A DNA stretch of 64,000 nucleotides, from assembly GCA_002163155.1 (NCBI GenBank), contig MAAO01000011.1:102271-166270 (forward strand), given 5' to 3'. The notes beneath the pieces are model-generated. The model ran no database searches and was not told where the DNA came from. It saw only the letters and a list, made by a program, of their open reading frames with translations. Positions 1 through 64,000 of the stretch are shown in pieces. The position numbers and the translations under genes were made by a program. Origin of the DNA: Halobacteriovorax marinus. Lineage in GTDB: Bacteria; Bdellovibrionota; Bacteriovoracia; Bacteriovoracales; Bacteriovoracaceae. How positions within the stretch are numbered: position 1 is the first letter of the stretch; each line of letters begins with the position of its first letter.

Positions 1-71
1 ATGGAAGACCTGGATCAAGTTTCAGTGCATGTACTGCAGGAACAGACGAAGCTGATTGTAGCGGAATCTAA
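1..71 (+). CDS. C-terminal end of an upstream gene (partial)
   Basis: The third forward frame is open from the window edge to a TAA at 69-71, and its codons (GGA, AGA, GCA, ACT) match the usage of the other genes here. The 22 visible residues contain two cysteines and end in CSGI, like the end of an exported Cys-containing protein. A competing frame (ATG at 1, TAG at 73-75) is also open. I prefer frame 3 on codon use only. A rho-independent terminator follows at 101-133. Confidence 0.45.
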   Translation, partial: GRPGSSFSACTAGTDEADCSGI

Positions 72-100
72 ATAGAGAAATAAATTTCAGAAGATATAGA

Positions 101-133
101 AAGCACAATGGATAACCTATTGTGCTTTTTTTT
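101..133 (+). terminator. Rho-independent terminator
   Basis: A perfect 9-bp stem (AAGCACAAT 101-109, ATTGTGCTT 119-127) with a 9-nt loop is followed directly by a T-run. It ends the gene that enters from the left edge. On the minus strand there is no good U-tract, so it probably serves the plus strand only. Confidence 0.85.
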
Positions 134-144
134 GGTTTAATTTC

Positions 145-1080
145 TTACAAACACATTGCGTGTAAGAAGAACTCCCCGTGCAATTGATACTTACGACCTA
201 ATTTTTTACAGTCAGTAGGTCTGACGGGACAAGCAAAACCTTTAGGACTCGACTCTTCTAAGGTATTTACCGCAAGAGTCACTAGGTCTGCATACTTAAC
301 TTTGTGATAATTATTACAGTTGATTCCCTCATCCCAGGCATGATCAACGTAGCTTCTTAAATCAAACAGACGACTCTGAACGAACTCTCCATCAACACAA
401 GTGACAATAGGATTTTTAGAATTCGCCTCTCCCGTAAGAGGATCAATTCCAACTCCCGTTAAGTGACCAAAGAATCTCAGGCCTTGATAATTCGTACTCA
501 AGTCTCCCATGGAGATCACTGAAGTCGTAGGACCGCCCCAGAAATGTTCTTCAACACTTCTACTATGCTCCAACATTTCAATAAGAGTTTTCTTTCCTTT
601 TTGTAATTTAGAAAAGTACTCATACCCTAAATTAAAGAAGTGACTAAATTTATCTCCGCCAATAATCACATCATTAATTTTAATAATGGGACTAAGGGGA
701 AAGGCCTTGAGAACTGGTTTTTGATAGAATTTTATAAAGCGGTAAATAGACTCTTTGTGCTTAGTTCTTAAACGCTCAAAGCCTACGCTTTTCTTACTAT
801 CTACAATCTTCTGCAAAGGAGAAAAGATATACATACCAGAAATTCCTGCGACCAGAATATTTCGAGTAGATTTTAAAAGAGACTTAGGATTGCAACTTTC
901 TCCATTCAAATCTTTCTTATTCGCCTTTGCAACAACTCTAAGAATTCTCGAATTGATTTCAGCATTAAAGAAATCCGTGGAATCTTTAAGCGGTTCATAA
1001 CGTCTAGTTAAACTATCAAGTTCAGATGCTTGGAGATTGAAAGACAGAGAGATAAAAATACATAGAAATAAACTTTTCAT
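145..1080 (-). CDS. Secreted protein, DKF-H/GDLS-N family, copy 1
   Basis: Predicted exported protein of 311 aa. The start at 1080 (MKSLFLCIF...) gives a clean signal peptide ending near LQAS and has AGGAG 5 nt upstream; a longer frame from 1110 lacks these. It is a clear paralogue of the protein at 9972-10955. Both share LSP-(I/L)-(I/V)K, then (G/I)DKF-x-H-x-F with a Tyr-Phe pair downstream, then S-x-GDLS-x-N-x-x-G-(L/M)RF-x-x-H, a Cys before FV, and DE-(S/G)INC. The D-K-x-x-H ... D-L-x-x-N-x-x-G spacing recalls periplasmic YfiM/DUF2279-type proteins, but that is only a resemblance. Function unknown. Confidence 0.85.
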   Translation of the reverse strand: MKSLFLCIFISLSFNLQASELDSLTRRYEPLKDSTDFFNAEINSRILRVVAKANKKDLNGESCNPKSLLKSTRNILVAGISGMYIFSPLQKIVDSKKSVGFERLRTKHKESIYRFIKFYQKPVLKAFPLSPIIKINDVIIGGDKFSHFFNLGYEYFSKLQKGKKTLIEMLEHSRSVEEHFWGGPTTSVISMGDLSTNYQGLRFFGHLTGVGIDPLTGEANSKNPIVTCVDGEFVQSRLFDLRSYVDHAWDEGINCNNYHKVKYADLVTLAVNTLEESSPKGFACPVRPTDCKKLGRKYQLHGEFFLHAMCL

Positions 1081-1192
1081 AAATGCTCCTTTTGAGCTGT
1101 ATACATACAACTTGTTTATTAAAGAAGCAAATTAATGAACACGTTCATATAACATTTTCTTCATTTCTATCTAAACACTTGAAATAAGTGAC

Positions 1193-2806
1193 TTACTTAT
1201 TCTCTCTATAATAGTTAATCAGACTATTAGTGGAGCTATCATGAGAGAGTTCCACACTAGCATCCACTAATTCCGGAAGAATTTGATTCGCTAGCACTTT
1301 TCCTAGCTGCACACCCCATTGATCAAAAGAATAAATATTCCAAACGATTCCCTGAACAAAAATCTTATGCTCATACATGGCGACTAATTTCCCAAGAGTC
1401 TTAGGATCTAACTCTTTTGCCATAATGGTAGTTGTGGGCCTATTTCCTTTGAATACTTTAAAAGGAATAAGAGACTCATCACTCTCTTGTGCTTTTACTT
1501 CTTCTCTAGTCTTACCAAAAGCAAGAGCTTCAGTTTGTGCGAAGAAGTTAGACATTAATTTACTATGATGATCTCCAAGAGCGTTATGTGATTTTGCGAA
1601 ACCTATGAAATCAGCAGGAATGAGTTTCGTTCCCTGGTGAATTAATTGATAGAAAGCGTGTTGCCCATTAGTTCCAGGTTCGCCCCAAATAATAGGACCG
1701 GTTTGATAATCAATGGCATTGCCATCCCTATCCACATCCTTTCCATTGCTCTCCATATCACCTTGTTGAAAGTAAGCAGGAAAACGACTTAGGTATTGGT
1801 CGTAAGGTAAAATGGCGTGAGAGCTAGCGTCCCAAAAGTTATTGTACCAAACACCTAGCATAGCTAGAATTACTGGAATATTTTCTTCCAGTGGAGTTTG
1901 CTCAAAGTGATTATCCATTTCATGGAAACCATCTAGTAATTCAAAGAAATTCTCAGATCCAATCGCCAGCATAATAGGAAGACCAATGGCGGAACAAATA
2001 GAGTATCTTCCCCCTACCCAATCCCAAAATTCAAACATATTTTCTGCATCAATTCCAAATTCAACTACTGAAGCTTCATTTGTAGAAAGCGCCACAAAGT
2101 GCGCCGCAATCGCTGCTTCGTCTTTCAATTCAGCTATTAACCACTCTCTCGCCGTATTGGCATTAGTCATTGTTTCTTGAGTAGTAAAAGTCTTAGAGGC
2201 CACAATAAAGAGCGTCTCACTAGGATCTATATCTCTTAAGGCCTCAGCAATATGAGTTCCATCAACGTTGGAAACAAAAGTAACTTTTAAGTCTCTTTTA
2301 GAATAATGTTTAAGCGCTTCATAGATCATCACTGGACCTAAGTCAGATCCACCGATTCCAATATTTACAATATTCTTAATTTTCTTGCCAGTGAAACCCT
2401 TCCACTCACCGGAGCGCACTTTATTTGAAAAAGCACTCATCTTCTCAAGAACTGCATTAACTTTGGGAGTGACATTCTCTCCCTCCACAAGGATTTCTCT
2501 ATGAGACCTATTTCTAAGCGCCGTATGAAGAACTTCACGCCCTTCTGTGACATTGATCTTCTTACCAAGGAACATGTCGTTAATGGCGTCTTCTAGACCC
2601 CTAGACTTGGCGAGACTTATGAGGAGATCCATAGTCTCACTAGTGATTCTATGTTTTGAATAATCAATATACAGATCTAATTCTTGAAAGAGAAACTTCT
2701 CTGCGCGATCACTTCCCTTACTAAAAAGGTCTTTTATTGTTGTATCTTTTAAAGCCTTTTGATGATTTTCTAAGGACTTCCACTCTTTTGACTCAGTAAG
2801 TCTCAT
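1193..2806 (-). CDS. pgi: Glucose-6-phosphate isomerase
   Basis: Interconverts glucose 6-phosphate and fructose 6-phosphate in glycolysis and gluconeogenesis (cytoplasm). Both family signatures are present: [13 protein letters not shown] in the middle and [11 protein letters not shown] near the C-terminus. The active-site block [18 protein letters not shown] is intact. At 537 aa it has the length of E. coli Pgi (549). The open frame extends to a TTG at 2836, but the ATG at 2806 has GGGAG 4-5 nt upstream and its N-terminus ([13 protein letters not shown]) matches family starts, so it is preferred. Only a weak 5-bp hairpin (1176-1190) follows the stop. Confidence 0.97.
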
Positions 2807-2991
2807 AATTCTCCCAAATTGTATTTTCTGGGCCAAATCTTACCCCTAATCCCCTGAAATAGCTCAAAGAAATTGAATATATTTTGTCGACTTCTATGAG
2901 TGATAACCTCGCGAATACATTTCTTTTACAATGGTTTCGACAACTTTCTTGTAAAACTGTCTAGAGAAAGACGGGGCATAACTCATGGGGT

Positions 2992-3007
2992 TTGATAAAT
3001 TTATCAA
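2992..3007. promoter_or_regulatory. Perfect 16-bp palindrome upstream of the carboxyltransferase gene
   Basis: TTGATAAATTTATCAA is perfectly self-complementary and lies 64 nt before the start codon at 3071. The position suits an operator or activator site. It resembles an FNR/Crp half-site pair (TTGAT...ATCAA), but the gap is 6 nt where FNR sites have 4, so I do not assign a regulator. Confidence 0.4.
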
Positions 3008-3070
3008 GTGGCGCATAAACCTGCGACCTATGATGAGAGTTTTAACCAATTAAACTTTTGAGGTATTTAC

Positions 3071-4459
3071 ATGAATTATTTCTCTTACCCAACAAGCTTA
3101 ACTGAATCGAAATACTTAAGACCCATAGCAGGTCTCATCGATGAAGAAAACATTGAACTCTTCCACCTCTTTGGTTTAGACAAACCAGATCGCAAGAAAA
3201 TGAATGGCTGCTTCACAATCAAGGCCACTATAAACTCTAAGAAAATTGGAATTATCTATAACGACTTTCGCGTCTACGGAGGAAGTTTTGGAAAAGAAAA
3301 CTCCCAAAGAATTTGCGCTTTTCTAAAAGAAATGGAATTAACAGGAACTCCTGTTATCTTTATGATTAGTAGTATTGGTGTTCGCATTATGGAAGGAAGA
3401 GGAGTTTTCCCTTACGCCTTCAAAATTGTTCCCCACCTTAGAAACTTTGCTAAAAATAATCTTCTCATCACTGCAGCCATGGGTCGCTGCCTTGGTCTTG
3501 GCGCCCTACTCTTTGCTTGTGGCGACTATAGACTTAGCTTAAAAGATGAAACCAGTTTAAATTTAACAGGGCCAGAAGTGTTTAAAATGTTCTTTGGAGA
3601 AGCCGCAAACTTTGAAGAGATCAGCTCAAGTAAGAGACAATTTGAACAAACAGACATCATTAATGAAGTCTGCCTTAATAAAGAAATTTTAAATCAGAGA
3701 ATTCAAAGTATTGTCGCTAATAAAATCTCTGAACAAGATTTAAATTTATCCAACAAAGAAGAAGCGCTGTTAAATTCAGTGTCCGACAATTTGGTGGAGG
3801 TTTATCCCCAGCACAACCAAGCGATTAGAACTTTTATTGCCACTAGAGATGGAAAGAGATTTGGTCTCTTTATGAATCCTCCTGGTAAGGCCAACCTCTT
3901 AAATGTTGGATGTATTGATAGATTTAATATGGCACTAGCACTCTTTAATAAACTAGGCCTTCCTGTAATATCTCTCGTAGACACACCAGGTGCAGATCCT
4001 AGAATTGATCAAAACGATAAGAATATCATCGCAAAACTCACCACCATGAGTATTAATATAGTAGATTACCCCCATCCAAAAATTGGTGTCATTTATGGGC
4101 GCTGTTACGGCGGAGCTTCAGTCTTTAGTTTTCCAGAAGTTTTTGGAGGAGAGCCCTCTATTGCTTTTGAAGAAGCAAACCTTGGAATTATGTCCAATCA
4201 AATTATTGATCAACTGCTATGTGGTTCTCCGCGCTTTCATTCAGAGTGGAAAGAAAATAGTCAAAAGGAAACGGCTTGTTTACAAGACATGATCGATGCT
4301 GGTGTCATTGGCAAGAGAATCAAGAAAGAAAAAATAACTTATGAAATTGATCTCTTTTTACAAGGGGATGACTTCTTAAAAGAATTCTCTCGTGGAGTAC
4401 AATTGCTTTCGGCCAACAAAGAAAAATTCAATACAGATATGAAAGAGTGGACTATGTAG
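3071..4459 (+). CDS. Acyl-CoA carboxylase-type carboxyltransferase subunit
   Basis: A biotin-dependent carboxyltransferase beta/alpha double-domain protein (crotonase fold), 462 aa, cytoplasmic. The N-terminal half has the acyl-CoA pocket motif GVRIMEGRG (family: GARIQEG) and an oxyanion-forming GRCLGLGA segment. The C-terminal half has LPVISLVDTPGADP and GRCYGGA (family: R-x-YGGA), where carboxybiotin binds. It is shorter than PccB/MmdA proteins (about 510-530 aa) and has no zinc ribbon, so it is not AccD. No biotin carboxylase, biotin carrier or decarboxylase partner is nearby, so the substrate is open: acetyl-, propionyl- or another acyl-CoA. FadR-like or redox control through the palindrome at 2992 is speculation. 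Confidence 0.85.
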   Translation: MNYFSYPTSLTESKYLRPIAGLIDEENIELFHLFGLDKPDRKKMNGCFTIKATINSKKIGIIYNDFRVYGGSFGKENSQRICAFLKEMELTGTPVIFMISSIGVRIMEGRGVFPYAFKIVPHLRNFAKNNLLITAAMGRCLGLGALLFACGDYRLSLKDETSLNLTGPEVFKMFFGEAANFEEISSSKRQFEQTDIINEVCLNKEILNQRIQSIVANKISEQDLNLSNKEEALLNSVSDNLVEVYPQHNQAIRTFIATRDGKRFGLFMNPPGKANLLNVGCIDRFNMALALFNKLGLPVISLVDTPGADPRIDQNDKNIIAKLTTMSINIVDYPHPKIGVIYGRCYGGASVFSFPEVFGGEPSIAFEEANLGIMSNQIIDQLLCGSPRFHSEWKENSQKETACLQDMIDAGVIGKRIKKEKITYEIDLFLQGDDFLKEFSRGVQLLSANKEKFNTDMKEWTM

Positions 4460-4528
4460 TTAGACAGATCAAAAAATTCTAGATTTCTTTAGCTTTATTG
4501 GTAGAATAAATAAGACAAAGGAATCAAC

Positions 4529-5095
4529 ATGAAATTAATTGGCTCAACGACTTCTCCCTATGTAAGAAAAGTTAGACTGCTCCTAAGTAATACAGAATAT
4601 GAATTTGAAGAACTTAAAGCACTCACTCCAGAAGGGGCGAAACTACTTGGTAGTTACGGGCCTATTAAGAGAATCCCCATTTTAAAAGTAGACCAACTTA
4701 CTATTTTTGATTCCACACTTATTTGTGAATACTTGTTAGAAAAAAGAGGTATTCAATTATCTATAGAAGAAAAACTCAACCTCAAGCTCATTGATGAATT
4801 GTGTGACTCTTCAATTATGCTCTTTCAACAAAAAATCTGGAAAATTGATCACCAATGGGAGAATACATTCTCTAAGAGATTATATGAACGGGCCTTTGGA
4901 GTTTTAAAAACTCTCGAAGAATTGCAAAGTCGAAGAAAATTAACTGAACTCCAAGAGGATTGGCTGTATTGTGTTTTAGATTGGCTAAGTTTTAGAAGTG
5001 TCTATGATTGGCAAGAAGCTCATCCGGCCTTAAAAGAGTTCTATGAGAGTTCTAGAGAGATAGAAAAGTACCAGAGTACTAGATTAGAGCAATAG
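4529..5095 (+). CDS. Glutathione S-transferase-like protein
   Basis: 188 aa. The thioredoxin-like N-terminal domain begins KLIGSTTSPYVRKVRLLL, with Ser-Pro-Tyr at the site where YibF-type GSTs have the glutathione-activating residue. It carries the cis-proline segment (K)RIPIL and the glutathione-contact pair D-S (IFDSTLICEYL). A short all-helical C-terminal domain follows. AAGGA lies upstream of the ATG. It lies 69 nt after the carboxyltransferase gene in the same direction and is probably cotranscribed. Substrate unknown; GST family membership is fairly secure, activity is inferred. Confidence 0.85.
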   Translation: MKLIGSTTSPYVRKVRLLLSNTEYEFEELKALTPEGAKLLGSYGPIKRIPILKVDQLTIFDSTLICEYLLEKRGIQLSIEEKLNLKLIDELCDSSIMLFQQKIWKIDHQWENTFSKRLYERAFGVLKTLEELQSRRKLTELQEDWLYCVLDWLSFRSVYDWQEAHPALKEFYESSREIEKYQSTRLEQ

Positions 5096-5097
5096 AG

Positions 5098-6750
5098 CTA
5101 GAGAGCTCCACGCTCTTCTAGTTCACGGCTAAAGAAGTGAAACTCACTGAATTTAGACATAGGGATTTCTAATATTGGATTTCCTGTTCTGTCTTTTGCG
5201 ATAAACTCAATCAATCCATAACTCATACTACCCACTTTATCCAAGTAACTTCCCACATAAGAATTAGTTCCCACATGAATAAGCTCTGGCCATTTTTCAA
5301 AAGGGATACCGTTCATCTTTAGACTGTGCACGCGGTTGATAAAGGGAATGCCCCAGTTTCTTACCTCAAAAGAGATATTATCTGCATAGATAGGAGTGAA
5401 GAGTGGTGAGAATTTTGAATAGAGCTCTAAGAAAGAAATCAATCTCATGACCTCATCTTTAGAGAGATAGAAGCTAACAACCGGAGAGCCTGGATTAAAA
5501 TTCGCATCCATACCTATGGGAAGAATTTGAAAGAGCTCTAAGAGATTATAACTCTTATTCTTAAGCATACCCTCGCGAACGAGAGCTTTAGAAGAGAAGT
5601 AGAGGTCAATTTTGTCTTTTCGAGATTTGTTTAAGTTACTTCTAATGGCCGTAACTACTTTTGTTCCATAGAGTAGTGAGCCCTCACCACTGTGAGAGTA
5701 ACTCTCACTTGCTGTAAAAATCTTATCTGTGGCAACTTTTCCACTACCACTAATGAGCTCGTTAATTTTCTCTAAATACTTCTCTACTCTCTTATCAAAG
5801 ATAGGATCACTAGGTGTAGTAGGAAGAACTCTCTGAATAAAGTCCTCATTTCCTAAAGTCAGTTTTCCCTTCTCTTTTACAAGAACAACTTTTCCAAGAA
5901 ATTGTGCGTAACTTCCAGCTTGCACAATGTATGTATCTTTAACTCTTATGGGCCTTACATAAACCTCATGAGTGTGACCAGCAACGATTAGATCAATGCC
6001 ATCCACATTGGTGGCAATTTTTATATCTTCAGGGGCTCCCCCGTGCATGAGTAAAACGATGAAATCAACACCTACTTTTTTTAATTTTTTAATCTCTCTA
6101 TGCAATTCAAAAATCAACTCATCCCAATTAGTTTTGTCTTTAGTTTCATTATATCCCTTGAAGGTAAGCTCGCTTCTACCACTACGACTCACACGACTGC
6201 CATCAGGACCAAGTAGTCCTAGGATTCCAACCTTCGTATCGTTCTTAAGAGTTTTCACAAGAGATTTAACAATGACCTCTTCTTTAAAAGAATAGAGTTT
6301 AGATTTCTTAGAAATTACCGCGTTAGTGGAGACGATTCTAAAAGTACTCTTTCTTTTTTTGAGTTTGCTTAACATATTAGAGAGACCAACTTCATTGGCA
6401 TCAAATTCATGATTGCCCAGCGTTGTAGCGTCATAGTTATTGTATAAGAAGAAATCTATTTCAGGATTGAAAGTTATCTTTTCTCTCGGTCCTAGAATAT
6501 GAAAGAGAGAACCGGAGTAGAAATCTCCCCCATCAACCAAGAGAGAGGGTTGGTCTTTTAATTTACTTTTTGTTTCTTTTATTAGATGTGAGAGTTTTGA
6601 GTAGTGTCCAAGTTTTTTAAACTCTCCACCTTCCTGGTAATCTGTCCCGCCTAAGAATCTTGAGTGAAGATCATTTGTGTGCAGGACAGTAAGTGACTTA
6701 GAAAAGCTTGGAAGTGATACGAATAGAATTATTAAAAACCAAAATCGCAT
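5098..6750 (-). CDS. Exported 5'-nucleotidase/UshA-type metallophosphatase
   Basis: 550 aa with a signal peptide (MRFWFLIILFVSLPSFS). The N-terminal calcineurin-like domain has the expected metal-binding blocks in order: TNDLHSR, DGGDFYSGS, GNHEFD, LLMHGG and GHTHEV. The C-terminal 5'-nucleotidase domain contains GSLLYGTKVVTAIR-like and YNLLELFQILP-like segments. It likely hydrolyses nucleotides or related phosphoesters in the periplasm. A GTG at 6753 directly precedes the ATG at 6750; the GGA of the ribosome site is better spaced for the ATG. It lies 17-20 nt after metG, so the two are probably cotranscribed. Exact substrate not determinable. Confidence 0.92.
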   Translation of the reverse strand: MRFWFLIILFVSLPSFSKSLTVLHTNDLHSRFLGGTDYQEGGEFKKLGHYSKLSHLIKETKSKLKDQPSLLVDGGDFYSGSLFHILGPREKITFNPEIDFFLYNNYDATTLGNHEFDANEVGLSNMLSKLKKRKSTFRIVSTNAVISKKSKLYSFKEEVIVKSLVKTLKNDTKVGILGLLGPDGSRVSRSGRSELTFKGYNETKDKTNWDELIFELHREIKKLKKVGVDFIVLLMHGGAPEDIKIATNVDGIDLIVAGHTHEVYVRPIRVKDTYIVQAGSYAQFLGKVVLVKEKGKLTLGNEDFIQRVLPTTPSDPIFDKRVEKYLEKINELISGSGKVATDKIFTASESYSHSGEGSLLYGTKVVTAIRSNLNKSRKDKIDLYFSSKALVREGMLKNKSYNLLELFQILPIGMDANFNPGSPVVSFYLSKDEVMRLISFLELYSKFSPLFTPIYADNISFEVRNWGIPFINRVHSLKMNGIPFEKWPELIHVGTNSYVGSYLDKVGSMSYGLIEFIAKDRTGNPILEIPMSKFSEFHFFSRELEERGAL

Positions 6751-6770
6751 CACTTATCCATTTACTCTTC

Positions 6771-8720
6771 TTACTTAGTTTCTTCTGTATCAACAGCAGG
6801 AAAGTAATCCTGTTGCTCACCTATCTTGTGTCCCACAGGAAGAGGTTTTCCCAGTTCATCAATAGAGTAAATACTCTCTGGAAGATTTAAGGATTGTCTC
6901 AATTTTTCCATCGTCTCAGGCGCAAATGGCGAGAGCATGATGACAATATTTTTTAAAATATAGAAACTTGAATAAAGCGCATCTTGTCTGTCTTCTAAAG
7001 GAAAGCGGTCATCATGAGGCTTATGAGTATTAAAGAGCCCATTGATGATACGAGCATAATTCTCTACCATTCCTAAGGCCTTTGGATATTCTGCCTTTTC
7101 CATGAAACGAGTATAACTTTGTACAATTTTTAAAGTTTCCTTCTCTGTCTTACCAACAAGTTTTCCATCTGGAATCACTCCATCAAACTTACCGATACAA
7201 GCTGAAATTGGTTTCTCAAAAGAAGCGTTGAGAGGTCCAGCTAGAAATTGATTTCTCTTATTAAAAACTTCAAAATCAAAATTTGAAGACTTCTCTGCTA
7301 AACTTAAATTCGCAAGAAAGTAACGAACCTGATCAGCGGTGTAGCCCATCTCATCAACTAACTGATCACCAGTATAGAAGTTCCCCTTAGACTTACTCAT
7401 CTTCTGCCCTTCTATTTGCAGGTGGTAACTACTAAATATTTCTGTCTGTTGTAATTCATTTGGAAGTGCTTGGCGGAATGGATCCTCTTGTACACCAAAC
7501 CACATCGCCCCTTGCATGAGCACGTAGAAGAAAACGTTATCAGTTCCAAGGAACTGACAAACTTTCGCCTCAGGATCACACCAGTAGTCTTTGTAAGTTT
7601 CAGGATCGAGTCCCTTCTTCTTTAAGGCCACTTTTGTAAATGATATAGGAGCAATGAGTGACTCAGGCCAAACGTAGAGAGACTTATTCTCCATGCCTGC
7701 TTCTATATCTGTAGGAACAGGAATTGCCCATGAAACATCACGCGTGATTGAGCGGTGGGCCCAAGCGTCTAGTAATTCACATTGAATATCATTTTTTTCT
7801 AAGGCCTCACGTCCAGTTTTCAAATCAGAGAGATTTTCAAATTGTACGACAACCTTCTTTCCAGGAGCGTAACGACTCTTATGTTTTGGAAGATCTGCTT
7901 TGAGAGATTTATAAGTGTCTTCACTTGTATTAGAAAAACTCACACAAGGGTAAACTGTCCCCATGACTTCTTGAATAATTGATTTACGCCAAGACTTTTG
8001 TTTTGTTCCTAACCACTCAATGAGCTGATCAGTCACTTTCCACATATCTAGGAACCAGTGTTCTGTTTCTTTAAGAATAGGAGTGGCATCACTCACAGTA
8101 CTCTTAGGATCTTTAAGTTCACTAGGATCATACTGAGCGCCACAAACATCGCAGTCGTCACTATAGGCCTTCTTATTGTCACAATTCTCATTGGGACAAG
8201 TTCCTTGAATATAGCGATCAGGTAAGAACATATTGAGTTCAGTGTCATACCACTGATTACTACTCTTCTTAGTGAGCATATCGTTCTTATGTAGATCACG
8301 TAGAAACTCTTGGCAAAGCTCTTTGTGCGCCTCAAAGTTTTCTTCTCTTGAAGTTCCTGTATAGGTATCAAGATTGATAGAATACTTATTCATGGTTTCA
8401 ATTTGTTTTGCGTGAATTTCAGCGATGAAATCTTTAGTCTCTTTTCCCTGCGTCTTGGCGGCAACTTCAGAAGTTGATCCATGATCATCAGTTCCACAAA
8501 CAAAGAGAACATTGTCGCGTCCTACCAGTAACTTCATCCAACGGGCATAAATATCAGCGGGAACGTGAGCTCCTGCTAAATGTCCTAAATGGAGAGGTCC
8601 ATTTGCGTAAGGCATACCAGCTGTCACGACAACCTTCTTAGGTCTGTGAAGTCTGGCTAAAATTGAAGGGATATCCTGTTTAGGACGCATATCTTTCTTG
8701 TTATCTTTTTTATCATTCAT
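6771..8720 (-). CDS. metG: Methionyl-tRNA synthetase with an internal insertion
   Basis: Class I aminoacyl-tRNA synthetase charging tRNA-Met, 649 aa. HLGHLAG (residues 44-50) is the HIGH motif, GTDDHGS follows, a four-Cys knuckle lies at C175, C180, C190 and C193, and QKMSKSKGN is the KMSKS loop. Between the Trp-Arg-Lys-Ser segment near residue 246 and ITRDVSW near 325, where other MetRSs have about 20 residues, there is an extra block of roughly 55-60 residues (about 256-314). The usual YVWLDAP motif reads YVWPESL. No C-terminal EMAP-type tRNA-binding domain is present. The ATG at 8720 has no strong ribosome site. Confidence 0.96.
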   Translation of the reverse strand: MNDKKDNKKDMRPKQDIPSILARLHRPKKVVVTAGMPYANGPLHLGHLAGAHVPADIYARWMKLLVGRDNVLFVCGTDDHGSTSEVAAKTQGKETKDFIAEIHAKQIETMNKYSINLDTYTGTSREENFEAHKELCQEFLRDLHKNDMLTKKSSNQWYDTELNMFLPDRYIQGTCPNENCDNKKAYSDDCDVCGAQYDPSELKDPKSTVSDATPILKETEHWFLDMWKVTDQLIEWLGTKQKSWRKSIIQEVMGTVYPCVSFSNTSEDTYKSLKADLPKHKSRYAPGKKVVVQFENLSDLKTGREALEKNDIQCELLDAWAHRSITRDVSWAIPVPTDIEAGMENKSLYVWPESLIAPISFTKVALKKKGLDPETYKDYWCDPEAKVCQFLGTDNVFFYVLMQGAMWFGVQEDPFRQALPNELQQTEIFSSYHLQIEGQKMSKSKGNFYTGDQLVDEMGYTADQVRYFLANLSLAEKSSNFDFEVFNKRNQFLAGPLNASFEKPISACIGKFDGVIPDGKLVGKTEKETLKIVQSYTRFMEKAEYPKALGMVENYARIINGLFNTHKPHDDRFPLEDRQDALYSSFYILKNIVIMLSPFAPETMEKLRQSLNLPESIYSIDELGKPLPVGHKIGEQQDYFPAVDTEETK

Positions 8721-8761
8721 AGGGTCAAAAATAACATGATTCTGGTCATTTAGTCTACCAA

Positions 8762-8780
8762 AAGCTAGCGCAAATAGCTT
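8762..8780 (-). terminator. Weak terminator after the helicase gene
   Basis: AAGCTA (8762-8767) pairs with TAGCTT (8775-8780) around a 7-nt loop. On the minus strand the stem is followed by TTGG rather than a real U-tract. It overlaps the helicase stop codon. Weak but correctly placed. Confidence 0.35.
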
Positions 8781-9969
8781 AGCGCTTGCGCTTCTTCTTG
8801 GCCCATTCCTTACGTTTGGGTTTTACAACGAATTCTTGGTGAAAGGGTTGGTCGATGACTCTAGGGATGGTGAGTTTAATGAGTTTTTCCACATTTCTAA
8901 GCAGTGGAAGATCTTTTTCGCCGCACAGAGAAATGGCCTTACCTGAGCGCCCTGCTCTAGCCGTTCTTCCGATGCGGTGAACATAATTAGTGGCGTCTTC
9001 TGGCATATTGAAGTTAATCACATGACTTACCTTGGAGACATCGATTCCGCGAGCGGCAATATCAGTGGCCACGAGTACGCGCATTTTTCCTTCGCTAAAT
9101 TCCTTAAGTGCCGCTTCTCTCTCAATTTGCGACTTATTGGAATGGATCTCCCCTACTGAAACTTCAGAGCGAACCAAGTGTTCAACCACATTCGCCACTC
9201 CATACTTGGCCTTACAAAAGACTAGAACTTTGGAGATATCGGTATCTTCTAATACACGTGTAAGTAGAGACAATTTATCGTCTTCTAGTACAAAGAAAAC
9301 TTCTTGAGATATTTTCTCTAATGTAGACGACTCAGGAGTCACTTCTACTTTCTTAGGATTTTTTAATAACTTCTTAGCAAGATCTTCTATTATTTTTGGC
9401 ATAGTGGCCGAAAACAAGACAGTTTGTTTAACACTTGGTAGGTCCTGAGAAATAGTTTCTACATCTTGCAAGAATCCCATATCCAGCATCATATCCGCTT
9501 CATCTAAGACAAAGATTTCAAGACTGCTAAGATCCACGTGTTTTCCGCGCATGAGATCCATCAACCTTCCTGGAGTAGCAATGACAATGTCAGCTCCATT
9601 TTCTAGCGCTTTTATTTGTAGCTCTTTTCTTACTCCACCAATCACAACTTCAGATAATATATCTAAAGTATTGGCGTAGAGCTTAATGTGAGAATCAATC
9701 TGAGTGGCCAGTTCACGGGTAGGAGTTAAAATTAGTGCTCGCACCTGCTTATCTCTTAATTCAATTTTCTTTTTTGAAAGTCTATGAATTATAGGCAGTG
9801 AGAAGGCCGCGGTCTTACCCGTTCCTGTTTGCGCAATACCTAGCAGATCACTCCCTTGCAAAAGGTGAGGAATACTCTCCCCTTGAATTGGCGTGGGCGT
9901 AGTGTATCCCTTCTTCGTGAGTTCACTAAGAATAGAAGGGAGTAAATTAAGTTCTTTAAAATTAGTCAT
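8779..9969 (-). CDS. DEAD-box ATP-dependent RNA helicase (RhlE/CsdA type)
   Basis: 396 aa, cytoplasmic; unwinds RNA duplexes, probably in ribosome assembly or RNA decay. All core motifs are visible: Q motif (PTPIQ), motif I AQTGTGKT, PTRELA, TPGR, DEAD, SAT, then ARGID and HRIGRTARAG in the second RecA domain. The short C-terminal tail is very basic (KPKRKEWAKKKRKR), as in RhlE. The start lies 2 nt after the stop of the secreted-protein gene at 9972-10955, so the two are translationally coupled, an odd pairing. Confidence 0.95.
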   Translation of the reverse strand: MTNFKELNLLPSILSELTKKGYTTPTPIQGESIPHLLQGSDLLGIAQTGTGKTAAFSLPIIHRLSKKKIELRDKQVRALILTPTRELATQIDSHIKLYANTLDILSEVVIGGVRKELQIKALENGADIVIATPGRLMDLMRGKHVDLSSLEIFVLDEADMMLDMGFLQDVETISQDLPSVKQTVLFSATMPKIIEDLAKKLLKNPKKVEVTPESSTLEKISQEVFFVLEDDKLSLLTRVLEDTDISKVLVFCKAKYGVANVVEHLVRSEVSVGEIHSNKSQIEREAALKEFSEGKMRVLVATDIAARGIDVSKVSHVINFNMPEDATNYVHRIGRTARAGRSGKAISLCGEKDLPLLRNVEKLIKLTIPRVIDQPFHQEFVVKPKRKEWAKKKRKR

Positions 9970-9971
9970 AT

Positions 9972-10955
9972 TTAAAATTCGTTAAAGTAAGAAACGTCTT
10001 CAACAATTCCTGTATTTAAAATCCAATGAGAAATACTCTTTGATTTCTCATCACTAGAAGTTTTTACTGAGTATTTCTTAACCGCAATTTCAAGGTCCGC
10101 TTTCGACATTGGACAAGTCACGCCAAGTTCCTTCAAGGCACGTTTATACTTTCTTACCGCTCGCTTAGTCGCAAACTTTGGACAATTTATGCTCTCATCC
10201 ATTGAAGGATCAACGTAGTTATTAAAATCAACTGGGTTAATTGTATTTACAACAAACTTATTATTTTCACACAGGATATAAGGTCCTACATTATACTCAG
10301 AACCAAGAACATCATCTCTTCTTTGCAACATGTGGTTCCAAAATCTCATTCCATTAAAGTTTGCAGAGAGATCACCAAAAGAGAAAACTCCTGTCCCCAT
10401 CATTGATCCACCGAGAATAAATTTCTCTCCAAAGATTCCACGCTTTAAAACTTTCTCTAAGCTATGACCTTTGAAGTAGTAGTTTAAAAAGTATCTACGT
10501 CCCATTCCAAACATATGCTCAAACTTATCAATTCCAATAAAACGATCAAAAAATTTAACAAGAGGACTTAGAGGTAGTTTTCTTCTAAAACCAAAAATAC
10601 CTCCGAGGCTTTGTCCATCAAGAGGTTCCCATTCTGAATATATTGAATCTAGAGAAGGAGTGATTCTTTTAAAGACTTCATCAGAGTGAAGAAGATCAAT
10701 TAAGAACTTACCTTTAGTGTGATTGGCAAAGAATTTTCTAAGTTCTTTATAGAGAACTTTTTCTGATTTCTCAGAAGTACATTCAGATAGTGATTGCGTT
10801 TTAGCAACGGCCGCTTTAATCGACTCATTGGCCTTTCTATTGACTACGCTTGAGATATCTTCGAAGTATTCAAATCTCGCTGTGAACGTATCCACTTCAG
10901 CTGCGAAAATTGATCCACATAGAACCATCAATCCAAAAATCATTGTACTTTTCAT
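9972..10955 (-). CDS. Secreted protein, DKF-H/GDLS-N family, copy 2
   Basis: 327 aa with a signal peptide (MKSTMIFGLMVLCGSIFA) and AGGGAG before the ATG. It is a paralogue of the protein at 145-1080. Shared blocks are LPLSPLVKF, IDKFEHMF-x-x-G-x-x-YF, SFGDLSANFNGMRFW-x-H, a Cys before NNKFV, YVD and DESINC. The invariant Asp, Lys, His, Glu/Gly, Asp, Asn and Gly look like an active or metal site, but no known enzyme is recognised. It is exported, so it acts in the periplasm or outside. It is cotranscribed with the downstream RNA helicase. Confidence 0.85.
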   Translation of the reverse strand: MKSTMIFGLMVLCGSIFAAEVDTFTARFEYFEDISSVVNRKANESIKAAVAKTQSLSECTSEKSEKVLYKELRKFFANHTKGKFLIDLLHSDEVFKRITPSLDSIYSEWEPLDGQSLGGIFGFRRKLPLSPLVKFFDRFIGIDKFEHMFGMGRRYFLNYYFKGHSLEKVLKRGIFGEKFILGGSMMGTGVFSFGDLSANFNGMRFWNHMLQRRDDVLGSEYNVGPYILCENNKFVVNTINPVDFNNYVDPSMDESINCPKFATKRAVRKYKRALKELGVTCPMSKADLEIAVKKYSVKTSSDEKSKSISHWILNTGIVEDVSYFNEF

Positions 10956-11097
10956 ATTGCTCCCTCTTTTGTGAAGAAAACTAGCATGAATGGGAGAAAT
11001 GGGCAGTAGATGTGAAATCTTTATGGAGTTAAAGGCCCCTATGCATGAATCATGAGGGACGTAAGTATTGAATATCTTAATTTCTATCGTATTCTAT

Positions 11098-11895
11098 TTA
11101 TTTCAAGACAGATCTAATCCATTCGCCCACGTGATTGCTGGATTCATCGTCAATTCTAGTGGAGCGACAATTCATTCTGGTTGAAGAAGAAGTGCTATTA
11201 ATTCCAATAATTGTGAGATTTCTCTTATCAGCGCCATCGTAAACAGCACCACCAGAGTCTCCTCTATCAAGTAAAGGCTCAGGACCCACTCCTAGCATAC
11301 TTACGCCAGGGCCTCTAAATTCTATAATATTTGGAGATACGTTATCAATTTCATGTTTAGAAAATCCGAGAAAGAGTAGATCAGTTCCTTCAATTAATAC
11401 TGATCCAGAGAAGTTACTAAATTCCCAAGAATCAGGACCTTTCAGGCCATAACCACCAATCATCACTTCTTGATAAACAGAAGGTTTCTTAAAATTAAAT
11501 TTTGCAATACTTATCACTTCAGTCAAAGCTTCTACTTCAAAGATGGCTATATCAGAAGCAAGTGCGCGATCACGTCTATCATTCATTTCTAAATATGTAG
11601 GATGTACATGTATAGCTTTTACTTTTGTTTTAAAAGAGGCATCTTTCTTATCTTGGTTATTAATTCCAAAACCAATCGTGAGCATAGATCCAATCTTGAA
11701 TTTATTCTTCTTCGTTTTACTTTCAAACACACAGTGCGCGGCCGTAGCAAAAAGCCTCTTTCCAACCTTGACCCCAGTACAATCGTTAAAGTAGATGGTT
11801 GCGGGAAATTGTCCAGCAGATGCCATCTTTCCATTCCAAATAGAGAATGAGTTAGTACTTAAGAGCAATAGGAGTGCGAGAGTGAGTCTTTTCAT
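11098..11895 (-). CDS. Secreted trypsin-like serine protease (S1 family)
   Basis: 265 aa with a signal peptide. The catalytic triad is visible: His54 in TAAHC, Asp115 in SDIAIFE and Ser214 in DRGDSGGAV. Cys39 and Cys55 fit the conserved disulfide beside the catalytic His. Mature trypsin-like enzymes start IVGG; here the segment after the signal peptide (IWNGKMASAGQFP) resembles a variant of that start, so the propeptide is very short or absent. Such proteases are plentiful in predatory Bdellovibrionota. A second, divergent one lies at 55210-56043. Confidence 0.92.
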   Translation of the reverse strand: MKRLTLALLLLLSTNSFSIWNGKMASAGQFPATIYFNDCTGVKVGKRLFATAAHCVFESKTKKNKFKIGSMLTIGFGINNQDKKDASFKTKVKAIHVHPTYLEMNDRRDRALASDIAIFEVEALTEVISIAKFNFKKPSVYQEVMIGGYGLKGPDSWEFSNFSGSVLIEGTDLLFLGFSKHEIDNVSPNIIEFRGPGVSMLGVGPEPLLDRGDSGGAVYDGADKRNLTIIGINSTSSSTRMNCRSTRIDDESSNHVGEWIRSVLK

Positions 11896-11999
11896 GGACC
11901 AACTATATCAACTCACTGGAATTACGGGGTTTCATTGTAAGAATTCCCCTCCCTGTCTCATATTTGGACAATGAAGGAGAACTTCGCTTAAACTAAGTC

Positions 12000-12374
12000 A
12001 TGGAAAATAGTGCGAAAATAAGATGTTGGATTTACCTGTTACTCGGAATTAGTGCCACAGTAGTTTGTATGAATCAAAATGTTCACTATATTAGTGGAAG
12101 TTTTATTCAAACCAATATCGATTTTTGGAAAGACACTTGGGTTAATCCGGCCTCACGTTCTATCACCTTAGACATCTTCTTCTTAACGGCAAGTATCGCT
12201 GTTTGGATGATTCATGAAGCAATGAGATTAAAAATTAAACACGTGTGGGCCTATTTAGTTTTTGGACTGATTATCGCTATCTCTCTTACGGTACCGCTCT
12301 TTTTAATTGCGAGAGAATTCGCTATTGCCAAGAATAATACTAAGTCTTCATCCACGCCACAACCCGCTGGATAA
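12000..12374 (+). CDS. Small inner-membrane protein (DUF2834-like)
   Basis: 124 aa with three predicted membrane segments: about residues 8-25, 55-72 and 84-105. The order and polar residues (N-x-D-F-W between the first and second segments) fit the DUF2834 family of unknown function. The last 35 nt overlap, in convergent orientation, the end of the ferredoxin/metallo-beta-lactamase gene. The purine-rich GGAGAA is too far upstream for a normal ribosome site. Confidence 0.7.
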   Translation: MENSAKIRCWIYLLLGISATVVCMNQNVHYISGSFIQTNIDFWKDTWVNPASRSITLDIFFLTASIAVWMIHEAMRLKIKHVWAYLVFGLIIAISLTVPLFLIAREFAIAKNNTKSSSTPQPAG

Positions 12375-13203
12375 TTGCTGGAAACTCCCCCGGAGTTACC
12401 GAGTTTCTACGGCCATGCCCTGGGTACACATTGGTGATTTTAGGAAACCTTGCCAAGCGCTCCACTGATTCAATTTGCTCTTCCCAGTTATACCAACAAA
12501 CATTTTTAAAACAGCTCCAATCCCCTCTTATATCACTGTAAGCGAAGTGATCTCCACTAAAGAGATACTGCTCTTTCCAAATTAATACCATATGTCCGCG
12601 TGTGTGTCCTGGCGTATGCATAATGATAAAGTCATCTATGAGAGTATCGCCACTGCCAGAGATTACAATTTCAGCATCTGGTTGTGCTGAGAGTTCATCC
12701 TCGTGAATGATTCTCTTAGCACCAAATTCTCTGGCATAATTTTTTGCGTCGGCCACATCATCCTTGTGAGTAAGAAAGATAAATTTTAATCCTCCCATTT
12801 CGTGCATCTTTTTAACTAAGGTCTTATTAAATCTGGGAGCATCCACCATGAAGTTCCCAAGATCACTTTTAATAAAGTAGCTATCAGCACCGTAGGAAGA
12901 TTTATGATTGAAACCATTGAGATAAATATCGTGCCCTAGATCTATGGGAAAGGATTCCATTGCCTCGACTAAACTCTCCTTCTCTTGCATACCGATGCTT
13001 CCCACCGGACAGGAGATCAGCGCTTGTTTCGCTTCCATTTTCTCTCTAACGCTTGTGGGTTGTTTTAGGACATAGGAATAACCCTTGCCTCTGACAAAAC
13101 TTGAAGGAGCGATTTTCCTACAGGCATCACAATCAATACAAGTGCTATCCACAAAGAAACTTCCTTCTACATTCTCACTGATAATTTTCTTTAGACTCGC
13201 CAT
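12340..13203 (-). CDS. Ferredoxin-domain/metallo-beta-lactamase-fold fusion
   Basis: 287 aa. Residues about 15-75 form a one-cluster ferredoxin: C-x2-C-x2-C early (CIDCDAC) with a fourth Cys in SCPVGSIG. The rest is a metallo-beta-lactamase fold with HTPGHTRGHM, FSGDHFAY and VYPGHGRR. The usual H-x-H-x-D-H is THKDDVADA, so the first metal site is altered. Plant and bacterial proteins of this architecture share an H-(K/R)-DDVAD variant, so this is probably family-typical, although their final His is Ala here. Reaction unknown. AAGGA touches the ATG, a very short ribosome-site spacing, and TATAAT lies just before it on the minus strand. Confidence 0.85.
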   Translation of the reverse strand: MASLKKIISENVEGSFFVDSTCIDCDACRKIAPSSFVRGKGYSYVLKQPTSVREKMEAKQALISCPVGSIGMQEKESLVEAMESFPIDLGHDIYLNGFNHKSSYGADSYFIKSDLGNFMVDAPRFNKTLVKKMHEMGGLKFIFLTHKDDVADAKNYAREFGAKRIIHEDELSAQPDAEIVISGSGDTLIDDFIIMHTPGHTRGHMVLIWKEQYLFSGDHFAYSDIRGDWSCFKNVCWYNWEEQIESVERLARFPKITNVYPGHGRRNSVTPGEFPAIIQRVVAWMKT

Positions 13204-13347
13204 TCCTTATTATAGCAAAAGGTACGCGGTTACTTTTCGTGCTTACAGGCACCTATCAAATGCCATCTATTATTATCACCCCTATTTCAACCTACTTCTA
13301 AACAAATGCGTACTTTCAAATACTTATATAGAGATTAAACTTCCCAG

Positions 13348-13376
13348 TTAAACAAAACTAATTTCTTTTGTATAAT
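13348..13376 (+). promoter_or_regulatory. Candidate sigma-70 promoter
   Basis: TTAAAC (13348-13353) and a perfect TATAAT (13371-13376) are separated by 17 nt. Start of transcription would be near 13383, giving a leader of about 28 nt before the lipoprotein gene at 13411. Confidence 0.5.
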
Positions 13377-13410
13377 GAAATCAATCAACTTTTAGATCGG
13401 GCAAACCACA

Positions 13411-14565
13411 ATGAAATTTAGCTTCATTTCAATCTTCTTTCTACTCATACTCACCGCCTGTGAAATGCCTGGAGGTTCCTCACCTCTGCAGTATAAAAAA
13501 GATTACACCTCACAAATTCACAACTTACATAAGAAAAGCTGTTCAGAGAAAGATCAAAACAATGAAGTGAATAAGAGCTGCGCGGAAATTCCTCCCACCG
13601 GAGAAAAAACTGTGGCAGTAGATAACTTTACTAAGCTCGTGGGTCAAATGAGCTGCGAAGAGCAATGTCCCCTCTGTGCCACAAAAGTTTTTGATGAGAA
13701 ATCAGATTACGAAAAAGAACACGGCTATATCAACTACCCTAATACTCTAGGCATTTGTCGTGGTCACTCCATCACCAGTCAAAAGTTCAATATGCTAGGA
13801 CACTTCTGTCAAAAGGGAGCTCCCGAAAAAGCGGCCTGCCGTTATGCCTCTCAGAGTCCCCAGAACGCCAAACAATGTGAACTCTCAAGTAAACGAATCG
13901 CCAAGTGTGCAACAGACAGTTTGTATAAAAAGAGCTGTGAAACCGATACAACTTCAAGAGAATGTGAAAAGTACTACCTACAAATCATAAGAGATATTCA
14001 TAGAGGTAAGGCCCGCGCCATACCAGGCTTTAAGTCGTTAGCTGAATTCTCCTCTCATCCCGCTTTCCACGAAGAGTTTGTAGATGTTATTAAAACTCAT
14101 CCAAAGAGATTTACCGCTAGAGGTGCCAACCTCACAGAAGTTGAGGGAAGTAATAATGCAGAAGTCTTTAGAGAAGTGATGACAAGAGTAGAGAAACACA
14201 ACGAGATTCCCTACATAGGCCTCACAGGAGGAGTAGGAAGTCATGCTGTCACCGCTTATAAAACCATGAATATTGATGGACAGAAAGTTCTCTGTATTCG
14301 TGATCCTAACCTCTCAAGTACCAGTAGAAATGCTGATGGAACACTGCCAGGTAAGTCTTGTCAAAACCACTATATGAAACTCGTGGGAGATAGAGTGATC
14401 TATATGAAAGAGGGAAAGTCTAAAAGTATTTCTAGATTTAAACTCTACGACGAAGAAGATGGCCGCAATATGGACTATGCCATTGAACAACAAGGTGTTT
14501 GTAAGAAACTAGGTGAACAAAACCAAGAATGCATCAACACTCCTAAAGTAACACAGGCCAAATAA
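13411..14565 (+). CDS. Cys-rich lipoprotein, predicted papain-like fold
   Basis: 384 aa lipoprotein; the lipobox is LTAC (Cys17). It is rich in cysteine. Cys116 in GICRGHS, His278 in GSHAVTAY and Asp298 in IRDPN appear in the order and local context of papain-like bacterial peptidases, whose typical pattern is C-x-G-x-S ... H-A-V-x-A-Y ... D-P-N. I infer a cysteine peptidase or related acyl-transferase fold. Catalysis is not shown. It is probably attached to the outer membrane or periplasmic face. The next gene starts 3 nt after the stop, so the two form an operon. Confidence 0.75.
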   Translation: MKFSFISIFFLLILTACEMPGGSSPLQYKKDYTSQIHNLHKKSCSEKDQNNEVNKSCAEIPPTGEKTVAVDNFTKLVGQMSCEEQCPLCATKVFDEKSDYEKEHGYINYPNTLGICRGHSITSQKFNMLGHFCQKGAPEKAACRYASQSPQNAKQCELSSKRIAKCATDSLYKKSCETDTTSRECEKYYLQIIRDIHRGKARAIPGFKSLAEFSSHPAFHEEFVDVIKTHPKRFTARGANLTEVEGSNNAEVFREVMTRVEKHNEIPYIGLTGGVGSHAVTAYKTMNIDGQKVLCIRDPNLSSTSRNADGTLPGKSCQNHYMKLVGDRVIYMKEGKSKSISRFKLYDEEDGRNMDYAIEQQGVCKKLGEQNQECINTPKVTQAK

Positions 14566-14568
14566 ATC

Positions 14569-15378
14569 ATGATGAAAATTCTCTTAATCACACTTGTTTT
14601 CCTATCCTCAACTTTCGCTGAAGAGGACCTACTAACTTATTCGAAATACGAAAGAGAAATTATAAAACAATTAAAAGACAAGAATGCACACAAGAGTGAA
14701 TACTTTGAAAACTACTTAATCGTATCTGAAAAGCTCTACGAAAAAGAACTCTATAAAGAGAGTCTTCACTACTATAGAAAAGCGCTCACCTACAAAGAAA
14801 AACCAGATTTTCAACACGAAGATCGCCTCTGCTTCCTATTGGAGAGAAATGGAGATACTGGCGCTCATAAGTGCTACTCAGAACTTGCTAAAGATCAAAG
14901 GATATTCTCCTTGGCTAAAGTTGAACCTCAATTCATCATGGATTTCTATCTAAGGTTCATCCGCTTAAATACTCTTGTCACAAAAGAACTTCTCCCTTTA
15001 GAGATACGCCTACTCTTTATCAAGTACAGAAAGTCTCACCTACTTGATTTAAATGATGCTGTTATATTGGTGCAAAGAGGAAAAACTAAAGCAGCACTAA
15101 AAATGATTAAGCGCTATCCAAAGAAGTTTCATGATTATCAAAGTGCTTTGATTCAAGATATTATTGAAAGAGTCGATAGTGTTGATTACCGTCCTCATTG
15201 TTTGAAGTTATTCAAAGGACAAATGAAAGTTTCTTACTACACAGTTGATATGTGCAAGGAGCTTTCAAAAAAGAAGAAATTAAAAACAGATTTTTTTACC
15301 AAGTACTTAAAGAAGATGAGACCTGGTAGATATCAAGACTTAAGAAAAGTCCTGACATCTTATTCCAAGAGCATATAA
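14569..15378 (+). CDS. Exported helical repeat protein, unknown
   Basis: 269 aa with a signal peptide (MMKILLITLVFLSSTFA). The body is helical with TPR-like stretches (YFENYLIVSEKLYEKELYKE, then ESLHYYRKALTY). The C-terminus is basic. It starts 3 nt after the papain-like lipoprotein and probably works with it, perhaps as a periplasmic binding partner (inferred). A strong hairpin terminator follows. Confidence 0.75.
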   Translation: MMKILLITLVFLSSTFAEEDLLTYSKYEREIIKQLKDKNAHKSEYFENYLIVSEKLYEKELYKESLHYYRKALTYKEKPDFQHEDRLCFLLERNGDTGAHKCYSELAKDQRIFSLAKVEPQFIMDFYLRFIRLNTLVTKELLPLEIRLLFIKYRKSHLLDLNDAVILVQRGKTKAALKMIKRYPKKFHDYQSALIQDIIERVDSVDYRPHCLKLFKGQMKVSYYTVDMCKELSKKKKLKTDFFTKYLKKMRPGRYQDLRKVLTSYSKSI

Positions 15379-15410
15379 AACAGAGACTAGAGAAGCTCTG
15401 TTTCTTTATT
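15378..15410. terminator. Bidirectional terminator between convergent genes
   Basis: AACAGAG (15379-15385) pairs with CTCTGTT (15396-15402) around a 10-nt loop. The plus side continues TCTTTATTT and the minus side TTTTAT. It overlaps the stop codon of the minus-strand gene starting at 15387. Confidence 0.7.
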
Positions 15411-17453
15411 TGAATTAACATTAGATTTCGAAAGTTTATCAAAGTATTCAAGCTCAATTTTCTTATAACAATCCTCAAGCTTTAAAAGAATACTTCCAAG
15501 ACTATTGCTATCAATAATACCTTCTTTCTTGGCCCACTCTCCGTAAACTCTATACTCACCTAAGACATTGTAGATATCACTAATGCTTTCTAAATCAAGA
15601 GCATCACTACTCTTATTAGTAAGCATGACAGAGCTTTCACAAACTTTCTTAATTCTGTCGAGCCTAAATCCATTCTTCTCAAAGTACTTACAATAAACTT
15701 GTGTTGTAAAGTGCGAGTTCATCACAGCTAAGAGGTTTTGAATATGACCGTCGATTTTGGCAAAAGTATAAGCGTGATCAAGAGACTTATCTTTCTTAAT
15801 AAAAGTGAAGTACTCTTTAAGAGATTTAAAGTCCTGATCAAGATCATCATAGAAATCTCCAAGATCAGAGTGAATCTCTCTTCTTGTCTTCTTTAAAAGG
15901 ACATTTCGATCCGTTATGTAGAAATCAATAAACTTAGGCGCTAGCTTCTCAAGAAACCTCTCATCCAAACGCTTTTGAATGCGAATAATTTCTCTTTGAT
16001 AAGTACTAGACTCTCTATTGATATCAAGATTTAGATCAACTCTTATTTGAATCGACTCTTGCACACTTAATAGCGCCTCTTCTAAAGAGGCCGAGGCCAC
16101 TTCCCCGCTTAGAACGTCTAACTCAAAACTAGTTATAACTTCTTCGTACTTCTTAACTGAAAGCTCAAAAGCATCATTTAAAATCTTATTATACTCTTCT
16201 ACTTTTAGTCCCAAAATTCCAGTCATCATGGAAAGCTCACTCTCAACCCAAATGAGTTTTGAATAAGTATTCATGAGCCACTGTCCATAATCGAGTTCGT
16301 AACGCTCTTTAATTTGCGTTTGTACAAAGGCCATAGAGTTACTATAAACCTCAGTCACCTTTTGAAAGTATCTCTTTAACATTGAGTTCGTTTTTAGGTT
16401 TTGCACTAAGATCTGCTTATCAGTAAAGTAGTAACAACCTTCCTCTTCAGGAACTCCATTTTCACTTTCGATAAAGTCATAGAACTTAGTCAAACGCTCA
16501 GCAGGTTTTGCAGCTTCACCAGTTAGACCCTCAAGTCCTTTAAGCAACATTGCATGAACGCCATGAATTCCTTGAATAGGATCGTGGGCCACTTTAGCGT
16601 AACCAATACACTCATCAAAAGGATTTTCAATTTTAAGTTTTGCAGTTGTGATTTTTGCTAAATTTTCCTTAACGATTGTAAGATGCGCTTCTCTATTCTT
16701 ATATAACCCTTGTAGAGTTTTACCCTCGGGGTAGAAACGAACAGTCTTGTACTCTTTCATCTTAAGCGCCACTTTAAGTGCCGTTAATTGAACCATTCTA
16801 TCTAGAGGATTAATGTAATTGCTGACTTCACTTTTGATGTCATGGTAAATACAAAGATTTTTAGTAAAAAGGAGACGATCATTTTCACTTGTAAATTTAT
16901 AACCATTACTAAACCAACTCGCCTTCTTAAAGCTATCTATTCCTCTAAGAATTCCTGCGATTAGATTCCCACCTAAACTAAGTGGCACACCATATGGTCC
17001 AGTGTATTTAGCGGCCACACTCGTCACTTCTTGAATCACATTTGAAACTGCAATTAGAGTATTATCTTGTTGATCTTCACTAAGACACTTATCTTCTGCC
17101 TTCATTTTACTAATGAGATCTCCCACAACACTAATCGCTTCAGATCCATAATTTTTAACAGCTTCAATATTTTCATTTGAAAGCTCTCTCGTTCCCTCAA
17201 CTGGAGAGATAGAAGTTTCAAGAATAGTAAAAACCTCTCGTCCATTCTCATACACAGAACGTACTTCACTCATCTTCTCAGCGATTGATTGACAGTGACT
17301 ACCACCGGAGTTTTTAATCTCTTCCTCTACACTCTTAAGCTTTGTTAAAAGATCTTGGTACTTAGAATGTGGAGTGGGACAACTCATGGCCAAAATAGAA
17401 GAATTGACTAGTGAGAACGTGCATAAAATTGCGAAAAATCTGAGAGATTTCAT
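15387..17453 (-). CDS. Large exported helical protein, unknown
   Basis: 688 aa with a signal peptide (cleavage near ILAMSC) and AAAGG before the ATG. The mature protein is almost all helical with long charged heptad-like stretches, so coiled coils are likely. A Gly-rich hydrophobic segment at about residues 155-175 (KYTGPYGVPLSLGGNLIAGI) could be an amphipathic or membrane-inserting helix. A few Cys are present. No domain recognised. The adjacent convergent gene is also exported. Confidence 0.75.
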   Translation of the reverse strand: MKSLRFFAILCTFSLVNSSILAMSCPTPHSKYQDLLTKLKSVEEEIKNSGGSHCQSIAEKMSEVRSVYENGREVFTILETSISPVEGTRELSNENIEAVKNYGSEAISVVGDLISKMKAEDKCLSEDQQDNTLIAVSNVIQEVTSVAAKYTGPYGVPLSLGGNLIAGILRGIDSFKKASWFSNGYKFTSENDRLLFTKNLCIYHDIKSEVSNYINPLDRMVQLTALKVALKMKEYKTVRFYPEGKTLQGLYKNREAHLTIVKENLAKITTAKLKIENPFDECIGYAKVAHDPIQGIHGVHAMLLKGLEGLTGEAAKPAERLTKFYDFIESENGVPEEEGCYYFTDKQILVQNLKTNSMLKRYFQKVTEVYSNSMAFVQTQIKERYELDYGQWLMNTYSKLIWVESELSMMTGILGLKVEEYNKILNDAFELSVKKYEEVITSFELDVLSGEVASASLEEALLSVQESIQIRVDLNLDINRESSTYQREIIRIQKRLDERFLEKLAPKFIDFYITDRNVLLKKTRREIHSDLGDFYDDLDQDFKSLKEYFTFIKKDKSLDHAYTFAKIDGHIQNLLAVMNSHFTTQVYCKYFEKNGFRLDRIKKVCESSVMLTNKSSDALDLESISDIYNVLGEYRVYGEWAKKEGIIDSNSLGSILLKLEDCYKKIELEYFDKLSKSNVNSNKETELL

Positions 17454-17518
17454 ATTTATTACCTTTAATTAAGTTTCAAATTGAAGGCAATATACTCTTA
17501 AACAATTTTTATATCGAG

Positions 17519-17575
17519 GGGTAGTGTACTCTTTACACCACCCTGCAGCAATAAGTGTTTCAAGCATTGAAACAC
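17519..17575. promoter_or_regulatory. Two tandem hairpins
   Basis: Hairpin 1: GGGT-A-GTGTA (17519-17528) pairs with TACAC-C-ACCC (17534-17543), one mismatch. Hairpin 2: GTGTTTCA (17555-17562) pairs perfectly with TGAAACAC (17568-17575) around AGCAT. They sit between two minus-strand genes. Hairpin 2 is the likely terminator of the thioesterase gene although its minus-side T-tract is poor. Hairpin 1 may lie in the leader of the 688-aa gene. Confidence 0.5.
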
Positions 17576-17585
17576 CTGTTTTTAC

Positions 17586-18122
17586 TCAGTAATCATTCTT
17601 CACATGATTGAGAAATTCTTTTTCGGACTTATACAAGTGTTCCAGATATTGCATATTCTCACCAATATTAGAGACTCCCATAGCGGCCACAATCTCTTCA
17701 GTGGGAACACGTTTTCCACCCTCAAGAAAGGCGACTTTAACTAGAGCACAGGCCACCAACTTCTTCTTTGAAACAAACCTCTGTTCGATGTAGAACCAAC
17801 CGTCGTAGTGTCCCGCAAGCTTTGTACACAGAGTGAATCTCTGAAAGGGAGCCAAACTCTTTAAGTAAGTAATACTAATTCCACCCACAACACCAAAGCC
17901 CCAGCCTCTCTTCTTACACTGAGTGTAGAGACCAGTTCTAAAGCTCAGACGAGTACGCCCTAGGTCCATGATAGAGAGGAAAACCCCATTATTCATATGA
18001 AAGTTCGCATCCAAATCTAGCGGCATTACACGCATGGATCTCTTATCCACATCATTAATATCTAATTTGGAAGAGAACATGGCGAGGATTGATTGAAAGA
18101 TAAATCTTAAATATAAGTTCAT
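17586..18122 (-). CDS. Acyl-CoA thioesterase-like protein (hotdog fold)
   Basis: 178 aa. The hotdog core has MPLDLDANFHMNNGVFLSIMD, where Asp/His-x-Asn form the usual 4HBT active-site region, followed by GRTRLSF. This resembles the THEM6/acyl-ACP thioesterase-like branch (PF13279). The first 20 residues are hydrophobic and could anchor it to the membrane. AGGA lies before the ATG. It probably hydrolyses a medium- or long-chain acyl-CoA; the substrate is unknown. Confidence 0.8.
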   Translation of the reverse strand: MNLYLRFIFQSILAMFSSKLDINDVDKRSMRVMPLDLDANFHMNNGVFLSIMDLGRTRLSFRTGLYTQCKKRGWGFGVVGGISITYLKSLAPFQRFTLCTKLAGHYDGWFYIEQRFVSKKKLVACALVKVAFLEGGKRVPTEEIVAAMGVSNIGENMQYLEHLYKSEKEFLNHVKNDY

Positions 18123-18241
18123 GAATTGTCCTTTATGAAATTATGCCACAGAAGCAAGTTCAATGAAATCACTCTCCCCTTAGGCTTAAATGCTATAATA
18201 GAAGAGCAAAGAATTCTTCTCCCATAAACCTGCGAGGGAAT

Positions 18242-18889
18242 ATGACGGCCAAGAGAAATACTAAAGGTAATACTAGAGCTAAACACCTGCACCACTCTCC
18301 GCTAGATATGAATCTCCCCGGGGCCGCTAACTACAAGACCCTAAGAGGTGTTGATAGAAGAAAATTTATCACAGGTAATCTCAAACGCTGTTCAAACTAC
18401 GACGGCCCTTTGCCTATAGGTAGAGGTCAGACAATTTCACAGCCCTATATAGTCGCCTTCATGACGGACGCCTTAGAGTTAACTAAGGGAGACAGCTGCC
18501 TAGAGATTGGTACCGGCTCAGGTTACCAAACTGCTATCCTCGCCCTTCGCTGCGCCTGTGTCTTCACCATTGAGCGCATAGAAGAATTGGGCACTCACGC
18601 GCGTAAAGTCTTAGACGATCTCCATTTTGAAAATATCTCCTATAAAATAGACGACGGTTTTGAAGGATGGAGTGAGTTCGCCCCCTATGAGGCGATAATT
18701 GTCACCGCTAGCCCCACAGAAATCCCAGAGAAACTATTCGACCAGCTAGCAGAAGGAGGTCGTATGATCGTACCTGTGAGTTCTGGCTGGAGCGAGAGTC
18801 TGCTTAAAGTTCGCAAAGTTAAAGGTAAAATGGTCATTGAAAACCTCCTTCCCGTACAATTTGTCCCCATGCTTCATGGTACTGAGTAG
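18242..18889 (+). CDS. pcm: Protein-L-isoaspartate O-methyltransferase
   Basis: 215 aa, SAM-dependent. It repairs isoaspartyl residues in aged proteins. The family-specific segment GRGQTISQPYIVAFM precedes motif I (CLEIGTGSGYQTAILA), and IIVTASPTEIPEKLFDQLAEGGRMIVPV carries the post-motifs. Length fits PCMT. A good ribosome site (GAGGG) precedes the ATG. The N-terminal 30 residues are basic and longer than usual. Confidence 0.93.
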   Translation: MTAKRNTKGNTRAKHLHHSPLDMNLPGAANYKTLRGVDRRKFITGNLKRCSNYDGPLPIGRGQTISQPYIVAFMTDALELTKGDSCLEIGTGSGYQTAILALRCACVFTIERIEELGTHARKVLDDLHFENISYKIDDGFEGWSEFAPYEAIIVTASPTEIPEKLFDQLAEGGRMIVPVSSGWSESLLKVRKVKGKMVIENLLPVQFVPMLHGTE

Positions 18890-18934
18890 AGAATACATGT
18901 ATAAACAAAACTAGTAGACTCACAACATTAGTTT

Positions 18935-19762
18935 ATGCAGTATGAACAAATGAAAGTATTGCTGCTACTTCCCTTATTCCTCTTCCAAATAACGACCTTC
19001 GCGTCCGCTAGTAAAATAGAAGAAATCACTTACGTGACTCCCGCTTGGAATGGTCTCACGAACTCTGACGGCACAGGTCTCTATCACGAAATCATCAAAG
19101 AGATTTTTAAAACACAGGGATTAAAGGTTAAAATCTTGATTCAACCTTTCAAGCGTTGTCTTAAAGAAGTTAAAGTAGGTACAGCTGATCTTGCTGGAGG
19201 AGTTATGCCAGAGAGCTATAGTAAGAAATTTCTCTACGCCAAGAAACCAATATACGTAGATGATATTGGGACTCTCTTTCATAAAAGCCTTCTACCTACT
19301 TGGAATAAAATTAAAACCATTAAAGAAAACTTAGACACAACAGTTGGTCCCATTTACTTGGGAGAAACCATTGAAGCTGGTCTAAAATTTACAGAATTGA
19401 AAACGAGAAAACAGTGCTTAGAGTTTCTAATAAAAAAACGCGCAAAGTACCTTGTGGACGCAAGTAATATTCTTGAAAACATTTTAAAAGAAAAGAGCAC
19501 TACTGATCAGAATTCATCTCTAGGATTTGAAGAGTCAAAAATGAAGAAAACGAAAAAGACAAAGACACTAGAGTTCAACAAGAGCGACTACGTTATTAAA
19601 AAATTAGTCTATCGAAGGTTTCATATGCTCTTTACTAATAATCAAAGAGGAAAGTTGATTAAAAAGTCCTTCGATCAAGGAATGAAAGAGCTTATTAAAA
19701 GAAAATCGCTTTCTAAGCTCTATAAGAAATGGAAATTCTCTAAGAATATGCCTAGATTTTAA
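18935..19762 (+). CDS. Orphan periplasmic solute-binding-type protein
   Basis: 275 aa. The signal peptide is clear if translation starts at the internal ATG 18950 (MKVLLLLPLFLFQ...); neither start has a good ribosome site. The mature part resembles SBP_bac_3 domains: a Tyr-x-x-P-x-W start, GTGLYHEIIKEIF, QPFKRCLKEVKVGTADLAGG, then two-lobe hinge features. No ABC permease or ATPase is nearby, so it may be a sensor, a scavenger or an unrelated use of the fold. The C-terminus is highly basic. Confidence 0.75.
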   Translation: MQYEQMKVLLLLPLFLFQITTFASASKIEEITYVTPAWNGLTNSDGTGLYHEIIKEIFKTQGLKVKILIQPFKRCLKEVKVGTADLAGGVMPESYSKKFLYAKKPIYVDDIGTLFHKSLLPTWNKIKTIKENLDTTVGPIYLGETIEAGLKFTELKTRKQCLEFLIKKRAKYLVDASNILENILKEKSTTDQNSSLGFEESKMKKTKKTKTLEFNKSDYVIKKLVYRRFHMLFTNNQRGKLIKKSFDQGMKELIKRKSLSKLYKKWKFSKNMPRF

Positions 19763-19826
19763 AATCCATTCATTTCTGAACTCACTAATCTCAAAAACAT
19801 ATATACGGCCCAGTTGTATTTCAAGA

Positions 19827-20192
19827 TCAGGAACATTCCTTTAACATTCTACTATATTTAAAAATGACCTCATCGGCCGTGTCATCAGGATTTTGTTTCT
19901 TGATAAGAGCTAAGATGTAGTAAGTCTTTTCTTGTACTTCTACGTTTCCGTTAAGAGAAGCAAGAGCTCTAAAATTTTCATTACGCTTTACTTTACTAAG
20001 CTCAATACCAAGACCTTTTAATTCACCTAAGCTATAGCTCTTTGACGTAATTGAATTAAAACTCAACATCAACTCAGAGCAACTTTGCTGCGTTTTAGAC
20101 ACAGACGAAGGCAACCTAGTATTTTGAAACTGGGAATTAGAACATGAGGAGAATAGACCGACTAATATAGTCAGAGCAATGGTCGTTTTCAT
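19827..20192 (-). CDS. Small lipoprotein, unknown
   Basis: 121 aa with a lipoprotein signal (MKTTIALTILVGLFSSC, lipobox FSSC). The mature part has two further Cys that could form one disulfide. No family recognised. It is divergent from the gene at 20249, so the 56-nt gap must hold promoters for both. Confidence 0.7.
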   Translation of the reverse strand: MKTTIALTILVGLFSSCSNSQFQNTRLPSSVSKTQQSCSELMLSFNSITSKSYSLGELKGLGIELSKVKRNENFRALASLNGNVEVQEKTYYILALIKKQNPDDTADEVIFKYSRMLKECS

Positions 20193-20248
20193 ACTTTCTA
20201 ATCGACAGTTTAAGTACAGATTATTAAGAAAAAGACCGAAAAATCACT

Positions 20249-21556
20249 ATGAAGAACTTCTTACTTATACTACTTTTCATCTTCCCCCTCATATCAAGGG
20301 CAGACGTCAGTGTAGATGACTTAGAAATTCGCTTTAAAATTAATAGTCTTATGATTCAGGCCCAAGAACAAATTCTTCAGACTTTTAGAAAGAAGGATCT
20401 GACAGAGATTGAGACTCCTATCTTTAAAAAGAAATGGGAGAAGCAATTAAAGGTCATCACAGAAGGGCTTATTACGGATCAGTTGCGACTAGCAAATGCT
20501 AGTCCCTCACATATATCTAGAACAAAGAAAATGCTCTCTGCTTTAAAATGGAAGAAGATAAGCTCATTTATGATTAAGCAGGTAAAGAATCTAAGAGTCT
20601 TAACGAGAGTGAATGGACTTGGTCTAGTCATGTTCGGAGTTTTTACGAATGTCGCTCAATTTATCGTACCAGCAATTCTTACAAATGCAGGGTTTCCAGT
20701 TCTCGCCGTTATATCTGTCGTTGCAACAGGAAATGTTCCCACAGTCATGTATATCAAAGGAATAACCTACTTTAGTAAGTTAAAAAAGTCCTACAAGAAC
20801 TTTAAAAGTGCAAGGAACTTTAAAAGATATAATAACGTTTTAAAAGAAGTTCGGAAAAGTCTCTCAGGCGCAAGCTTGAATGACTTGATCCTACCTTTGA
20901 AGAATTTTTCAGATGGCGCAGGAGCAATAATTAAAAAAGAGGGAATTCTTAGAAGCTCTCTCTTAAAACTAGGTTTTTACAAAGACAGTATTAACACAAG
21001 ATCACTACAAGAATTCTTAGAGAAAGAAAAGATTGTTGATCCTATACTAAGTGCCATATCAATGAATGAATCCCTTGAGGCCGATACAAAGATTGCACTC
21101 TCTCTCAATTACATGGATGCAAATCTTGATGGAGAAACTCTCCTAAAATATAAAGTAAAATTTCAAAAAAGCTTTGCTTCGGTTCATTCCAAAGGCCATG
21201 AACAGATGGCGCTAGACTGGGTGAAAGTAGTTTTGAAGAGTAAGAGTGTAAGTGATTTTGATCAAGCTTTTAAAAGAGTCCCTTCTAGTATGCATCCTAC
21301 AGAAGTCTTTCTTCTCTGGGAGCAGGTCATTCTCCCTCACTATTCCAAAAAGAGTTCTATTATAAAATACGGACAATTTAGAAAATTAATTCAGTCTTCT
21401 GATGCCCTAAAGGCAGATATATTTTTAAATGAAAGAAGTGCCATGAATGCAGGTAACCGAAATCTATTCTTTAACTATTTTAGACAGGCGATGAGAACAA
21501 AGACTTCAAGTTGTTTTAAGAGTCATGATCAAATTCTACAAACGCTATTACATTAA
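20249..21556 (+). CDS. Exported or membrane-inserted protein, unknown
   Basis: 435 aa with a signal peptide (MKNFLLILLFIFPLISRA). A long hydrophobic hairpin-like region at about residues 125-175 (VMFGVFTNVAQFIVPAILTN, then GFPVLAVISVVATGNVPTVM) is followed by basic and helical sequence. This could be a membrane-inserting segment, as in pore-forming or integral proteins. No domain recognised. It is convergent with the predicted papain-like protein at 21569. Confidence 0.7.
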   Translation: MKNFLLILLFIFPLISRADVSVDDLEIRFKINSLMIQAQEQILQTFRKKDLTEIETPIFKKKWEKQLKVITEGLITDQLRLANASPSHISRTKKMLSALKWKKISSFMIKQVKNLRVLTRVNGLGLVMFGVFTNVAQFIVPAILTNAGFPVLAVISVVATGNVPTVMYIKGITYFSKLKKSYKNFKSARNFKRYNNVLKEVRKSLSGASLNDLILPLKNFSDGAGAIIKKEGILRSSLLKLGFYKDSINTRSLQEFLEKEKIVDPILSAISMNESLEADTKIALSLNYMDANLDGETLLKYKVKFQKSFASVHSKGHEQMALDWVKVVLKSKSVSDFDQAFKRVPSSMHPTEVFLLWEQVILPHYSKKSSIIKYGQFRKLIQSSDALKADIFLNERSAMNAGNRNLFFNYFRQAMRTKTSSCFKSHDQILQTLLH

Positions 21557-21568
21557 AAATCACCCCTA

Positions 21569-22429
21569 TTACTTAGGAATAAATTTAACCCGTGGATACT
21601 CTCCACAAACCATCCCAGCAGCTCCACAACCAGATCTCTTGGCCCAAAGAGCAAGACGAGTACACGGAACCTTATATTGATCTCCCCAATGATTAATCAT
21701 CACTTCACAGCCAGTTTGCTTTTCGAGATCTTTTCCTTTTTTATATCCGATAACATCTAATACCGTAACCCAGTGTAGACCTTTACTCCCAACTGGAGGA
21801 ACTTCAATCATTATAGGAAAAGGAAATATTTTAACCTTCCCCTTACTATCTCTTGTCCGTGTGAAGTTGGACTTTTGCTTAAGCCCTCCCAGAAGATACT
21901 GAATGTATTCTTCAGGACTACCTGAAGAAGAGTACGATTCCCATTTTCCTTCTGGGCATAGAGGCTTATTTTCCTTAAACATAGAGTTTAGACCCGTCTT
22001 TAATGAGCCAGCTCTTGTTCCTGGGGTAAAGTCCTTTGTAAACGAGTTGCAATACTTAGTAGGTGAGGCCATGAGTCCGCAGTGCATGTGAAGAATATTT
22101 GAAGCTGCAGTTTCACCGCAAAAACCATTGTACCCACCGATACCTGTTGATTTCGGTTGATCATAGGTAATACTTCCATCCTTACAACGCCAAGCTTGGG
22201 CAGTAATACCTTTCATGGCAATTTTCTCATTACAAAACTGCGCCCTTTTATAGTCACTCATCTTTTCAGTTTTTCCGGCCAACTTTATACCCATTTTTGC
22301 AAAAGTTGTGGCCCTACCAATAGAGCTTAGGCCTTCTATGACAGTTAAGGCACCTTTTACACATTCAACTGAATAAGCTTGATGGGTAAGAACTATACCC
22401 AAGAAAACCAGTACGACTTTAATTATCAT
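21569..22429 (-). CDS. Secreted papain-like cysteine protease (predicted)
   Basis: 286 aa with a signal peptide ending HQAYS. GFCGETAASN (Cys104), GLHWVTVLDVIGY (His219) and INHWGDQY (Asn246) fit the Cys-His-Asn/Asp triad of C39/papain-like peptidases (typical CGPxxxxM ... HWVxVxGY). About ten other Cys suggest a disulfide-stabilised extracellular enzyme. GGAG precedes the ATG. The fold assignment is inferred from motif order only; it could also be a transglutaminase-like or inactive protein. Confidence 0.75.
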   Translation of the reverse strand: MIIKVVLVFLGIVLTHQAYSVECVKGALTVIEGLSSIGRATTFAKMGIKLAGKTEKMSDYKRAQFCNEKIAMKGITAQAWRCKDGSITYDQPKSTGIGGYNGFCGETAASNILHMHCGLMASPTKYCNSFTKDFTPGTRAGSLKTGLNSMFKENKPLCPEGKWESYSSSGSPEEYIQYLLGGLKQKSNFTRTRDSKGKVKIFPFPIMIEVPPVGSKGLHWVTVLDVIGYKKGKDLEKQTGCEVMINHWGDQYKVPCTRLALWAKRSGCGAAGMVCGEYPRVKFIPK

Positions 22430-22560
22430 TGTATCTCCGACCTTTCTTCTTAATAGATCATACCTGAATTTAGTATTAATAATTTTTATGGGAAATTAGT
22501 TCGGTTTATAAAGCTAAAGAAGTTGTTGCGACCTATACTTACTTTCTATCAGCTACTTAC

Positions 22561-22570
22561 ATACTAGTAT
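22561..22570. promoter_or_regulatory. 10-bp palindrome upstream of the first toxin-antitoxin pair
   Basis: ATACTAGTAT is perfectly self-complementary and lies 60 nt before the antitoxin start. Ribbon-helix-helix antitoxins repress their own promoters at such sites, so it is a candidate operator. The palindrome is short and may be chance. Confidence 0.3.
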
Positions 22571-22630
22571 CCGGTCAAATCTAGAACAAGCCTGACAGGA
22601 CATGATAAAATATTGATATAGGGAGTATCT

Positions 22631-22846
22631 ATGTCAACAACTATAAATTTCAGTTCAAAATTAGACGAGAAACTGTATAAAAGTATCAAAGAACTTTCGA
22701 AAGAAAGCGGCCAAGACATTACAACACTTTTAAATGAAGCTATTACTGACCTTCTTCATAAGAAGTCTGTAAAACCCGCCTTTAAAAATGTAATGGATGA
22801 AGTCTTTGTTCAATACGATGAAGCTCTTTCTGAATTAGCAAAATAG
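22631..22846 (+). CDS. Ribbon-helix-helix antitoxin (partner of Doc-type toxin)
   Basis: 71 aa. The N-terminal beta strand TTINFSSKLDEKLYKSIKELSKESGQ, with following helices, fits a MetJ/Arc-type DNA-binding dimer. The C-terminal tail (VFVQYDEALSELAK) is the likely toxin-neutralising helix. GGGAG lies 6 nt before the ATG. The broken Doc gene starts 3 nt after the stop, the usual antitoxin-first order. The antitoxin looks intact, so it may still repress its promoter and could neutralise related toxins. Confidence 0.8.
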   Translation: MSTTINFSSKLDEKLYKSIKELSKESGQDITTLLNEAITDLLHKKSVKPAFKNVMDEVFVQYDEALSELAK

Positions 22847-22849
22847 AAT

Positions 22850-23220
22850 ATGAATTACCTATCAATTAAAGAAGTTATCTACCTGCATGAAAATTGATCT
22901 TAACTCATGGTGGAAAAGAAGGCGTACGAGATATGGGTCTTCTCTCTAGCGTATTATTACGTCCACAATCTGGTTATTATAACTCACTATCTGAACAGGC
23001 AGCAGCACTTCTTCATAGCTTGTGTATGAATCATTGTTTTCTAGATGGAAATAAAAGAATCGCTCTTCTCGCCAGCGTAGTTTTTATTAAAATAAACGGA
23101 TACAACTTTAATGCTTCAAACGCTAAGTTTGTAAAATTCATTATTGATCAAGTTATAACTTCAAAAGTAGATCTTAACGTAATAACTAACTTCTTTGAAA
23201 AGCATATGATTAAGAAATAG
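22850..23220 (+). pseudogene. Doc-type (Fic-fold) toxin, frameshifted
   Basis: The Doc family start MNYLSIKEVIYLHEN is encoded from ATG 22850 but hits TGA at 22895-22897. The family continues in the minus-one frame from 22894 as LILTHGGKEGVRDMGLLSSV, up to the catalytic motif HCFLDGNKR. Joining the two frames by one extra T near 22893 restores a complete protein of about 123 aa. Doc proteins phosphorylate EF-Tu. As sequenced, the first fragment lacks the active site and the second lacks the N-terminal helix, so no toxin is expected. A sequencing error is possible. Confidence 0.85.
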
Positions 23221-23254
23221 AAGAGATTTCTTGAAGAGTTAAAATGTTAAACAA

Positions 23255-23596
23255 CTATTCATTATCACTTCTCTCTCTCCCATCATAAAAACCATTAAGC
23301 TTAACAAGCTCTTTGTCACAAGGCGAGCAATGATGAGTCTTAGACTTGTCTAGCTTTGTTTGTACTGCTTCACAAGAAGGGCAGATGAAGTTTATGTTTT
23401 TTCCGTATTGATTGATCATTTTTTCTGCCAGCCAGAAGTACATTTTTAGAAAGAAAAGAATAGTCGTAAAAATCCATCCCTCTAAAGATACCTCAAGGTC
23501 GCCGAAAAGATGTTCATGTTTTCCTGGACGAAGAATTAAAGCAATAAATAGAGTCATGACTATTGAAAGTACCAACCTATTCTTTTTAGTATTCAC
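23255..23596 (-). CDS. Small membrane protein with zinc ribbon
   Basis: 113 aa. GTG start at 23596 with AGGAGAG 4 nt upstream. Two hydrophobic segments (about residues 7-20 and 36-55) are followed by CPSC ... CSPC, a four-Cys zinc ribbon, and the tail KLNGFYDGRERSDNE. The same tail recurs, degraded, at 23593-23688 and 25862-25930. The GTG start overlaps the TGA of the degraded copy (AAGTGA), so the two were once translationally coupled. Function unknown. Confidence 0.7.
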   Translation of the reverse strand: MNTKKNRLVLSIVMTLFIALILRPGKHEHLFGDLEVSLEGWIFTTILFFLKMYFWLAEKMINQYGKNINFICPSCEAVQTKLDKSKTHHCSPCDKELVKLNGFYDGRERSDNE

Positions 23597-23688
23597 TTTT
23601 CTCTCCTATCATAATAATCTTCAAGTTCAACAACCTTGTTACCAAAGTCTAGAGTACTCTTGGACAAAGGATTATGACACCTATTTCA
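23593..23688 (-). pseudogene. Remnant gene 3' end (tail copy 2)
   Basis: A 30-codon open stretch without a start codon, bounded by TGA 23686-23688 and TGA 23593-23595. Its end reads VVELEDYYDRREK, like the KLNGFYDGRER tail of the 113-aa zinc-ribbon protein directly downstream, and it has a Cys-His pair upstream. I read it as the 3' remnant of a duplicated relative of that gene. Confidence 0.5.
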
Positions 23689-23689
23689 A

Positions 23690-24322
23690 TTAAAAGACAA
23701 GAACACAGAGGTGTCGACTCAAGGCCTCTAGATTTTCAGGGTATTCTTCAGAGAAATTCTTCTTAATGTAATTATGAAAGAGTGAATAGAATATCTTATC
23801 ACCGGCGCTAGTTCCAGGATGAACCCAACGCCCAGACTTGTTCTTAACAGTATGGACTTCATTCTTTCTCGCAGCTTCTAACCAAGAGTCAAGGACTTGA
23901 ATATGAAATTTAATTCCAGCTACTATATCTTTTTGGACTTTAATAATCCTTTTATCAGTGGCCTCGATCGCATTGATTTCTTCTAAAATCTCTTGATAAT
24001 AATTCTTATGAGGAGTATCTCTTGGTACATCTCCCTTATCAACCTTCCCTATAAACTCTAATAGAAGTACTTTTTCAATGACGGCCATATCTGTAAGAGT
24101 AAATATTTTCACTAATTGCTTAGAGATTTTCATATCGAGATTACTCTGATCAGCAACATAAGGTTTATAGATCTTCCCAAATCTAGCGTAAGCATCATCT
24201 AAGCTTTTTCTATCTTTGATTTTCTCTTTACTGTATCTATATGAATCGGAGTCACTTGCTTGTACCAAAGAAGAGTTGAGTAACATGAATAATATAAAAA
24301 CCATATGCTTAAAACTCATCAT
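23690..24322 (-). CDS. Exported protein, unknown
   Basis: 210 aa with a signal peptide ending VQAS. The mature part is helical and charged (SYRYSKEKIKDRKSLDDAYA). It begins directly at the stop of the membrane-protein gene 24323-24859, so the two form an operon. The last codons (CVLVF) run into the gene-tail repeat at 23593-23688, so the C-terminus may be a recombination product. Confidence 0.65.
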   Translation of the reverse strand: MMSFKHMVFILFMLLNSSLVQASDSDSYRYSKEKIKDRKSLDDAYARFGKIYKPYVADQSNLDMKISKQLVKIFTLTDMAVIEKVLLLEFIGKVDKGDVPRDTPHKNYYQEILEEINAIEATDKRIIKVQKDIVAGIKFHIQVLDSWLEAARKNEVHTVKNKSGRWVHPGTSAGDKIFYSLFHNYIKKNFSEEYPENLEALSRHLCVLVF

Positions 24323-24859
24323 CTATACCCTCGTAAAATTAAAATATTCCAAACCAATCATCTTACTTAACTTTACGGCCAAGGCACCTTCTTCAGCTAA
24401 ATCAGAATGTTCAATATTGCATTTAATAAGTAATCCACGATTATCATTCGATGATTTACTATAGGAATTTGTATTTTTAAATTGCTCATGCTTTTCATTC
24501 CAGAGATCAAATGCAGCATCACCAACTAAGAACATTTCATAGAAAACTTTACGAGAGTCGAGATTCAATGTACTCATCAGCACTATTCCCTGAAAAGAGC
24601 TCGTTTTATATTCACTTTTAGAAAATTCAAAACCAAACAACTTCCTTCTAAGCGTTATTAATCTCAACCTTTTACTCACTTTCACAGAGGACGCGTAAGT
24701 GGCCCCTATTCCGGTCAAAAGTGTCATAAATGAAAAAACAATAAGTAATTCTCGCTTGCCATCATTAAGAATGTTTTGAACAGCAAGTCCTATAAAGGTT
24801 AGAAAAAGTAGCCCCATAAAGATTTTACTTTTCAAACGTACTTTATCTTTAATTATCAT
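24323..24859 (-). CDS. Two-TM membrane protein, unknown
   Basis: 178 aa. Two adjacent membrane segments (about residues 12-28 and 34-52) are followed by a basic stretch (KVSKRLRLITLRRKLFGFE) and a soluble C-terminal domain, an arrangement seen in small PH-like or DUF membrane proteins. It is coupled to the next gene, whose ATG abuts the stop codon. Upstream lies repeat A (24899-24961). Confidence 0.6.
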   Translation of the reverse strand: MIIKDKVRLKSKIFMGLLFLTFIGLAVQNILNDGKRELLIVFSFMTLLTGIGATYASSVKVSKRLRLITLRRKLFGFEFSKSEYKTSSFQGIVLMSTLNLDSRKVFYEMFLVGDAAFDLWNEKHEQFKNTNSYSKSSNDNRGLLIKCNIEHSDLAEEGALAVKLSKMIGLEYFNFTRV

Positions 24860-24898
24860 AAAACCTATGCCCCTTATTATTTAACTGAATTTAAACTG

Positions 24899-24961
24899 TT
24901 TTAATTATCTAACAATTTCAATCAATTTTAAAGTACCTGTCTTAAATCGGCAGATTTTATT
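24899..24961 (+). repeat. Imperfect 62-bp repeat, copy A
   Basis: Aligns without gaps to 25931-25993 with 43 identities in 62 positions by eye. The core AAGTACCT-x-TCT is the best conserved part, and it begins with TTT(T/C)AATTATCT. It lies just left of the second toxin-antitoxin module, in direct orientation to copy B on its right. Confidence 0.5.
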
Positions 24962-25052
24962 CCTTTGAAGATTTGAACTTCAAGATTTCTCAAAGAATTG
25001 AAATCAGGATGCAGATTTTGAAATATTGAAAGAATTTGACCATAATGTTACA

Positions 25053-25081
25053 TTGACAGAAAATTGTAACTGAGTTACAAT
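25053..25081 (+). promoter_or_regulatory. Near-consensus promoter of the second toxin-antitoxin module
   Basis: Perfect TTGACA (25053-25058), exactly 17 nt, then TACAAT (25076-25081). Transcription would start near 25088. The first ATG in the toxin frame at or after that point is 25089, so the toxin mRNA may be leaderless. Confidence 0.75.
25064..25080. promoter_or_regulatory. Operator-like inverted repeat overlapping the -10
   Basis: TTGTAAC-TGA-GTTACAA is a perfect 7-bp inverted repeat inside the spacer and -10 element of the promoter at 25053-25081. It is ideally placed for autorepression by the downstream helix-turn-helix antitoxin. Confidence 0.65.
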
Positions 25082-25088
25082 GCGTATA

Positions 25089-25394
25089 ATGGTCAAGATA
25101 TCAAAACACGACAATTTATTAGATACAATCAACAAGGCCATCACATCAGGTAACTACATATATACTGGTCATGCCGAGCAAAGACTTCAGCAACGTGAGA
25201 TAACACGTCAAGAGGTGAAGCAAATCCTAAGTACTGGTCACCATGAAAAAAGAAAAGACACCTTTGATGAAGAATATAATGAATGGAACTATTAAATAAA
25301 CGGTAAGACCATAGACAAGAAGAACCTAAGAGTAGTTTTAAGTTTTGATGAGAAAAACATGCTTATCATCACAGTGATTAATTTAGACAAGTAG
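25089..25394 (+). pseudogene. DUF4258-type toxin with in-frame stop
   Basis: Translated from ATG 25089 (or 25080). The family core is GHAEQRLQQREITRQEVKQI, a basic His/Arg toxin-like beta-grasp/RelE-like fold. An ochre TAA at 25293-25295 follows NEWNY, after which the same frame runs on as INGKTIDKKNLRVVLSFDEK and LIITVINLDK to TAG at 25392-25394. The continuation is exactly the missing family C-terminus (LRVVLS ... IITVI). A single AAA-to-TAA change would explain it. The antitoxin starts 8 nt after the true end. Confidence 0.85.
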
Positions 25395-25402
25395 AGGCCT
25401 AT

Positions 25403-25855
25403 ATGAGTGAAAAGAAAATTCAAAAGATGTACACCGACAACGGCTTTGGTTTTCCAATTCAGATCGTCAACGCTCCTTTGATAAAAGTTAGAGGGACATG
25501 GTCACTAGATCTTAACTTTGAGAAGTACGAGCGTGCCGTTCTAAAGGCGCTGGCTCACAAACCAAGCCGATTGACTGGATATGAAATAAAGTTCATTAGA
25601 AATCACTTTGAGTTGAATCTCAAGAGTTTTGGAGAAAGGTTTGGAAATGTTGCTCATTCTGCCGTCATAAAATGGGAGAAGTTCGCTGATGAACCAACAA
25701 ATATGAACTGGGCCTGTGAAAAGGATATAAGGCTTTTCATTATCAATGAGATTAAGCCAAGTGTTCTAGGAAAGTTATACTCAGATCTTGAAAAGATTGC
25801 TTCTGGACGTAGCTCTAAGATCAAGATTAAAGTGGAAGAGATTAAGGCAGCTTAG
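25403..25855 (+). CDS. MqsA-like helix-turn-helix antitoxin
   Basis: 150 aa. The segment LTGYEIKFIRNHFELNLKSF, followed by AVIKWEKF, is the HTH of YgiT/MqsA-type antitoxins (family: LTG-x-E-I-x-F-L-R). No zinc ribbon is present at the N-terminus, which here starts with a short basic region and likely contacts the toxin. GAGG lies before the ATG. It is intact although its toxin partner is not, and it should bind the palindrome at 25064-25080. Confidence 0.8.
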   Translation: MSEKKIQKMYTDNGFGFPIQIVNAPLIKVRGTWSLDLNFEKYERAVLKALAHKPSRLTGYEIKFIRNHFELNLKSFGERFGNVAHSAVIKWEKFADEPTNMNWACEKDIRLFIINEIKPSVLGKLYSDLEKIASGRSSKIKIKVEEIKAA

Positions 25856-25861
25856 TCTTAC

Positions 25862-25930
25862 TCACTTCTCTCTCCCATCATAATAACTTTCAAGTTTCAA
25901 TCCACTCTTGCGTGAATAACTGCTTTGCTA
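25862..25930 (-). pseudogene. Remnant gene 3' end (tail copy 3)
   Basis: A 21-codon open stretch reading SRKSGLKLESYYDGREK before TGA (25862-25864), bounded upstream by TAG. Its nucleotides match tail copy 2 (23593-23630) closely through CATCATAATAA and TTCAAG. It starts 6 nt after the antitoxin stop on the other strand. It is a fragment, not a gene. Confidence 0.5.
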
Positions 25931-25993
25931 TTTCAATTATCTATCAAGAACTTTGATTCTCAAAGTACCTATCTCTACTAGGCAGCTTTTGAT
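25931..25993 (+). repeat. Imperfect 62-bp repeat, copy B
   Basis: Partner of copy A (24899-24961), same orientation, on the right side of the second toxin-antitoxin module. It adjoins tail copy 3. The remaining bases to 26085 hold only AT-rich sequence and nothing else I recognise. Confidence 0.5.
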
Positions 25994-26085
25994 TGATACA
26001 TAAAATAAAATTTAAAAATCTCAAGGAATAGGATTTTATAGATATATAATTAGATAATCTAAATAGTTAGGCCTCTACGATAAAT

Positions 26086-27123
26086 CTACTTTAAACTAAA
26101 AATCTTCCCACTATCCGTAGAAAAATAAAGACCACCATCAGGCCCCGTACGAACCATACGAAAGCGCTCTTCCAAATCCTCCAGCAACCGCTCCTGCTTC
26201 ACGACCTTTGTTCCCTTAAGAACTATCCTTTGCAAGAACTCACTCCCAAGTGCCGCTAGAAACATATTCCCCTTAAACCCTTTTAGCTTATCACCCTCAT
26301 AAATAGTCATGGCAGAGGGAGATATTGAAGGCGTGTAATGAACAATAGGTTGCTCCATTCCCACCTTATGAGTAGATCCAATTTTTGGTCCATAGTACTC
26401 AGCTCCGTAAGTAATCACCGGCCATCCGTAGTTCTTTCCTTCAACAATGAGATTCACTTCGTCTCCGCCTCTAGGTCCAAATTCACTACTCCATAGTCTC
26501 TTCGACTTTCTATCAAAGAATATTCCCTGGGGATTTCTATGCCCAAAAGTCCAAATCTTAAAATCACTACCATCTAAATTCATTCTAAGAATCTTTCCGT
26601 GATGACTCTTTAGCGACTGTGACTTATGGCGCTTACCACGCTCCCCCACACTCATAAAGAGATGCCCTTGCTGATCAAAGGTCACTCTCGAGCCAAAGTG
26701 CTCTCCAGAGGATTCAAAGGCGTTAGCGGTGAAGATCGTTTTAAAGTTTTTGAGTTTTAAGTTTGAATACGTTCCTCTACCCAGACAAGTGGAGTAGAGA
26801 GAGTTTTTCTCACAGGTATAGGTGATATAGACGTAACCTTGGTGAATTTGTAGATCAAGAATTCCCCCCTGACCTTTTGCTGTAAATTTAGGTGCGCCTA
26901 GAACTTCTGTTAGTTTCTTAGTTTTAGAATTGAAGTGTCGTAGACCTTCAGTTTTAAGAGTAAAGAGAATTTCATTTTGATTTAGAAAATCAAATCCCCA
27001 AACTCTCCCCTCAGTATCAAAGAGTTGTTCTAACTTGAAAGTTTGGTCACTAGACTTATAGACTTTGGCATTTGTTGAAATGGTAATAGATATTAAGAAA
27101 AGAATTATAGAGAAGCATTTCAA
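26086..27123 (-). CDS. Exported PQQ-type sugar dehydrogenase (GSDH family)
   Basis: 345 aa beta-propeller of the glucose/sorbosone dehydrogenase family (PF07995; YliI-like). It acts in the periplasm, probably on aldose sugars with PQQ. Typical blocks: WGFDFL, GQGGILDLQIH, YITYT, FGSRVTFDQQGHLFMSVGERG, FGHRNPQGIFFD, SSEFGPRGGDEVN and GKNYGWPVITYG. TTG start with GAGGAG well placed. It follows the 63-aa gene by 2 nt, so the two are coupled. No PQQ synthesis genes are in the window. Confidence 0.92.
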   Translation of the reverse strand: MKCFSIILFLISITISTNAKVYKSSDQTFKLEQLFDTEGRVWGFDFLNQNEILFTLKTEGLRHFNSKTKKLTEVLGAPKFTAKGQGGILDLQIHQGYVYITYTCEKNSLYSTCLGRGTYSNLKLKNFKTIFTANAFESSGEHFGSRVTFDQQGHLFMSVGERGKRHKSQSLKSHHGKILRMNLDGSDFKIWTFGHRNPQGIFFDRKSKRLWSSEFGPRGGDEVNLIVEGKNYGWPVITYGAEYYGPKIGSTHKVGMEQPIVHYTPSISPSAMTIYEGDKLKGFKGNMFLAALGSEFLQRIVLKGTKVVKQERLLEDLEERFRMVRTGPDGGLYFSTDSGKIFSLK

Positions 27124-27125
27124 AA

Positions 27126-27317
27126 TTAACTCTCCTCTTTCACAACCTTATACTCGGCCTCAAAAACTTCACCAGAATTATGACTCGACTGAGCCTGATG
27201 AGGTCTAGATTTTACATTCTTATCAGCTGGTTTTGCTAAAAATCCTCTCACTAAACTTCTGATAAGATTGTAAGCAAAGTAGAAAAATATGGCCTTTAAG
27301 ATAAATTGAATAATCAT
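27126..27317 (-). CDS. Small single-TM protein
   Basis: 63 aa. An N-terminal membrane helix (IIQFILKAIFFYFAYNLI) is followed by a basic patch and an acidic, disordered tail, as in DUF4834-like proteins. It is upstream of, and translationally coupled to, the sugar dehydrogenase. Function unknown. Confidence 0.6.
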   Translation of the reverse strand: MIIQFILKAIFFYFAYNLIRSLVRGFLAKPADKNVKSRPHQAQSSHNSGEVFEAEYKVVKEES

Positions 27318-27504
27318 TATTAGTCCCTGGGTACGCTTCCATTAAAACAAATTGCTAAAAGCTTCGTCAATTGCGCTAATTTTCCATAAAACTAGCTGAT
27401 TTAACTGACATTGGGCTTTTCGCCTTGAGTACAATTTGGTAATCTTTCCACCGTTGTCAATACTAGAAAATTACTAGATTTAAAAAAGATGAGGAAATGA
27501 CAAA

Positions 27505-29088
27505 ATGAGTCAAGATAATCAACCAAAACTAATTCACTGGGCCGATTTCGCTGCTGATCGTATAATCAGACAACAAGGCGATAAAGAAACTTACACTGTT
27601 GCTAGTGGGATCACTCCTTCAGGTGACGTTCACTTTGGGAACTTTAGAGAAACAATTACAGTTGATCTAGTCGCCCGTGCCCTTAAGTCCAGAGGAAAGA
27701 AAGTAAGATTTATTTTCAGCTGGGATGATTACGATACATTTAGAAAAGTTCCAAAGAATATGCCTAAGCAAGATGAACTCGCTAAATACATGTTCCAACC
27801 TATTGTAGACACTCCAGATCCATACGGAGTTGAAGAGTCATACGCTGCTCACCACGAAGTGAGTTACGAAGCACAAGTTAAGAAAGTAGGCGTTGACGTT
27901 GAGCCTATCTATCAAGCGAAGAAATATAGAGCGGGTGATTACAAAGATCAGATTAAGAAAGCTCTTAATATGAGAAAAGACATCGCTGCTATTTTAAATG
28001 AGCATAGAAAAGAGCCTTACGGTGACGAATACTACCCAGTAAGTGTTTACTGTGAAAAATATAAGACAGATGAGACTGAAGTTATTGGTTGGGACGGAGA
28101 GAGTAAAATCACTTATCGCAATAAGAACCATGACTATGAAGGTGTCATTGATCTCAACACAACGGACAAGGTTAAACTTCCTTGGCGAGTAGACTGGCCC
28201 ATGCGTTGGGTTTATGAATCTGTTGATTTTGAGCCAGGTGGAAAGGATCACTCTTCTCAAGGTGGATCTTATACAACGGCAAAAGATATCGTTAAATTAT
28301 TTGGAGGAAAACCTCCTGTGTATCTGCAATACGATTTTGTTTCCATTAAAGGAGCTGGCGGAAAGATGTCATCTTCTTCAGGAAACTTAGTCACTGTAAA
28401 TGACGTACTAAAAGTTTACGAGCCAGAAATGGTGAGATGGACATTTGCTTCTTATAAGACAAATGTTGATTTCTCAGTAAGTTTTGATCTTGATGTTCTT
28501 AAGACTTATGAAGACTTTGATAGACAAGAGCGTCTTGCATACGGATTAGAAGCTGGAAACGAGAAGAAAGTAAATATGGCCAAGAGAGTTTACGAATTCT
28601 CTCAAATTGGTGAACAACCAGCAGTTTGTCCATTCCAACCTTCTTTTAGACACCTTTGTAATATTCTCCAAATTAATGATGGAAATATTGATAAAGCTAG
28701 ATCTTTCTACGCCTCTGAAATTAAAAATGAAAGAGACGAGAGAAGATTTAGTGAGAGAAGTAAGTGTGCTCTCTACTGGCTAGAGAACTACGCTCCAGAG
28801 GATTTCAAATTCAAAATTAACACATCTGCTGTTGAATATTCTTGTGATGATAAGCAGACAGAATTTATGACTTCATTTGTAAGTTTTATGACTAACGATT
28901 GGGATTCTATTTCTACTGATAAAGAATTACACGAGAAGATGTACGAAATCATTCATTCAGTTGAAGTACAACCCAATGATGTCTTCCCAGTTATGTACCA
29001 GAAACTTATCTGTAAAGAAAAAGGTCCAAAACTAGCAGGCTTCATTAGAACAATTGGTAAAGACAGAGTTATCGAATTATTTAAATAA
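27505..29088 (+). CDS. lysS: Class I lysyl-tRNA synthetase (archaeal type)
   Basis: 527 aa. Charges tRNA-Lys with the class I fold used by archaea, spirochaetes and some delta-type bacteria, unrelated to the common class II LysRS. HFGN (43-46) within ITPSGDVHFGNFRE is the HIGH motif and KMSSSSGN (287-294) is the KMSKS motif. WRVDWPMRW and HSSQGGSY are class I LysRS blocks. A C-terminal anticodon-binding helical domain is present. Whether a class II copy also exists elsewhere cannot be told from this window. Confidence 0.97.
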   Translation: MSQDNQPKLIHWADFAADRIIRQQGDKETYTVASGITPSGDVHFGNFRETITVDLVARALKSRGKKVRFIFSWDDYDTFRKVPKNMPKQDELAKYMFQPIVDTPDPYGVEESYAAHHEVSYEAQVKKVGVDVEPIYQAKKYRAGDYKDQIKKALNMRKDIAAILNEHRKEPYGDEYYPVSVYCEKYKTDETEVIGWDGESKITYRNKNHDYEGVIDLNTTDKVKLPWRVDWPMRWVYESVDFEPGGKDHSSQGGSYTTAKDIVKLFGGKPPVYLQYDFVSIKGAGGKMSSSSGNLVTVNDVLKVYEPEMVRWTFASYKTNVDFSVSFDLDVLKTYEDFDRQERLAYGLEAGNEKKVNMAKRVYEFSQIGEQPAVCPFQPSFRHLCNILQINDGNIDKARSFYASEIKNERDERRFSERSKCALYWLENYAPEDFKFKINTSAVEYSCDDKQTEFMTSFVSFMTNDWDSISTDKELHEKMYEIIHSVEVQPNDVFPVMYQKLICKEKGPKLAGFIRTIGKDRVIELFK

Positions 29089-29104
29089 ATCAAAAAGTCC
29101 AAGG

Positions 29105-29138
29105 TTGATCTACTCTACCTCTTGGTAGGATAGATCAA
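29105..29138. terminator. Strong hairpin between convergent genes
   Basis: TTGATCTA (29105-29112) pairs with TAGATCAA (29131-29138), with an inner TACC/GGTA stem, one mismatch and a TCTT loop. On the minus strand a TTTTT run follows about 10 nt later. It probably acts bidirectionally for lysS and the minus-strand gene. Confidence 0.65.
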
Positions 29139-29139
29139 T

Positions 29140-29886
29140 CTAAGGCATCTTCAAGCGGTACTTCAAAATAGTTTTCTTCCACATTTGATCATTACTTAAT
29201 TGGTGAATAAGCCCCATTACATCCTTATAGTGATTCGTCAGAGACTTTGTCATAAGGATTCTTCTATCAAAAACAAAGAGCGGATCTCTCGCTTGATATA
29301 ATTCATCCCTAAGTTCTACTTGTTGAATGAGTTGCTTATATATGGATTCGGGAATGACTGTCATATCCATTTTTTTATTAGAAACTAGCTTTAGACATTG
29401 CAAAAATTGAGAATAATCCTTACGAATAAGATTTTCTTTACTGATAAATTCACCTAGGACTTTATAACGATGTCCATAGATACCCGCCAGCGATGCCTTC
29501 TTTAAAAGACTTAATTTTTCTACCTCAATTTTCTTACTCTTATTAGAGATGAGTATATTCTGGTCATGAAGTAGTGGTTTCGACCAGTGGAACTTCGACA
29601 TGTTTGAATCCCCTACCCAGAAAGGATTTACAAAGGGAATGATAGCTTCTTCTTGATTCTTTAAAATGAGATCAATACGTAATTTATTGGCAGGAACAAA
29701 GAGAAAATGAAACTTCCCTGCTGCTAGTCGGTTCAAAGAGTTAGTGAAGTCATTTAAGAGTCCATTCCTATTAGCTAAGAGATAAGGAGGGTCTTTATAG
29801 TAACTATAAATATATATATTCTCTACCGCTTGGAGCCTAAGCGGATTCATTATGAATAGAATAGATAATAAGAAAATGAGTTTCAA
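29140..29886 (-). CDS. Orphan periplasmic solute-binding-type protein
   Basis: 248 aa. The second of two TTG codons (29886, MKLIFLLSILF...) is preferred: AAGGTG is 8 nt upstream and a signal peptide follows directly. YIYSYYKDPPYLLANRNGLL and IIPFVNPFWVGDS fit the N-lobe of SBP_bac_3-type proteins. As for the protein at 18935-19762, no transporter genes adjoin it. Confidence 0.75.
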   Translation of the reverse strand: MKLIFLLSILFIMNPLRLQAVENIYIYSYYKDPPYLLANRNGLLNDFTNSLNRLAAGKFHFLFVPANKLRIDLILKNQEEAIIPFVNPFWVGDSNMSKFHWSKPLLHDQNILISNKSKKIEVEKLSLLKKASLAGIYGHRYKVLGEFISKENLIRKDYSQFLQCLKLVSNKKMDMTVIPESIYKQLIQQVELRDELYQARDPLFVFDRRILMTKSLTNHYKDVMGLIHQLSNDQMWKKTILKYRLKMP

Positions 29887-30209
29887 AGCCAAAACACCTT
29901 AATTAACCATAAATAATATCTAACTACACACTTCTCATTATAGAGACAAGGTAATAATTCCTAAGTTAATATTCTCTTAAATGTCAGTTTTTCACAAAAG
30001 GATCAAGGTGACCCTATGCGCACTTTGACACCAGTAATATTATCAATAACTTAGCCAGAAATCAATTTTCACAAAAAATGTAAAAACTTACATCTCATAA
30101 AAAAGTATTACATTTGCATAAAAATAAGCCCTATTTAGAAAGTGCTGTTGCCACATTTCCTCCAATCAGCGAAAACTAAATTAACAAAACACGAAGAGGG
30201 AGAAATTCG
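29887..30209. other. Non-coding region, AT-rich
   Basis: Divergent intergenic region of over 300 nt. It must contain promoters for both flanking genes, but I could not find a matched -35/-10 pair. A TTGACA at 30025-30030 lacks a good -10 at 16-18 nt. No RNA structure recognised. Confidence 0.4.
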
Positions 30210-30818
30210 ATGAAAAAATTATTATTAGTTTTAGTTACTTTATTTGCAGCAGCAAACGCTAGTGCCGAATCTTGTACGGCCTTATTACAAGACAATGACA
30301 GAGGATCTAATTATACAGTTCAAAGATTCTACAACTTCTCTTGGGATCAAGAATCTGCTTGCCGTGAGTCTATGCAAGAATGTAGGCAGGAGATGAGAGA
30401 GAGAAGAAGATGGGACAGATTCTCTAACCTTACTTGTCACGTAGAAGGAAGAAGAGGCGGAAATAATGGTCAATGTTCATATGACCTTGTGAATAGAAAT
30501 AATAGACAATTAGAATCATTTTCAAGAATGTCATGTCGCGCTTCAGCTGACGCTTGTCAAAGAGAACTATCAAGAAGACATAGAAGAGGTCAAAATCGTC
30601 AAGCACGTTGTGTAAAGAGACGTGGTGGTGGTCAATCTAGAAACGTAACTAAGTCTTGTTCTGTTGATAGACTTGGAAGAAACGGAAGATTCCTTCAAAC
30701 TCACGTTGCAAATGCAACTGGAGCTAGAGGAACTGGAGTTAAAGCTCAGGCCTGTAGAAAAGCTGTGAGAAAGTGTGAAAGAAACACTGTTAGAAATCAG
30801 TACTGCGTACAAAGATAA
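30210..30818 (+). CDS. Exported Cys-rich protein with three repeats
   Basis: 202 aa, very basic, with a signal peptide (MKKLLLVLVTLFAAANASA). Twelve Cys form three units, each with the pattern C, C-x6-C, C: 22/51/58/76, 89/109/116/134 and 150/182/189/199. In each unit an (A)C-x6-C pair precedes a basic stretch ending in Cys. The segment between units 1 and 2 is Arg/Gly-rich. It probably has two disulfides per unit and is secreted. Strong positive charge suggests it binds nucleic acid, lipopolysaccharide or peptidoglycan, or is an antimicrobial-like protein (inferred). GAGGGAG precedes the ATG. A terminator follows. Confidence 0.8.
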   Translation: MKKLLLVLVTLFAAANASAESCTALLQDNDRGSNYTVQRFYNFSWDQESACRESMQECRQEMRERRRWDRFSNLTCHVEGRRGGNNGQCSYDLVNRNNRQLESFSRMSCRASADACQRELSRRHRRGQNRQARCVKRRGGGQSRNVTKSCSVDRLGRNGRFLQTHVANATGARGTGVKAQACRKAVRKCERNTVRNQYCVQR

Positions 30819-30873
30819 TTAAAACATCATATTAGTCTAATATTAATAATCTGATACTAGACACCTAGCAAGA

Positions 30874-30906
30874 AAGGCCCCTCATAGTGAGGGGTCTTTT
30901 TATTTT
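30874..30906 (+). terminator. Rho-independent terminator
   Basis: AAGG-CCCCTCA (to 30884), TAG loop, TGAGGGG-TCTT (from 30888), then T-rich sequence. Ends the Cys-rich repeat gene. It lies inside the over-long open frame before pepP, which supports the shorter pepP start. Confidence 0.85.
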
Positions 30907-30961
30907 TACCTTTGCCATTGATCAAAATTCTCTTAGAATAGTATTTTTAGGAGAATCATTT

Positions 30962-32284
30962 ATGGAATCTACAGATTTTAAGAGTCGCAGAATTAACACA
31001 ATTTCAAAGTTAAAAGATGGCGTGGCCATCATTCCTGCGGCCAGTCACCAAACCAGATCAAACGATACAGAATATAACTTCAGACAAAGCTCTAGTTTTA
31101 AATATCTCACAGGTTGTGATGAGCCCGATGCTATTTTAGTACTCACTCCCCACGGAGAAAAGAAAGATCACCTCTTTGTTCGTCCAAAAGACAGAATGCA
31201 AGAAATCTGGATGGGTAAGAGACTAGGACCTGAAAAATCAAAAGACATTTTTGATATGGATGAAGCTTATTCTATTGAAGACTTTGATAAGACACTGCCA
31301 GAACTATTAAAAGGACACAAAGAAGTCTTTATTGATCTCTTTGATAACACTGAGCTCTTTATGAAAGTTAGAGGGATAGTAAAAGATCTCGATCCTAGAG
31401 GTCGATCAAAGCTTCCTACTCCCAAGGCCTTTAGACATGTGAATCCTATAGTTGAAGGACAACGTCTGATTAAAGATCAAAACGAAGTGCTCTTAATGAA
31501 GAAAGCTGCTGCTGCCACCAATAAGGCCCACCGTGCGGCCATGGCCTTAGCGGGTGCAGGTAAGAACGAATCTGATGTTCAAGCACTGATGGAGTATGTC
31601 TTTAAAATAAATGGTGCCACTGATCCAGCTTATGGCTCAATTGTGGCAGGTGGCGATAATGGAACGATTCTGCATTACATAGAAAACAACCGTGAACTTA
31701 GAGATGGAGACCTTCTCTTAATCGATGCGGGAAGTGAATATGGAACATATGCCAGTGACGTCACAAGAACTTTCCCGGTTAATGGAAAATTTACAACTAC
31801 TCAAAAAGAAGTATATGAAATTGTCCTTAAAGCGATGAAGGCGAGTTTTGATATAAGCTCTCCAGGACACACTCTAGAAGAAGTTCACATGGAATCCGTA
31901 AAATCTCTCTGCGTAGGGCTTAGACACTTAGGACTCTTTAAAGAAAGTGTGGATGAAATGATAGCAAAGAATCTCTATAAAGAGTTCTATCCCCACTCAA
32001 CTTCTCATTGGATAGGAATGGATGTTCACGATCAAAATCCTTATAATGATGACAAATTACAACCTATTAAGTTTGAAAAAGGAATGCTCTTCACTATAGA
32101 GCCTGGTCTTTACTTTCAAAATGATAATAAAGATATCCCACCAGAGCTGAGAGGACTGGCGATCAGAATTGAAGATGATATTCTTATTACAGAAAGTGGA
32201 CATGAGAATCTCACTGCCATGATTCCTAAAGAAGTAAAAGAGCTGGAGCAAGCATGCCAAGAAGATTACAAACAGTTCTTATAA
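30962..32284 (+). CDS. pepP: Xaa-Pro aminopeptidase
   Basis: 440 aa, the length of E. coli PepP (441). A cytoplasmic metalloprotease removing the N-terminal residue before proline. AMP_N domain first, then the pita-bread fold with metal ligands in LLIDAGSEYGTYASDVTRTFPV (two Asp), HSTSHWIGMDVHD (His), TIEPG (Glu) and RIEDD (Glu). ATG at 30962 has AGGAG 8 nt upstream; the frame extends further up but through a terminator. Its end overlaps the next gene by 31 nt. Confidence 0.96.
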   Translation: MESTDFKSRRINTISKLKDGVAIIPAASHQTRSNDTEYNFRQSSSFKYLTGCDEPDAILVLTPHGEKKDHLFVRPKDRMQEIWMGKRLGPEKSKDIFDMDEAYSIEDFDKTLPELLKGHKEVFIDLFDNTELFMKVRGIVKDLDPRGRSKLPTPKAFRHVNPIVEGQRLIKDQNEVLLMKKAAAATNKAHRAAMALAGAGKNESDVQALMEYVFKINGATDPAYGSIVAGGDNGTILHYIENNRELRDGDLLLIDAGSEYGTYASDVTRTFPVNGKFTTTQKEVYEIVLKAMKASFDISSPGHTLEEVHMESVKSLCVGLRHLGLFKESVDEMIAKNLYKEFYPHSTSHWIGMDVHDQNPYNDDKLQPIKFEKGMLFTIEPGLYFQNDNKDIPPELRGLAIRIEDDILITESGHENLTAMIPKEVKELEQACQEDYKQFL

Positions 32285-32727
32285 TTCTCATCTCTCTCCT
32301 AAGCGTTAGTCTTAACGCCAAGGAGAGAATTTACTACAAGATTAATCACGACACTTGTCGCGTAAAAATTGTAGATAATTTTAAGTCTTCTGAAGATATG
32401 AATTATAAAGATCTGGTGGTGGATCTCTTAAAGGAGAGAAATTACCAGACAAGCTTTCTAGGTCCTCGTAGAAAAATAATCACGGGAGATTTTCATTTAA
32501 ATTTTTCTTGGAATAGAACGGGAGAAAATGTCTACAAGGCCTGTGATGTAGAAGTCACTCTTAAACGCTCCCGTATCAATAGAACGCAAAGTGATGACAA
32601 GGTTATTTTTGAAAATAGTTCTAAGCGCGCCCTGCCAAGAGTCACTTTCAAAGGAAAAGAGCGTTGTCGCCGTGCAATTAACGATGTCTTTAACTTACTT
32701 CCCCACTGTATATTGCGAAAGAAATAG
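32254..32727 (+). CDS. Exported small protein, unknown
   Basis: 157 aa with a signal peptide (MPRRLQTVLIILISLLSVSLNA). Four Cys in the mature part could form two disulfides. Several basic positions. The start lies inside the end of pepP (31-nt overlap in another frame), so translation is coupled. No family recognised. Confidence 0.7.
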   Translation: MPRRLQTVLIILISLLSVSLNAKERIYYKINHDTCRVKIVDNFKSSEDMNYKDLVVDLLKERNYQTSFLGPRRKIITGDFHLNFSWNRTGENVYKACDVEVTLKRSRINRTQSDDKVIFENSSKRALPRVTFKGKERCRRAINDVFNLLPHCILRKK

Positions 32728-32755
32728 AACTAAATAGTTTTTAGGATTTTTAGAG

Positions 32756-33733
32756 TTAGTGACGTCTCTGTGTGAGGTAGTCAAAGATATAGAGAATAGG
32801 TTTCTTATTCTTAGTAAAGGTCTTGAGTTCTTCTTCATTAGAACAAAGGGCCGCTTCAATTTCACTTAGAAGATTTCTGGCACTTTCAATATGACTCATG
32901 GCCGTAGCTCTTACCACTTCCACTGCCTTATCAATCTTTTCTCCATCAAAGAGTTCAGAAAGATCAGTTCCCGATTTATATTTTTCAAAAGCAACAGGGT
33001 TAAAATTTAACCACTGAAAGAGAACTGCATTTACAAGACCATTATCTAAATCAAGATTTGCATCTTTTTGAGACTCCTTAGAGAAGTCCAAACAATCGTC
33101 CATCAATTGAAAGGCAATTCCTAGATCAATTCCCATTTGACGAGATTTTTCAATAATCTCTCTTGGAAGATCCGCTAGAACTGCAGGAGAAAAACAACAC
33201 CAGCTCATGACTGAGGCCGTTTTCTTTATAGCAATAGTTTCTATAAGCTCACTTGTATAGTCACGATTTTCAATAGCGTCAGATTGAATCCACTCACCTT
33301 CAGCAAGATCCTGAATCACTTGCGCCATTTCACCTACGAGTTCTAGGTTTCCAGCACTGACCAAATTAACAATGACGTCAGCGAGAAGATAATCTCCCGC
33401 TAGTACGGCCTTCTTATTTGATGCTTGAATATTAATAGAGGGAACGCCTCTTCTCATAGTGGCATTATCAATGACGTCGTCGTGAGATAAACTCGCTGCA
33501 TGAACAAGCTCAATCGACTTTGCATAAGGATCAAGTGCACTAAATTCCAAACCGTAGAGGTTTCCCACTAAGTAAGTCAAAAGAGGCCTCAACCTTTTTC
33601 CACCAACAAGCACGCTATTTTGTAGCAGCTCATTAACAGCATTATTGCAGTTATTAGAAGATATGTTTAAATCCATGTTCTTTACATGTTTTAAGGTCTT
33701 CAGGGGAATTGTCGATAAAAAGTCTTGTAACAT
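32756..33733 (-). CDS. Trans-polyprenyl diphosphate synthase
   Basis: 325 aa. Condenses isopentenyl diphosphate onto allylic primers to build a long prenyl chain, probably the menaquinone side chain. First Asp-rich motif DDVID in LSHDDVIDNATMRRG; second QLMDDCLDF; GKRLRPLLTYL is the family N-terminal block. It faces the menaquinone operon across a 190-nt divergent gap, consistent with supplying it. The chain length cannot be predicted by eye, so IspB, HepT or GerCC-type are all possible. Confidence 0.92.
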   Translation of the reverse strand: MLQDFLSTIPLKTLKHVKNMDLNISSNNCNNAVNELLQNSVLVGGKRLRPLLTYLVGNLYGLEFSALDPYAKSIELVHAASLSHDDVIDNATMRRGVPSINIQASNKKAVLAGDYLLADVIVNLVSAGNLELVGEMAQVIQDLAEGEWIQSDAIENRDYTSELIETIAIKKTASVMSWCCFSPAVLADLPREIIEKSRQMGIDLGIAFQLMDDCLDFSKESQKDANLDLDNGLVNAVLFQWLNFNPVAFEKYKSGTDLSELFDGEKIDKAVEVVRATAMSHIESARNLLSEIEAALCSNEEELKTFTKNKKPILYIFDYLTQRRH

Positions 33734-33925
33734 ATGATTATTTATAGCTATGAGTTCACAGAATTTTTAACGGCCAAACGCCCCAAAGTAAATGAAAAAA
33801 CACAGAAATGAATTCTTCACATTGCTTTTTGCGTGAAGTCATTACCAGAAATTTAAGAAGAGACTTGCAACATTAGGCACAAAACGCTATATATTGGCCC
33901 TGTGAATACCAAAATGAGGACAATT

Positions 33926-34639
33926 ATGACTTCAGCTCTTCAAGGCCGAAAAAAAGAATCTTGGAAATTATTTGACGAGATTGCAGGAACTTACGACTTA
34001 TTAAATAAGTTACTCTCCTGTGGTGTTGATATTTATTGGAGAAGAAAGTTCATACAGAACCTTCCAATAAAACAAAACCTTTTGGCCCTAGATCTAGCAA
34101 CTGGAACGGGTGATGTACCTTTAGTACTGGTTAAATCTAAGAGAATTAGCAAAGTCACTGGAATTGATCTCTCTAGAGGTATGGTAGAAATTGGAAAGAA
34201 GAAAGTTGTAAAGGCCAATAAGCAAGATCAAATTACTCTTGAAATTGGAGACGGTTGTAATCTTGAAGCTGCCGATGAATCGGTGGATATCGTTACAATT
34301 AGTTTTGGAATTAGAAACTTTCCAGATCCACAAAGATCACTGCGTGAAATTTACAGAGTCCTAAAACCAGGCGGACGCGTAATGATCATGGAATTTGGCG
34401 TACCTAAGAGTAAGATTGTAAACGCAGTTTACATGTTCTACTTCAGACACCTTCTTCCTTTTGTTGGAAATTTACTATCAAATCATAGTGATGCTTATAC
34501 ATATTTAAATGAAACTGTTGAAGATTTTGCCTACGGCGCTGTATTTACAAGCTGGATGAAAGAAGCTGGATTTAAAAATGCAACTTTTCAAGAGTTAACT
34601 TTTGGAATTTCTAATTTATATATTGGTGATAAGAAATAG
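33926..34639 (+). CDS. menG: Demethylmenaquinone methyltransferase
   Basis: 237 aa SAM-dependent C-methyltransferase (UbiE/MenG). The last step of menaquinone synthesis. Motif I ALDLATGTGDVPL; FGIRNFPDPQRSLREIYRVLKPGGR is typical. The frame opens upstream at GTG 33902, but ATG 33926 has GAGGA 6 nt before it and the family N-terminus (WKLFDEIAGTYDLLN) follows at the right distance. The next gene, menF, starts at the base after the stop. Confidence 0.95.
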   Translation: MTSALQGRKKESWKLFDEIAGTYDLLNKLLSCGVDIYWRRKFIQNLPIKQNLLALDLATGTGDVPLVLVKSKRISKVTGIDLSRGMVEIGKKKVVKANKQDQITLEIGDGCNLEAADESVDIVTISFGIRNFPDPQRSLREIYRVLKPGGRVMIMEFGVPKSKIVNAVYMFYFRHLLPFVGNLLSNHSDAYTYLNETVEDFAYGAVFTSWMKEAGFKNATFQELTFGISNLYIGDKK

Positions 34640-35986
34640 ATGATAAATCTTCTTGAATTAAAACATTCAGTTATAAGACAACTCTCTGATCATTGGAAAC
34701 AAGTGGACTTTGTTGCACTTTCTAAAGATAAGAAGAGATTTGTCACTTATAAATTCAAAATTGAAAAGACGAATCTCTCCAATCTTCTTGGACACGTCAT
34801 TCATAGACCTCTGAACTACTTTAAAAACAAAGATAGTTCAAAAGAGATTCTAGGAATTGGCTCACACATTACTTATACAAAGAAATATGACTACAATAAA
34901 CTTCTAGGACTTATAGAAGGTGATCGCGACCTTACTTTCCTAGGGGCCCAGAGATTTACTTCTACGGGAAAAAGAGATGAGACTTGGACAGGATTTGACG
35001 AATGTCACTTTACACTGCCTAAGATTGTTTTTGAAACAACGAAAGACTTCACTGTTTTAAAAGTCATCTTTAATAAGAAGTCTATTACTTCTGAAGATAA
35101 AAGGGCCAATGCTCTCTTTGAATTAGAGGCCTATTTAAACTTTATTAGACATGACTTTGGGGCCACTAAATCTCAAGTTATTTCAAATTACCCTGAGAAA
35201 CCTCAGTGGGAATCAATGATTAACACTTGCTTAACAAACCTAGAGACAACTCCTCTAGAAAAAGTTGTTCTAGCAAGAAAAGAAATCGTTGAGTTTGATA
35301 GATCAGCTGATCCTATGGCGATCTTTGAAAAAAACATCAAACATGCCACTGATAGTTACTTAATGTATCTTGATCCGGGAGATGGGAAAGTTTTCATGAG
35401 CTTCACTCCTGAAAAGCTTTTTAAACTAAACGAGAGAGAAATTTCACTCGACTGTTTAGCAGGAACAAGACCACGCTCAACTGATTTTGGTATTGACTTA
35501 AAATATCAAAGTGAACTTATGAGTTCATCTAAAGAGCTTGAAGAGCACAGAATTGTTTCTCGTGAGATTCAAGAAAAACTCTCAGGTCTTGGTGCTATCA
35601 TTAAGGTTGAAAACGTAGAGTCTATTTTAAAATTAAAATTCATTCAGCACCTCCACACACACATTTGTGGAACTCTCCCAGAAAGAAGTAACTTCGCCGT
35701 TCTTCTTAATACTTTTCACCCAACACCAGCTGTTGGCGGAAGACCTTGGGATATGGCCAAGAGGTGTATTGAAGCGACTGAACCATTTGATCGTGGTTTA
35801 TATGCTGGCCCTATGGGTTATATCTCTGCAGATTCTTGTGAATTTGCCGTGGCCATCAGAAGTGCACTCACTGAAGAAAATAAACTTCATATCTTTGGTG
35901 GTTGTGGACTCGTGACAGGTAGTAACGCTGAGAATGAGTGGATTGAAACACAAAATAAAATGAAAAACTTTGAGATTACACTGTAG
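34640..35986 (+). CDS. menF: Menaquinone-specific isochorismate synthase
   Basis: 448 aa, chorismate-binding enzyme making isochorismate for menaquinone. LDCLAGTRPRSTDFG, EEHRIVSREIQEKL, HLHTHICGTLPE, HPTPAVGGRPWDMA and FDRGLYAGPMGY are the active-site blocks of the family. The first codon follows the menG stop directly. The end overlaps the longest menD frame, but not the preferred menD start. Confidence 0.95.
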   Translation: MINLLELKHSVIRQLSDHWKQVDFVALSKDKKRFVTYKFKIEKTNLSNLLGHVIHRPLNYFKNKDSSKEILGIGSHITYTKKYDYNKLLGLIEGDRDLTFLGAQRFTSTGKRDETWTGFDECHFTLPKIVFETTKDFTVLKVIFNKKSITSEDKRANALFELEAYLNFIRHDFGATKSQVISNYPEKPQWESMINTCLTNLETTPLEKVVLARKEIVEFDRSADPMAIFEKNIKHATDSYLMYLDPGDGKVFMSFTPEKLFKLNEREISLDCLAGTRPRSTDFGIDLKYQSELMSSSKELEEHRIVSREIQEKLSGLGAIIKVENVESILKLKFIQHLHTHICGTLPERSNFAVLLNTFHPTPAVGGRPWDMAKRCIEATEPFDRGLYAGPMGYISADSCEFAVAIRSALTEENKLHIFGGCGLVTGSNAENEWIETQNKMKNFEITL

Positions 35987-35993
35987 GTCTTCC

Positions 35994-37712
35994 ATGCTTC
36001 TTGCACATAACCTCTCAAATCTCTGGTCATCGCTCATCATTGACGAACTCATAAAATCAAACGTAGTAGATTTCTATATTTCTCCTGGCATGAGAAATGC
36101 TCCCTTAGTAAATTCACTCCTAAAAAGAGACAATGTTAATTTATACCTAGGTATTGATGAAAGAGCTCAGGCCTACCGCGCTCTGGGTAACGCCAAGGGA
36201 ACTGGTAGAACAAGTGCCCTTATCTGCACTTCAGGAACAGCACTGGCCAATTATATGCCGGCAATCATTGAAGCGAAGAAATCATTTATCCCAATGGTAG
36301 TTCTCTCAGCAGATAGACCAATTGAGCTCTCTACTAGTGATGCCAATCAAACTATAAATCAAGTTCACTTCTATGGAGCACACGTTAGAGCAGATGCTTG
36401 TCTTGGTGCACCCACAGAACAAATTGAACCACATATTGTAAGAAATACAGTGAATCACCTTATTTTTAGATCCCTCTATCCTACTAAGGGCCCGGTACAT
36501 TTAAATATTCCACTAAGAGAACCCCTTGACTCAACGAAGGCCCCTATTAGTGAGTCTTATATTGAAAGAGCTAGAGAAACTTTTAAAATTCTACTGCAAA
36601 CAGAATACTTAGCTCCCCTGCAGAGTTTAAGTTCTGAAGTTGTAGATAAAATTAGTGACATAGTAAAACATTCAGAACGTGGTCTACTGGTCATTGGTCA
36701 GCTTCCAAGTTCCATGGATAAGTCTAAGATAAAAGCATTTATCAAGAAATTGAATTGGCCTGTGTTCTTAGATATCTCTTCTTCTTTAAAGTATAGCTAC
36801 TCATTAGAAGATAATGTGATTCCAACTTTTGATCATCAAGAAGTTTACGATAAGGTTTTAGAGAATATTCCCTCAACAATTATTCACCTCGGTGGTCGTA
36901 CCACTAGTAAACATTACTATAGATTTCTAAGCGAAAACCCATTGATCAAATTGATTAGTGTAAATTGGAGTGATCAAAAAGAAGATCCCTCACAAAATAC
37001 AGATATTAGAATAGTCTCTCACGTAGATCAATTCTGCTTACAACTTACAGAGAAACTACAACAAAGCTGTAGTCCTATAAAAGTCGACTGGAAAGAATTT
37101 GTTCAAAAGAAAGAAGAAGTGATTAAAAACTCTCCTCTTTGTTACCCTTATATATCAAAGTCTATCATTGAAAATATTGCCAGTGATACGGCCCTCTATA
37201 TTTCTAACAGTACCGTTGTTCGTGCTTTTGATAATTATATTTCTACAGATAAAACAAAAGAAATTGATATTTTCACCAATAGAGGTGTGAGTGGAATTGA
37301 AGGTCTTATCGCGTCGACCATAGGTTGCGCTGAGGGAATTTCTAAGTTCACGACTTTAGTCATTGGTGACATTAGTTTTCTTCATGATTTAAATTCACTA
37401 CAAATGTTAAAAGAATCAAAAGCACCCGTATGTGTTGTGCTGGTTAATAATTCAGGAGGAGGAATCTTCTCTCTTCTTCCCATTGCAAAAGATAAAGAAC
37501 TCTTACCCTATCTCACCACTCCCCATGAATTAAATTTTGAACATGGAGCCAAACTCTTTAATCTTGATTATCAAAGAGTAGAAACACCTACACAATTCGA
37601 TGAAGTTTTTAGAGAGAGTCAGAAAGTTAAGAGAACAAAAATAATTGAAGTGATTGTAGACAACGAAAAAAATATTGAAATCTACAATTTACTTAAGACT
37701 GTAAAACTTTAG
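35994..37712 (+). CDS. menD: SEPHCHC synthase (thiamine diphosphate enzyme)
   Basis: 572 aa. Adds 2-oxoglutarate to isochorismate. TSGTALANYMPAIIEAKK and VVLSADRP are family signatures, and NNSGGGIFSLLP is the ThDP loop. The frame extends to 35970 inside menF; the ATG at 35994, 8 nt after the menF stop and starting MLLAHNLSNLWSSLIIDELI, fits family N-termini better. The ribosome site is weak (AGG), so coupling to menF is likely. Confidence 0.95.
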   Translation: MLLAHNLSNLWSSLIIDELIKSNVVDFYISPGMRNAPLVNSLLKRDNVNLYLGIDERAQAYRALGNAKGTGRTSALICTSGTALANYMPAIIEAKKSFIPMVVLSADRPIELSTSDANQTINQVHFYGAHVRADACLGAPTEQIEPHIVRNTVNHLIFRSLYPTKGPVHLNIPLREPLDSTKAPISESYIERARETFKILLQTEYLAPLQSLSSEVVDKISDIVKHSERGLLVIGQLPSSMDKSKIKAFIKKLNWPVFLDISSSLKYSYSLEDNVIPTFDHQEVYDKVLENIPSTIIHLGGRTTSKHYYRFLSENPLIKLISVNWSDQKEDPSQNTDIRIVSHVDQFCLQLTEKLQQSCSPIKVDWKEFVQKKEEVIKNSPLCYPYISKSIIENIASDTALYISNSTVVRAFDNYISTDKTKEIDIFTNRGVSGIEGLIASTIGCAEGISKFTTLVIGDISFLHDLNSLQMLKESKAPVCVVLVNNSGGGIFSLLPIAKDKELLPYLTTPHELNFEHGAKLFNLDYQRVETPTQFDEVFRESQKVKRTKIIEVIVDNEKNIEIYNLLKTVKL

Positions 37713-37719
37713 GAATTCA

Positions 37720-38598
37720 ATGACTAAGACTTCTGCCTGGATCATGGCCACTCGACCAAAAACTCTCACAGCGGCAGTGGGACCAGTTATTTTAGGACTC
37801 GCCATTAGTCACCACTATCAAAGAGAAACTTCCCTTATTACTTTTTTTATAATCCTAATCACTGCTCTACTCCTACAAGTAGGAACAAACCTCGTGAACG
37901 ATTACTACGATACTATCCGAGGTACCGATGGTGACGATAGACTAGGACCTACTCGCGTCACTCAGGCGGGACTTTTAACTCCCAAAGAAGTGAGAAATGG
38001 ATTTATCCTGGCCTTCATCATGGCGACTCTCTTTGGTGTTTATCTCATGCTGATGGGAGGACTTCCCATAGTGATCATAGGAATCCTGAGTTTACTATTT
38101 GCTTATGCTTATACTGGTGGCCCTTTTCCTCTGAGCTACTTTGGTCTTGGAGAAGTGTTTGCCCTTATCTTCTTTGGTCCCGTTCCAGTGTGGGGAACAT
38201 ACTTTCTTCTCACAGGGGACTACTCACTTACTCCAGTTGTTCTGGGCCTAGGTCCTGGATTCATAGCGGCCGCACTCATGTCTATTAATAACTTAAGAGA
38301 TATTAAAAGTGACACGAGGGCCAAGAAATTTACTCTGGCCGTTGGTCTTGGAGAAAAAAAGGCTCGTCTTTTGACTTTGCTACTTGTTATGGCCTCCAGT
38401 TTTCTGCCCTTCTTTGCGGTGATTAATTTAAAATCACCTTGGGCATTACTTGCTTGTTTTAGTTGTTATCTCTTTATTAAAACTTGGAAGTATGTAGCGC
38501 TCGGTGAAGTGAATGAGAAAATGAATAAGTGTTTGGCCACAACTGGTAAGTATCTACTGCTCTATTGCCTCTTATTAAGTTTGGGTATTAATTTATGA
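37720..38598 (+). CDS. menA: 1,4-dihydroxy-2-naphthoate polyprenyltransferase
   Basis: 292 aa UbiA-superfamily membrane enzyme with about eight TM helices. Attaches the polyprenyl chain to DHNA. NDYYDTIRGTDGDDRLGP is the first prenyl-diphosphate/Mg motif and NNLRDIKSDTRAKK the second. The next gene, menC, overlaps by 4 nt (ATGA). Confidence 0.95.
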   Translation: MTKTSAWIMATRPKTLTAAVGPVILGLAISHHYQRETSLITFFIILITALLLQVGTNLVNDYYDTIRGTDGDDRLGPTRVTQAGLLTPKEVRNGFILAFIMATLFGVYLMLMGGLPIVIIGILSLLFAYAYTGGPFPLSYFGLGEVFALIFFGPVPVWGTYFLLTGDYSLTPVVLGLGPGFIAAALMSINNLRDIKSDTRAKKFTLAVGLGEKKARLLTLLLVMASSFLPFFAVINLKSPWALLACFSCYLFIKTWKYVALGEVNEKMNKCLATTGKYLLLYCLLLSLGINL

Positions 38599-39428
38599 GT
38601 TTAAAGTTTACACACTTTAAATGCCCTTTAATAAAACCTATCTCTGTGGGTGATGTCATTCTCAACTCTAGAGAGTGGATTGAAATTGATAGTGGATATT
38701 ACAAAGTCGATCTAGCTCCTCTACCTGGACTGCACCGTGAAACACTCATGGAGTCGTTTGCTGATTTTAAAAGTCATAATACTCCTAAAACTCCTAGTGC
38801 ACTCTTTGCTAAAGAAGCAATGTCACTAAAAGTTGAACTAGGTGCAAAGTCAAAAATCAACCTGCTTGATTTCATAGATCTCGCAATTTCACCCAATGAT
38901 TATCTCTTAAGTTGGAAAGATCAAGAGAGTGTAAAACTTAAAATTGGTCGCAACGATTTATCTTTAGAGGCCAAGTGGTTAAAAGAAATAACTTCAAAAA
39001 TTTCTAATAAATTAAAACTAAGACTTGATGGCAATCTACAATTTAAAAGTTTAGAGCTAATAGAATATTTAAAAAATATCGACTCTTCTAAAATTGAATA
39101 TCTAGAAGAGCCCCTAAGTGATCTTAGCGAATGGCCTAGTGTTTTCAAACAAATCAATATCCCTCTCGCGCTAGATGAAAATATAGATAGGAGAACCACC
39201 ACTCCTGGAGTCGTTAATATAGTCGTTAAACCCACATTTAACTTATCCCTAGAAAATACTCTTAGAGAAATAAGAGAAGAGAATTTTCAAATTACAATTT
39301 CTAGCTCCTTTGATCCTCCTAATAATTTGGCCATCCTCCATGCTCTTGGAAGTCTAACTAAGGGACACAGTGGTTTGGACACCCTAAAGTATTTCAATTT
39401 AGAAGAGCTCATTTCTTCACCCCTTTAA
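38595..39428 (+). CDS. menC: o-Succinylbenzoate synthase
   Basis: 277 aa, enolase superfamily. Dehydrates SHCHC to o-succinylbenzoate. Catalytic Lys in VKLKIG, metal ligands Asp (RLDGN), Glu (YLEEP) and Asp (LALDENID), and second Lys in VVKPT all appear in order. Short for the family (about 320 aa), with a reduced capping domain. Last gene of the menG-F-D-A-C operon. Confidence 0.9.
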   Translation: MSLKFTHFKCPLIKPISVGDVILNSREWIEIDSGYYKVDLAPLPGLHRETLMESFADFKSHNTPKTPSALFAKEAMSLKVELGAKSKINLLDFIDLAISPNDYLLSWKDQESVKLKIGRNDLSLEAKWLKEITSKISNKLKLRLDGNLQFKSLELIEYLKNIDSSKIEYLEEPLSDLSEWPSVFKQINIPLALDENIDRRTTTPGVVNIVVKPTFNLSLENTLREIREENFQITISSSFDPPNNLAILHALGSLTKGHSGLDTLKYFNLEELISSPL

Positions 39429-39482
39429 AATTTTTTCAAGTTCCAGTAGAATATACTCAGGTTTATTTTAGAGGAGAAACTC

Positions 39483-39701
39483 ATGAAGAAATTATTACTA
39501 TTAACATTTGCCCTAACATTCGTCTCTTGCGCTCACTCACACAACAAAAGTGGAGAATGTTCTAAGAAATCATGCCCAAAAGTGGCAAAATCATGCTGCG
39601 CCAAGAAGAAACAATGCTCTCTCAAAGACAAAAAGGCCCATGCTAAGTCTTGTAAGGCCCATAAGAAGTGCGATGGTAAGAGTTGTAAAACGAAGTCTTA
39701 A
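39483..39701 (+). CDS. Small Cys/Lys-rich lipoprotein
   Basis: 72 aa. Lipobox VSCAHS (Cys16) followed by eight Cys and many Lys/His: metallothionein-like or metal-binding composition. GGAG lies before the ATG. It resembles the next small lipoprotein in its first 16 residues. A periplasmic metal-buffering role is plausible, not shown. Confidence 0.75.
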   Translation: MKKLLLLTFALTFVSCAHSHNKSGECSKKSCPKVAKSCCAKKKQCSLKDKKAHAKSCKAHKKCDGKSCKTKS

Positions 39702-39797
39702 AGGTCCAATAAGGGCCTGAAATTATAACTTTTTCACCTTTTTAACTCAAGTTTATCCCCAACATGTGTCGATAAGCATTCTAACTGGAGATCAAAT

Positions 39798-39956
39798 ATG
39801 AAAAAATTATTACTTTTGGCCTTGGCCCTTACTATTACTGCTTGTAGCTCAACTGCTCCAAAGAGTAGAACTATTGCCAACGATCCTTGTTCAGAGAACT
39901 TCTACACTGATTCAGAAGTCTACTTTGATATGTTAGAGAAATGTAGAGGTCGCTAA
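39798..39956 (+). CDS. Very small lipoprotein
   Basis: 52 aa from ATG 39798 (GGAG 7 nt upstream) to TAA 39954-39956. MKKLLLLALALTITACSS is a textbook lipoprotein signal with lipobox ITAC. The 36-residue mature peptide contains NDPCSENFY and LEKCRGR, which could give one disulfide. Unknown function. Confidence 0.75.
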   Translation: MKKLLLLALALTITACSSTAPKSRTIANDPCSENFYTDSEVYFDMLEKCRGR

Positions 39957-40085
39957 GACCTCTTACTCTCCTGTAATATATTTAAACGCATCGAATCATC
40001 TTGAATCTAATCAAGATCTAACTTTATCTTACAATTTTAGTATGTTATTTCAACTTCAGTAATATTTCTTTTAGCTGGAGTGAAC

Positions 40086-41258
40086 GTGAAACAAATTCTT
40101 TTAGTTTTCTTAATCCTAATTATGAGCAATTCTTTTGCCCTCGATACTGAGGTAAAAGGTTTTGTCGCCCTTAATACTTTCTCATACGAATCTGTTGAAG
40201 ACAGAGATCCTACGATGAAAATGGGGATTGGAACAATTGATTTAAAATTCTACTTCAACCACGAAGACTTTAGTGCAAAAATCAAACTTGACCTTGATGG
40301 ACAACTTGATGAATCAAATAACCTCTACGAAGAAGCGATGGTTAATTGGCGTCCAATTAGAAATTGGAAGTTCTCTATTGGTAAAGGAAAAATTCGTTTT
40401 CACCAAATGAGTTACGGTGTTCTAGAATCTCACTACTCTGATGGAGGTTCTGTACTTGGAACAACTCACGGTCTTAGAGATCAAGATAGAAAAATTGTTG
40501 CTGAAGTTGTTTACGGTGGTTACAGAAGAGGATTTAGAAACTACTTAAGCTTCTATGCCGATACGAAACAACCTTCTGAGTCTAGAGATTCTGATAACCT
40601 CATTGGTTACGATACATCAACTTCAAGTGATCCTACACTAGCTGGTAAGGGTGAACTTACTTACGAAACTGAAAAAGAAATCAACACTAGAAAAGATGTT
40701 GGTTTTTCAAATAAATTCTTCTACTACCCAAGAAGAGGAGTTGAATTTGGTCTAGGTGTTTTATACAGAGACAGAAAAGTTGACTTCAATGATAACTGGG
40801 CATTTGATTTTTCTGGTAAATATAGTACAGGTGCATGGGAATATGTTTTTGAACTTGTTTATGCTTACGTAAGTAATCATCCAAATGATAAGTATGCAGT
40901 TGAGCACCAATACGAGCAAATGGGACAAATTCAAGTTCTCTACCAACTCACAGAAATGACGAAATTAAAATTAAACGCAGAAGTAGCTCTTGTAAACACA
41001 CAACAGTTTAATAGAGACAACCTTCCAAATGGATTAGGTGACAGGTCTCCTAACTTTGGAAATAGTATTCAAACTAATAACTATAAACTTGATGTTGGTA
41101 TTATTTGGAAACTAGCGGCGAGAGTAAACTTCAAAGTTGGTGCTCTCTACGAAAGAAAGTACGAGTGGAAAGCACTTCAAAGTCTTGGATATACTACAGG
41201 TTATGCTGGGTTTAGAGATGCATGGCAATTAGGTTCAGGAATTAACTTCTGGTTCTAA
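40086..41258 (+). CDS. Outer-membrane beta-barrel protein (porin-like)
   Basis: 390 aa with a signal peptide ending NSFA. Alternating hydrophobic/polar strands rich in Tyr, Gly and aromatic girdle residues; ends SGINFWF, a C-terminal Phe signal for BAM-dependent insertion. GTG at 40086 has GGAG 5 nt upstream and is preferred over GTG 40080. GVLESHYSDGGSVLGTTHGL suggests a phosphate-selective or general porin-like family (inferred). Single copy here. Confidence 0.8.
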   Translation: MKQILLVFLILIMSNSFALDTEVKGFVALNTFSYESVEDRDPTMKMGIGTIDLKFYFNHEDFSAKIKLDLDGQLDESNNLYEEAMVNWRPIRNWKFSIGKGKIRFHQMSYGVLESHYSDGGSVLGTTHGLRDQDRKIVAEVVYGGYRRGFRNYLSFYADTKQPSESRDSDNLIGYDTSTSSDPTLAGKGELTYETEKEINTRKDVGFSNKFFYYPRRGVEFGLGVLYRDRKVDFNDNWAFDFSGKYSTGAWEYVFELVYAYVSNHPNDKYAVEHQYEQMGQIQVLYQLTEMTKLKLNAEVALVNTQQFNRDNLPNGLGDRSPNFGNSIQTNNYKLDVGIIWKLAARVNFKVGALYERKYEWKALQSLGYTTGYAGFRDAWQLGSGINFWF

Positions 41259-41276
41259 TTAAAAAATATAATACCT

Positions 41277-41299
41277 GGTCCTTGAACTCTTCAAGGACC
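41277..41299 (-). terminator. Hairpin terminator between convergent genes
   Basis: Perfect 10-bp stem GGTCCTTGAA/TTCAAGGACC with a CTC loop. On the minus strand a TTTTTT run follows about 8 nt later. It can also stop plus-strand transcription from the porin gene. Confidence 0.75.
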
Positions 41300-42391
41300 T
41301 TAGAATTTAAAACCACCAAAACCATTATCTGATTCACCTTGATCAAAAACTTCCTTTGAAGTCCACCTATTAAACATAGGAACTTTCTTACTCACTACAC
41401 CTGTCTTATACGATTTCTTAACGGCAACGAAAGTTTCTTTAAGCGCTTTAGTGTGTAAATCTTCAGAAGTCTCATTACCAGTTTTATAGAGATTAAAATT
41501 AAGCATTTGGACTAATACTCCATTATCCCCTATGACTTGTGCCATCTTCTCTTTGAGCAACTTATCACCCACTGTAAAACGTCCGTCATCTGTTTCTTTA
41601 AAGGGAATACTTTTCTTATCTTTGTAGTACTTACAAAGGGCATTTAAGCTCTTCTTATTAATTTTTGAACCATTGATGAAGGTAAGGTTTGGAAAGTGCG
41701 CCCGCGTGTAGAGACGATTCTTCTGATCTTCTTTAATCTGATCTTTCATTCCATCTCGTTTATTTTTCGCCACTAGTGGATAGTCTTCGATTTTAGAGGA
41801 ATCATTGTAGGCCTGCTTCTTCCCAGACAGAAGAACTTGCATCAATTGAAAGGCAGGAGTCTTTTTGATTTTTTCATAGGGATCTCTCTTAATTGCCTCA
41901 CCTGGCGCCATTTCTTTTTTTCTGTGAGCAAGATTTTGAAAGTCCACAAGGCCACTTACAATATCCTTGTCGCCGTAGACATCATTCATCAGCATACCGT
42001 AATTCATATTTTCACAACCCAGACAACTACCGTACTTTTGATCTACAAAGAGCAGTTTGCCAGAAGCCGCTGATTGAGTGAACCAACCCAAGACATCTTC
42101 AATGGAGGCAACTTTCAGCTTATTAGGAATATCATCATCGTACATGGCCATACCTAAGTCACTGGCACTTCTAGATTTGAAATCCGCACAATGAGGCAGT
42201 TCTGTGAGAATAATAGCTTTCACCTCATCAACAGTTCTTTCTATTGGACAGTGGGCATTAGTTTTCGACTTTCCAAAGTCTTCAAGATTCTTAACTATTT
42301 TCTTAACCTCTCTCTTAAGTTCTTCTCCTAGGGACATCTTAGTTCCAAGAAAAAGACAAAAGATCATGATAAATACATTTTTGAGTTTCAT
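41300..42391 (-). CDS. Exported protein, unknown
   Basis: 363 aa with a signal peptide (MKLKNVFIMIFCLFLGTKMSLG). YGSCLGCENMNYGM contains a Cys-x2-Cys that could bind a metal or form a redox disulfide. Conserved-looking PIERTVDEVKAIILTELPHC lies early. The central part is Lys-rich. No family recognised. Confidence 0.7.
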   Translation of the reverse strand: MKLKNVFIMIFCLFLGTKMSLGEELKREVKKIVKNLEDFGKSKTNAHCPIERTVDEVKAIILTELPHCADFKSRSASDLGMAMYDDDIPNKLKVASIEDVLGWFTQSAASGKLLFVDQKYGSCLGCENMNYGMLMNDVYGDKDIVSGLVDFQNLAHRKKEMAPGEAIKRDPYEKIKKTPAFQLMQVLLSGKKQAYNDSSKIEDYPLVAKNKRDGMKDQIKEDQKNRLYTRAHFPNLTFINGSKINKKSLNALCKYYKDKKSIPFKETDDGRFTVGDKLLKEKMAQVIGDNGVLVQMLNFNLYKTGNETSEDLHTKALKETFVAVKKSYKTGVVSKKVPMFNRWTSKEVFDQGESDNGFGGFKF

Positions 42392-42512
42392 TATACTAAA
42401 TCCCGACTTTTAAGAGATCAAACTGACCTCAACATGATGGTCTTATCGGTGGGATTAAACAAAATCATAAGAGTTACTTGAGTCAAAACTATTTCAATCA
42501 AGTAATAAGAAT

Positions 42513-42540
42513 AAAAAAAGCCTCCAAAGAGTGGAGGCCA
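42513..42540 (-). terminator. Terminator of hpd
   Basis: GCCTCCA/TGGAGGC (42520-42526, 42532-42538) with an AAGAG loop. Read on the minus strand the stem is followed directly by a TTTTTTT run, placed 27 nt after the hpd stop. Confidence 0.9.
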
Positions 42541-42566
42541 GTGTATTTTTGAATTAGCTATTGGGC

Positions 42567-43613
42567 TTAATCTAGGTAGCCTCTTTTTTCTTGATCTTTT
42601 TCAATAGATCTAAAGAGCGCTCCAAAGTTTCCTTCACCAAAAGAATCGTGATTTTTTCTTTGAATAATTTCTATGAATATTGGACCAATGACATTCTTAG
42701 TAAAAATCTGTAAGAGGTATCCCTCATCATCTCCATCCACTAGAATATTATTCTTGCGCAACTTCACTTGATCTTCCGTTACATTAGGAACTCTATCAAA
42801 TACTTCATCGTAGTATTCGTCATCAATATCTAGAGTTTCAATTTGTGTAGCTGCTAAACTCTCCACACTCTTAACAATATCTTCTGATGTGAAAGCGATA
42901 TGTTGAATCCCTGGACCATTATACTCTTCTAGGTATTCATTAATTTGAGATTTTGCTTCAGTCCCTTCATTGATAGGAATACAAAATGTTTTACAAGGAG
43001 ATTGTAGCGCGAAAGACTTAAGACCAGTCTTAGCTCCTTTAATATCAAAGTAGCGCACTTCTGTGAAACCAAAAGTCTGTTTATAGAAGTCAGTCCACTT
43101 CTGCATTGTTCCTTTATAAACATTATTTGTAAGGTGATCAATTCTAATAAATCCCTTACCTTCAATTTCTTCTTTCACAGAATCATCAATAAACCCAAGT
43201 TCCTGGTAGAAGTTTTTATCTTCAAATTTATCTACAAAATAAAGAAGAGAATCACCAATTCCGTAAATGGCGGGAACTTTTTTTCCTTTATAAGTATATT
43301 CACCCTCTGCGGCCCTTGCTCCATTTTTTACAGAAACTTCAAATGCCTTGTCAGCATTTTCAACTCTAAAGGCCATTGAAGAAATAGAAGGACCATGGTC
43401 ATTTACAAAATTATGAGTATGACCACTTAACTTATTATTAACGATAAAATTGATGTCATTTTGTTTATAGAAAATCAGATCTTTTTCTGCATTTGTTGAA
43501 AGCTTTGAAAAACCAAATGCTTTAAAGAGTTGATCTAAATTCTCATGCTCTTTTGAACAATATTCAACAAACTCAATTCCTCTTAATCCTGTTGGATTTG
43601 TATCACTAGTCAT
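42567..43613 (-). CDS. hpd: 4-Hydroxyphenylpyruvate dioxygenase
   Basis: 348 aa. Converts 4-hydroxyphenylpyruvate to homogentisate in tyrosine catabolism (cytoplasm). Two vicinal-oxygen-chelate domains. Iron ligands His160 (IDHLTNN), His238 (GIQHIAFTS) and Glu315 (FIEIIQRK) match the family (Pseudomonas 161/240/322). The C-terminal FGEGNFGALFRSIE helix gates the site. It is divergent from a second VOC-fold gene across 140 nt; homogentisate dioxygenase is not in the window. Confidence 0.96.
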   Translation of the reverse strand: MTSDTNPTGLRGIEFVEYCSKEHENLDQLFKAFGFSKLSTNAEKDLIFYKQNDINFIVNNKLSGHTHNFVNDHGPSISSMAFRVENADKAFEVSVKNGARAAEGEYTYKGKKVPAIYGIGDSLLYFVDKFEDKNFYQELGFIDDSVKEEIEGKGFIRIDHLTNNVYKGTMQKWTDFYKQTFGFTEVRYFDIKGAKTGLKSFALQSPCKTFCIPINEGTEAKSQINEYLEEYNGPGIQHIAFTSEDIVKSVESLAATQIETLDIDDEYYDEVFDRVPNVTEDQVKLRKNNILVDGDDEGYLLQIFTKNVIGPIFIEIIQRKNHDSFGEGNFGALFRSIEKDQEKRGYLD

Positions 43614-43753
43614 GCTGACTCCCGTCTATGGCCCAGGCTCTGGACCTATGGTAAAACTTATCTTAAAATCTGATTCTAATCTTATAGATCAGGCCTAAAA
43701 GGTCAACGAATATATGCTTTTGATTACTTTCAAATGGATAGTTAGGGGATAAA

Positions 43754-44281
43754 ATGATTGATATTAAACAAATTCACCATGTGGCCTACCGCTGCAAAGA
43801 CGCTAAAGAAACAGTAGATTTCTATAGAGAAAAACTCAATATGGAACTACTAGTCTGTATAGCTGAAGATAAGGTCCCTTCTACCCAGGAGCCAAATCCC
43901 TATATGCATGTATTCTTAGATGCCGGAGCAGGAAATATACTAGCATTCTTTGAAATCACTGGCGCCAAGGAAATGAGCCGAGATTTAAACACTCCGGAAT
44001 GGGTGCAACATATTGCTTTTCGTTTAGATAATGAAGAAGAATTACTCGATGCAAAAAAAGAATTAGAAAGCAAGGGAGTAGAAGTGCTAGGGATTACGGA
44101 GCATGGCATAATTAGATCCATTTACTTCTTTGATCCAAATGGTCATAGGCTTGAATTAACTTGTGTCACAGGATCGGACAAGCAAATGAAAATGCTAAAA
44201 GATATAGCACCTGAAATGCTTGAAGAGTGGAGCAAAACGAAGAGACCACCAAAACAAGCGGCCTGGCTACACGAAGACTAA
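43754..44281 (+). CDS. Glyoxalase/VOC-fold dioxygenase-like enzyme
   Basis: 175 aa. One VOC domain pair: His in IHHVAYRCKD, His in WVQHIAF and Glu in RLELTC are the likely metal ligands. GGGGAT before the ATG. It could be an extradiol dioxygenase or lyase that acts on aromatic compounds, given hpd next to it, but substrate is unknown. Confidence 0.8.
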   Translation: MIDIKQIHHVAYRCKDAKETVDFYREKLNMELLVCIAEDKVPSTQEPNPYMHVFLDAGAGNILAFFEITGAKEMSRDLNTPEWVQHIAFRLDNEEELLDAKKELESKGVEVLGITEHGIIRSIYFFDPNGHRLELTCVTGSDKQMKMLKDIAPEMLEEWSKTKRPPKQAAWLHED

Positions 44282-44303
44282 CCTAGAACAATTTAGAAAC
44301 GAT

Positions 44304-44328
44304 AGTGGTGATGAGTGACCATCACCAC
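44304..44328. terminator. Hairpin between convergent genes
   Basis: GTGGTGAT (44305-44312) pairs perfectly with ATCACCAC (44321-44328). It lies between the VOC gene and the dsbA-like gene and probably terminates both, although neither side has a full T-run. Confidence 0.6.
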
Positions 44329-44337
44329 ACTTTGAAT

Positions 44338-44982
44338 TTACTTAAGTTCAGCTTCTATAAGATCTTTTAAATAACTATAACCAAACTTCTTAAGAGGTTT
44401 ACCATTTACAAAGAATGAAGGCGTCGCTCTCACTCCTAAAGTTCTTCCATCAGCAAGGTCTTGTTCAATTATTTTTACAAAAGACGGATCATTCATATCT
44501 CTCTTTATCTGTTCAACATCTACTCCCACTTCAGGAAGAAAAGTCCAAACTAATTCAGGCCGAGGGTTATGATGACTCCCCCACTTTGGCTGATATTTAA
44601 ATAGAGTCTCAAGCGCCTCCCAATACTTACCTTGCTTACGAGAAGCTTCTAGGATTTTAATCACAAATTTTGAATTCGTATGAAAGGGCATATATCTAAC
44701 GACTAGTTTAATTTTCCCTGGGTATTCACTCATTAATTTCTTCACGTAAGGATAGAACATGCGACAACTCTCACATTCAGGATCTAAGAATTCTACCAAG
44801 TGAATTTCTGCATCATCACTACCAAGAGTTGGAGAATAATCTCTAATGAAAGTTTCCACATTATCGCTAGCGAGAAAACTCATCTTCTTGTCCATTTGAT
44901 TTTTGTAAATACTCGCCGCTAGTGCAAAAACCACCATCATAACAAAGACACTTACTCCTACAATTACTTTCTTATTTTTCAT
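44338..44982 (-). CDS. DsbA-like thiol oxidoreductase
   Basis: 214 aa. N-terminal membrane anchor (residues 5-23), then a thioredoxin fold with active-site Cys70-Glu-Ser-Cys73 and cis-Pro in VRATPSFFVNG. BdbD/DsbA-like; oxidises disulfides in exported proteins, fitting the many Cys-rich exported proteins in this window. Overlaps the upstream dsbB-like gene by 11 nt, so the pair is coupled. Confidence 0.9.
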   Translation of the reverse strand: MKNKKVIVGVSVFVMMVVFALAASIYKNQMDKKMSFLASDNVETFIRDYSPTLGSDDAEIHLVEFLDPECESCRMFYPYVKKLMSEYPGKIKLVVRYMPFHTNSKFVIKILEASRKQGKYWEALETLFKYQPKWGSHHNPRPELVWTFLPEVGVDVEQIKRDMNDPSFVKIIEQDLADGRTLGVRATPSFFVNGKPLKKFGYSYLKDLIEAELK

Positions 44983-45409
44983 AATTTCTCTTCCTACTTA
45001 AAATGATCATTAACGTGAAAATTATAGCAAAGGCCACGAATGATAGAAATGGTATTGTTATAAACCCTAACCACTCAATATAAATCCCAGAACACGGAAT
45101 CCCTTCTAAACAGGGCGCCATAGTTTCTGGAATAATTTCGAGTTGTAGTAGATTATGATAAATCGATATAATCAGTCCTATAAAGGCAAAAGGAGCTGCA
45201 TACTTGTAAACTAATTTATCCAAGGGAAAAAGTCCCACTAAGAGTATGAACACAAGTGGGTACATGAAGATCCTCTGGTACCAACATAGAGAACAGGGAG
45301 GAAATTCAGCGATCTCACTAAAGAATAAGCTACCAAGAGTTGCCGTTGCAGCCGTTATCCAACTTGCAAAAATAAACATCCATTGAGTTTCTGAATTGTC
45401 TTTATCCAT
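44972..45409 (-). CDS. DsbB/BdbC-type quinone-linked oxidoreductase
   Basis: 145 aa, four TM helices. Cys39-x2-Cys42 (PPCSLCWYQR) and Cys100/Cys106 (APCLEGIPCSG) are the two redox pairs that pass electrons from DsbA to the quinone pool (menaquinone here). First gene of the dsbB-dsbA pair. Confidence 0.92.
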   Translation of the reverse strand: MDKDNSETQWMFIFASWITAATATLGSLFFSEIAEFPPCSLCWYQRIFMYPLVFILLVGLFPLDKLVYKYAAPFAFIGLIISIYHNLLQLEIIPETMAPCLEGIPCSGIYIEWLGFITIPFLSFVAFAIIFTLMIILSRKRNYEK

Positions 45410-45548
45410 AATAGAAAAACCAGTTATTACTAATAGCTCATCATAGATATTGTCGTGGAATTAGTCTAGGGCAAAAGAAGTTAATATGATTTGAATTCCC
45501 CCCCTGTGGAAACACTAAACTAGCGCTCCGCAAGGGGTTAAAGATATT

Positions 45549-46502
45549 TTACTTAATAGTGATTTCTCTAGAGTGACTAAGTTTAGGAATATCCGAACGA
45601 TTAATCACTTCATCAATATTTTTTCTGAGACGAATTGTTACCGTGATCTCATGTTTCTTCCCAAATTTCATTTTTGGTAATAATTCAGCAAGATCTATTC
45701 TCACACGGGCCCTCGAATCATTGAGAGATTGCTTAGTGTATTCAGCAACATTTAACACACGATTCATGAGTACTGGATCAGAACCAAATTTCTTTCTCTT
45801 GACCTTAAGGCGAATCTCTAGAGGATCAGCAGAAGTAAAGTCTCCCATTTCAAAATAGAGCTCTTCCCCACTCACATTCATTTGCGTAATGCCATGGAGA
45901 ACTGGAGTAAAGTTTCCAGCAATTTCTTCTAGGCGCATATTATAAGAAATATCAAGACTTCTACGCTCACCAGCACCAGTCAAACGTCTCGATTGTCTCG
46001 CATAGATGAGGAATTTTCCACTTGTAGTTTCACGTAAGTAATCACTGTCACCGGTAATACCAAAGACAAAATTCTCTAGCGGAGCTACAGAGCTATCTTG
46101 ATTGTGTTCGAAGTTGAAATGAACATTAGTGTCTACAAAGTAATCAAAGACCTCAAAAGGAATCGTCACACGCTCATAACAAGTATAAGCTTCTCTGCGG
46201 TAAATTGGATAGGACCTACAAACTCTACGGTCTTCATAATAACAAACTCGCCTTCCACGATTATTAATACGACAAACGGGAACTTGTTCCCAGTGACACC
46301 TTCTATCATGCCCTACCAAAACTTGACGGTAACAAGTCTTCGCTCTCTGCTCGTAGCGATACTCTGTATGAGTCTTCTCTGTACTAAGCTCAAAGCTTTG
46401 ATTATTTTGATCACCCGAATAAGTGAAAGACAGATAATCGTCTGTCGACGCACTAGCAAAAATCGAAAAAGAAAAAGCTAGTAAGAGAATGAATCCTTTC
46501 AT
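45549..46502 (-). CDS. Exported Cys/Arg/Tyr-rich protein, unknown
   Basis: 317 aa with a signal peptide ending SASA. Residues about 55-115 hold six Cys in a Arg/Tyr-rich segment (KTCYRQV, RRCHWEQ, PVCRINN, RRVCYYED, RRVCRSY, AYTCYER). The C-terminal 190 residues look like beta-sandwich repeats (VKRKKFGSDPV, EITVTIRLRK). Probably secreted with disulfides; no family recognised. Confidence 0.7.
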   Translation of the reverse strand: MKGFILLLAFSFSIFASASTDDYLSFTYSGDQNNQSFELSTEKTHTEYRYEQRAKTCYRQVLVGHDRRCHWEQVPVCRINNRGRRVCYYEDRRVCRSYPIYRREAYTCYERVTIPFEVFDYFVDTNVHFNFEHNQDSSVAPLENFVFGITGDSDYLRETTSGKFLIYARQSRRLTGAGERRSLDISYNMRLEEIAGNFTPVLHGITQMNVSGEELYFEMGDFTSADPLEIRLKVKRKKFGSDPVLMNRVLNVAEYTKQSLNDSRARVRIDLAELLPKMKFGKKHEITVTIRLRKNIDEVINRSDIPKLSHSREITIK

Positions 46503-46684
46503 TAAAACCTCATAGTAGTATTATAAATATTTTATCACTAATAATTTCAAGGGCTGCGTCTTTCGTCAATTAATATTGCATGAAAGATAGAGAATGATTG
46601 TTTTGTTATCATTTATGAAAGAGTTCATGGCTAAGTATGATAAAATAATTTTATCAATTTCCAAGCTTAAGATAAGGTTACATT

Positions 46685-47269
46685 ATGGAATTCAATATAA
46701 AATTTTTAAAACTCTCGCCGAAGTAGGAAGTTTTACAAAAACAGCGAAAATTTTCTATCAATTTCTTCTACACACCAAATACCACCATTGAAAAAGAATC
46801 ACTGAATGGAGAACTAGATATGGGATTCATGTCTACGGCGCCAAAAGATTCTTCTCTAAAAGCGACTGCTATTGATAAAGAAAAGTTCTGTCTAGTAGTT
46901 CCAGTAAATTTAAAGGATTGTTCCTTCGTGGGGATGAGTGAAATTGGATTTATTTATCACCCAGACGGTCTCAGCATGGCCCATGAGGTGTTTTCCCTTA
47001 ACTACCCATCTGTTTATAAAGGAATGGATAAAATTAAGGTCAGCGGATCTATTAATCAAATTACACGTATCCTAGAGCCCGTTGCTCAGGGAATAGGTTT
47101 TACAGTACTGCCAGAGTTTGCTTGTAGAGATTTTTCAAAACAGAAGAGATTAAAGTATATTCCGCTTAAAAAGAATATAATCAGTACCATCTTTGCTGTA
47201 AGTAAGAAGTACCGTAACCTCCCTAAGAGGTGTGACGAAATCCTTCAGTCATTCTTAGATCATAATTAA
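46685..47269 (+). pseudogene. LysR-type regulator, frameshifted and deleted
   Basis: The LysR start MEFNIKFLK (46685, AAGG upstream) continues only in the minus-one frame as TLAEVGSFTKTAKIFYQ, first part of the winged helix. The match then jumps to FFYTPNTTIEKESLNGELDM (46763 on, original frame) and on to the substrate domain and end SFLDHN at 47269. One A is missing near 46709, and about 100 codons (rest of HTH, linker) are gone. The remaining 150-codon frame from 46820 cannot bind DNA by itself. Confidence 0.8.
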
Positions 47270-47622
47270 AGGTTTAATAGGAAAGTTTTAATTTGTGCGT
47301 GAGTTTCATGAGAAATTTCAGCGATAGGACTATTCATTAGAATATTCCCCTGTCCATCAATTTGAAACTTTGCGAATTTTTCATCGAAGCGAAGCTCTGC
47401 ATTTTCAAAGACCCTAATATTCATTTTATTGCCATTAATAAGTTCATCATCCATGCTAGAGAATTTTAATCTGCTAATCTCACCAGTAGCTTTTGGAACC
47501 ATAAGCCAATGAAAGATTTTATCTACAGGAAAACCTTCAGGTAATTCATTTATTTTAACTTCAACTAATAATATATTTTCGTTCATGAAATAGAAGAGTG
47601 GAGTGTAATTTGTCGTAGTCAT
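47266..47622 (-). CDS. Small protein, unknown
   Basis: 118 aa, cytoplasmic, acidic (VEVKINELPEGFPVDKIFHW). AAGGA before the ATG. The stop overlaps the end of the LysR pseudogene by 4 nt, convergent. No family recognised. Confidence 0.6.
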   Translation of the reverse strand: MTTTNYTPLFYFMNENILLVEVKINELPEGFPVDKIFHWLMVPKATGEISRLKFSSMDDELINGNKMNIRVFENAELRFDEKFAKFQIDGQGNILMNSPIAEISHETHAQIKTFLLNL

Positions 47623-47698
47623 AAATGGTCCTTAAAAGTTTAAACACATTAAGGCTACTCTTAATAATTCAATTTTTCTAGAAAAAACCCTTTTCGTT

Positions 47699-48079
47699 CT
47701 ATATTTTTGAAATTATATGAAATTCAGAAAAAACGTCTTTTAAGAAATTAATGGATACAGGCTTATCCAAAAAGTAGCTGGCACCACAACTTAACACTTC
47801 CTCTCTAATTTTATCATTACCTGACGCTGAAACAACAACCACAGGAATTTGGTGAAACTTTTCATTATCTTTTATTATGGTAAGTACTTCATGCCCTAAG
47901 AGGTCAGGTAAAAAATAATCGAGAATAATCATGTCATAATCTTCTCTATTTAAAAGAGAAAGAGCATGCATACCTGAAAAAGAGAACTCAGTAATTAAGT
48001 GCTCCTCCCTCAGTAGCTGAGTAATTAGAATCTGAAATACTGGATCACTATCAATGATCAAAACCGATTTCTTTTTCAA
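47699..48079 (-). CDS. Stand-alone response-regulator receiver
   Basis: 126 aa, receiver domain only. Phosphorylation site Asp54 (IILDYFLPD), acidic pair Asp10/Asp12 (IDSD), Ser in VVVSASG, and Lys106 (LDKPV). No output domain: a phosphorelay or CheY-like protein. No kinase adjoins it. Confidence 0.9.
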   Translation of the reverse strand: MKKKSVLIIDSDPVFQILITQLLREEHLITEFSFSGMHALSLLNREDYDMIILDYFLPDLLGHEVLTIIKDNEKFHQIPVVVVSASGNDKIREEVLSCGASYFLDKPVSINFLKDVFSEFHIISKI

Positions 48080-48515
48080 AACGATCCCTCTCTGTTATTC
48101 AATTATATGATTAAGACACTTATCTCTCTACGCCAAAGCTGGAACCCCTAGCATAGGAACTTCCTTAAAAATCATGGGCCATATGTCCCAACAAGAAATT
48201 CCATACAAATACAATCCATTTCACAACCTTAAGATAAGATTAAAAGATTAAGATATTGATGGTTTGAGCTGCATTACATTCACAAAAAAAAGACACATTC
48301 CGATGATAATTAAAACACGCAAGATAAAAAAGTTATCCATTAACTAATGCCTTTTTTACAAAGAGCACTTAAATAAATGTATTTATTAATGAGTACTTTT
48401 AGTTGGCTAAAAGTATTTAAGGTCATTTATCTTGCTAAAAAATAGAAATAGAAAAATGCCAACTTTGACGTTCATATTAATTTGTTTTTTGTATATATTT
48501 AATTAAGGCTTTAAT
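48080..48515. other. Divergent non-coding region
   Basis: 436 nt between a receiver gene (minus) and a PAS-HTH regulator gene (plus). It is very AT-rich. It holds the hairpin at 48394-48415, the inverted repeat AATAAAT-GT-ATTTATT (48372-48387) and otherwise no gene I can support. Confidence 0.5.
48394..48415. promoter_or_regulatory. Perfect 9-bp hairpin/inverted repeat
   Basis: TACTTTTAG-TTGG-CTAAAAGTA is exactly self-complementary over 18 of 22 bases. Seven nt upstream is a second perfect inverted repeat (48372-48387). No T-run, so not a terminator. A regulator site for the adjacent PAS-HTH protein is a reasonable guess. Confidence 0.45.
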
Positions 48516-49136
48516 ATGATTGATAATTTTGAAAATTTATATAAGACACTTCCAGTGATGATGCACTCCATTGACAGTCATGGCATTTTAGTCAAAGTTA
48601 ATGATATGTGGCTTAACGTCATGGGTTATAAAGAGCATGAAGTCATAGGAAAGAGATCAACTTATTTCTTAACAGATGAATCACAGATTTATGCAAAGGA
48701 AACAGTTCTTCCAAAATTCTTTGAAACAGGAGAATGTAAGAATATATCCTATCAATTTGTTAAGAAAAATAATGATATTATCGATGTACTTTTATCGGCT
48801 ACATCTGTATACGATGAAAAAGGCACACTTCATAAATCAGTCGCCGTCATAAGAAATATTACCGAAATTAAAAATTTACTCATTCAGATTTTAAAAATGG
48901 AAGATGATGAGCAACTCTTAAACCAAGAAGATATTCCCTATCATACTATGTCTCCAAGAAAAAAACTTTATGATCTGCGAATTGAAAAGAAACTTAGTCA
49001 AGATGAGATGGCAGAGATACTTAACCTTTCCTACAGAACATATCAAAGAATAGAATACGGTCAAAGTCCACTTACTGCGGAACTCATAATTACCATAGCA
49101 AAAACTTTTAAATTCTCTCCCCATTACTTTTTTTAA
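48516..49136 (+). CDS. PAS-domain/XRE-type helix-turn-helix regulator
   Basis: 206 aa. Residues about 5-115 form a PAS domain (FENLYKTLPVMMHSIDSHG, GYKEHEVIGKRS). Residues about 148-205 form a Cro/CI-type HTH (LRIEKKLSQDEMAEILNLS, YQRIEYGQSPL). It may sense redox, light or a ligand and regulate nearby genes, perhaps through the palindromes upstream. AAGG before the ATG. Confidence 0.85.
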   Translation: MIDNFENLYKTLPVMMHSIDSHGILVKVNDMWLNVMGYKEHEVIGKRSTYFLTDESQIYAKETVLPKFFETGECKNISYQFVKKNNDIIDVLLSATSVYDEKGTLHKSVAVIRNITEIKNLLIQILKMEDDEQLLNQEDIPYHTMSPRKKLYDLRIEKKLSQDEMAEILNLSYRTYQRIEYGQSPLTAELIITIAKTFKFSPHYFF

Positions 49137-49189
49137 GTAGCGACAACTCTGGCGTAGCAGAGTGATTTTCTTTAAAATATACTCACCAC

Positions 49190-49573
49190 ATGAATAATAA
49201 TCATTTACTAGAAATTTTAATAGTCGAAGACAATCTCTCAATTAGAGAACTTATTAACGCTATTCTCAACAAGAATAACTTTAGAACAAATTATGCTGAC
49301 AATGGAAGCACCGCTCTTTCTATTTTAAAAGAAAAAGACATTGACCTAGTAATTTCCGATATCAATATGCCTGTGATGGGAGGAATTGAGCTACTAGATT
49401 GTATTAAAGATAACTTCTCTAATCCACACCCTGTCATTTTTGTTTCAGGAGATCCAAACTATGAAGAACTTGCTCTAAAGAAAGGAGCTATTAAGTTTTA
49501 TACAAAACCCTTTCCCATTACAGAATTATTAACTTTTATAGAATCTCACTTTGAAGAAAAACTCTTAGTATAA
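49190..49573 (+). CDS. Stand-alone response-regulator receiver
   Basis: 127 aa, receiver only. Asp57 in VISDINMPVMGG is the phosphorylation site; acidic pair Glu13/Asp14 (IVEDN), Ser86 and Lys106 (YTKPF) are present. It follows the PAS-HTH gene by 53 nt, so they may form a signalling pair. Converges with the RNase Z fusion, 1 nt apart. Confidence 0.9.
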   Translation: MNNNHLLEILIVEDNLSIRELINAILNKNNFRTNYADNGSTALSILKEKDIDLVISDINMPVMGGIELLDCIKDNFSNPHPVIFVSGDPNYEELALKKGAIKFYTKPFPITELLTFIESHFEEKLLV

Positions 49574-49574
49574 A

Positions 49575-51071
49575 TTATAATTTTGAAATAAAGTCATGCA
49601 TTCGATGATAGTGCGATCCTCGCCAATAAATCTTATGACAATTCAAGCAAGTAGAAAAATGATCATTTAAACTATAAACTTTTTCTGGAACTTGATTTTC
49701 AATAGACTCCTTAGAAATCTTTGTAAGAATAGTATTGCATTCGATACACCTAGACAGTGGTATAGCTTTTCCCGAAAGACCTAATTCGTTTACCAAGTAC
49801 TTTATCTGTTCATTCATAGGACAATCTTTTAATGTGATGACTAAGTTCTCTCTAAGGTCCTTTAAGAGCTTTCTATTTCTCGTTAATATAATACGTTCTT
49901 CTTTCTTTGCCCTTTTCATAATTTTTTCAATATCGTACGGGTTATTTGAATAAATCACATCAAACCCAAGAATCCTCATATTCTTTGCTAGTTTTCCAAG
50001 CCCAGATTCGAGAGCAAACTTAACTTGCTCTAGATCATAGTCACTCAATTTAGGAGTTGTGTACTCTTCTTTTTCTTCAATTTTCATATAGCTCACTTCA
50101 TCTATATTTAACTGGCTAACAGTTCCATCAAAATCTAAAATGAATTCATCAAAGTCTTTAGCAAGGAAGAGGTTTTCTCGAAAGTTATCTCGAGCTTCAG
50201 AATAGATGGCATTAATTGAGTTAGTGCCATCTCTATCATTATCACGAAACCGCACGCTAAAATGAGTAAGAATTAAATTCTTAAGATGTGTCGCCCTGGC
50301 CACGCTCGCCACAGATTTTGCGGTACTATGTTTCAACTCAACAGGTATGGAGTTTTTAACTTGTTCTGTATAGGTGGCCTCATGAACCCATAATTGGCAA
50401 CCTATTAGGTGTTCCAGCAATAATTCAGGTTGATCGTTGTCTCCACTTATTATAAGTTTTCTACCTTTACGTTTAGGGCCTATGAGTTCACAGGCCTTGA
50501 TAACTCTCCCATTCTCTAAGGTCACAGACTCTCCCCTTTTAAGCTTAGAAAGTTCAGGCCCTACAGGAATTCCAAATGCTTTTGCCTTTTCAATGTCTAA
50601 TTTTCCTTCCCGTTGCTTCTCTTCAATGACGTAGGCAAAACAAGTGACATTATGAGAGAGAGGGACAGCTGTTACAGTCTCCTCCTCAAAAGAAAAACTC
50701 TCTCCCTGCTCTTTAATTTCATGAATATTTATATCAAAGGTGATGTGAGATTCACTAATGCGCAGGCAAGTTCTAACATATTCGTTTATGCCTTTTGGAC
50801 CGTAGATTGCCAGTGGACTTTCGGACCCTTCCATATTTCTAGAATTAATGATTCCTGCGAGACCATAGATATGATCTCCGTGCAGGTGAGTAATGAATAT
50901 TCTTTTTAAACGATAGAGAGTTAGTGATGTGTAGTGTATTTGATGTTGAGTACTCTCGCCACAATCAAATAAACTCCAATATGAGGACTGTATCCTTCTG
51001 AGGGCGAGTCCTGTGACATTTCTTGTCCTAGTGGGAGATCCCGCAGAGGTTCCCAGGAAAGTTAGTTTCAT
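49575..51071 (-). CDS. rnz: RNase Z fused to a Mut7-C (PIN-like) domain
   Basis: 498 aa. Residues 1 to about 320 are tRNase Z: HLHGDH (62-67), His140, Asp in ISGDND, His248, His270 and an exosite arm with GPKRKGRK (199-206). It trims tRNA 3' ends. Residues about 350-498 are a Mut7-C RNase domain: GLGKLAKNMRILGFD, RIILTRNRKLL, a zinc ribbon with Cys442, 445, 475, 478 (RCIECN, CLNCHK) and YWRGSH at the end. In the Mut7-C part, the first Asp is Glu355 and the Asp of LTRD is Asn399. AAAGGA before ATG. The linker (320-350) is acidic and disordered. Confidence 0.92.
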   Translation of the reverse strand: MKLTFLGTSAGSPTRTRNVTGLALRRIQSSYWSLFDCGESTQHQIHYTSLTLYRLKRIFITHLHGDHIYGLAGIINSRNMEGSESPLAIYGPKGINEYVRTCLRISESHITFDINIHEIKEQGESFSFEEETVTAVPLSHNVTCFAYVIEEKQREGKLDIEKAKAFGIPVGPELSKLKRGESVTLENGRVIKACELIGPKRKGRKLIISGDNDQPELLLEHLIGCQLWVHEATYTEQVKNSIPVELKHSTAKSVASVARATHLKNLILTHFSVRFRDNDRDGTNSINAIYSEARDNFRENLFLAKDFDEFILDFDGTVSQLNIDEVSYMKIEEKEEYTTPKLSDYDLEQVKFALESGLGKLAKNMRILGFDVIYSNNPYDIEKIMKRAKKEERIILTRNRKLLKDLRENLVITLKDCPMNEQIKYLVNELGLSGKAIPLSRCIECNTILTKISKESIENQVPEKVYSLNDHFSTCLNCHKIYWRGSHYHRMHDFISKL

Positions 51072-51127
51072 GAGTTGGTCCTTTCAGACCATTATATCAC
51101 TAACAATTCCTAGAAAAGTGAAGATTC

Positions 51128-52456
51128 CTATGCTGTAACAATCCTAACTTGAGTAAACATACGGTGTCCGGCCACTGAACCATGGAAGTTATAGCCACTT
51201 TGACCTGCGCCAATCCAAGGACTTCCTTTTACACCACCACAGCTTTTGTTTATTCCCACCATACCGGCCTTAAGCCTTCTAGCAGTTTGTTTCGCAAGCT
51301 CTTTATCATTACCAAAGATAACTGAACCTAGTGCGTATTCACCTTCATTCGCTAGCGCTACTGCATGATCAAGATCTTTAACCTTTGTCACACAAGCAAC
51401 AGGACCAAAAGTTTCATTAATCATAATATCCATATCATTTGAGACATTTGTCAAAACTACTGGAGAAAGAAAGTTCGATTCATCTTTACTAGGATCTCCT
51501 AGTAACATTGTTGCACCTTTTTTCATTGCATCTTCTATTTGAGCTAAGACGTGACTTTTTTGTGTCTTATTTATAAGCGAACTCACTTCAAGAGTTTTTG
51601 CCCTTTCAATTAATTTTTCTACTAAGTTGTCGTGATTTTTCTCTGTCACTAAAATCTTTTCTGTGGAAACACAGACTTGACCACAATTTCTAAAACTATT
51701 ATTCGTGGCAAACTTTGAAGCGGCATCAAGATCTACATCATCCATAATGATTAGAGCATCTTTTCCACCAAGTTCTAAAATGACACGTTTTAAATCTTTA
51801 GCGCCAGTTTCTAAAATACTTTTTCCCGTTCTCTGAGATCCTGTAAATGTAATTAGCTGAACATTTGATTCAACTAAGGCCTTCCCTTGAACACCAGCAC
51901 CTACAACAACCTGTAAGACATCTTTTGGTAAGAATTCATTTAAATACTTGGCATAAGCAATACCAATAAGAGTCACTTCTTCACTAGGCTTAAAAACTAT
52001 AGTATTTCCGGCCATAAGAGATGGCATCATAAGAGTGTGTGGCATTCCCATAGGAAAGTTCCAAGGAGTGATACTGGCACAAACACCAAGAGCATCAAAG
52101 TAAGTTGTCGTCTCCATTTCACCAACAGAGTTAACTTCAGGAACAAGGGCCGCTTTGACTTCACCAATCATATTTTCAAGTCCATTGGCATAGGCCTTAA
52201 TTTCGCCAATCGCCTCTGGCATTGTCTTACCCATTTCTTCATGAATAAGCTTTGCAAACCCGTCAAGGTCAGCAGAGATGAGTTTATAGGCCCTACGAAT
52301 AAAGTCACATCTCTCATCAATTGTTAACTGACTCCACTTACCTTGTGCCACATGAGATTTTTCTACTATAGTGTGAATTTCTGAAGTTGAAGTGACAGTC
52401 AACTCTTCCATCACTTCACCAGTTCTTGCATTTAGGCACTTTAATTTATCACTCAT
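51128..52456 (-). CDS. NAD(P)-dependent aldehyde dehydrogenase
   Basis: 442 aa, ALDH superfamily, succinate-semialdehyde-dehydrogenase-like. Catalytic Glu in ILELGGKDALI, Cys in NCGQVCVSTEK, and ETFGPVACV block. PWNFPMGM is the family N-terminal motif. Shorter than usual (about 455-480) by its N- and C-termini. Substrate unknown. Confidence 0.92.
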   Translation of the reverse strand: MSDKLKCLNARTGEVMEELTVTSTSEIHTIVEKSHVAQGKWSQLTIDERCDFIRRAYKLISADLDGFAKLIHEEMGKTMPEAIGEIKAYANGLENMIGEVKAALVPEVNSVGEMETTTYFDALGVCASITPWNFPMGMPHTLMMPSLMAGNTIVFKPSEEVTLIGIAYAKYLNEFLPKDVLQVVVGAGVQGKALVESNVQLITFTGSQRTGKSILETGAKDLKRVILELGGKDALIIMDDVDLDAASKFATNNSFRNCGQVCVSTEKILVTEKNHDNLVEKLIERAKTLEVSSLINKTQKSHVLAQIEDAMKKGATMLLGDPSKDESNFLSPVVLTNVSNDMDIMINETFGPVACVTKVKDLDHAVALANEGEYALGSVIFGNDKELAKQTARRLKAGMVGINKSCGGVKGSPWIGAGQSGYNFHGSVAGHRMFTQVRIVTA

Positions 52457-52554
52457 ATCATTTCCTACTCTTTTTATATGTTATTCATTATTTTAGTGAT
52501 GAGATTATAGGGCCAGAGAAAGAAAAATGTAAGTAATAAATGCATGAACATTGC

Positions 52555-53565
52555 TTAGTTCTCTTCGTCAAAATCGGGGATATTGCGCAAATTGAACGCT
52601 GCTTCCTCAGGAGGCAGAGGATTGACAAATAACCCTCCAGCGAACTCAATTCCCCCGCGGCGCTTATAGTGAAAAATAACACTCATATACCAGTGAAAAT
52701 GCAAAAGTCCTTTTTCTCGGTGCGATAAAGACTGAATAATGAAGTTAAAATCCATATTGTTTAGATGATAGAAACACTTGTGAAATGTTCTCTTTAATAT
52801 ATCTCCCATAGCTTTCACCTGATCATCGCTAATATCACCAAAACAAGCATTGTGCGTCTTTGGCACTATCCATAGATGATAAGGAGACAGCGAAGCATAG
52901 GGAACAAAGACAGCAAATTCCTCGTTTTCACAAACCATGCGCACTTGATCTTTTATTTCACATTCTAGAGTGTCACAAATCAAACAACTATTGTGACTAT
53001 GATAGTAATTCTCCATCTCATGGGTACGAACTCGAGACTGAAAAGGAATAACCGGTAGACCATAAACTTGCGAATGAGGATGCTCTAAGGAACCTCCCGC
53101 CTTATGACCTTGGTTTTTGAAAATCACCACGTGACGAACATGTTCCATATGATCCACTTGATTAAATCTCTGCCGATAGGCCATAACCAAGAGTTCTAAT
53201 TCAGAAATACTAAGTAGGGCCAATGTTTTATTATGTTTCTTAGTATCAATAATCACATCGTGAATACCAAAGTTGATCATCTCATTGTGTAGATGGTGAA
53301 AACTCTTTTCTGGAATGGCGTCACGGTTGAGACTAGCGTACTTATTGGCTATAGTTCGCACTTCAAAATTAGGGTCCTTAGTTAATTTTAAGAGATCTTC
53401 TCCCGCGCCATCACAAAAGGGACAACCTTTAACGTGCTCTGCTCTATCCAGGATCTCAGCAACTTGATCATTTTCTTTTTCACTAAAATCTTTGGGCCTA
53501 GCACTGCGATTAGGAGCAAACATCACCCAATCATTAGTGACAAGATTCTTTCTAAAGAACGACAT
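52555..53565 (-). CDS. galT: Galactose-1-phosphate uridylyltransferase
   Basis: 336 aa, HIT-like superfamily. Leloir pathway: UDP-glucose + Gal-1-P to UDP-galactose + Glc-1-P. Nucleophile His164 in EHPHSQVYG; zinc Cys48/Cys51 (CPFC); HFHWYMSVIF near the C-terminus. No galK/galE/galM beside it. It may serve sugar-nucleotide interconversion or ADP-sulfurylase-like roles in relatives. Confidence 0.85.
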   Translation of the reverse strand: MSFFRKNLVTNDWVMFAPNRSARPKDFSEKENDQVAEILDRAEHVKGCPFCDGAGEDLLKLTKDPNFEVRTIANKYASLNRDAIPEKSFHHLHNEMINFGIHDVIIDTKKHNKTLALLSISELELLVMAYRQRFNQVDHMEHVRHVVIFKNQGHKAGGSLEHPHSQVYGLPVIPFQSRVRTHEMENYYHSHNSCLICDTLECEIKDQVRMVCENEEFAVFVPYASLSPYHLWIVPKTHNACFGDISDDQVKAMGDILKRTFHKCFYHLNNMDFNFIIQSLSHREKGLLHFHWYMSVIFHYKRRGGIEFAGGLFVNPLPPEEAAFNLRNIPDFDEEN

Positions 53566-53740
53566 GCTTAGACTCCCCCAGTGAATATAATAATTTTATA
53601 GAGAAATCATCAATGAATGATTAAGGGCCTAAGATTTGAATCAAATAAATGCAGATTCTTAAAGTGCAACTTAAGAAATTGCCACTTCTATAAATTGAAG
53701 AGATACTTATCTTGAGATTTACCTATTAAAGAGATTATCT

Positions 53741-55093
53741 ATGAATACAACTCCTACTCCCAAGCAGAACTTAATTTTTGGGAACGCCCTCCAGTTCAAA
53801 CCAAAAGACTTTCACTTGGCCTTAAGAAAATGGGCGGACGAATTAGGCGGAGTTTATAAATTTAGAATTATAACTAAAGATATGTACGTTGTTTCAAGCC
53901 CTGCTGAAATAGAATACCTTCTCACAAATAGACCAAAGAAATTTTCTCGTTCATCTAAACTCAGCTCCATATTAAATGAAGTGAGCTTAAATGGACTCTT
54001 TACTGCAGAGGGAAGTTCATGGGCCAAGCAAAAGAGACTCATGACTTCAAGTTTTTCTAATAAACAATTGACCACCTACTTTCCAAAACTAGAACTTATA
54101 ACCAATCGTTTAATCTCACACATAAAAATGAATACAACACGTCTTGATATGAGAAATCTCTTCACTCGCTACACCATAGACGTAACCTCTAGTTTTTCAT
54201 TTGGAGACGACGTCAATACCATAGAGAATTCAGATAAGATGTCAGTGAAACATCTCAACTTTATTTTTGAGGTGATTGGAGAGAGAGTGACAAAACCTTT
54301 TCCGACCTGGCGATATATAAAAACAAAGAAAGATCGAAAGCTTATAGAAAGTGTGAGTTATATAAAGAACTATGTGACTGAGTACATAGATAAGGCCAAT
54401 AAGAGAATGGAGTCAACAGCAGTTGGCTCAGCTCCTACCAATATACTCGAAGCGATGATTTTAGCTGGAAGACAGGAGGATCACCCATTCACAAACGAGG
54501 AACTTTTTGGAAATGTCATCACCCTCCTACTTGCTGGAGAAGATACTACGGCCAATGTTCTATCCTGGTGCTTCTTCTATCTCTCTCAAAATCCTGCAAT
54601 CTTAAAAGAGCTAAGAGAATCTTTGGCACACTTAGGAAAAGTTTCGAGTATGGAGAGCTTAGAAGATCTGCCTTTTCTTGAAAGTGTCATCAATGAAACA
54701 ATGAGATTAAAACCGGTAGCACCATTTCTAATTCTAGAAAATCTTGAAGACACAGAGTTATCAGGCCACAAAATTTCAAAGAATTCTACAATTGTTGCAA
54801 ATATCTCTTACAATCATTTTAATAGCACTTACTTTGAATCTCCCTATAGTTTTAAACCATCACGCTGGTTAGAGCAGAAAAATCAAAACACAGATAAAGT
54901 TTTTATTCCCTTTGGCTCAGGGGCAAGACTTTGTATTGGTAAGAAACTCTCTCTCTTAGAAATGAAACTCGCTATAGTTGAAATCGTCAGAAGCTTTGAC
55001 TTCAAACTCGACTGTGCAGCGGATGAAATATGTGAAGAGTTTAACTTCACTTTGAACCCAAATAAGCTCCCCATGATATTTTCACCACTTTAA
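53741..55093 (+). CDS. Cytochrome P450
   Basis: 450 aa haem monooxygenase. I-helix AGEDTT (265-270), E-x-x-R (Glu319-Arg322), and haem-binding FGSGARLCIG with Cys398. It resembles CYP102/CYP4-like fatty-acid hydroxylases by length and the LCIGKKLS block, but class and substrate are unknown. No ferredoxin reductase in the window, so its electron donor is elsewhere. Confidence 0.94.
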   Translation: MNTTPTPKQNLIFGNALQFKPKDFHLALRKWADELGGVYKFRIITKDMYVVSSPAEIEYLLTNRPKKFSRSSKLSSILNEVSLNGLFTAEGSSWAKQKRLMTSSFSNKQLTTYFPKLELITNRLISHIKMNTTRLDMRNLFTRYTIDVTSSFSFGDDVNTIENSDKMSVKHLNFIFEVIGERVTKPFPTWRYIKTKKDRKLIESVSYIKNYVTEYIDKANKRMESTAVGSAPTNILEAMILAGRQEDHPFTNEELFGNVITLLLAGEDTTANVLSWCFFYLSQNPAILKELRESLAHLGKVSSMESLEDLPFLESVINETMRLKPVAPFLILENLEDTELSGHKISKNSTIVANISYNHFNSTYFESPYSFKPSRWLEQKNQNTDKVFIPFGSGARLCIGKKLSLLEMKLAIVEIVRSFDFKLDCAADEICEEFNFTLNPNKLPMIFSPL

Positions 55094-55209
55094 GGAGTAA
55101 TTTCGTCCTAAATAGTGTGTAAACTCTTCAAAACACTCACATTTTAAAGACTTTTGACGCTGTGCCGCATACAGATAGGTCAACCAAATAACCGATTCTC
55201 TATAAGCGA

Positions 55210-56043
55210 GTGTATATCTTGAAAATTGTCCTCTTAGTTCTGATTTCAATCCTATCTCTGAACTCAATGGCCCGTGCCAACCGCTATATAGGTGGCGATG
55301 AGTGGACCAAACCAAGAATTACTAAGAGCATTTTTGAAAATCAAAATTCCATTGTAACTGATCTTATATTACGTACAGCTAAGATTGTTCATAATCGAAC
55401 ACACAAAGTGGGTACGGCCTTTCTCTTTAAGGAAACTTCTGAGAGTTATATTTTCCTTACAAATTATCATGTACTCAAAGGATCTAGGGAGTGCAGGAAT
55501 GCTCGCATACTACTTGTAGACGAAAATTTCAAAAGACATACTTTAAAGTGTCATAAAATTATTAAAGAAGGAAAGATAAGTGACGGAACTGACTATACAT
55601 ACTTCTCTATAAAAAAAGAAAGTAAGAGTGACTTCCTCATGAAACTAGGTAGTCTTCCCCTAGCAAAAGAAAAACCAATTGCTGGAGACAGACTTGTGAC
55701 AGTAGGTTTTGGAAACAGTAAGGCCACTACTCGAAAGTATGATGCAAGCTTAGGTTACGATGATGACTGTCTCTACCTTTTAGGAAATAAAAACATTCTT
55801 CTAAAAGGAGAACTTGTAAAAGATGTCTTCTTCACAGGTTGTGATGTCATTTCAGGAGACTCAGGTTCGGCCATAGTAAATAGGGACACTGGAGAACTTG
55901 TAGGACTCCTATTTGGAGCAGCTGAGCAGAAGAGATCAAACCCTCTCTCAACTTCTGAGATTAATGAATTCTTGGGTACTTCATACCTTGATTTTATGAC
56001 TAATTCATCACTAGCAATTGATATTCGCAGCATAGCTCTATAA
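55210..56043 (+). CDS. Exported trypsin-like serine protease
   Basis: 277 aa from a GTG; TTG 55219 (then MKIVLLVLISILSLNSMA-like) is an equally good start. His87 (LTNYHVLKG), Asp128 (DGTDYTYFSI) and Ser218 (SGDSGSAIV) form the triad in the V8/glutamyl-endopeptidase-like layout (GDSGS rather than GDSGG). Cys211 precedes the Ser block. Secreted. Related only distantly to the protease at 11098. Confidence 0.85.
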   Translation: MYILKIVLLVLISILSLNSMARANRYIGGDEWTKPRITKSIFENQNSIVTDLILRTAKIVHNRTHKVGTAFLFKETSESYIFLTNYHVLKGSRECRNARILLVDENFKRHTLKCHKIIKEGKISDGTDYTYFSIKKESKSDFLMKLGSLPLAKEKPIAGDRLVTVGFGNSKATTRKYDASLGYDDDCLYLLGNKNILLKGELVKDVFFTGCDVISGDSGSAIVNRDTGELVGLLFGAAEQKRSNPLSTSEINEFLGTSYLDFMTNSSLAIDIRSIAL

Positions 56044-56127
56044 AGCAAATTGAATCACTGCATGGACCATTTTATAAATCTATTGTACAATTGAGCTTTA
56101 GCCCTTTTGCAAGAGATGGAATAAATC

Positions 56128-57015
56128 ATGAAAGTTAATTTCTTATACGGTACAGCTTGGAAAGAAGACCTCACAAGTGAATGTGTTTTTAATGCACTCA
56201 AAGTTGGTTACCGAGGTATAGATACAGCGAACCAGAGAAAACACTATAATGAACCTGCCGTAGGAGAAGGGATTCAGAAGGCCTACGAAGAACTTGGAAT
56301 AAAACGAAAAGAGCTCTTCTTACAATCAAAGTTCACTTTCGCTTCTGGCCAAGATGAACGAAAACCCTACGACGATAGTGACTCTATAAAAGTTCAAGTT
56401 AGGAAGAGTTTTGAAAGCTCTCTTAAACATCTTCATACAGATTACCTAGACTCTCTCATCTTGCATGGACCGGACTTTGAAATAGGAATTAACGATGCCG
56501 ACAAAGAAGCTTGGGGCGAAATGGAAGAACTATTCCGCGAAGGGCTAGTTAAAAATATAGGTGTATCAAATACAGATATCTCTCAGCTAAGAGAGCTCTT
56601 TGAGTTTGCCACCATCAAACCTCACTTCGCACAAATTCGCTGCTTTGCTCAGAGACGTTGGGAAAAACAACACAGAGATTTCTGCAAAGAAAATGGTATT
56701 ACTTTTCAAGGTTTTTCTCTCTTAACGGCCAATCGAGACTTTCTAGGTTGTCATATTACAAAACCAGATACGCAATCAATTCCAAAACTCAACTTCTTTG
56801 AGAAGTATGATGAAGATACTCCTTTTGGGGAAATACTGAAAGCGACTGGCAAGAAACCAGCCCAAGTGATTTTTAAGTTTTGTCAGCAAATGGACATTCT
56901 CCCTCTTACTGGAACGAGAACCATTGAAAACATGAAACTTAATTTAGATATTGATGATTTCGAACTCACAGAGGGCCAACTCAAAGAGATTGAAGAGATT
57001 TCCTTTCATATCTAA
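56128..57015 (+). CDS. Aldo/keto reductase
   Basis: 295 aa TIM barrel, NADPH-dependent. Catalytic Asp (DTAN), Tyr (KHYNEPAVGEG), Lys (LQSKFTF) and His (LILHGPD) are present, with IGVSNTD and the coenzyme tail block LTGTRTIENM. Substrate unknown. Converges with the receiver gene 8 nt away. Confidence 0.92.
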   Translation: MKVNFLYGTAWKEDLTSECVFNALKVGYRGIDTANQRKHYNEPAVGEGIQKAYEELGIKRKELFLQSKFTFASGQDERKPYDDSDSIKVQVRKSFESSLKHLHTDYLDSLILHGPDFEIGINDADKEAWGEMEELFREGLVKNIGVSNTDISQLRELFEFATIKPHFAQIRCFAQRRWEKQHRDFCKENGITFQGFSLLTANRDFLGCHITKPDTQSIPKLNFFEKYDEDTPFGEILKATGKKPAQVIFKFCQQMDILPLTGTRTIENMKLNLDIDDFELTEGQLKEIEEISFHI

Positions 57016-57023
57016 TTTAAAGG

Positions 57024-57428
57024 TTAATCAGCAGTACTTACTCTTTCTCTATCATATGGGTAGGACTTATCTATCGCCTTAATAAGCGCTTTAAATCCAT
57101 CGAGCTTTGTATGAATATTGATAGGATTTACAAGATACGAAAAATCTTCAATAAGATCATTGGGCCCATAAATATAATCAGAAATGAGAAAGAGCTCAGA
57201 ACATAGTGTGCCTCTAGGGTCCTCAATATCAAGAAAAATATCCCTCGCAGAACCATCTCTAGCGTAATGCAAATCGAGTACAATGATATCAAAGGAGATT
57301 TTCCTAAGTAGTATTATCGCCGAGGGAGCATCATAAGCAGAATAAACATCAAAGCAACGCTCACCTAAGTTATGCTTAAAAATCTCTTGTAACTCTTGAC
57401 TATCTTCTACATACAATATTTTTTTCAT
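57024..57428 (-). CDS. Degenerate response-regulator receiver
   Basis: 134 aa from ATG 57428 (an upstream GTG at 57446 has no ribosome site). Receiver fold MKKILYVEDSQELQEIFKHN, phospho-Asp in IVLDLHYARDG, Ser in FLISDYI. The conserved Lys-Pro after strand 5 is Asn-Pro (YLVNPINIH), so phosphorylation signalling is probably altered. No output domain. Confidence 0.75.
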   Translation of the reverse strand: MKKILYVEDSQELQEIFKHNLGERCFDVYSAYDAPSAIILLRKISFDIIVLDLHYARDGSARDIFLDIEDPRGTLCSELFLISDYIYGPNDLIEDFSYLVNPINIHTKLDGFKALIKAIDKSYPYDRERVSTAD

Positions 57429-57494
57429 GAAAAAATTATCGGACACTTTTGAAAAAATATCTATTTAATATAATCATAATTGGAATATACAATT

Positions 57495-57593
57495 TTACTC
57501 TTTTATAGATATCATTTTCTTTAATGCATCCATATGACTCGGAACAATATCCTCATCACCTTCGATAATCAAAACAGTTTTATTCTTCCCCAT
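57495..57593 (-). CDS. Short receiver-domain fragment
   Basis: 32 codons from ATG 57593 (AGGTG 10 nt upstream) to TAA 57495. KTVLIIEGDEDIV mimics the first strand and acidic loop of a receiver, and a helix follows, but the phospho-Asp region is missing. It lies upstream of the degenerate receiver and looks like a truncated relative. It may be translated. The rest of the 57429-57762 interval holds nothing I recognise. Confidence 0.4.
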   Translation of the reverse strand: MGKNKTVLIIEGDEDIVPSHMDALKKMISIKE

Positions 57594-57762
57594 TAATTGG
57601 TATCACCTACTAGTTTTATCGGAAGTGGAATTAGGAAAACTGACTAAGGAAATAAGTAAGTTAAAGCACTCTTGTAGAGTTCTCCTTAAAATTTATTGTG
57701 GAGTAAAAGGATAGAATCTTTTTATAGCTTAGCAATATCTGACCATGATATAAGGTTCTCCT

Positions 57763-58797
57763 ATGAGTTTCTCTAAATATGCAAATTTTCCCTTTATGAT
57801 GGCGCCTATGGTGGGACTTAGTCATGTGGGTATGCGCCAGATGTTACGTCGTTATCTTCCAAAAGGTGCCCAGACAATTTGGCCCACAGAAATGCTAAAT
57901 TCAAGAAGGTTGCTGCATCAAACCCCCGGTGAAACAAATGAAACTTTTAGAGCAGAAAATGAAACAGATCTCCATCCACAAATTCTGGGTAATGAAGAGC
58001 GCTTCATAGCCAATTCTCTAGAACGTTTAGAAGCTTGGGGAATCAAAGGTATTGATATAAATATGGGCTGTCCCGTCTCTAAGGCCTTAAGGCATAATTA
58101 CGGCGTCTCCCTCATGGGAGATATTGAATACGCCCGTGAAGTTGTTCGTATGACTACTAGACACACGAACCTTCCAGTATCCGTAAAACTGCGTGCAGCT
58201 GATCAAGGAAATAAAGATTTTCTCCTAGAATTTGTAAACGCATTAGTTGAAGGTGGTGCCTCTTGGGTATGTCTCCATCCACGAGAGGCAAAACAAAAGA
58301 GAAAAGGTGAAGCTGACTGGGAACAAATTAAATTTTTAAAAGACAATGTGGATATACCAGTCATTGGTAACGGCGACATTCACACCTACCAAGATGCTCT
58401 AAGAATGATGAGTGAAACGGGTTGTGATGGCGTTATGATAGGACGAGCACTTACGGCCAAGCCTTGGATTCTTTGGCAAATAGGCCACGCCCTAGGGTTT
58501 GAAAATCCTGAAGGTCTCATAGGTCCTCCACCGCAAACACCAGAAGAAGAAGCGCAGGAATATGGTAGAGCACTTTTCCATTTCGCAGAAGAGACCCAGA
58601 AGTATTTCGACGAAAAACAGGCCATGAAGAGAATTAAATTCTTTGTGATCGTAGGTCACGTGTGGCTCAATTTTGGACACTCACTCATGTCTAAGGTTCA
58701 CAAAGCAAAGAACGTAGAGGCCATGAAAGAAACGATACTCAATTTCTTCACAGCAAGTGGACTCAAAATGGCAGAGCGAACTGAGCTTAGGTACTAG
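57763..58797 (+). CDS. dus: tRNA-dihydrouridine synthase
   Basis: 344 aa FMN enzyme reducing uridines in tRNA D-loops. MAPMVGLSHVGMRQM (FMN-binding start), DINMGCPVSKALRHNYG with the active-site Cys, NGDIHTYQDAL and GCDGVMIGRA are family blocks. Subtype (DusA, B or C) not decided. Its end overlaps the convergent gene by 11 nt. Confidence 0.93.
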   Translation: MSFSKYANFPFMMAPMVGLSHVGMRQMLRRYLPKGAQTIWPTEMLNSRRLLHQTPGETNETFRAENETDLHPQILGNEERFIANSLERLEAWGIKGIDINMGCPVSKALRHNYGVSLMGDIEYAREVVRMTTRHTNLPVSVKLRAADQGNKDFLLEFVNALVEGGASWVCLHPREAKQKRKGEADWEQIKFLKDNVDIPVIGNGDIHTYQDALRMMSETGCDGVMIGRALTAKPWILWQIGHALGFENPEGLIGPPPQTPEEEAQEYGRALFHFAEETQKYFDEKQAMKRIKFFVIVGHVWLNFGHSLMSKVHKAKNVEAMKETILNFFTASGLKMAERTELRY

Positions 58798-59833
58798 CCG
58801 AACTTACAACTAGAATTATTTTCCCAACAGAATTTCCACTCTCAATTAACTCGTGGGCCTCTCTCACCTTTTCAAAAGGGAAAGTGGTAACAGGAATAGG
58901 AGTAATATCACCAGATGCAGCAAGTTCACTAATCCCTTCAACGCACTCCCGTATAAGGTCTTCTTCCTGAAAGAGAAAACTGAGATTAAAACCTATCACA
59001 CCTTTATTGGAAGAGATCATCTCTAAGGGCCAAAACCTTGGAGTTCTAAGTAGACCCACTATCGCTTTAAAATAATTTATTCTTCCCGTATTCTTAGAAA
59101 GTAAACCATGGGCACCATAAACAAGAAGTTTTCCCATAGGTGCCAGATGCTTATAGGAGTCTTTAAAAGTTGTATAACCATTGGCATCGAATATAGCTTG
59201 AAATCCTGCTGGTGCGGCCTCTTTGGCAACGCCCCATAGGTCTTCTTTAGACTTATCAATAATCACATCAGGCTTAAACTTTTCAAGATAAGCTCTCTTA
59301 TGACTAGAACCAATCACACCCACCACTCGAAGCCCATGGGCCTTACACAACTGAACAAGTGCTGTTCCCACTCCACCAGCTGCAGAGTGAATAAGTACTG
59401 TACTGCCAGGGCGCAAAACAGTGTTGTGATGAAGAGCGTGAAATGCCGTAAAGAAAACAGCACTAAATCCAGCGGCTTCCTCTAAGGAAAACCCTTTTGG
59501 AATAGGCATAACCTGTTTCTCACTGACACAAACTTCAGTGGCATAGGCATTGAAAAAAGAAAAACCAACGACCTTCTCACCGACTTTAAATTTCTTTACA
59601 GAGGGACCCACAGATTTAACGGTCCCTGAAACTTCAAATCCTGGAGTGATAGGCCATCCTACATACTCCTTAGCGGACTCATATACTCCGAGCCTTACAC
59701 AGACATCAGCATAATTAATCCCAATAGCACGAACTTCAATTAAGACTTCGTCGTTCTTAGGAGTGAGATCCTCCGTTTCAATGTACTGTAATTTCTCTCT
59801 TGAGCCAGCAGAGTGGATGACTATTTTCTTCAA
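58787..59833 (-). CDS. Quinone-reductase-like MDR oxidoreductase
   Basis: 348 aa medium-chain dehydrogenase/reductase without zinc ligands. GINYADVCVRLGVY, PGFEVSGTV, and the NADPH loop HSAAGGVGTALVQL. Similar to VAT-1/QorA-type NADPH:quinone reductases. TTG start with AGG 7 nt before. Convergent overlap with dus. Confidence 0.9.
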   Translation of the reverse strand: MKKIVIHSAGSREKLQYIETEDLTPKNDEVLIEVRAIGINYADVCVRLGVYESAKEYVGWPITPGFEVSGTVKSVGPSVKKFKVGEKVVGFSFFNAYATEVCVSEKQVMPIPKGFSLEEAAGFSAVFFTAFHALHHNTVLRPGSTVLIHSAAGGVGTALVQLCKAHGLRVVGVIGSSHKRAYLEKFKPDVIIDKSKEDLWGVAKEAAPAGFQAIFDANGYTTFKDSYKHLAPMGKLLVYGAHGLLSKNTGRINYFKAIVGLLRTPRFWPLEMISSNKGVIGFNLSFLFQEEDLIRECVEGISELAASGDITPIPVTTFPFEKVREAHELIESGNSVGKIILVVSSAST

Positions 59834-60148
59834 TGTGAACCTACTTTCAATGATGATAAATAAAAAGGGTACTACTTAGAAATCTATGAGTACACCTAAA
59901 GATAAAATTCATTCATTCAGAAAACACAGTATTCTTCATGAAAACAGACCATTAACCCACTCCTCAAAATCTCTCCAAAAGTTTTTCGCAGTCACACAGT
60001 TTATACCACTTAGAGTACCAGTGCCTATTTATAGAGGTGATTGCTCTAGAAGAATATATCTAACGTTATGAAAATATGTGGGAAGAATGAGAGGCAGTAA
60101 TATCTAATAGACCAACAGTTAAAGAAAGGAATTCTTTAGGAGAACAAG
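59834..60148. other. Intergenic region without a supported gene
   Basis: A 61-codon plus-strand frame (59886-60071) has codon use like real genes but no ribosome site and no recognisable family, so I do not call it. AGGAG at about 60138 is the ribosome site for the next gene. Confidence 0.35.
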
Positions 60149-61114
60149 ATGACAAAACTAATTTTCACACTATTGTTTTTTACATTAGGATTGTCCACAA
60201 TGGGCATGGAATCAATTGGCAGAGTCATTAAAGTTCATGGAGTTGTGAATAGAGTTGTCGCTGGAGAAAGATCCCCCTTAAGTAAAGGTGATCATCTCGC
60301 AGTTGGAGATAAAATAATAAGTGAAAAAGCTAGTGTCATCAAATTCATGATGAAAGATGACACTATTTTTCAAATGGGTCCCCATTCGGAATTCGTATTA
60401 AAGAAGTTTGATTTTAAAACTAAATCCGAGAGGACCGCCATCTACAATCTAGTCAGAGGAAAGCTCAGAAGTTTATTCACAGTTAAATCTAAAACACGAA
60501 GTTTAAAAATTATAACTCCCACAGCTTCCATGGCCATAAGAGGAACAGAAATACTCTCTGATGTTTTTAAACACCAAGGAATTGTCACAACAAACATTGC
60601 CCTTTTATCTGGTAAGCTAGAAATTCAATCAAGAGGATCTAAAAAGCGTATTATGATCAATCCAGGTTTTGTTTATCAATCCTCTCTAAATAAAATTAAA
60701 AGTCATAGTGCACATAAAATAAGCATAGAAAGAATGAATAAGCGGGTCTTTCATATGGCAAAGAACTCACAAAAGAAAGATGAGCTCTTCTTACACGACA
60801 TGAGAAAGAAAGTGGATAAGAAATTAGTCGAAGATATTAAGTTTGAAATTCTTGAGTCTAGAATCAAACCTCTAAGAATTCCTGCTAACGGCAGAAGAAA
60901 TGAAGACATACCAAAACCAGACAGAAATTCAAAAGAGAGAAATATAAGAGAAATACGGAGGATGAAGAGACAACAAGAAATAATAAGAAATGATATTGAA
61001 CAAAAGAGAAGTAAGAAAATTGAATTCATTAAACAGAGAAATATTCAGCCTCCACCAAAGACTATTATTAAACCAACAACGGCTCCTATCTCTGGAACAG
61101 TGCCAAACCAATGA
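60149..61114 (+). CDS. Exported FecR-domain protein
   Basis: 321 aa with a signal peptide (MTKLIFTLLFFTLGLSTMG). FecR fold: GRVIKVHGVVNR, LSKGDHLAVGDKIISEKAS, ITPTASMAIRGTE, GIVTTNIALLSGKLEI. The C-terminal 120 residues are charged, with Arg/Lys/Glu-rich helices and a Pro-rich end. FecR-only proteins in the periplasm are probably structural or sensory; no sigma factor is adjacent. Confidence 0.85.
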   Translation: MTKLIFTLLFFTLGLSTMGMESIGRVIKVHGVVNRVVAGERSPLSKGDHLAVGDKIISEKASVIKFMMKDDTIFQMGPHSEFVLKKFDFKTKSERTAIYNLVRGKLRSLFTVKSKTRSLKIITPTASMAIRGTEILSDVFKHQGIVTTNIALLSGKLEIQSRGSKKRIMINPGFVYQSSLNKIKSHSAHKISIERMNKRVFHMAKNSQKKDELFLHDMRKKVDKKLVEDIKFEILESRIKPLRIPANGRRNEDIPKPDRNSKERNIREIRRMKRQQEIIRNDIEQKRSKKIEFIKQRNIQPPPKTIIKPTTAPISGTVPNQ

Positions 61115-61127
61115 GTTCAAAAAATAT

Positions 61128-61379
61128 TTATTTTTTTTGAACTTTCATTTTAGCTATCTTTTCTAAATTTGCTAAATAGATTTTTTCGATTTTATTTTTG
61201 GCCCAAGGAGTTTTACGAACAAACCTTAATACGGGCTTTAAAACTTGGTGATCTCTATTAAAACTATTAATTTCCGTCATTTCATAGAGATCATTATAAC
61301 CAATCAGTTCAATGAGATCTGTCAGCATCTCTTTAAGAGTTACACCATGAAGTGGATCATTTGATTTTGTATTATTCAT
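61128..61379 (-). CDS. VF530-family (DUF2132) protein
   Basis: 83 aa. DPLHGVTLKEMLTDLIE, then FLR-like FVRKTPWAKNKIEKIYL match the VF530 family, a small helical fold that was described as DNA-binding. The central S-F/C-F block is FNRDHQVLKP, divergent. Downstream of the small exported gene at 61387 by 7 nt, so the two are probably cotranscribed. Confidence 0.85.
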   Translation of the reverse strand: MNNTKSNDPLHGVTLKEMLTDLIELIGYNDLYEMTEINSFNRDHQVLKPVLRFVRKTPWAKNKIEKIYLANLEKIAKMKVQKK

Positions 61380-61386
61380 ATAATTA

Positions 61387-61731
61387 CTAATCCAAACGAG
61401 AATAGAGCAATAGAGCTCTATGAGGCTCGGCCATTTCGCTACTCATGACTTGATAGATTCCACCTTCACTATTATAGATGCACACTAGAGAACTTCCCTG
61501 CCTAACTGAAGTGACTTCAGACCAAGAAAGACGCTTTAAAACTTTTGTATCACATCCCTTTTTAATCATCGCAGCTTTAATAAAGTTTTTACAAGAATCG
61601 TTCCATGCAGAATCATAATCATGCCAAGACACTGTATAAGTCTCTTCTTCACAGTTCGTAGAACTAGCAAAACTTGATAGAGATGTGAAAAGCGAAAATG
61701 TAAAAACTGAAAGAATTAAAATATTTTTCAT
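61387..61731 (-). CDS. Small exported protein, unknown
   Basis: 114 aa with a signal peptide ending SFAS. Four Cys (CEEE, DSCKN, GCDT, VCIYN). SWHDYDSAWNDSC is unusually aromatic. No family recognised. Confidence 0.65.
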   Translation of the reverse strand: MKNILILSVFTFSLFTSLSSFASSTNCEEETYTVSWHDYDSAWNDSCKNFIKAAMIKKGCDTKVLKRLSWSEVTSVRQGSSLVCIYNSEGGIYQVMSSEMAEPHRALLLYSRLD

Positions 61732-61925
61732 GGAATATCCTATAAATATAATGATTAGGCTTGAAACTTACTTTCATGGCCTTCATCTAGCAAGGATAAG
61801 CCTCATATATGTATTTTTTATAAGAGGTTATACCTGAGTGCTTAGCTTCCCTTCTCCCATCTCTAGATTTGCTATATGGATCACAAATTTATAAGATTAT
61901 AAGAAATATTAAAAAAGGATTTTTA

Positions 61926-62375
61926 ATGAAACAACTCATGATCAGCTCACTTTTTCTATTTACTCTTTCAACGTTAGCTACAAATCTTCCTTGCGACGGT
62001 GAGAGTGGTACTATTTTCATAAATAATAATGGTGATCAAGGTGGATTTGTGTCCGCAACGGCCATTGTGGAGAGCACTGTATTTCTGGGTGAGAATGTTC
62101 AAATCTGTGGTCATGCCATGATTATGGATTATGCTCAAATAACTGGTCATGCCATTATCAAGGACTACGCCAAAGTTTATGACTCAGCAAAAGTATTTGG
62201 CAATGCCATGGTTTTTGAAAATGCTGAAGTTTATGAAAGGGCCGTCATGTGGGACAATTCAAAGGCCTATGGTGACTCTAGAATCTATGGTTTCGCTGGG
62301 CTCAAAGGAAATGTAAGAGTTTACGGTCAAGCACGTATGTATGACGCCACATATTCAAGTGGATACTACTACTAA
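61926..62375 (+). CDS. Exported left-handed beta-helix-like protein
   Basis: 149 aa from ATG 61926 (AGGA 7 nt upstream); the frame opens further up without support. After the signal peptide come imperfect hexapeptide repeats (ITGHAIIKDYAKVYDSAKVF, then GNAMVFENAEVYERAV), the coils of a left-handed beta-helix. Such folds occur in acyltransferases and phage/surface proteins; no catalytic site seen. Overlaps in operon with the thioredoxin-like gene 1 nt later. Confidence 0.75.
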   Translation: MKQLMISSLFLFTLSTLATNLPCDGESGTIFINNNGDQGGFVSATAIVESTVFLGENVQICGHAMIMDYAQITGHAIIKDYAKVYDSAKVFGNAMVFENAEVYERAVMWDNSKAYGDSRIYGFAGLKGNVRVYGQARMYDATYSSGYYY

Positions 62376-62376
62376 T

Positions 62377-62757
62377 ATGAAAGAAGAGACGAACCTTTTT
62401 GAACTTTGGGAATCGAAAATACTTTCGAAAATGAATCTATTTTCTGATTTCCAGGGTGATTACAGCGAGTTTCACATCACCTTGCACAATGCCACCTGGT
62501 GCCCTGATTGTGAGAGAGAATCAACTGATCTTCTCGCCATGATCAAGGTGCTAGATAAGAGCTCCCCCAAACTAGAAATCATTCACTACGAAGATAGAGC
62601 AGAATACAAAGACAAGAAAGACAGAGGCCAATTGTCGATTCACTGCCTTCCTACAATTATTTTCCATGACAAACTCCAGAGAGAAATTGGTAGAATTGAA
62701 GAGCAATCAATTCCATCCTTTCACACCGTTGCACATAGTTTATTAGTAAGTTCATAA
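62377..62757 (+). CDS. Thioredoxin-like protein
   Basis: 126 aa. NATWCPDCERES is the redox C-x-x-C and HCLPTIIFHD has the cis-proline. No signal peptide, so cytoplasmic. The start (62377) is 1 nt after the beta-helix gene stop; a longer frame from 62341 lies within that gene. Typical of DUF953/glutaredoxin-like or ThiF-like thiol proteins. Confidence 0.8.
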   Translation: MKEETNLFELWESKILSKMNLFSDFQGDYSEFHITLHNATWCPDCERESTDLLAMIKVLDKSSPKLEIIHYEDRAEYKDKKDRGQLSIHCLPTIIFHDKLQREIGRIEEQSIPSFHTVAHSLLVSS

Positions 62758-62903
62758 TACAATTAATACTAGGGAGTACTTATCTAATATCCAAAAAAGA
62801 CGCTCCAAGTCTTAAGTCAATATTAAGCAATATATGAAATTGAATATGTCATAATAGGTTATGAGTTACCTTTTCGAATGCATCATTTTGAAAGGAGGAC
62901 CTT

Positions 62904-63107
62904 ATGAACGATAAAATCAAACTTTCAATAATATTTATGTGTTCAATATTATTCATTGTCATCTCACTCTATTTTAAAAATGAAGATCGCGGGAAGAGAT
63001 TCCCTGCCAGCACTAATGAATCAATCCCCAGAGAGAATATGACAAGCGTGGACACCCCACAGTACATTATTGAAGAGCGCACTAATAAACATAGTGATTC
63101 GTACTAG
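62904..63107 (+). CDS. Small single-TM protein
   Basis: 67 aa. Perfect ribosome site AAAGGAGG 5 nt before the ATG. One N-terminal membrane helix (KLSIIFMCSILFIVISLYF), then a polar, probably periplasmic tail. No family recognised. Confidence 0.7.
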   Translation: MNDKIKLSIIFMCSILFIVISLYFKNEDRGKRFPASTNESIPRENMTSVDTPQYIIEERTNKHSDSY

Positions 63108-63242
63108 TGATTATATAAGTACTTTGAACTAAACCTTTTTCATTTTGTCTAAAACGCTTGAAATTATTAGTTTTTTTTATTAATATCCCCTTCTTTTCAC
63201 CGAAGAGAAAATCATATCAACAACTGTCTATGGAATATAAAA

Positions 63243-63926
63243 ATGAGCGATCAAGACCTACTTAAATTTTTTGAAATGATGAAACGTGTTCTACGTCCAC
63301 ATCCATGGCACGGAATTGATATTTACCCAGATCCTAAGAATGAAGATATTTTAAACGCCTATATTGAAATCATCTCATCCGATACTGTTAAGTATGAAAT
63401 GGATAAGAAAACTGGTTACCTAAAAGTTGACCGTCCACAAAAGTATTCAAATATACTTCCTGCACTCTACGGTTTTGTACCGAAGACTTACTGCGGAGAA
63501 AAACTAGCTAAATACACAAACGATCTTCTAGGAAGAACTGACTTAGTTGGAGATGGTGATGCACTAGATATCTGTGTTCTCACTGAGAAAAATATCACAC
63601 AAAGAGATCTCCTTGTGAACGCTCGAATCATTGGTGGATTCAGAATGTTAGATCACGGAGAAGTTGACGATAAAATTATTGCAGTTCTACAAAGCGATGC
63701 TGTGTATAGTTCTTTTAAAGATGTTTCAGAATGTCCTGTAGGGATACTAGATCGTCTTAAGCACTACTTCCTAACTTATAAGCAAATTCCTGGAGAAGAT
63801 AAGGCCAAGTGTGAAATTACTCATCTCTACGGACCAGAAGAAGCTAAGAAAATACTAGCTCTATCTGTGGAAGATTATAACGACAAGTACACGCTTCAAT
63901 ACCTACAAAACAAATTAATGGAATAG
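63243..63926 (+). CDS. ppa: Inorganic pyrophosphatase
   Basis: 227 aa class I (family I) pyrophosphatase, Mg-dependent. Hydrolyses PPi from tRNA charging and biosynthesis. KYEMDKKTGYLKVDR, LPALYGFVPKTY and DGDALDICVL carry the active-site Lys, Tyr and Asp residues. Slightly longer than bacterial enzymes (about 175 aa) by N- and C-terminal helices. Followed by a short hairpin (63925-63937). Confidence 0.93.
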   Translation: MSDQDLLKFFEMMKRVLRPHPWHGIDIYPDPKNEDILNAYIEIISSDTVKYEMDKKTGYLKVDRPQKYSNILPALYGFVPKTYCGEKLAKYTNDLLGRTDLVGDGDALDICVLTEKNITQRDLLVNARIIGGFRMLDHGEVDDKIIAVLQSDAVYSSFKDVSECPVGILDRLKHYFLTYKQIPGEDKAKCEITHLYGPEEAKKILALSVEDYNDKYTLQYLQNKLME

Positions 63927-63937
63927 GGCCTAGCCCT
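63925..63937 (+). terminator. Short hairpin after ppa
   Basis: AGGGC-CTA-GCCCT overlaps the ppa stop codon and is followed by a pyrimidine-rich (CTTCCTT) rather than a U-rich tract. A weak terminator. Confidence 0.4.
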
Positions 63938-63956
63938 CTTCCTTCCAAAATGTCGA

Positions 63957-63997
63957 TAGAACCTATCCCCCTTTCATAAATAAGTAGATAGGTTCTA
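63957..63997. repeat. Inverted repeat at the window edge
   Basis: TAGAACCTATC (63957-63967) and GATAGGTTCTA (63987-63997) are perfect 11-bp inverted arms 19 nt apart. It could be a terminator, an operator or the end of a mobile or repeat element; the sequence stops too soon to tell. Confidence 0.6.
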
Positions 63998-64000
63998 CTC

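Follow-up and report, generated by a model that had tools for sequence, protein, structure and literature searches.

In MUT-7 and EXD3, the Mut7-C domain is reported to be a module for RNA binding; it follows an animal DEDDy 3'-5' exonuclease, raises the affinity for RNA 6-8 fold and makes decay faster (PMC11347159). The published work regards it as a TOPRIM-like RNA-binding module, as opposed to a PIN nuclease, and reports no significant structural similarity between Mut7-C and PIN domains; the isolated domain binds RNA weakly, and in the nuclease assays it was the negative control (PMC11347159). In prokaryotes Mut7-C is commonly preceded by a Ub-like domain, as in the Ub-Mut7C proteins (PF14451 + PF01927; Rv0579, TM_0779), and nucleic acid co-purifies with Rv0579 (PMC7052010). 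As for RNase Z, many of these enzymes are repressed by the CCA motif, and those of E. coli and T. maritima can process CCA-bearing precursors (PMC7479834); a moonlighting activity as a deAMPylase has also been reported (PMC12663964). Paper searches returned nothing on Mut7-C combined with tRNase Z, nor on RNase Z with a zinc ribbon or a low-complexity tail.

The window analysed here, a stretch of 64,000 nucleotides from Halobacteriovorax marinus, encodes a protein that joins an RNase Z to a Mut7-C domain. With the short bacterial form, RNase Z/RNase BN (1y44/4gcw, E. coli rbn), it has in common the metallo-beta-lactamase (MBL) core, the metal motifs and the exosite, and its RNase Z half is 38-45% identical to members from Pseudomonadota and Bacillota; it differs in the additional 177-residue C-terminal part and in its position outside the sampled Pseudomonadota clade. 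Like RNase ZL (ELAC2), it is a two-part RNase Z with a second module, which in ELAC2 is a degenerate RNase Z copy that helps to hold tRNA, whereas here it is Mut7-C. The order of nuclease followed by C-terminal Mut7-C is that of MUT-7 and EXD3 (8q66), and the fold search with the Mut7-C half ranked the MUT-7 CTD first; however, the nuclease of those proteins is unrelated to RNase Z, and the fusion lacks the insertion between the Cys pairs. Finally, among the matches listed, the Mut7-C half is closest to Ub-Mut7C proteins, with the linker and the last Ub strand still recognisable, but the fusion has RNase Z in place of the Ub-like domain and carries the changes D355E, D399N and E425Y.

Architecture of the fusion protein

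The reading frame runs from the ATG at 51071 to the stop at 49575, without any stop between the domains, and both domains score over their curated cut-offs; the protein is a genuine single-gene fusion, with a real and unusual architecture. In this respect the initial annotation, which had placed tRNase Z and Mut7-C on one chain, was correct, but it omitted the minus strand and the Ub-like domain that commonly precedes prokaryotic Mut7-C. The features are as follows.

49575..51071, minus: RNase Z/Mut7-C fusion gene, complete, 498 aa (ATG start, TAA stop)
51079..51084, minus: Shine-Dalgarno-like AAAGGA, 7 nt 5' of the fusion start (from sequence)
50109..51071, minus: RNase Z domain, residues 1-321 (TIGR02651), reaching the point at which stand-alone RNase Z naturally ends
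50871..50888, minus: metal motif HLHGDH, H62-H67, invariant in the RNase Z alignment
50457..50624, minus: exosite (tRNA-binding arm), about residues 150-205, with GPELSKLKRGESVTLENGR (aligned to B. subtilis 1y44)
50019..50108, minus: linker, residues 322-351, similar to the end of the Ub-like domain in Ub-Mut7C, its last beta-strand plus linker (profile, shuffles)
49590..50021, minus: Mut7-C domain, residues 351-494 (PF01927, AlphaFold2 model, 8q66 fold match)
50007..50009, minus: Glu355, replacing a near-invariant Asp (Mut7-C alignment)
49875..49877, minus: Asn399, replacing the near-invariant Asp of LTRD (Mut7-C alignment)
49638..49748, minus: span of the Cys4 zinc ribbon, C442, C445, C475 and C478 (Mut7-C alignment)
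49611..49628, minus: YWRGSH signature, residues 482-487 (sequence and alignment)

A promoter search gave scores no better than those of shuffles, and the PADLOC anti-phage defence models matched the protein in 0 families.

Regarding the RNase Z half, it was described at first as a complete tRNase Z with all metal motifs, and this holds: it exceeds the NCBIfam RNase_Z cut-off (TIGR02651, 303.7 bits against 292.95, residues 2-310), and it has the full set of metal and catalytic residues (H62, H64, D66, H67, H140, D211, H230, E231, H248 and H270), with H62, H64, D66, H67, H140, D211, E231, H248 and H270 invariant in the RNase Z alignment. The Pfam MBL-fold domain Lactamase_B_2 lies at residues 32-149, the nearest solved structure is B. 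subtilis RNase Z (1y44, E 5.7e-72), and the Azotobacter RNase Z is 44% identical across residues 1-321. Between motifs III and IV lies the exosite arm, its segment GPELSKLKRGESVTLENGR aligning to GPVYQKIKKGETVTLEDGR of the B. subtilis enzyme. In the tree, this half is the sister of a Pseudomonadota RNase Z clade (support 100/99, end branch 0.74), and from its motifs it is expected to dimerise and to cut RNA. The full-length AlphaFold2 model had a mean pLDDT of 55 over the RNase Z half, a low value due to an input alignment with zero RNase Z rows, and only the separate model of Mut7-C was used.

The Mut7-C half matches PF01927 with 139.8 bits against a gathering cut-off of 23.3, over profile positions 2-145 of 146, and it retains R366, R393, R441, all four Cys and W483/G485/H487, with a net charge of +9. 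Both the intact Cys4 ribbon and YWRGSH end and the substitutions at Glu355 and Asn399 had been noted from the sequence, and the comparison with 103 other Mut7-C domains confirmed them: Asp occupies each of the two positions in 98%, part of this set having been retrieved by patterns that require Asp or Glu at 355; in the pattern-free set, with the fusion gene excluded, Asp stands at 355 in 29 of 31 readable rows. These residue changes are established. Among the 30 columns conserved at 85% or more, 25 are kept, the departures being D355E, which preserves the charge, L365M, D399N, E425Y and column 381. Regarding the acidic positions (D355, D371, D381, D399 and E425), D371 is kept and 355, 399 and 425 have E, N and Y, respectively; the acid of column 381 is probably kept as D380, displaced by one residue through an insertion. 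Losses fall in 3/5 acidic columns and in 1/25 of the others (Fisher p = 0.009), a contrast of small numbers that was picked post hoc from the list of departures. Membership in PF01927 stands, since the conserved acids are unnecessary for the curated cut-off, while the claimed catalytic site does not. The "PIN-like RNase fold" of the initial annotation is not supported: the AlphaFold2 model of the separate domain (mean pLDDT 88.9) had the MUT-7 CTD as its top Foldseek match (8q66, TMq 0.53, E 0.003), with no PIN structure among the best 50 matches, in line with the published comparison (PMC11347159).

Origin and distribution

Mut7-C had been said normally to stand by itself or to close the Mut7 protein, which does not fit the relatives found: the nearest Mut7-C domains among the matches listed belong to Ub-Mut7C-type proteins from many phyla, with up to 43% identity, and all five Ub-Mut7C relatives tested were confirmed to contain PF14451 and PF01927; the collection scan for Mut7-C relatives ran to at least 590 stretches. 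An alignment that served solely for setting scan patterns contained two Mut7-C rows with one letter altered to broaden the pattern. BLAST matches extend beyond Mut7-C into residues 310-330 of the fusion protein. A profile of the 32 residues that precede Mut7-C in Ub-Mut7C proteins was compared with residues 320-351: when one single-residue gap was allowed, 0 of 5000 self-shuffles scored as high and 1 of 35621 32-mers from other proteins scored better; ungapped, the shuffle p was 0.0027. This linker match is established, and it consists of a last-strand remnant only, as the PF14451 Ub-like domain has no Pfam match in the fusion protein. The junction is tight, with RNase Z homology stopping at residue 321 and the Ub remnant starting at about 322, and a fusion point at 321/322 is proposed. 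Because the inter-domain residues match the Ub-like strand and linker, the gene most likely arose by the joining of RNase Z to a truncated Ub-Mut7C protein, an origin that is well supported; a complete RNase Z would have displaced the Ub-like domain of a Ub-Mut7C gene, sparing its last strand.

In the Mut7-C tree the fusion has a long branch of 1.87, where the median is 0.42, and takes no definite position. L006 is a Ub-Mut7C protein from another genus of the same family; it likewise has Glu at 355 and lacks the Asp of 399. A clade of L006 and the fusion was not rejected (p-AU 0.64), and both are long branches; the two may be kin, or they may be drawn together by long-branch pull. A Ub-Mut7C gene of the same family (L002 1477-2250, genome G058) has Glu, Ala and Ser at three near-invariant Asp sites; this would be a decay of the acidic site, either in parallel with the fusion or shared with it.

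The restricted distribution of the fusion is likewise established, within searches that were samples covering one part of sequence space. PF01927 matches were limited to 4 of the 129 class genomes, with fusion to RNase Z in this one only; there was no second fusion in 369 genomes of the host's phylum, and neither half had a match in four other species of the genus. The fusion was also absent from samples of 398 Pseudomonadota, 296 Bacteroidota-phylum and 369 Gammaproteobacteria genomes (partly overlapping, about 1050 in all), where RNase Z and Mut7-C were always on separate genes. No plasmid or phage record covered 80% of the protein, viral contigs scanned with the Mut7-C alignments contained zero relatives, and a collection scan with the fusion protein alone, the chosen patterns of which are not conserved, gave no matches. 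The initial annotation had taken the lack of any other genome with the fusion as counting against its reading; none turned up among all the genomes searched, and a singleton provides no comparative proof that the halves work together or that a functional coupling is conserved. Canonical RNase Z had no strong match in the 369 phylum genomes, only weak metallo-beta-lactamase matches, and from these sequences the phylum seems largely to do without this type of enzyme.

In one genome (G674, locus L223, 3086-3883 and 5579-6550), about 1.7 kb separates a Ub-Mut7C gene from rnz, with one citrate-transporter-like gene in this interval; the pairing is possibly due to chance, as it is one case among several genomes with both genes.

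The composition of the fusion gene shows no sign of recent transfer, and its flanking genes (galT-like, aldehyde dehydrogenase, cytochrome P450 and response regulators) give no functional lead. The aldehyde dehydrogenase gene (window 51128-52456, minus) is on the same strand, about 56 nt upstream; its best matches in the four congeners are only about 30% identical, therefore the locus is accessory in the genus. On the other side, a PAS-HTH protein is encoded between two stand-alone response-regulator receiver proteins (window 47699-49573), and a 149-aa LysR substrate-binding domain (window 46820-47269, plus) is likely a remnant, as its DNA-binding half is missing.

Proposed role of the Mut7-C arm

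The preferred reading, with a probability of about 0.55, is that the protein is an accessory RNase Z carrying a non-catalytic, RNA-binding Mut7-C arm. The initial annotation had favoured an RNA-binding arm over a nuclease, and this gained support from the MUT-7/EXD3 work (PMC11347159), from the loss of two Asp and from the retention of the zinc-ribbon scaffold and the conserved Arg/Lys; its proposal that the domain couples 3' processing to decay did not. By analogy with MUT-7 and EXD3, the Mut7-C half would fold around the zinc ribbon and hold RNA without cleaving it, so that RNA 3' regions or trailers would be bound more tightly, and the arm should act as a tether between RNA and the active site of RNase Z. 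Both properties of the arm, RNA binding and lack of nuclease activity, are what we infer from relatives and residues. As for the host, CCA is encoded in 31 of the 31 distinct tRNA genes read in its genome, therefore the fusion RNase Z should be dispensable for making ordinary tRNA 3' ends, and it is unlikely to be essential for tRNA maturation. An accessory role fits these CCA-encoding genes, together with the congeners that lack a detectable RNase Z of this type, and the fusion is probably an accessory enzyme, the substrates of which would be 3' extensions past CCA, defective tRNAs or other structured RNAs.

Against the non-catalytic, RNA-binding arm stand the charge preserved by D355E and the apparent retention of D380. 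The long branch of the Mut7-C half also fits relaxed constraint, and an unlikely explanation that nonetheless deserves weight is a chance fusion with no coupled function, in which RNase Z is normal and the Mut7-C tail is tolerated, drifting baggage in one species. A singleton in every genome searched, at an accessory locus, with a tail that has lost residues, would be expected from it; however, that tail retains its four Cys and 25 of the 30 near-invariant columns, is predicted to be well folded, and, had its 177 codons been drifting, should have gained stops.

An improbable alternative is a two-nuclease protein, with Mut7-C as an active metal-dependent RNase that works together with RNase Z on one and the same RNA. 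Iyer 2006 (PMC1779556) predicted common catalytic residues for Mut7-C and PIN, and D371 and D380 remain, but the Asn at 399 and the Glu at 355 speak against it, as do the structural dissimilarity from PIN (PMC11347159) and the fold search. Somewhat more doubtful still is the removal of AMP from SelO-modified proteins as the main job: SelO occurs in 5/5 genomes of the genus, the host included, and the reaction employs the active site and the exosite of RNase Z, both present in the fusion, yet the four other species have SelO and no detectable RNase Z, and an RNA-binding-type tail is unexpected for a protein substrate. An assembly or sequencing artefact joining two genes is hardly credible even for a fusion seen in one genome only, as the junction is in frame with the Ub-Mut7C-homologous linker directly before Mut7-C, GC3 of both halves is in line with the window, and the gene is internal to a contig whose length is 166 kb or more, one of 16 in the assembly.

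Putative RNA-binding extensions of bacterial RNase Z

In the Bacteroidota-phylum sample, five loci (L206, L207, L208, L211 and L212) encode an RNase Z of about 310 aa with a tail of 130-240 aa, rich in Gly/Arg/Ser/Asn, RGG-like and ending in a conserved DD[FY]DRF; this is an independent C-terminal extension of RNA-binding type. A tentative, rather speculative proposal is that bacterial RNase Z gained an RNA-binding C-terminal arm repeatedly, here by the capture of a Mut7-C domain that became a pure RNA clamp as its acidic site decayed, and in the Bacteroidota phylum as the RGG-like tail.

Should the fusion remain a singleton, its value would be mainly that of a natural experiment. It shows a route by which Mut7-C moves between RNA enzymes, with the loss of the Ub-like domain and the gain of RNase Z, and the fusion to an enzyme for which substrates and assays are known makes the function of bacterial Mut7-C testable. 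If the repeated gain of arms is true, RNase Z would act as a scaffold on which accessory RNA targeting extends beyond the processing of pre-tRNA.
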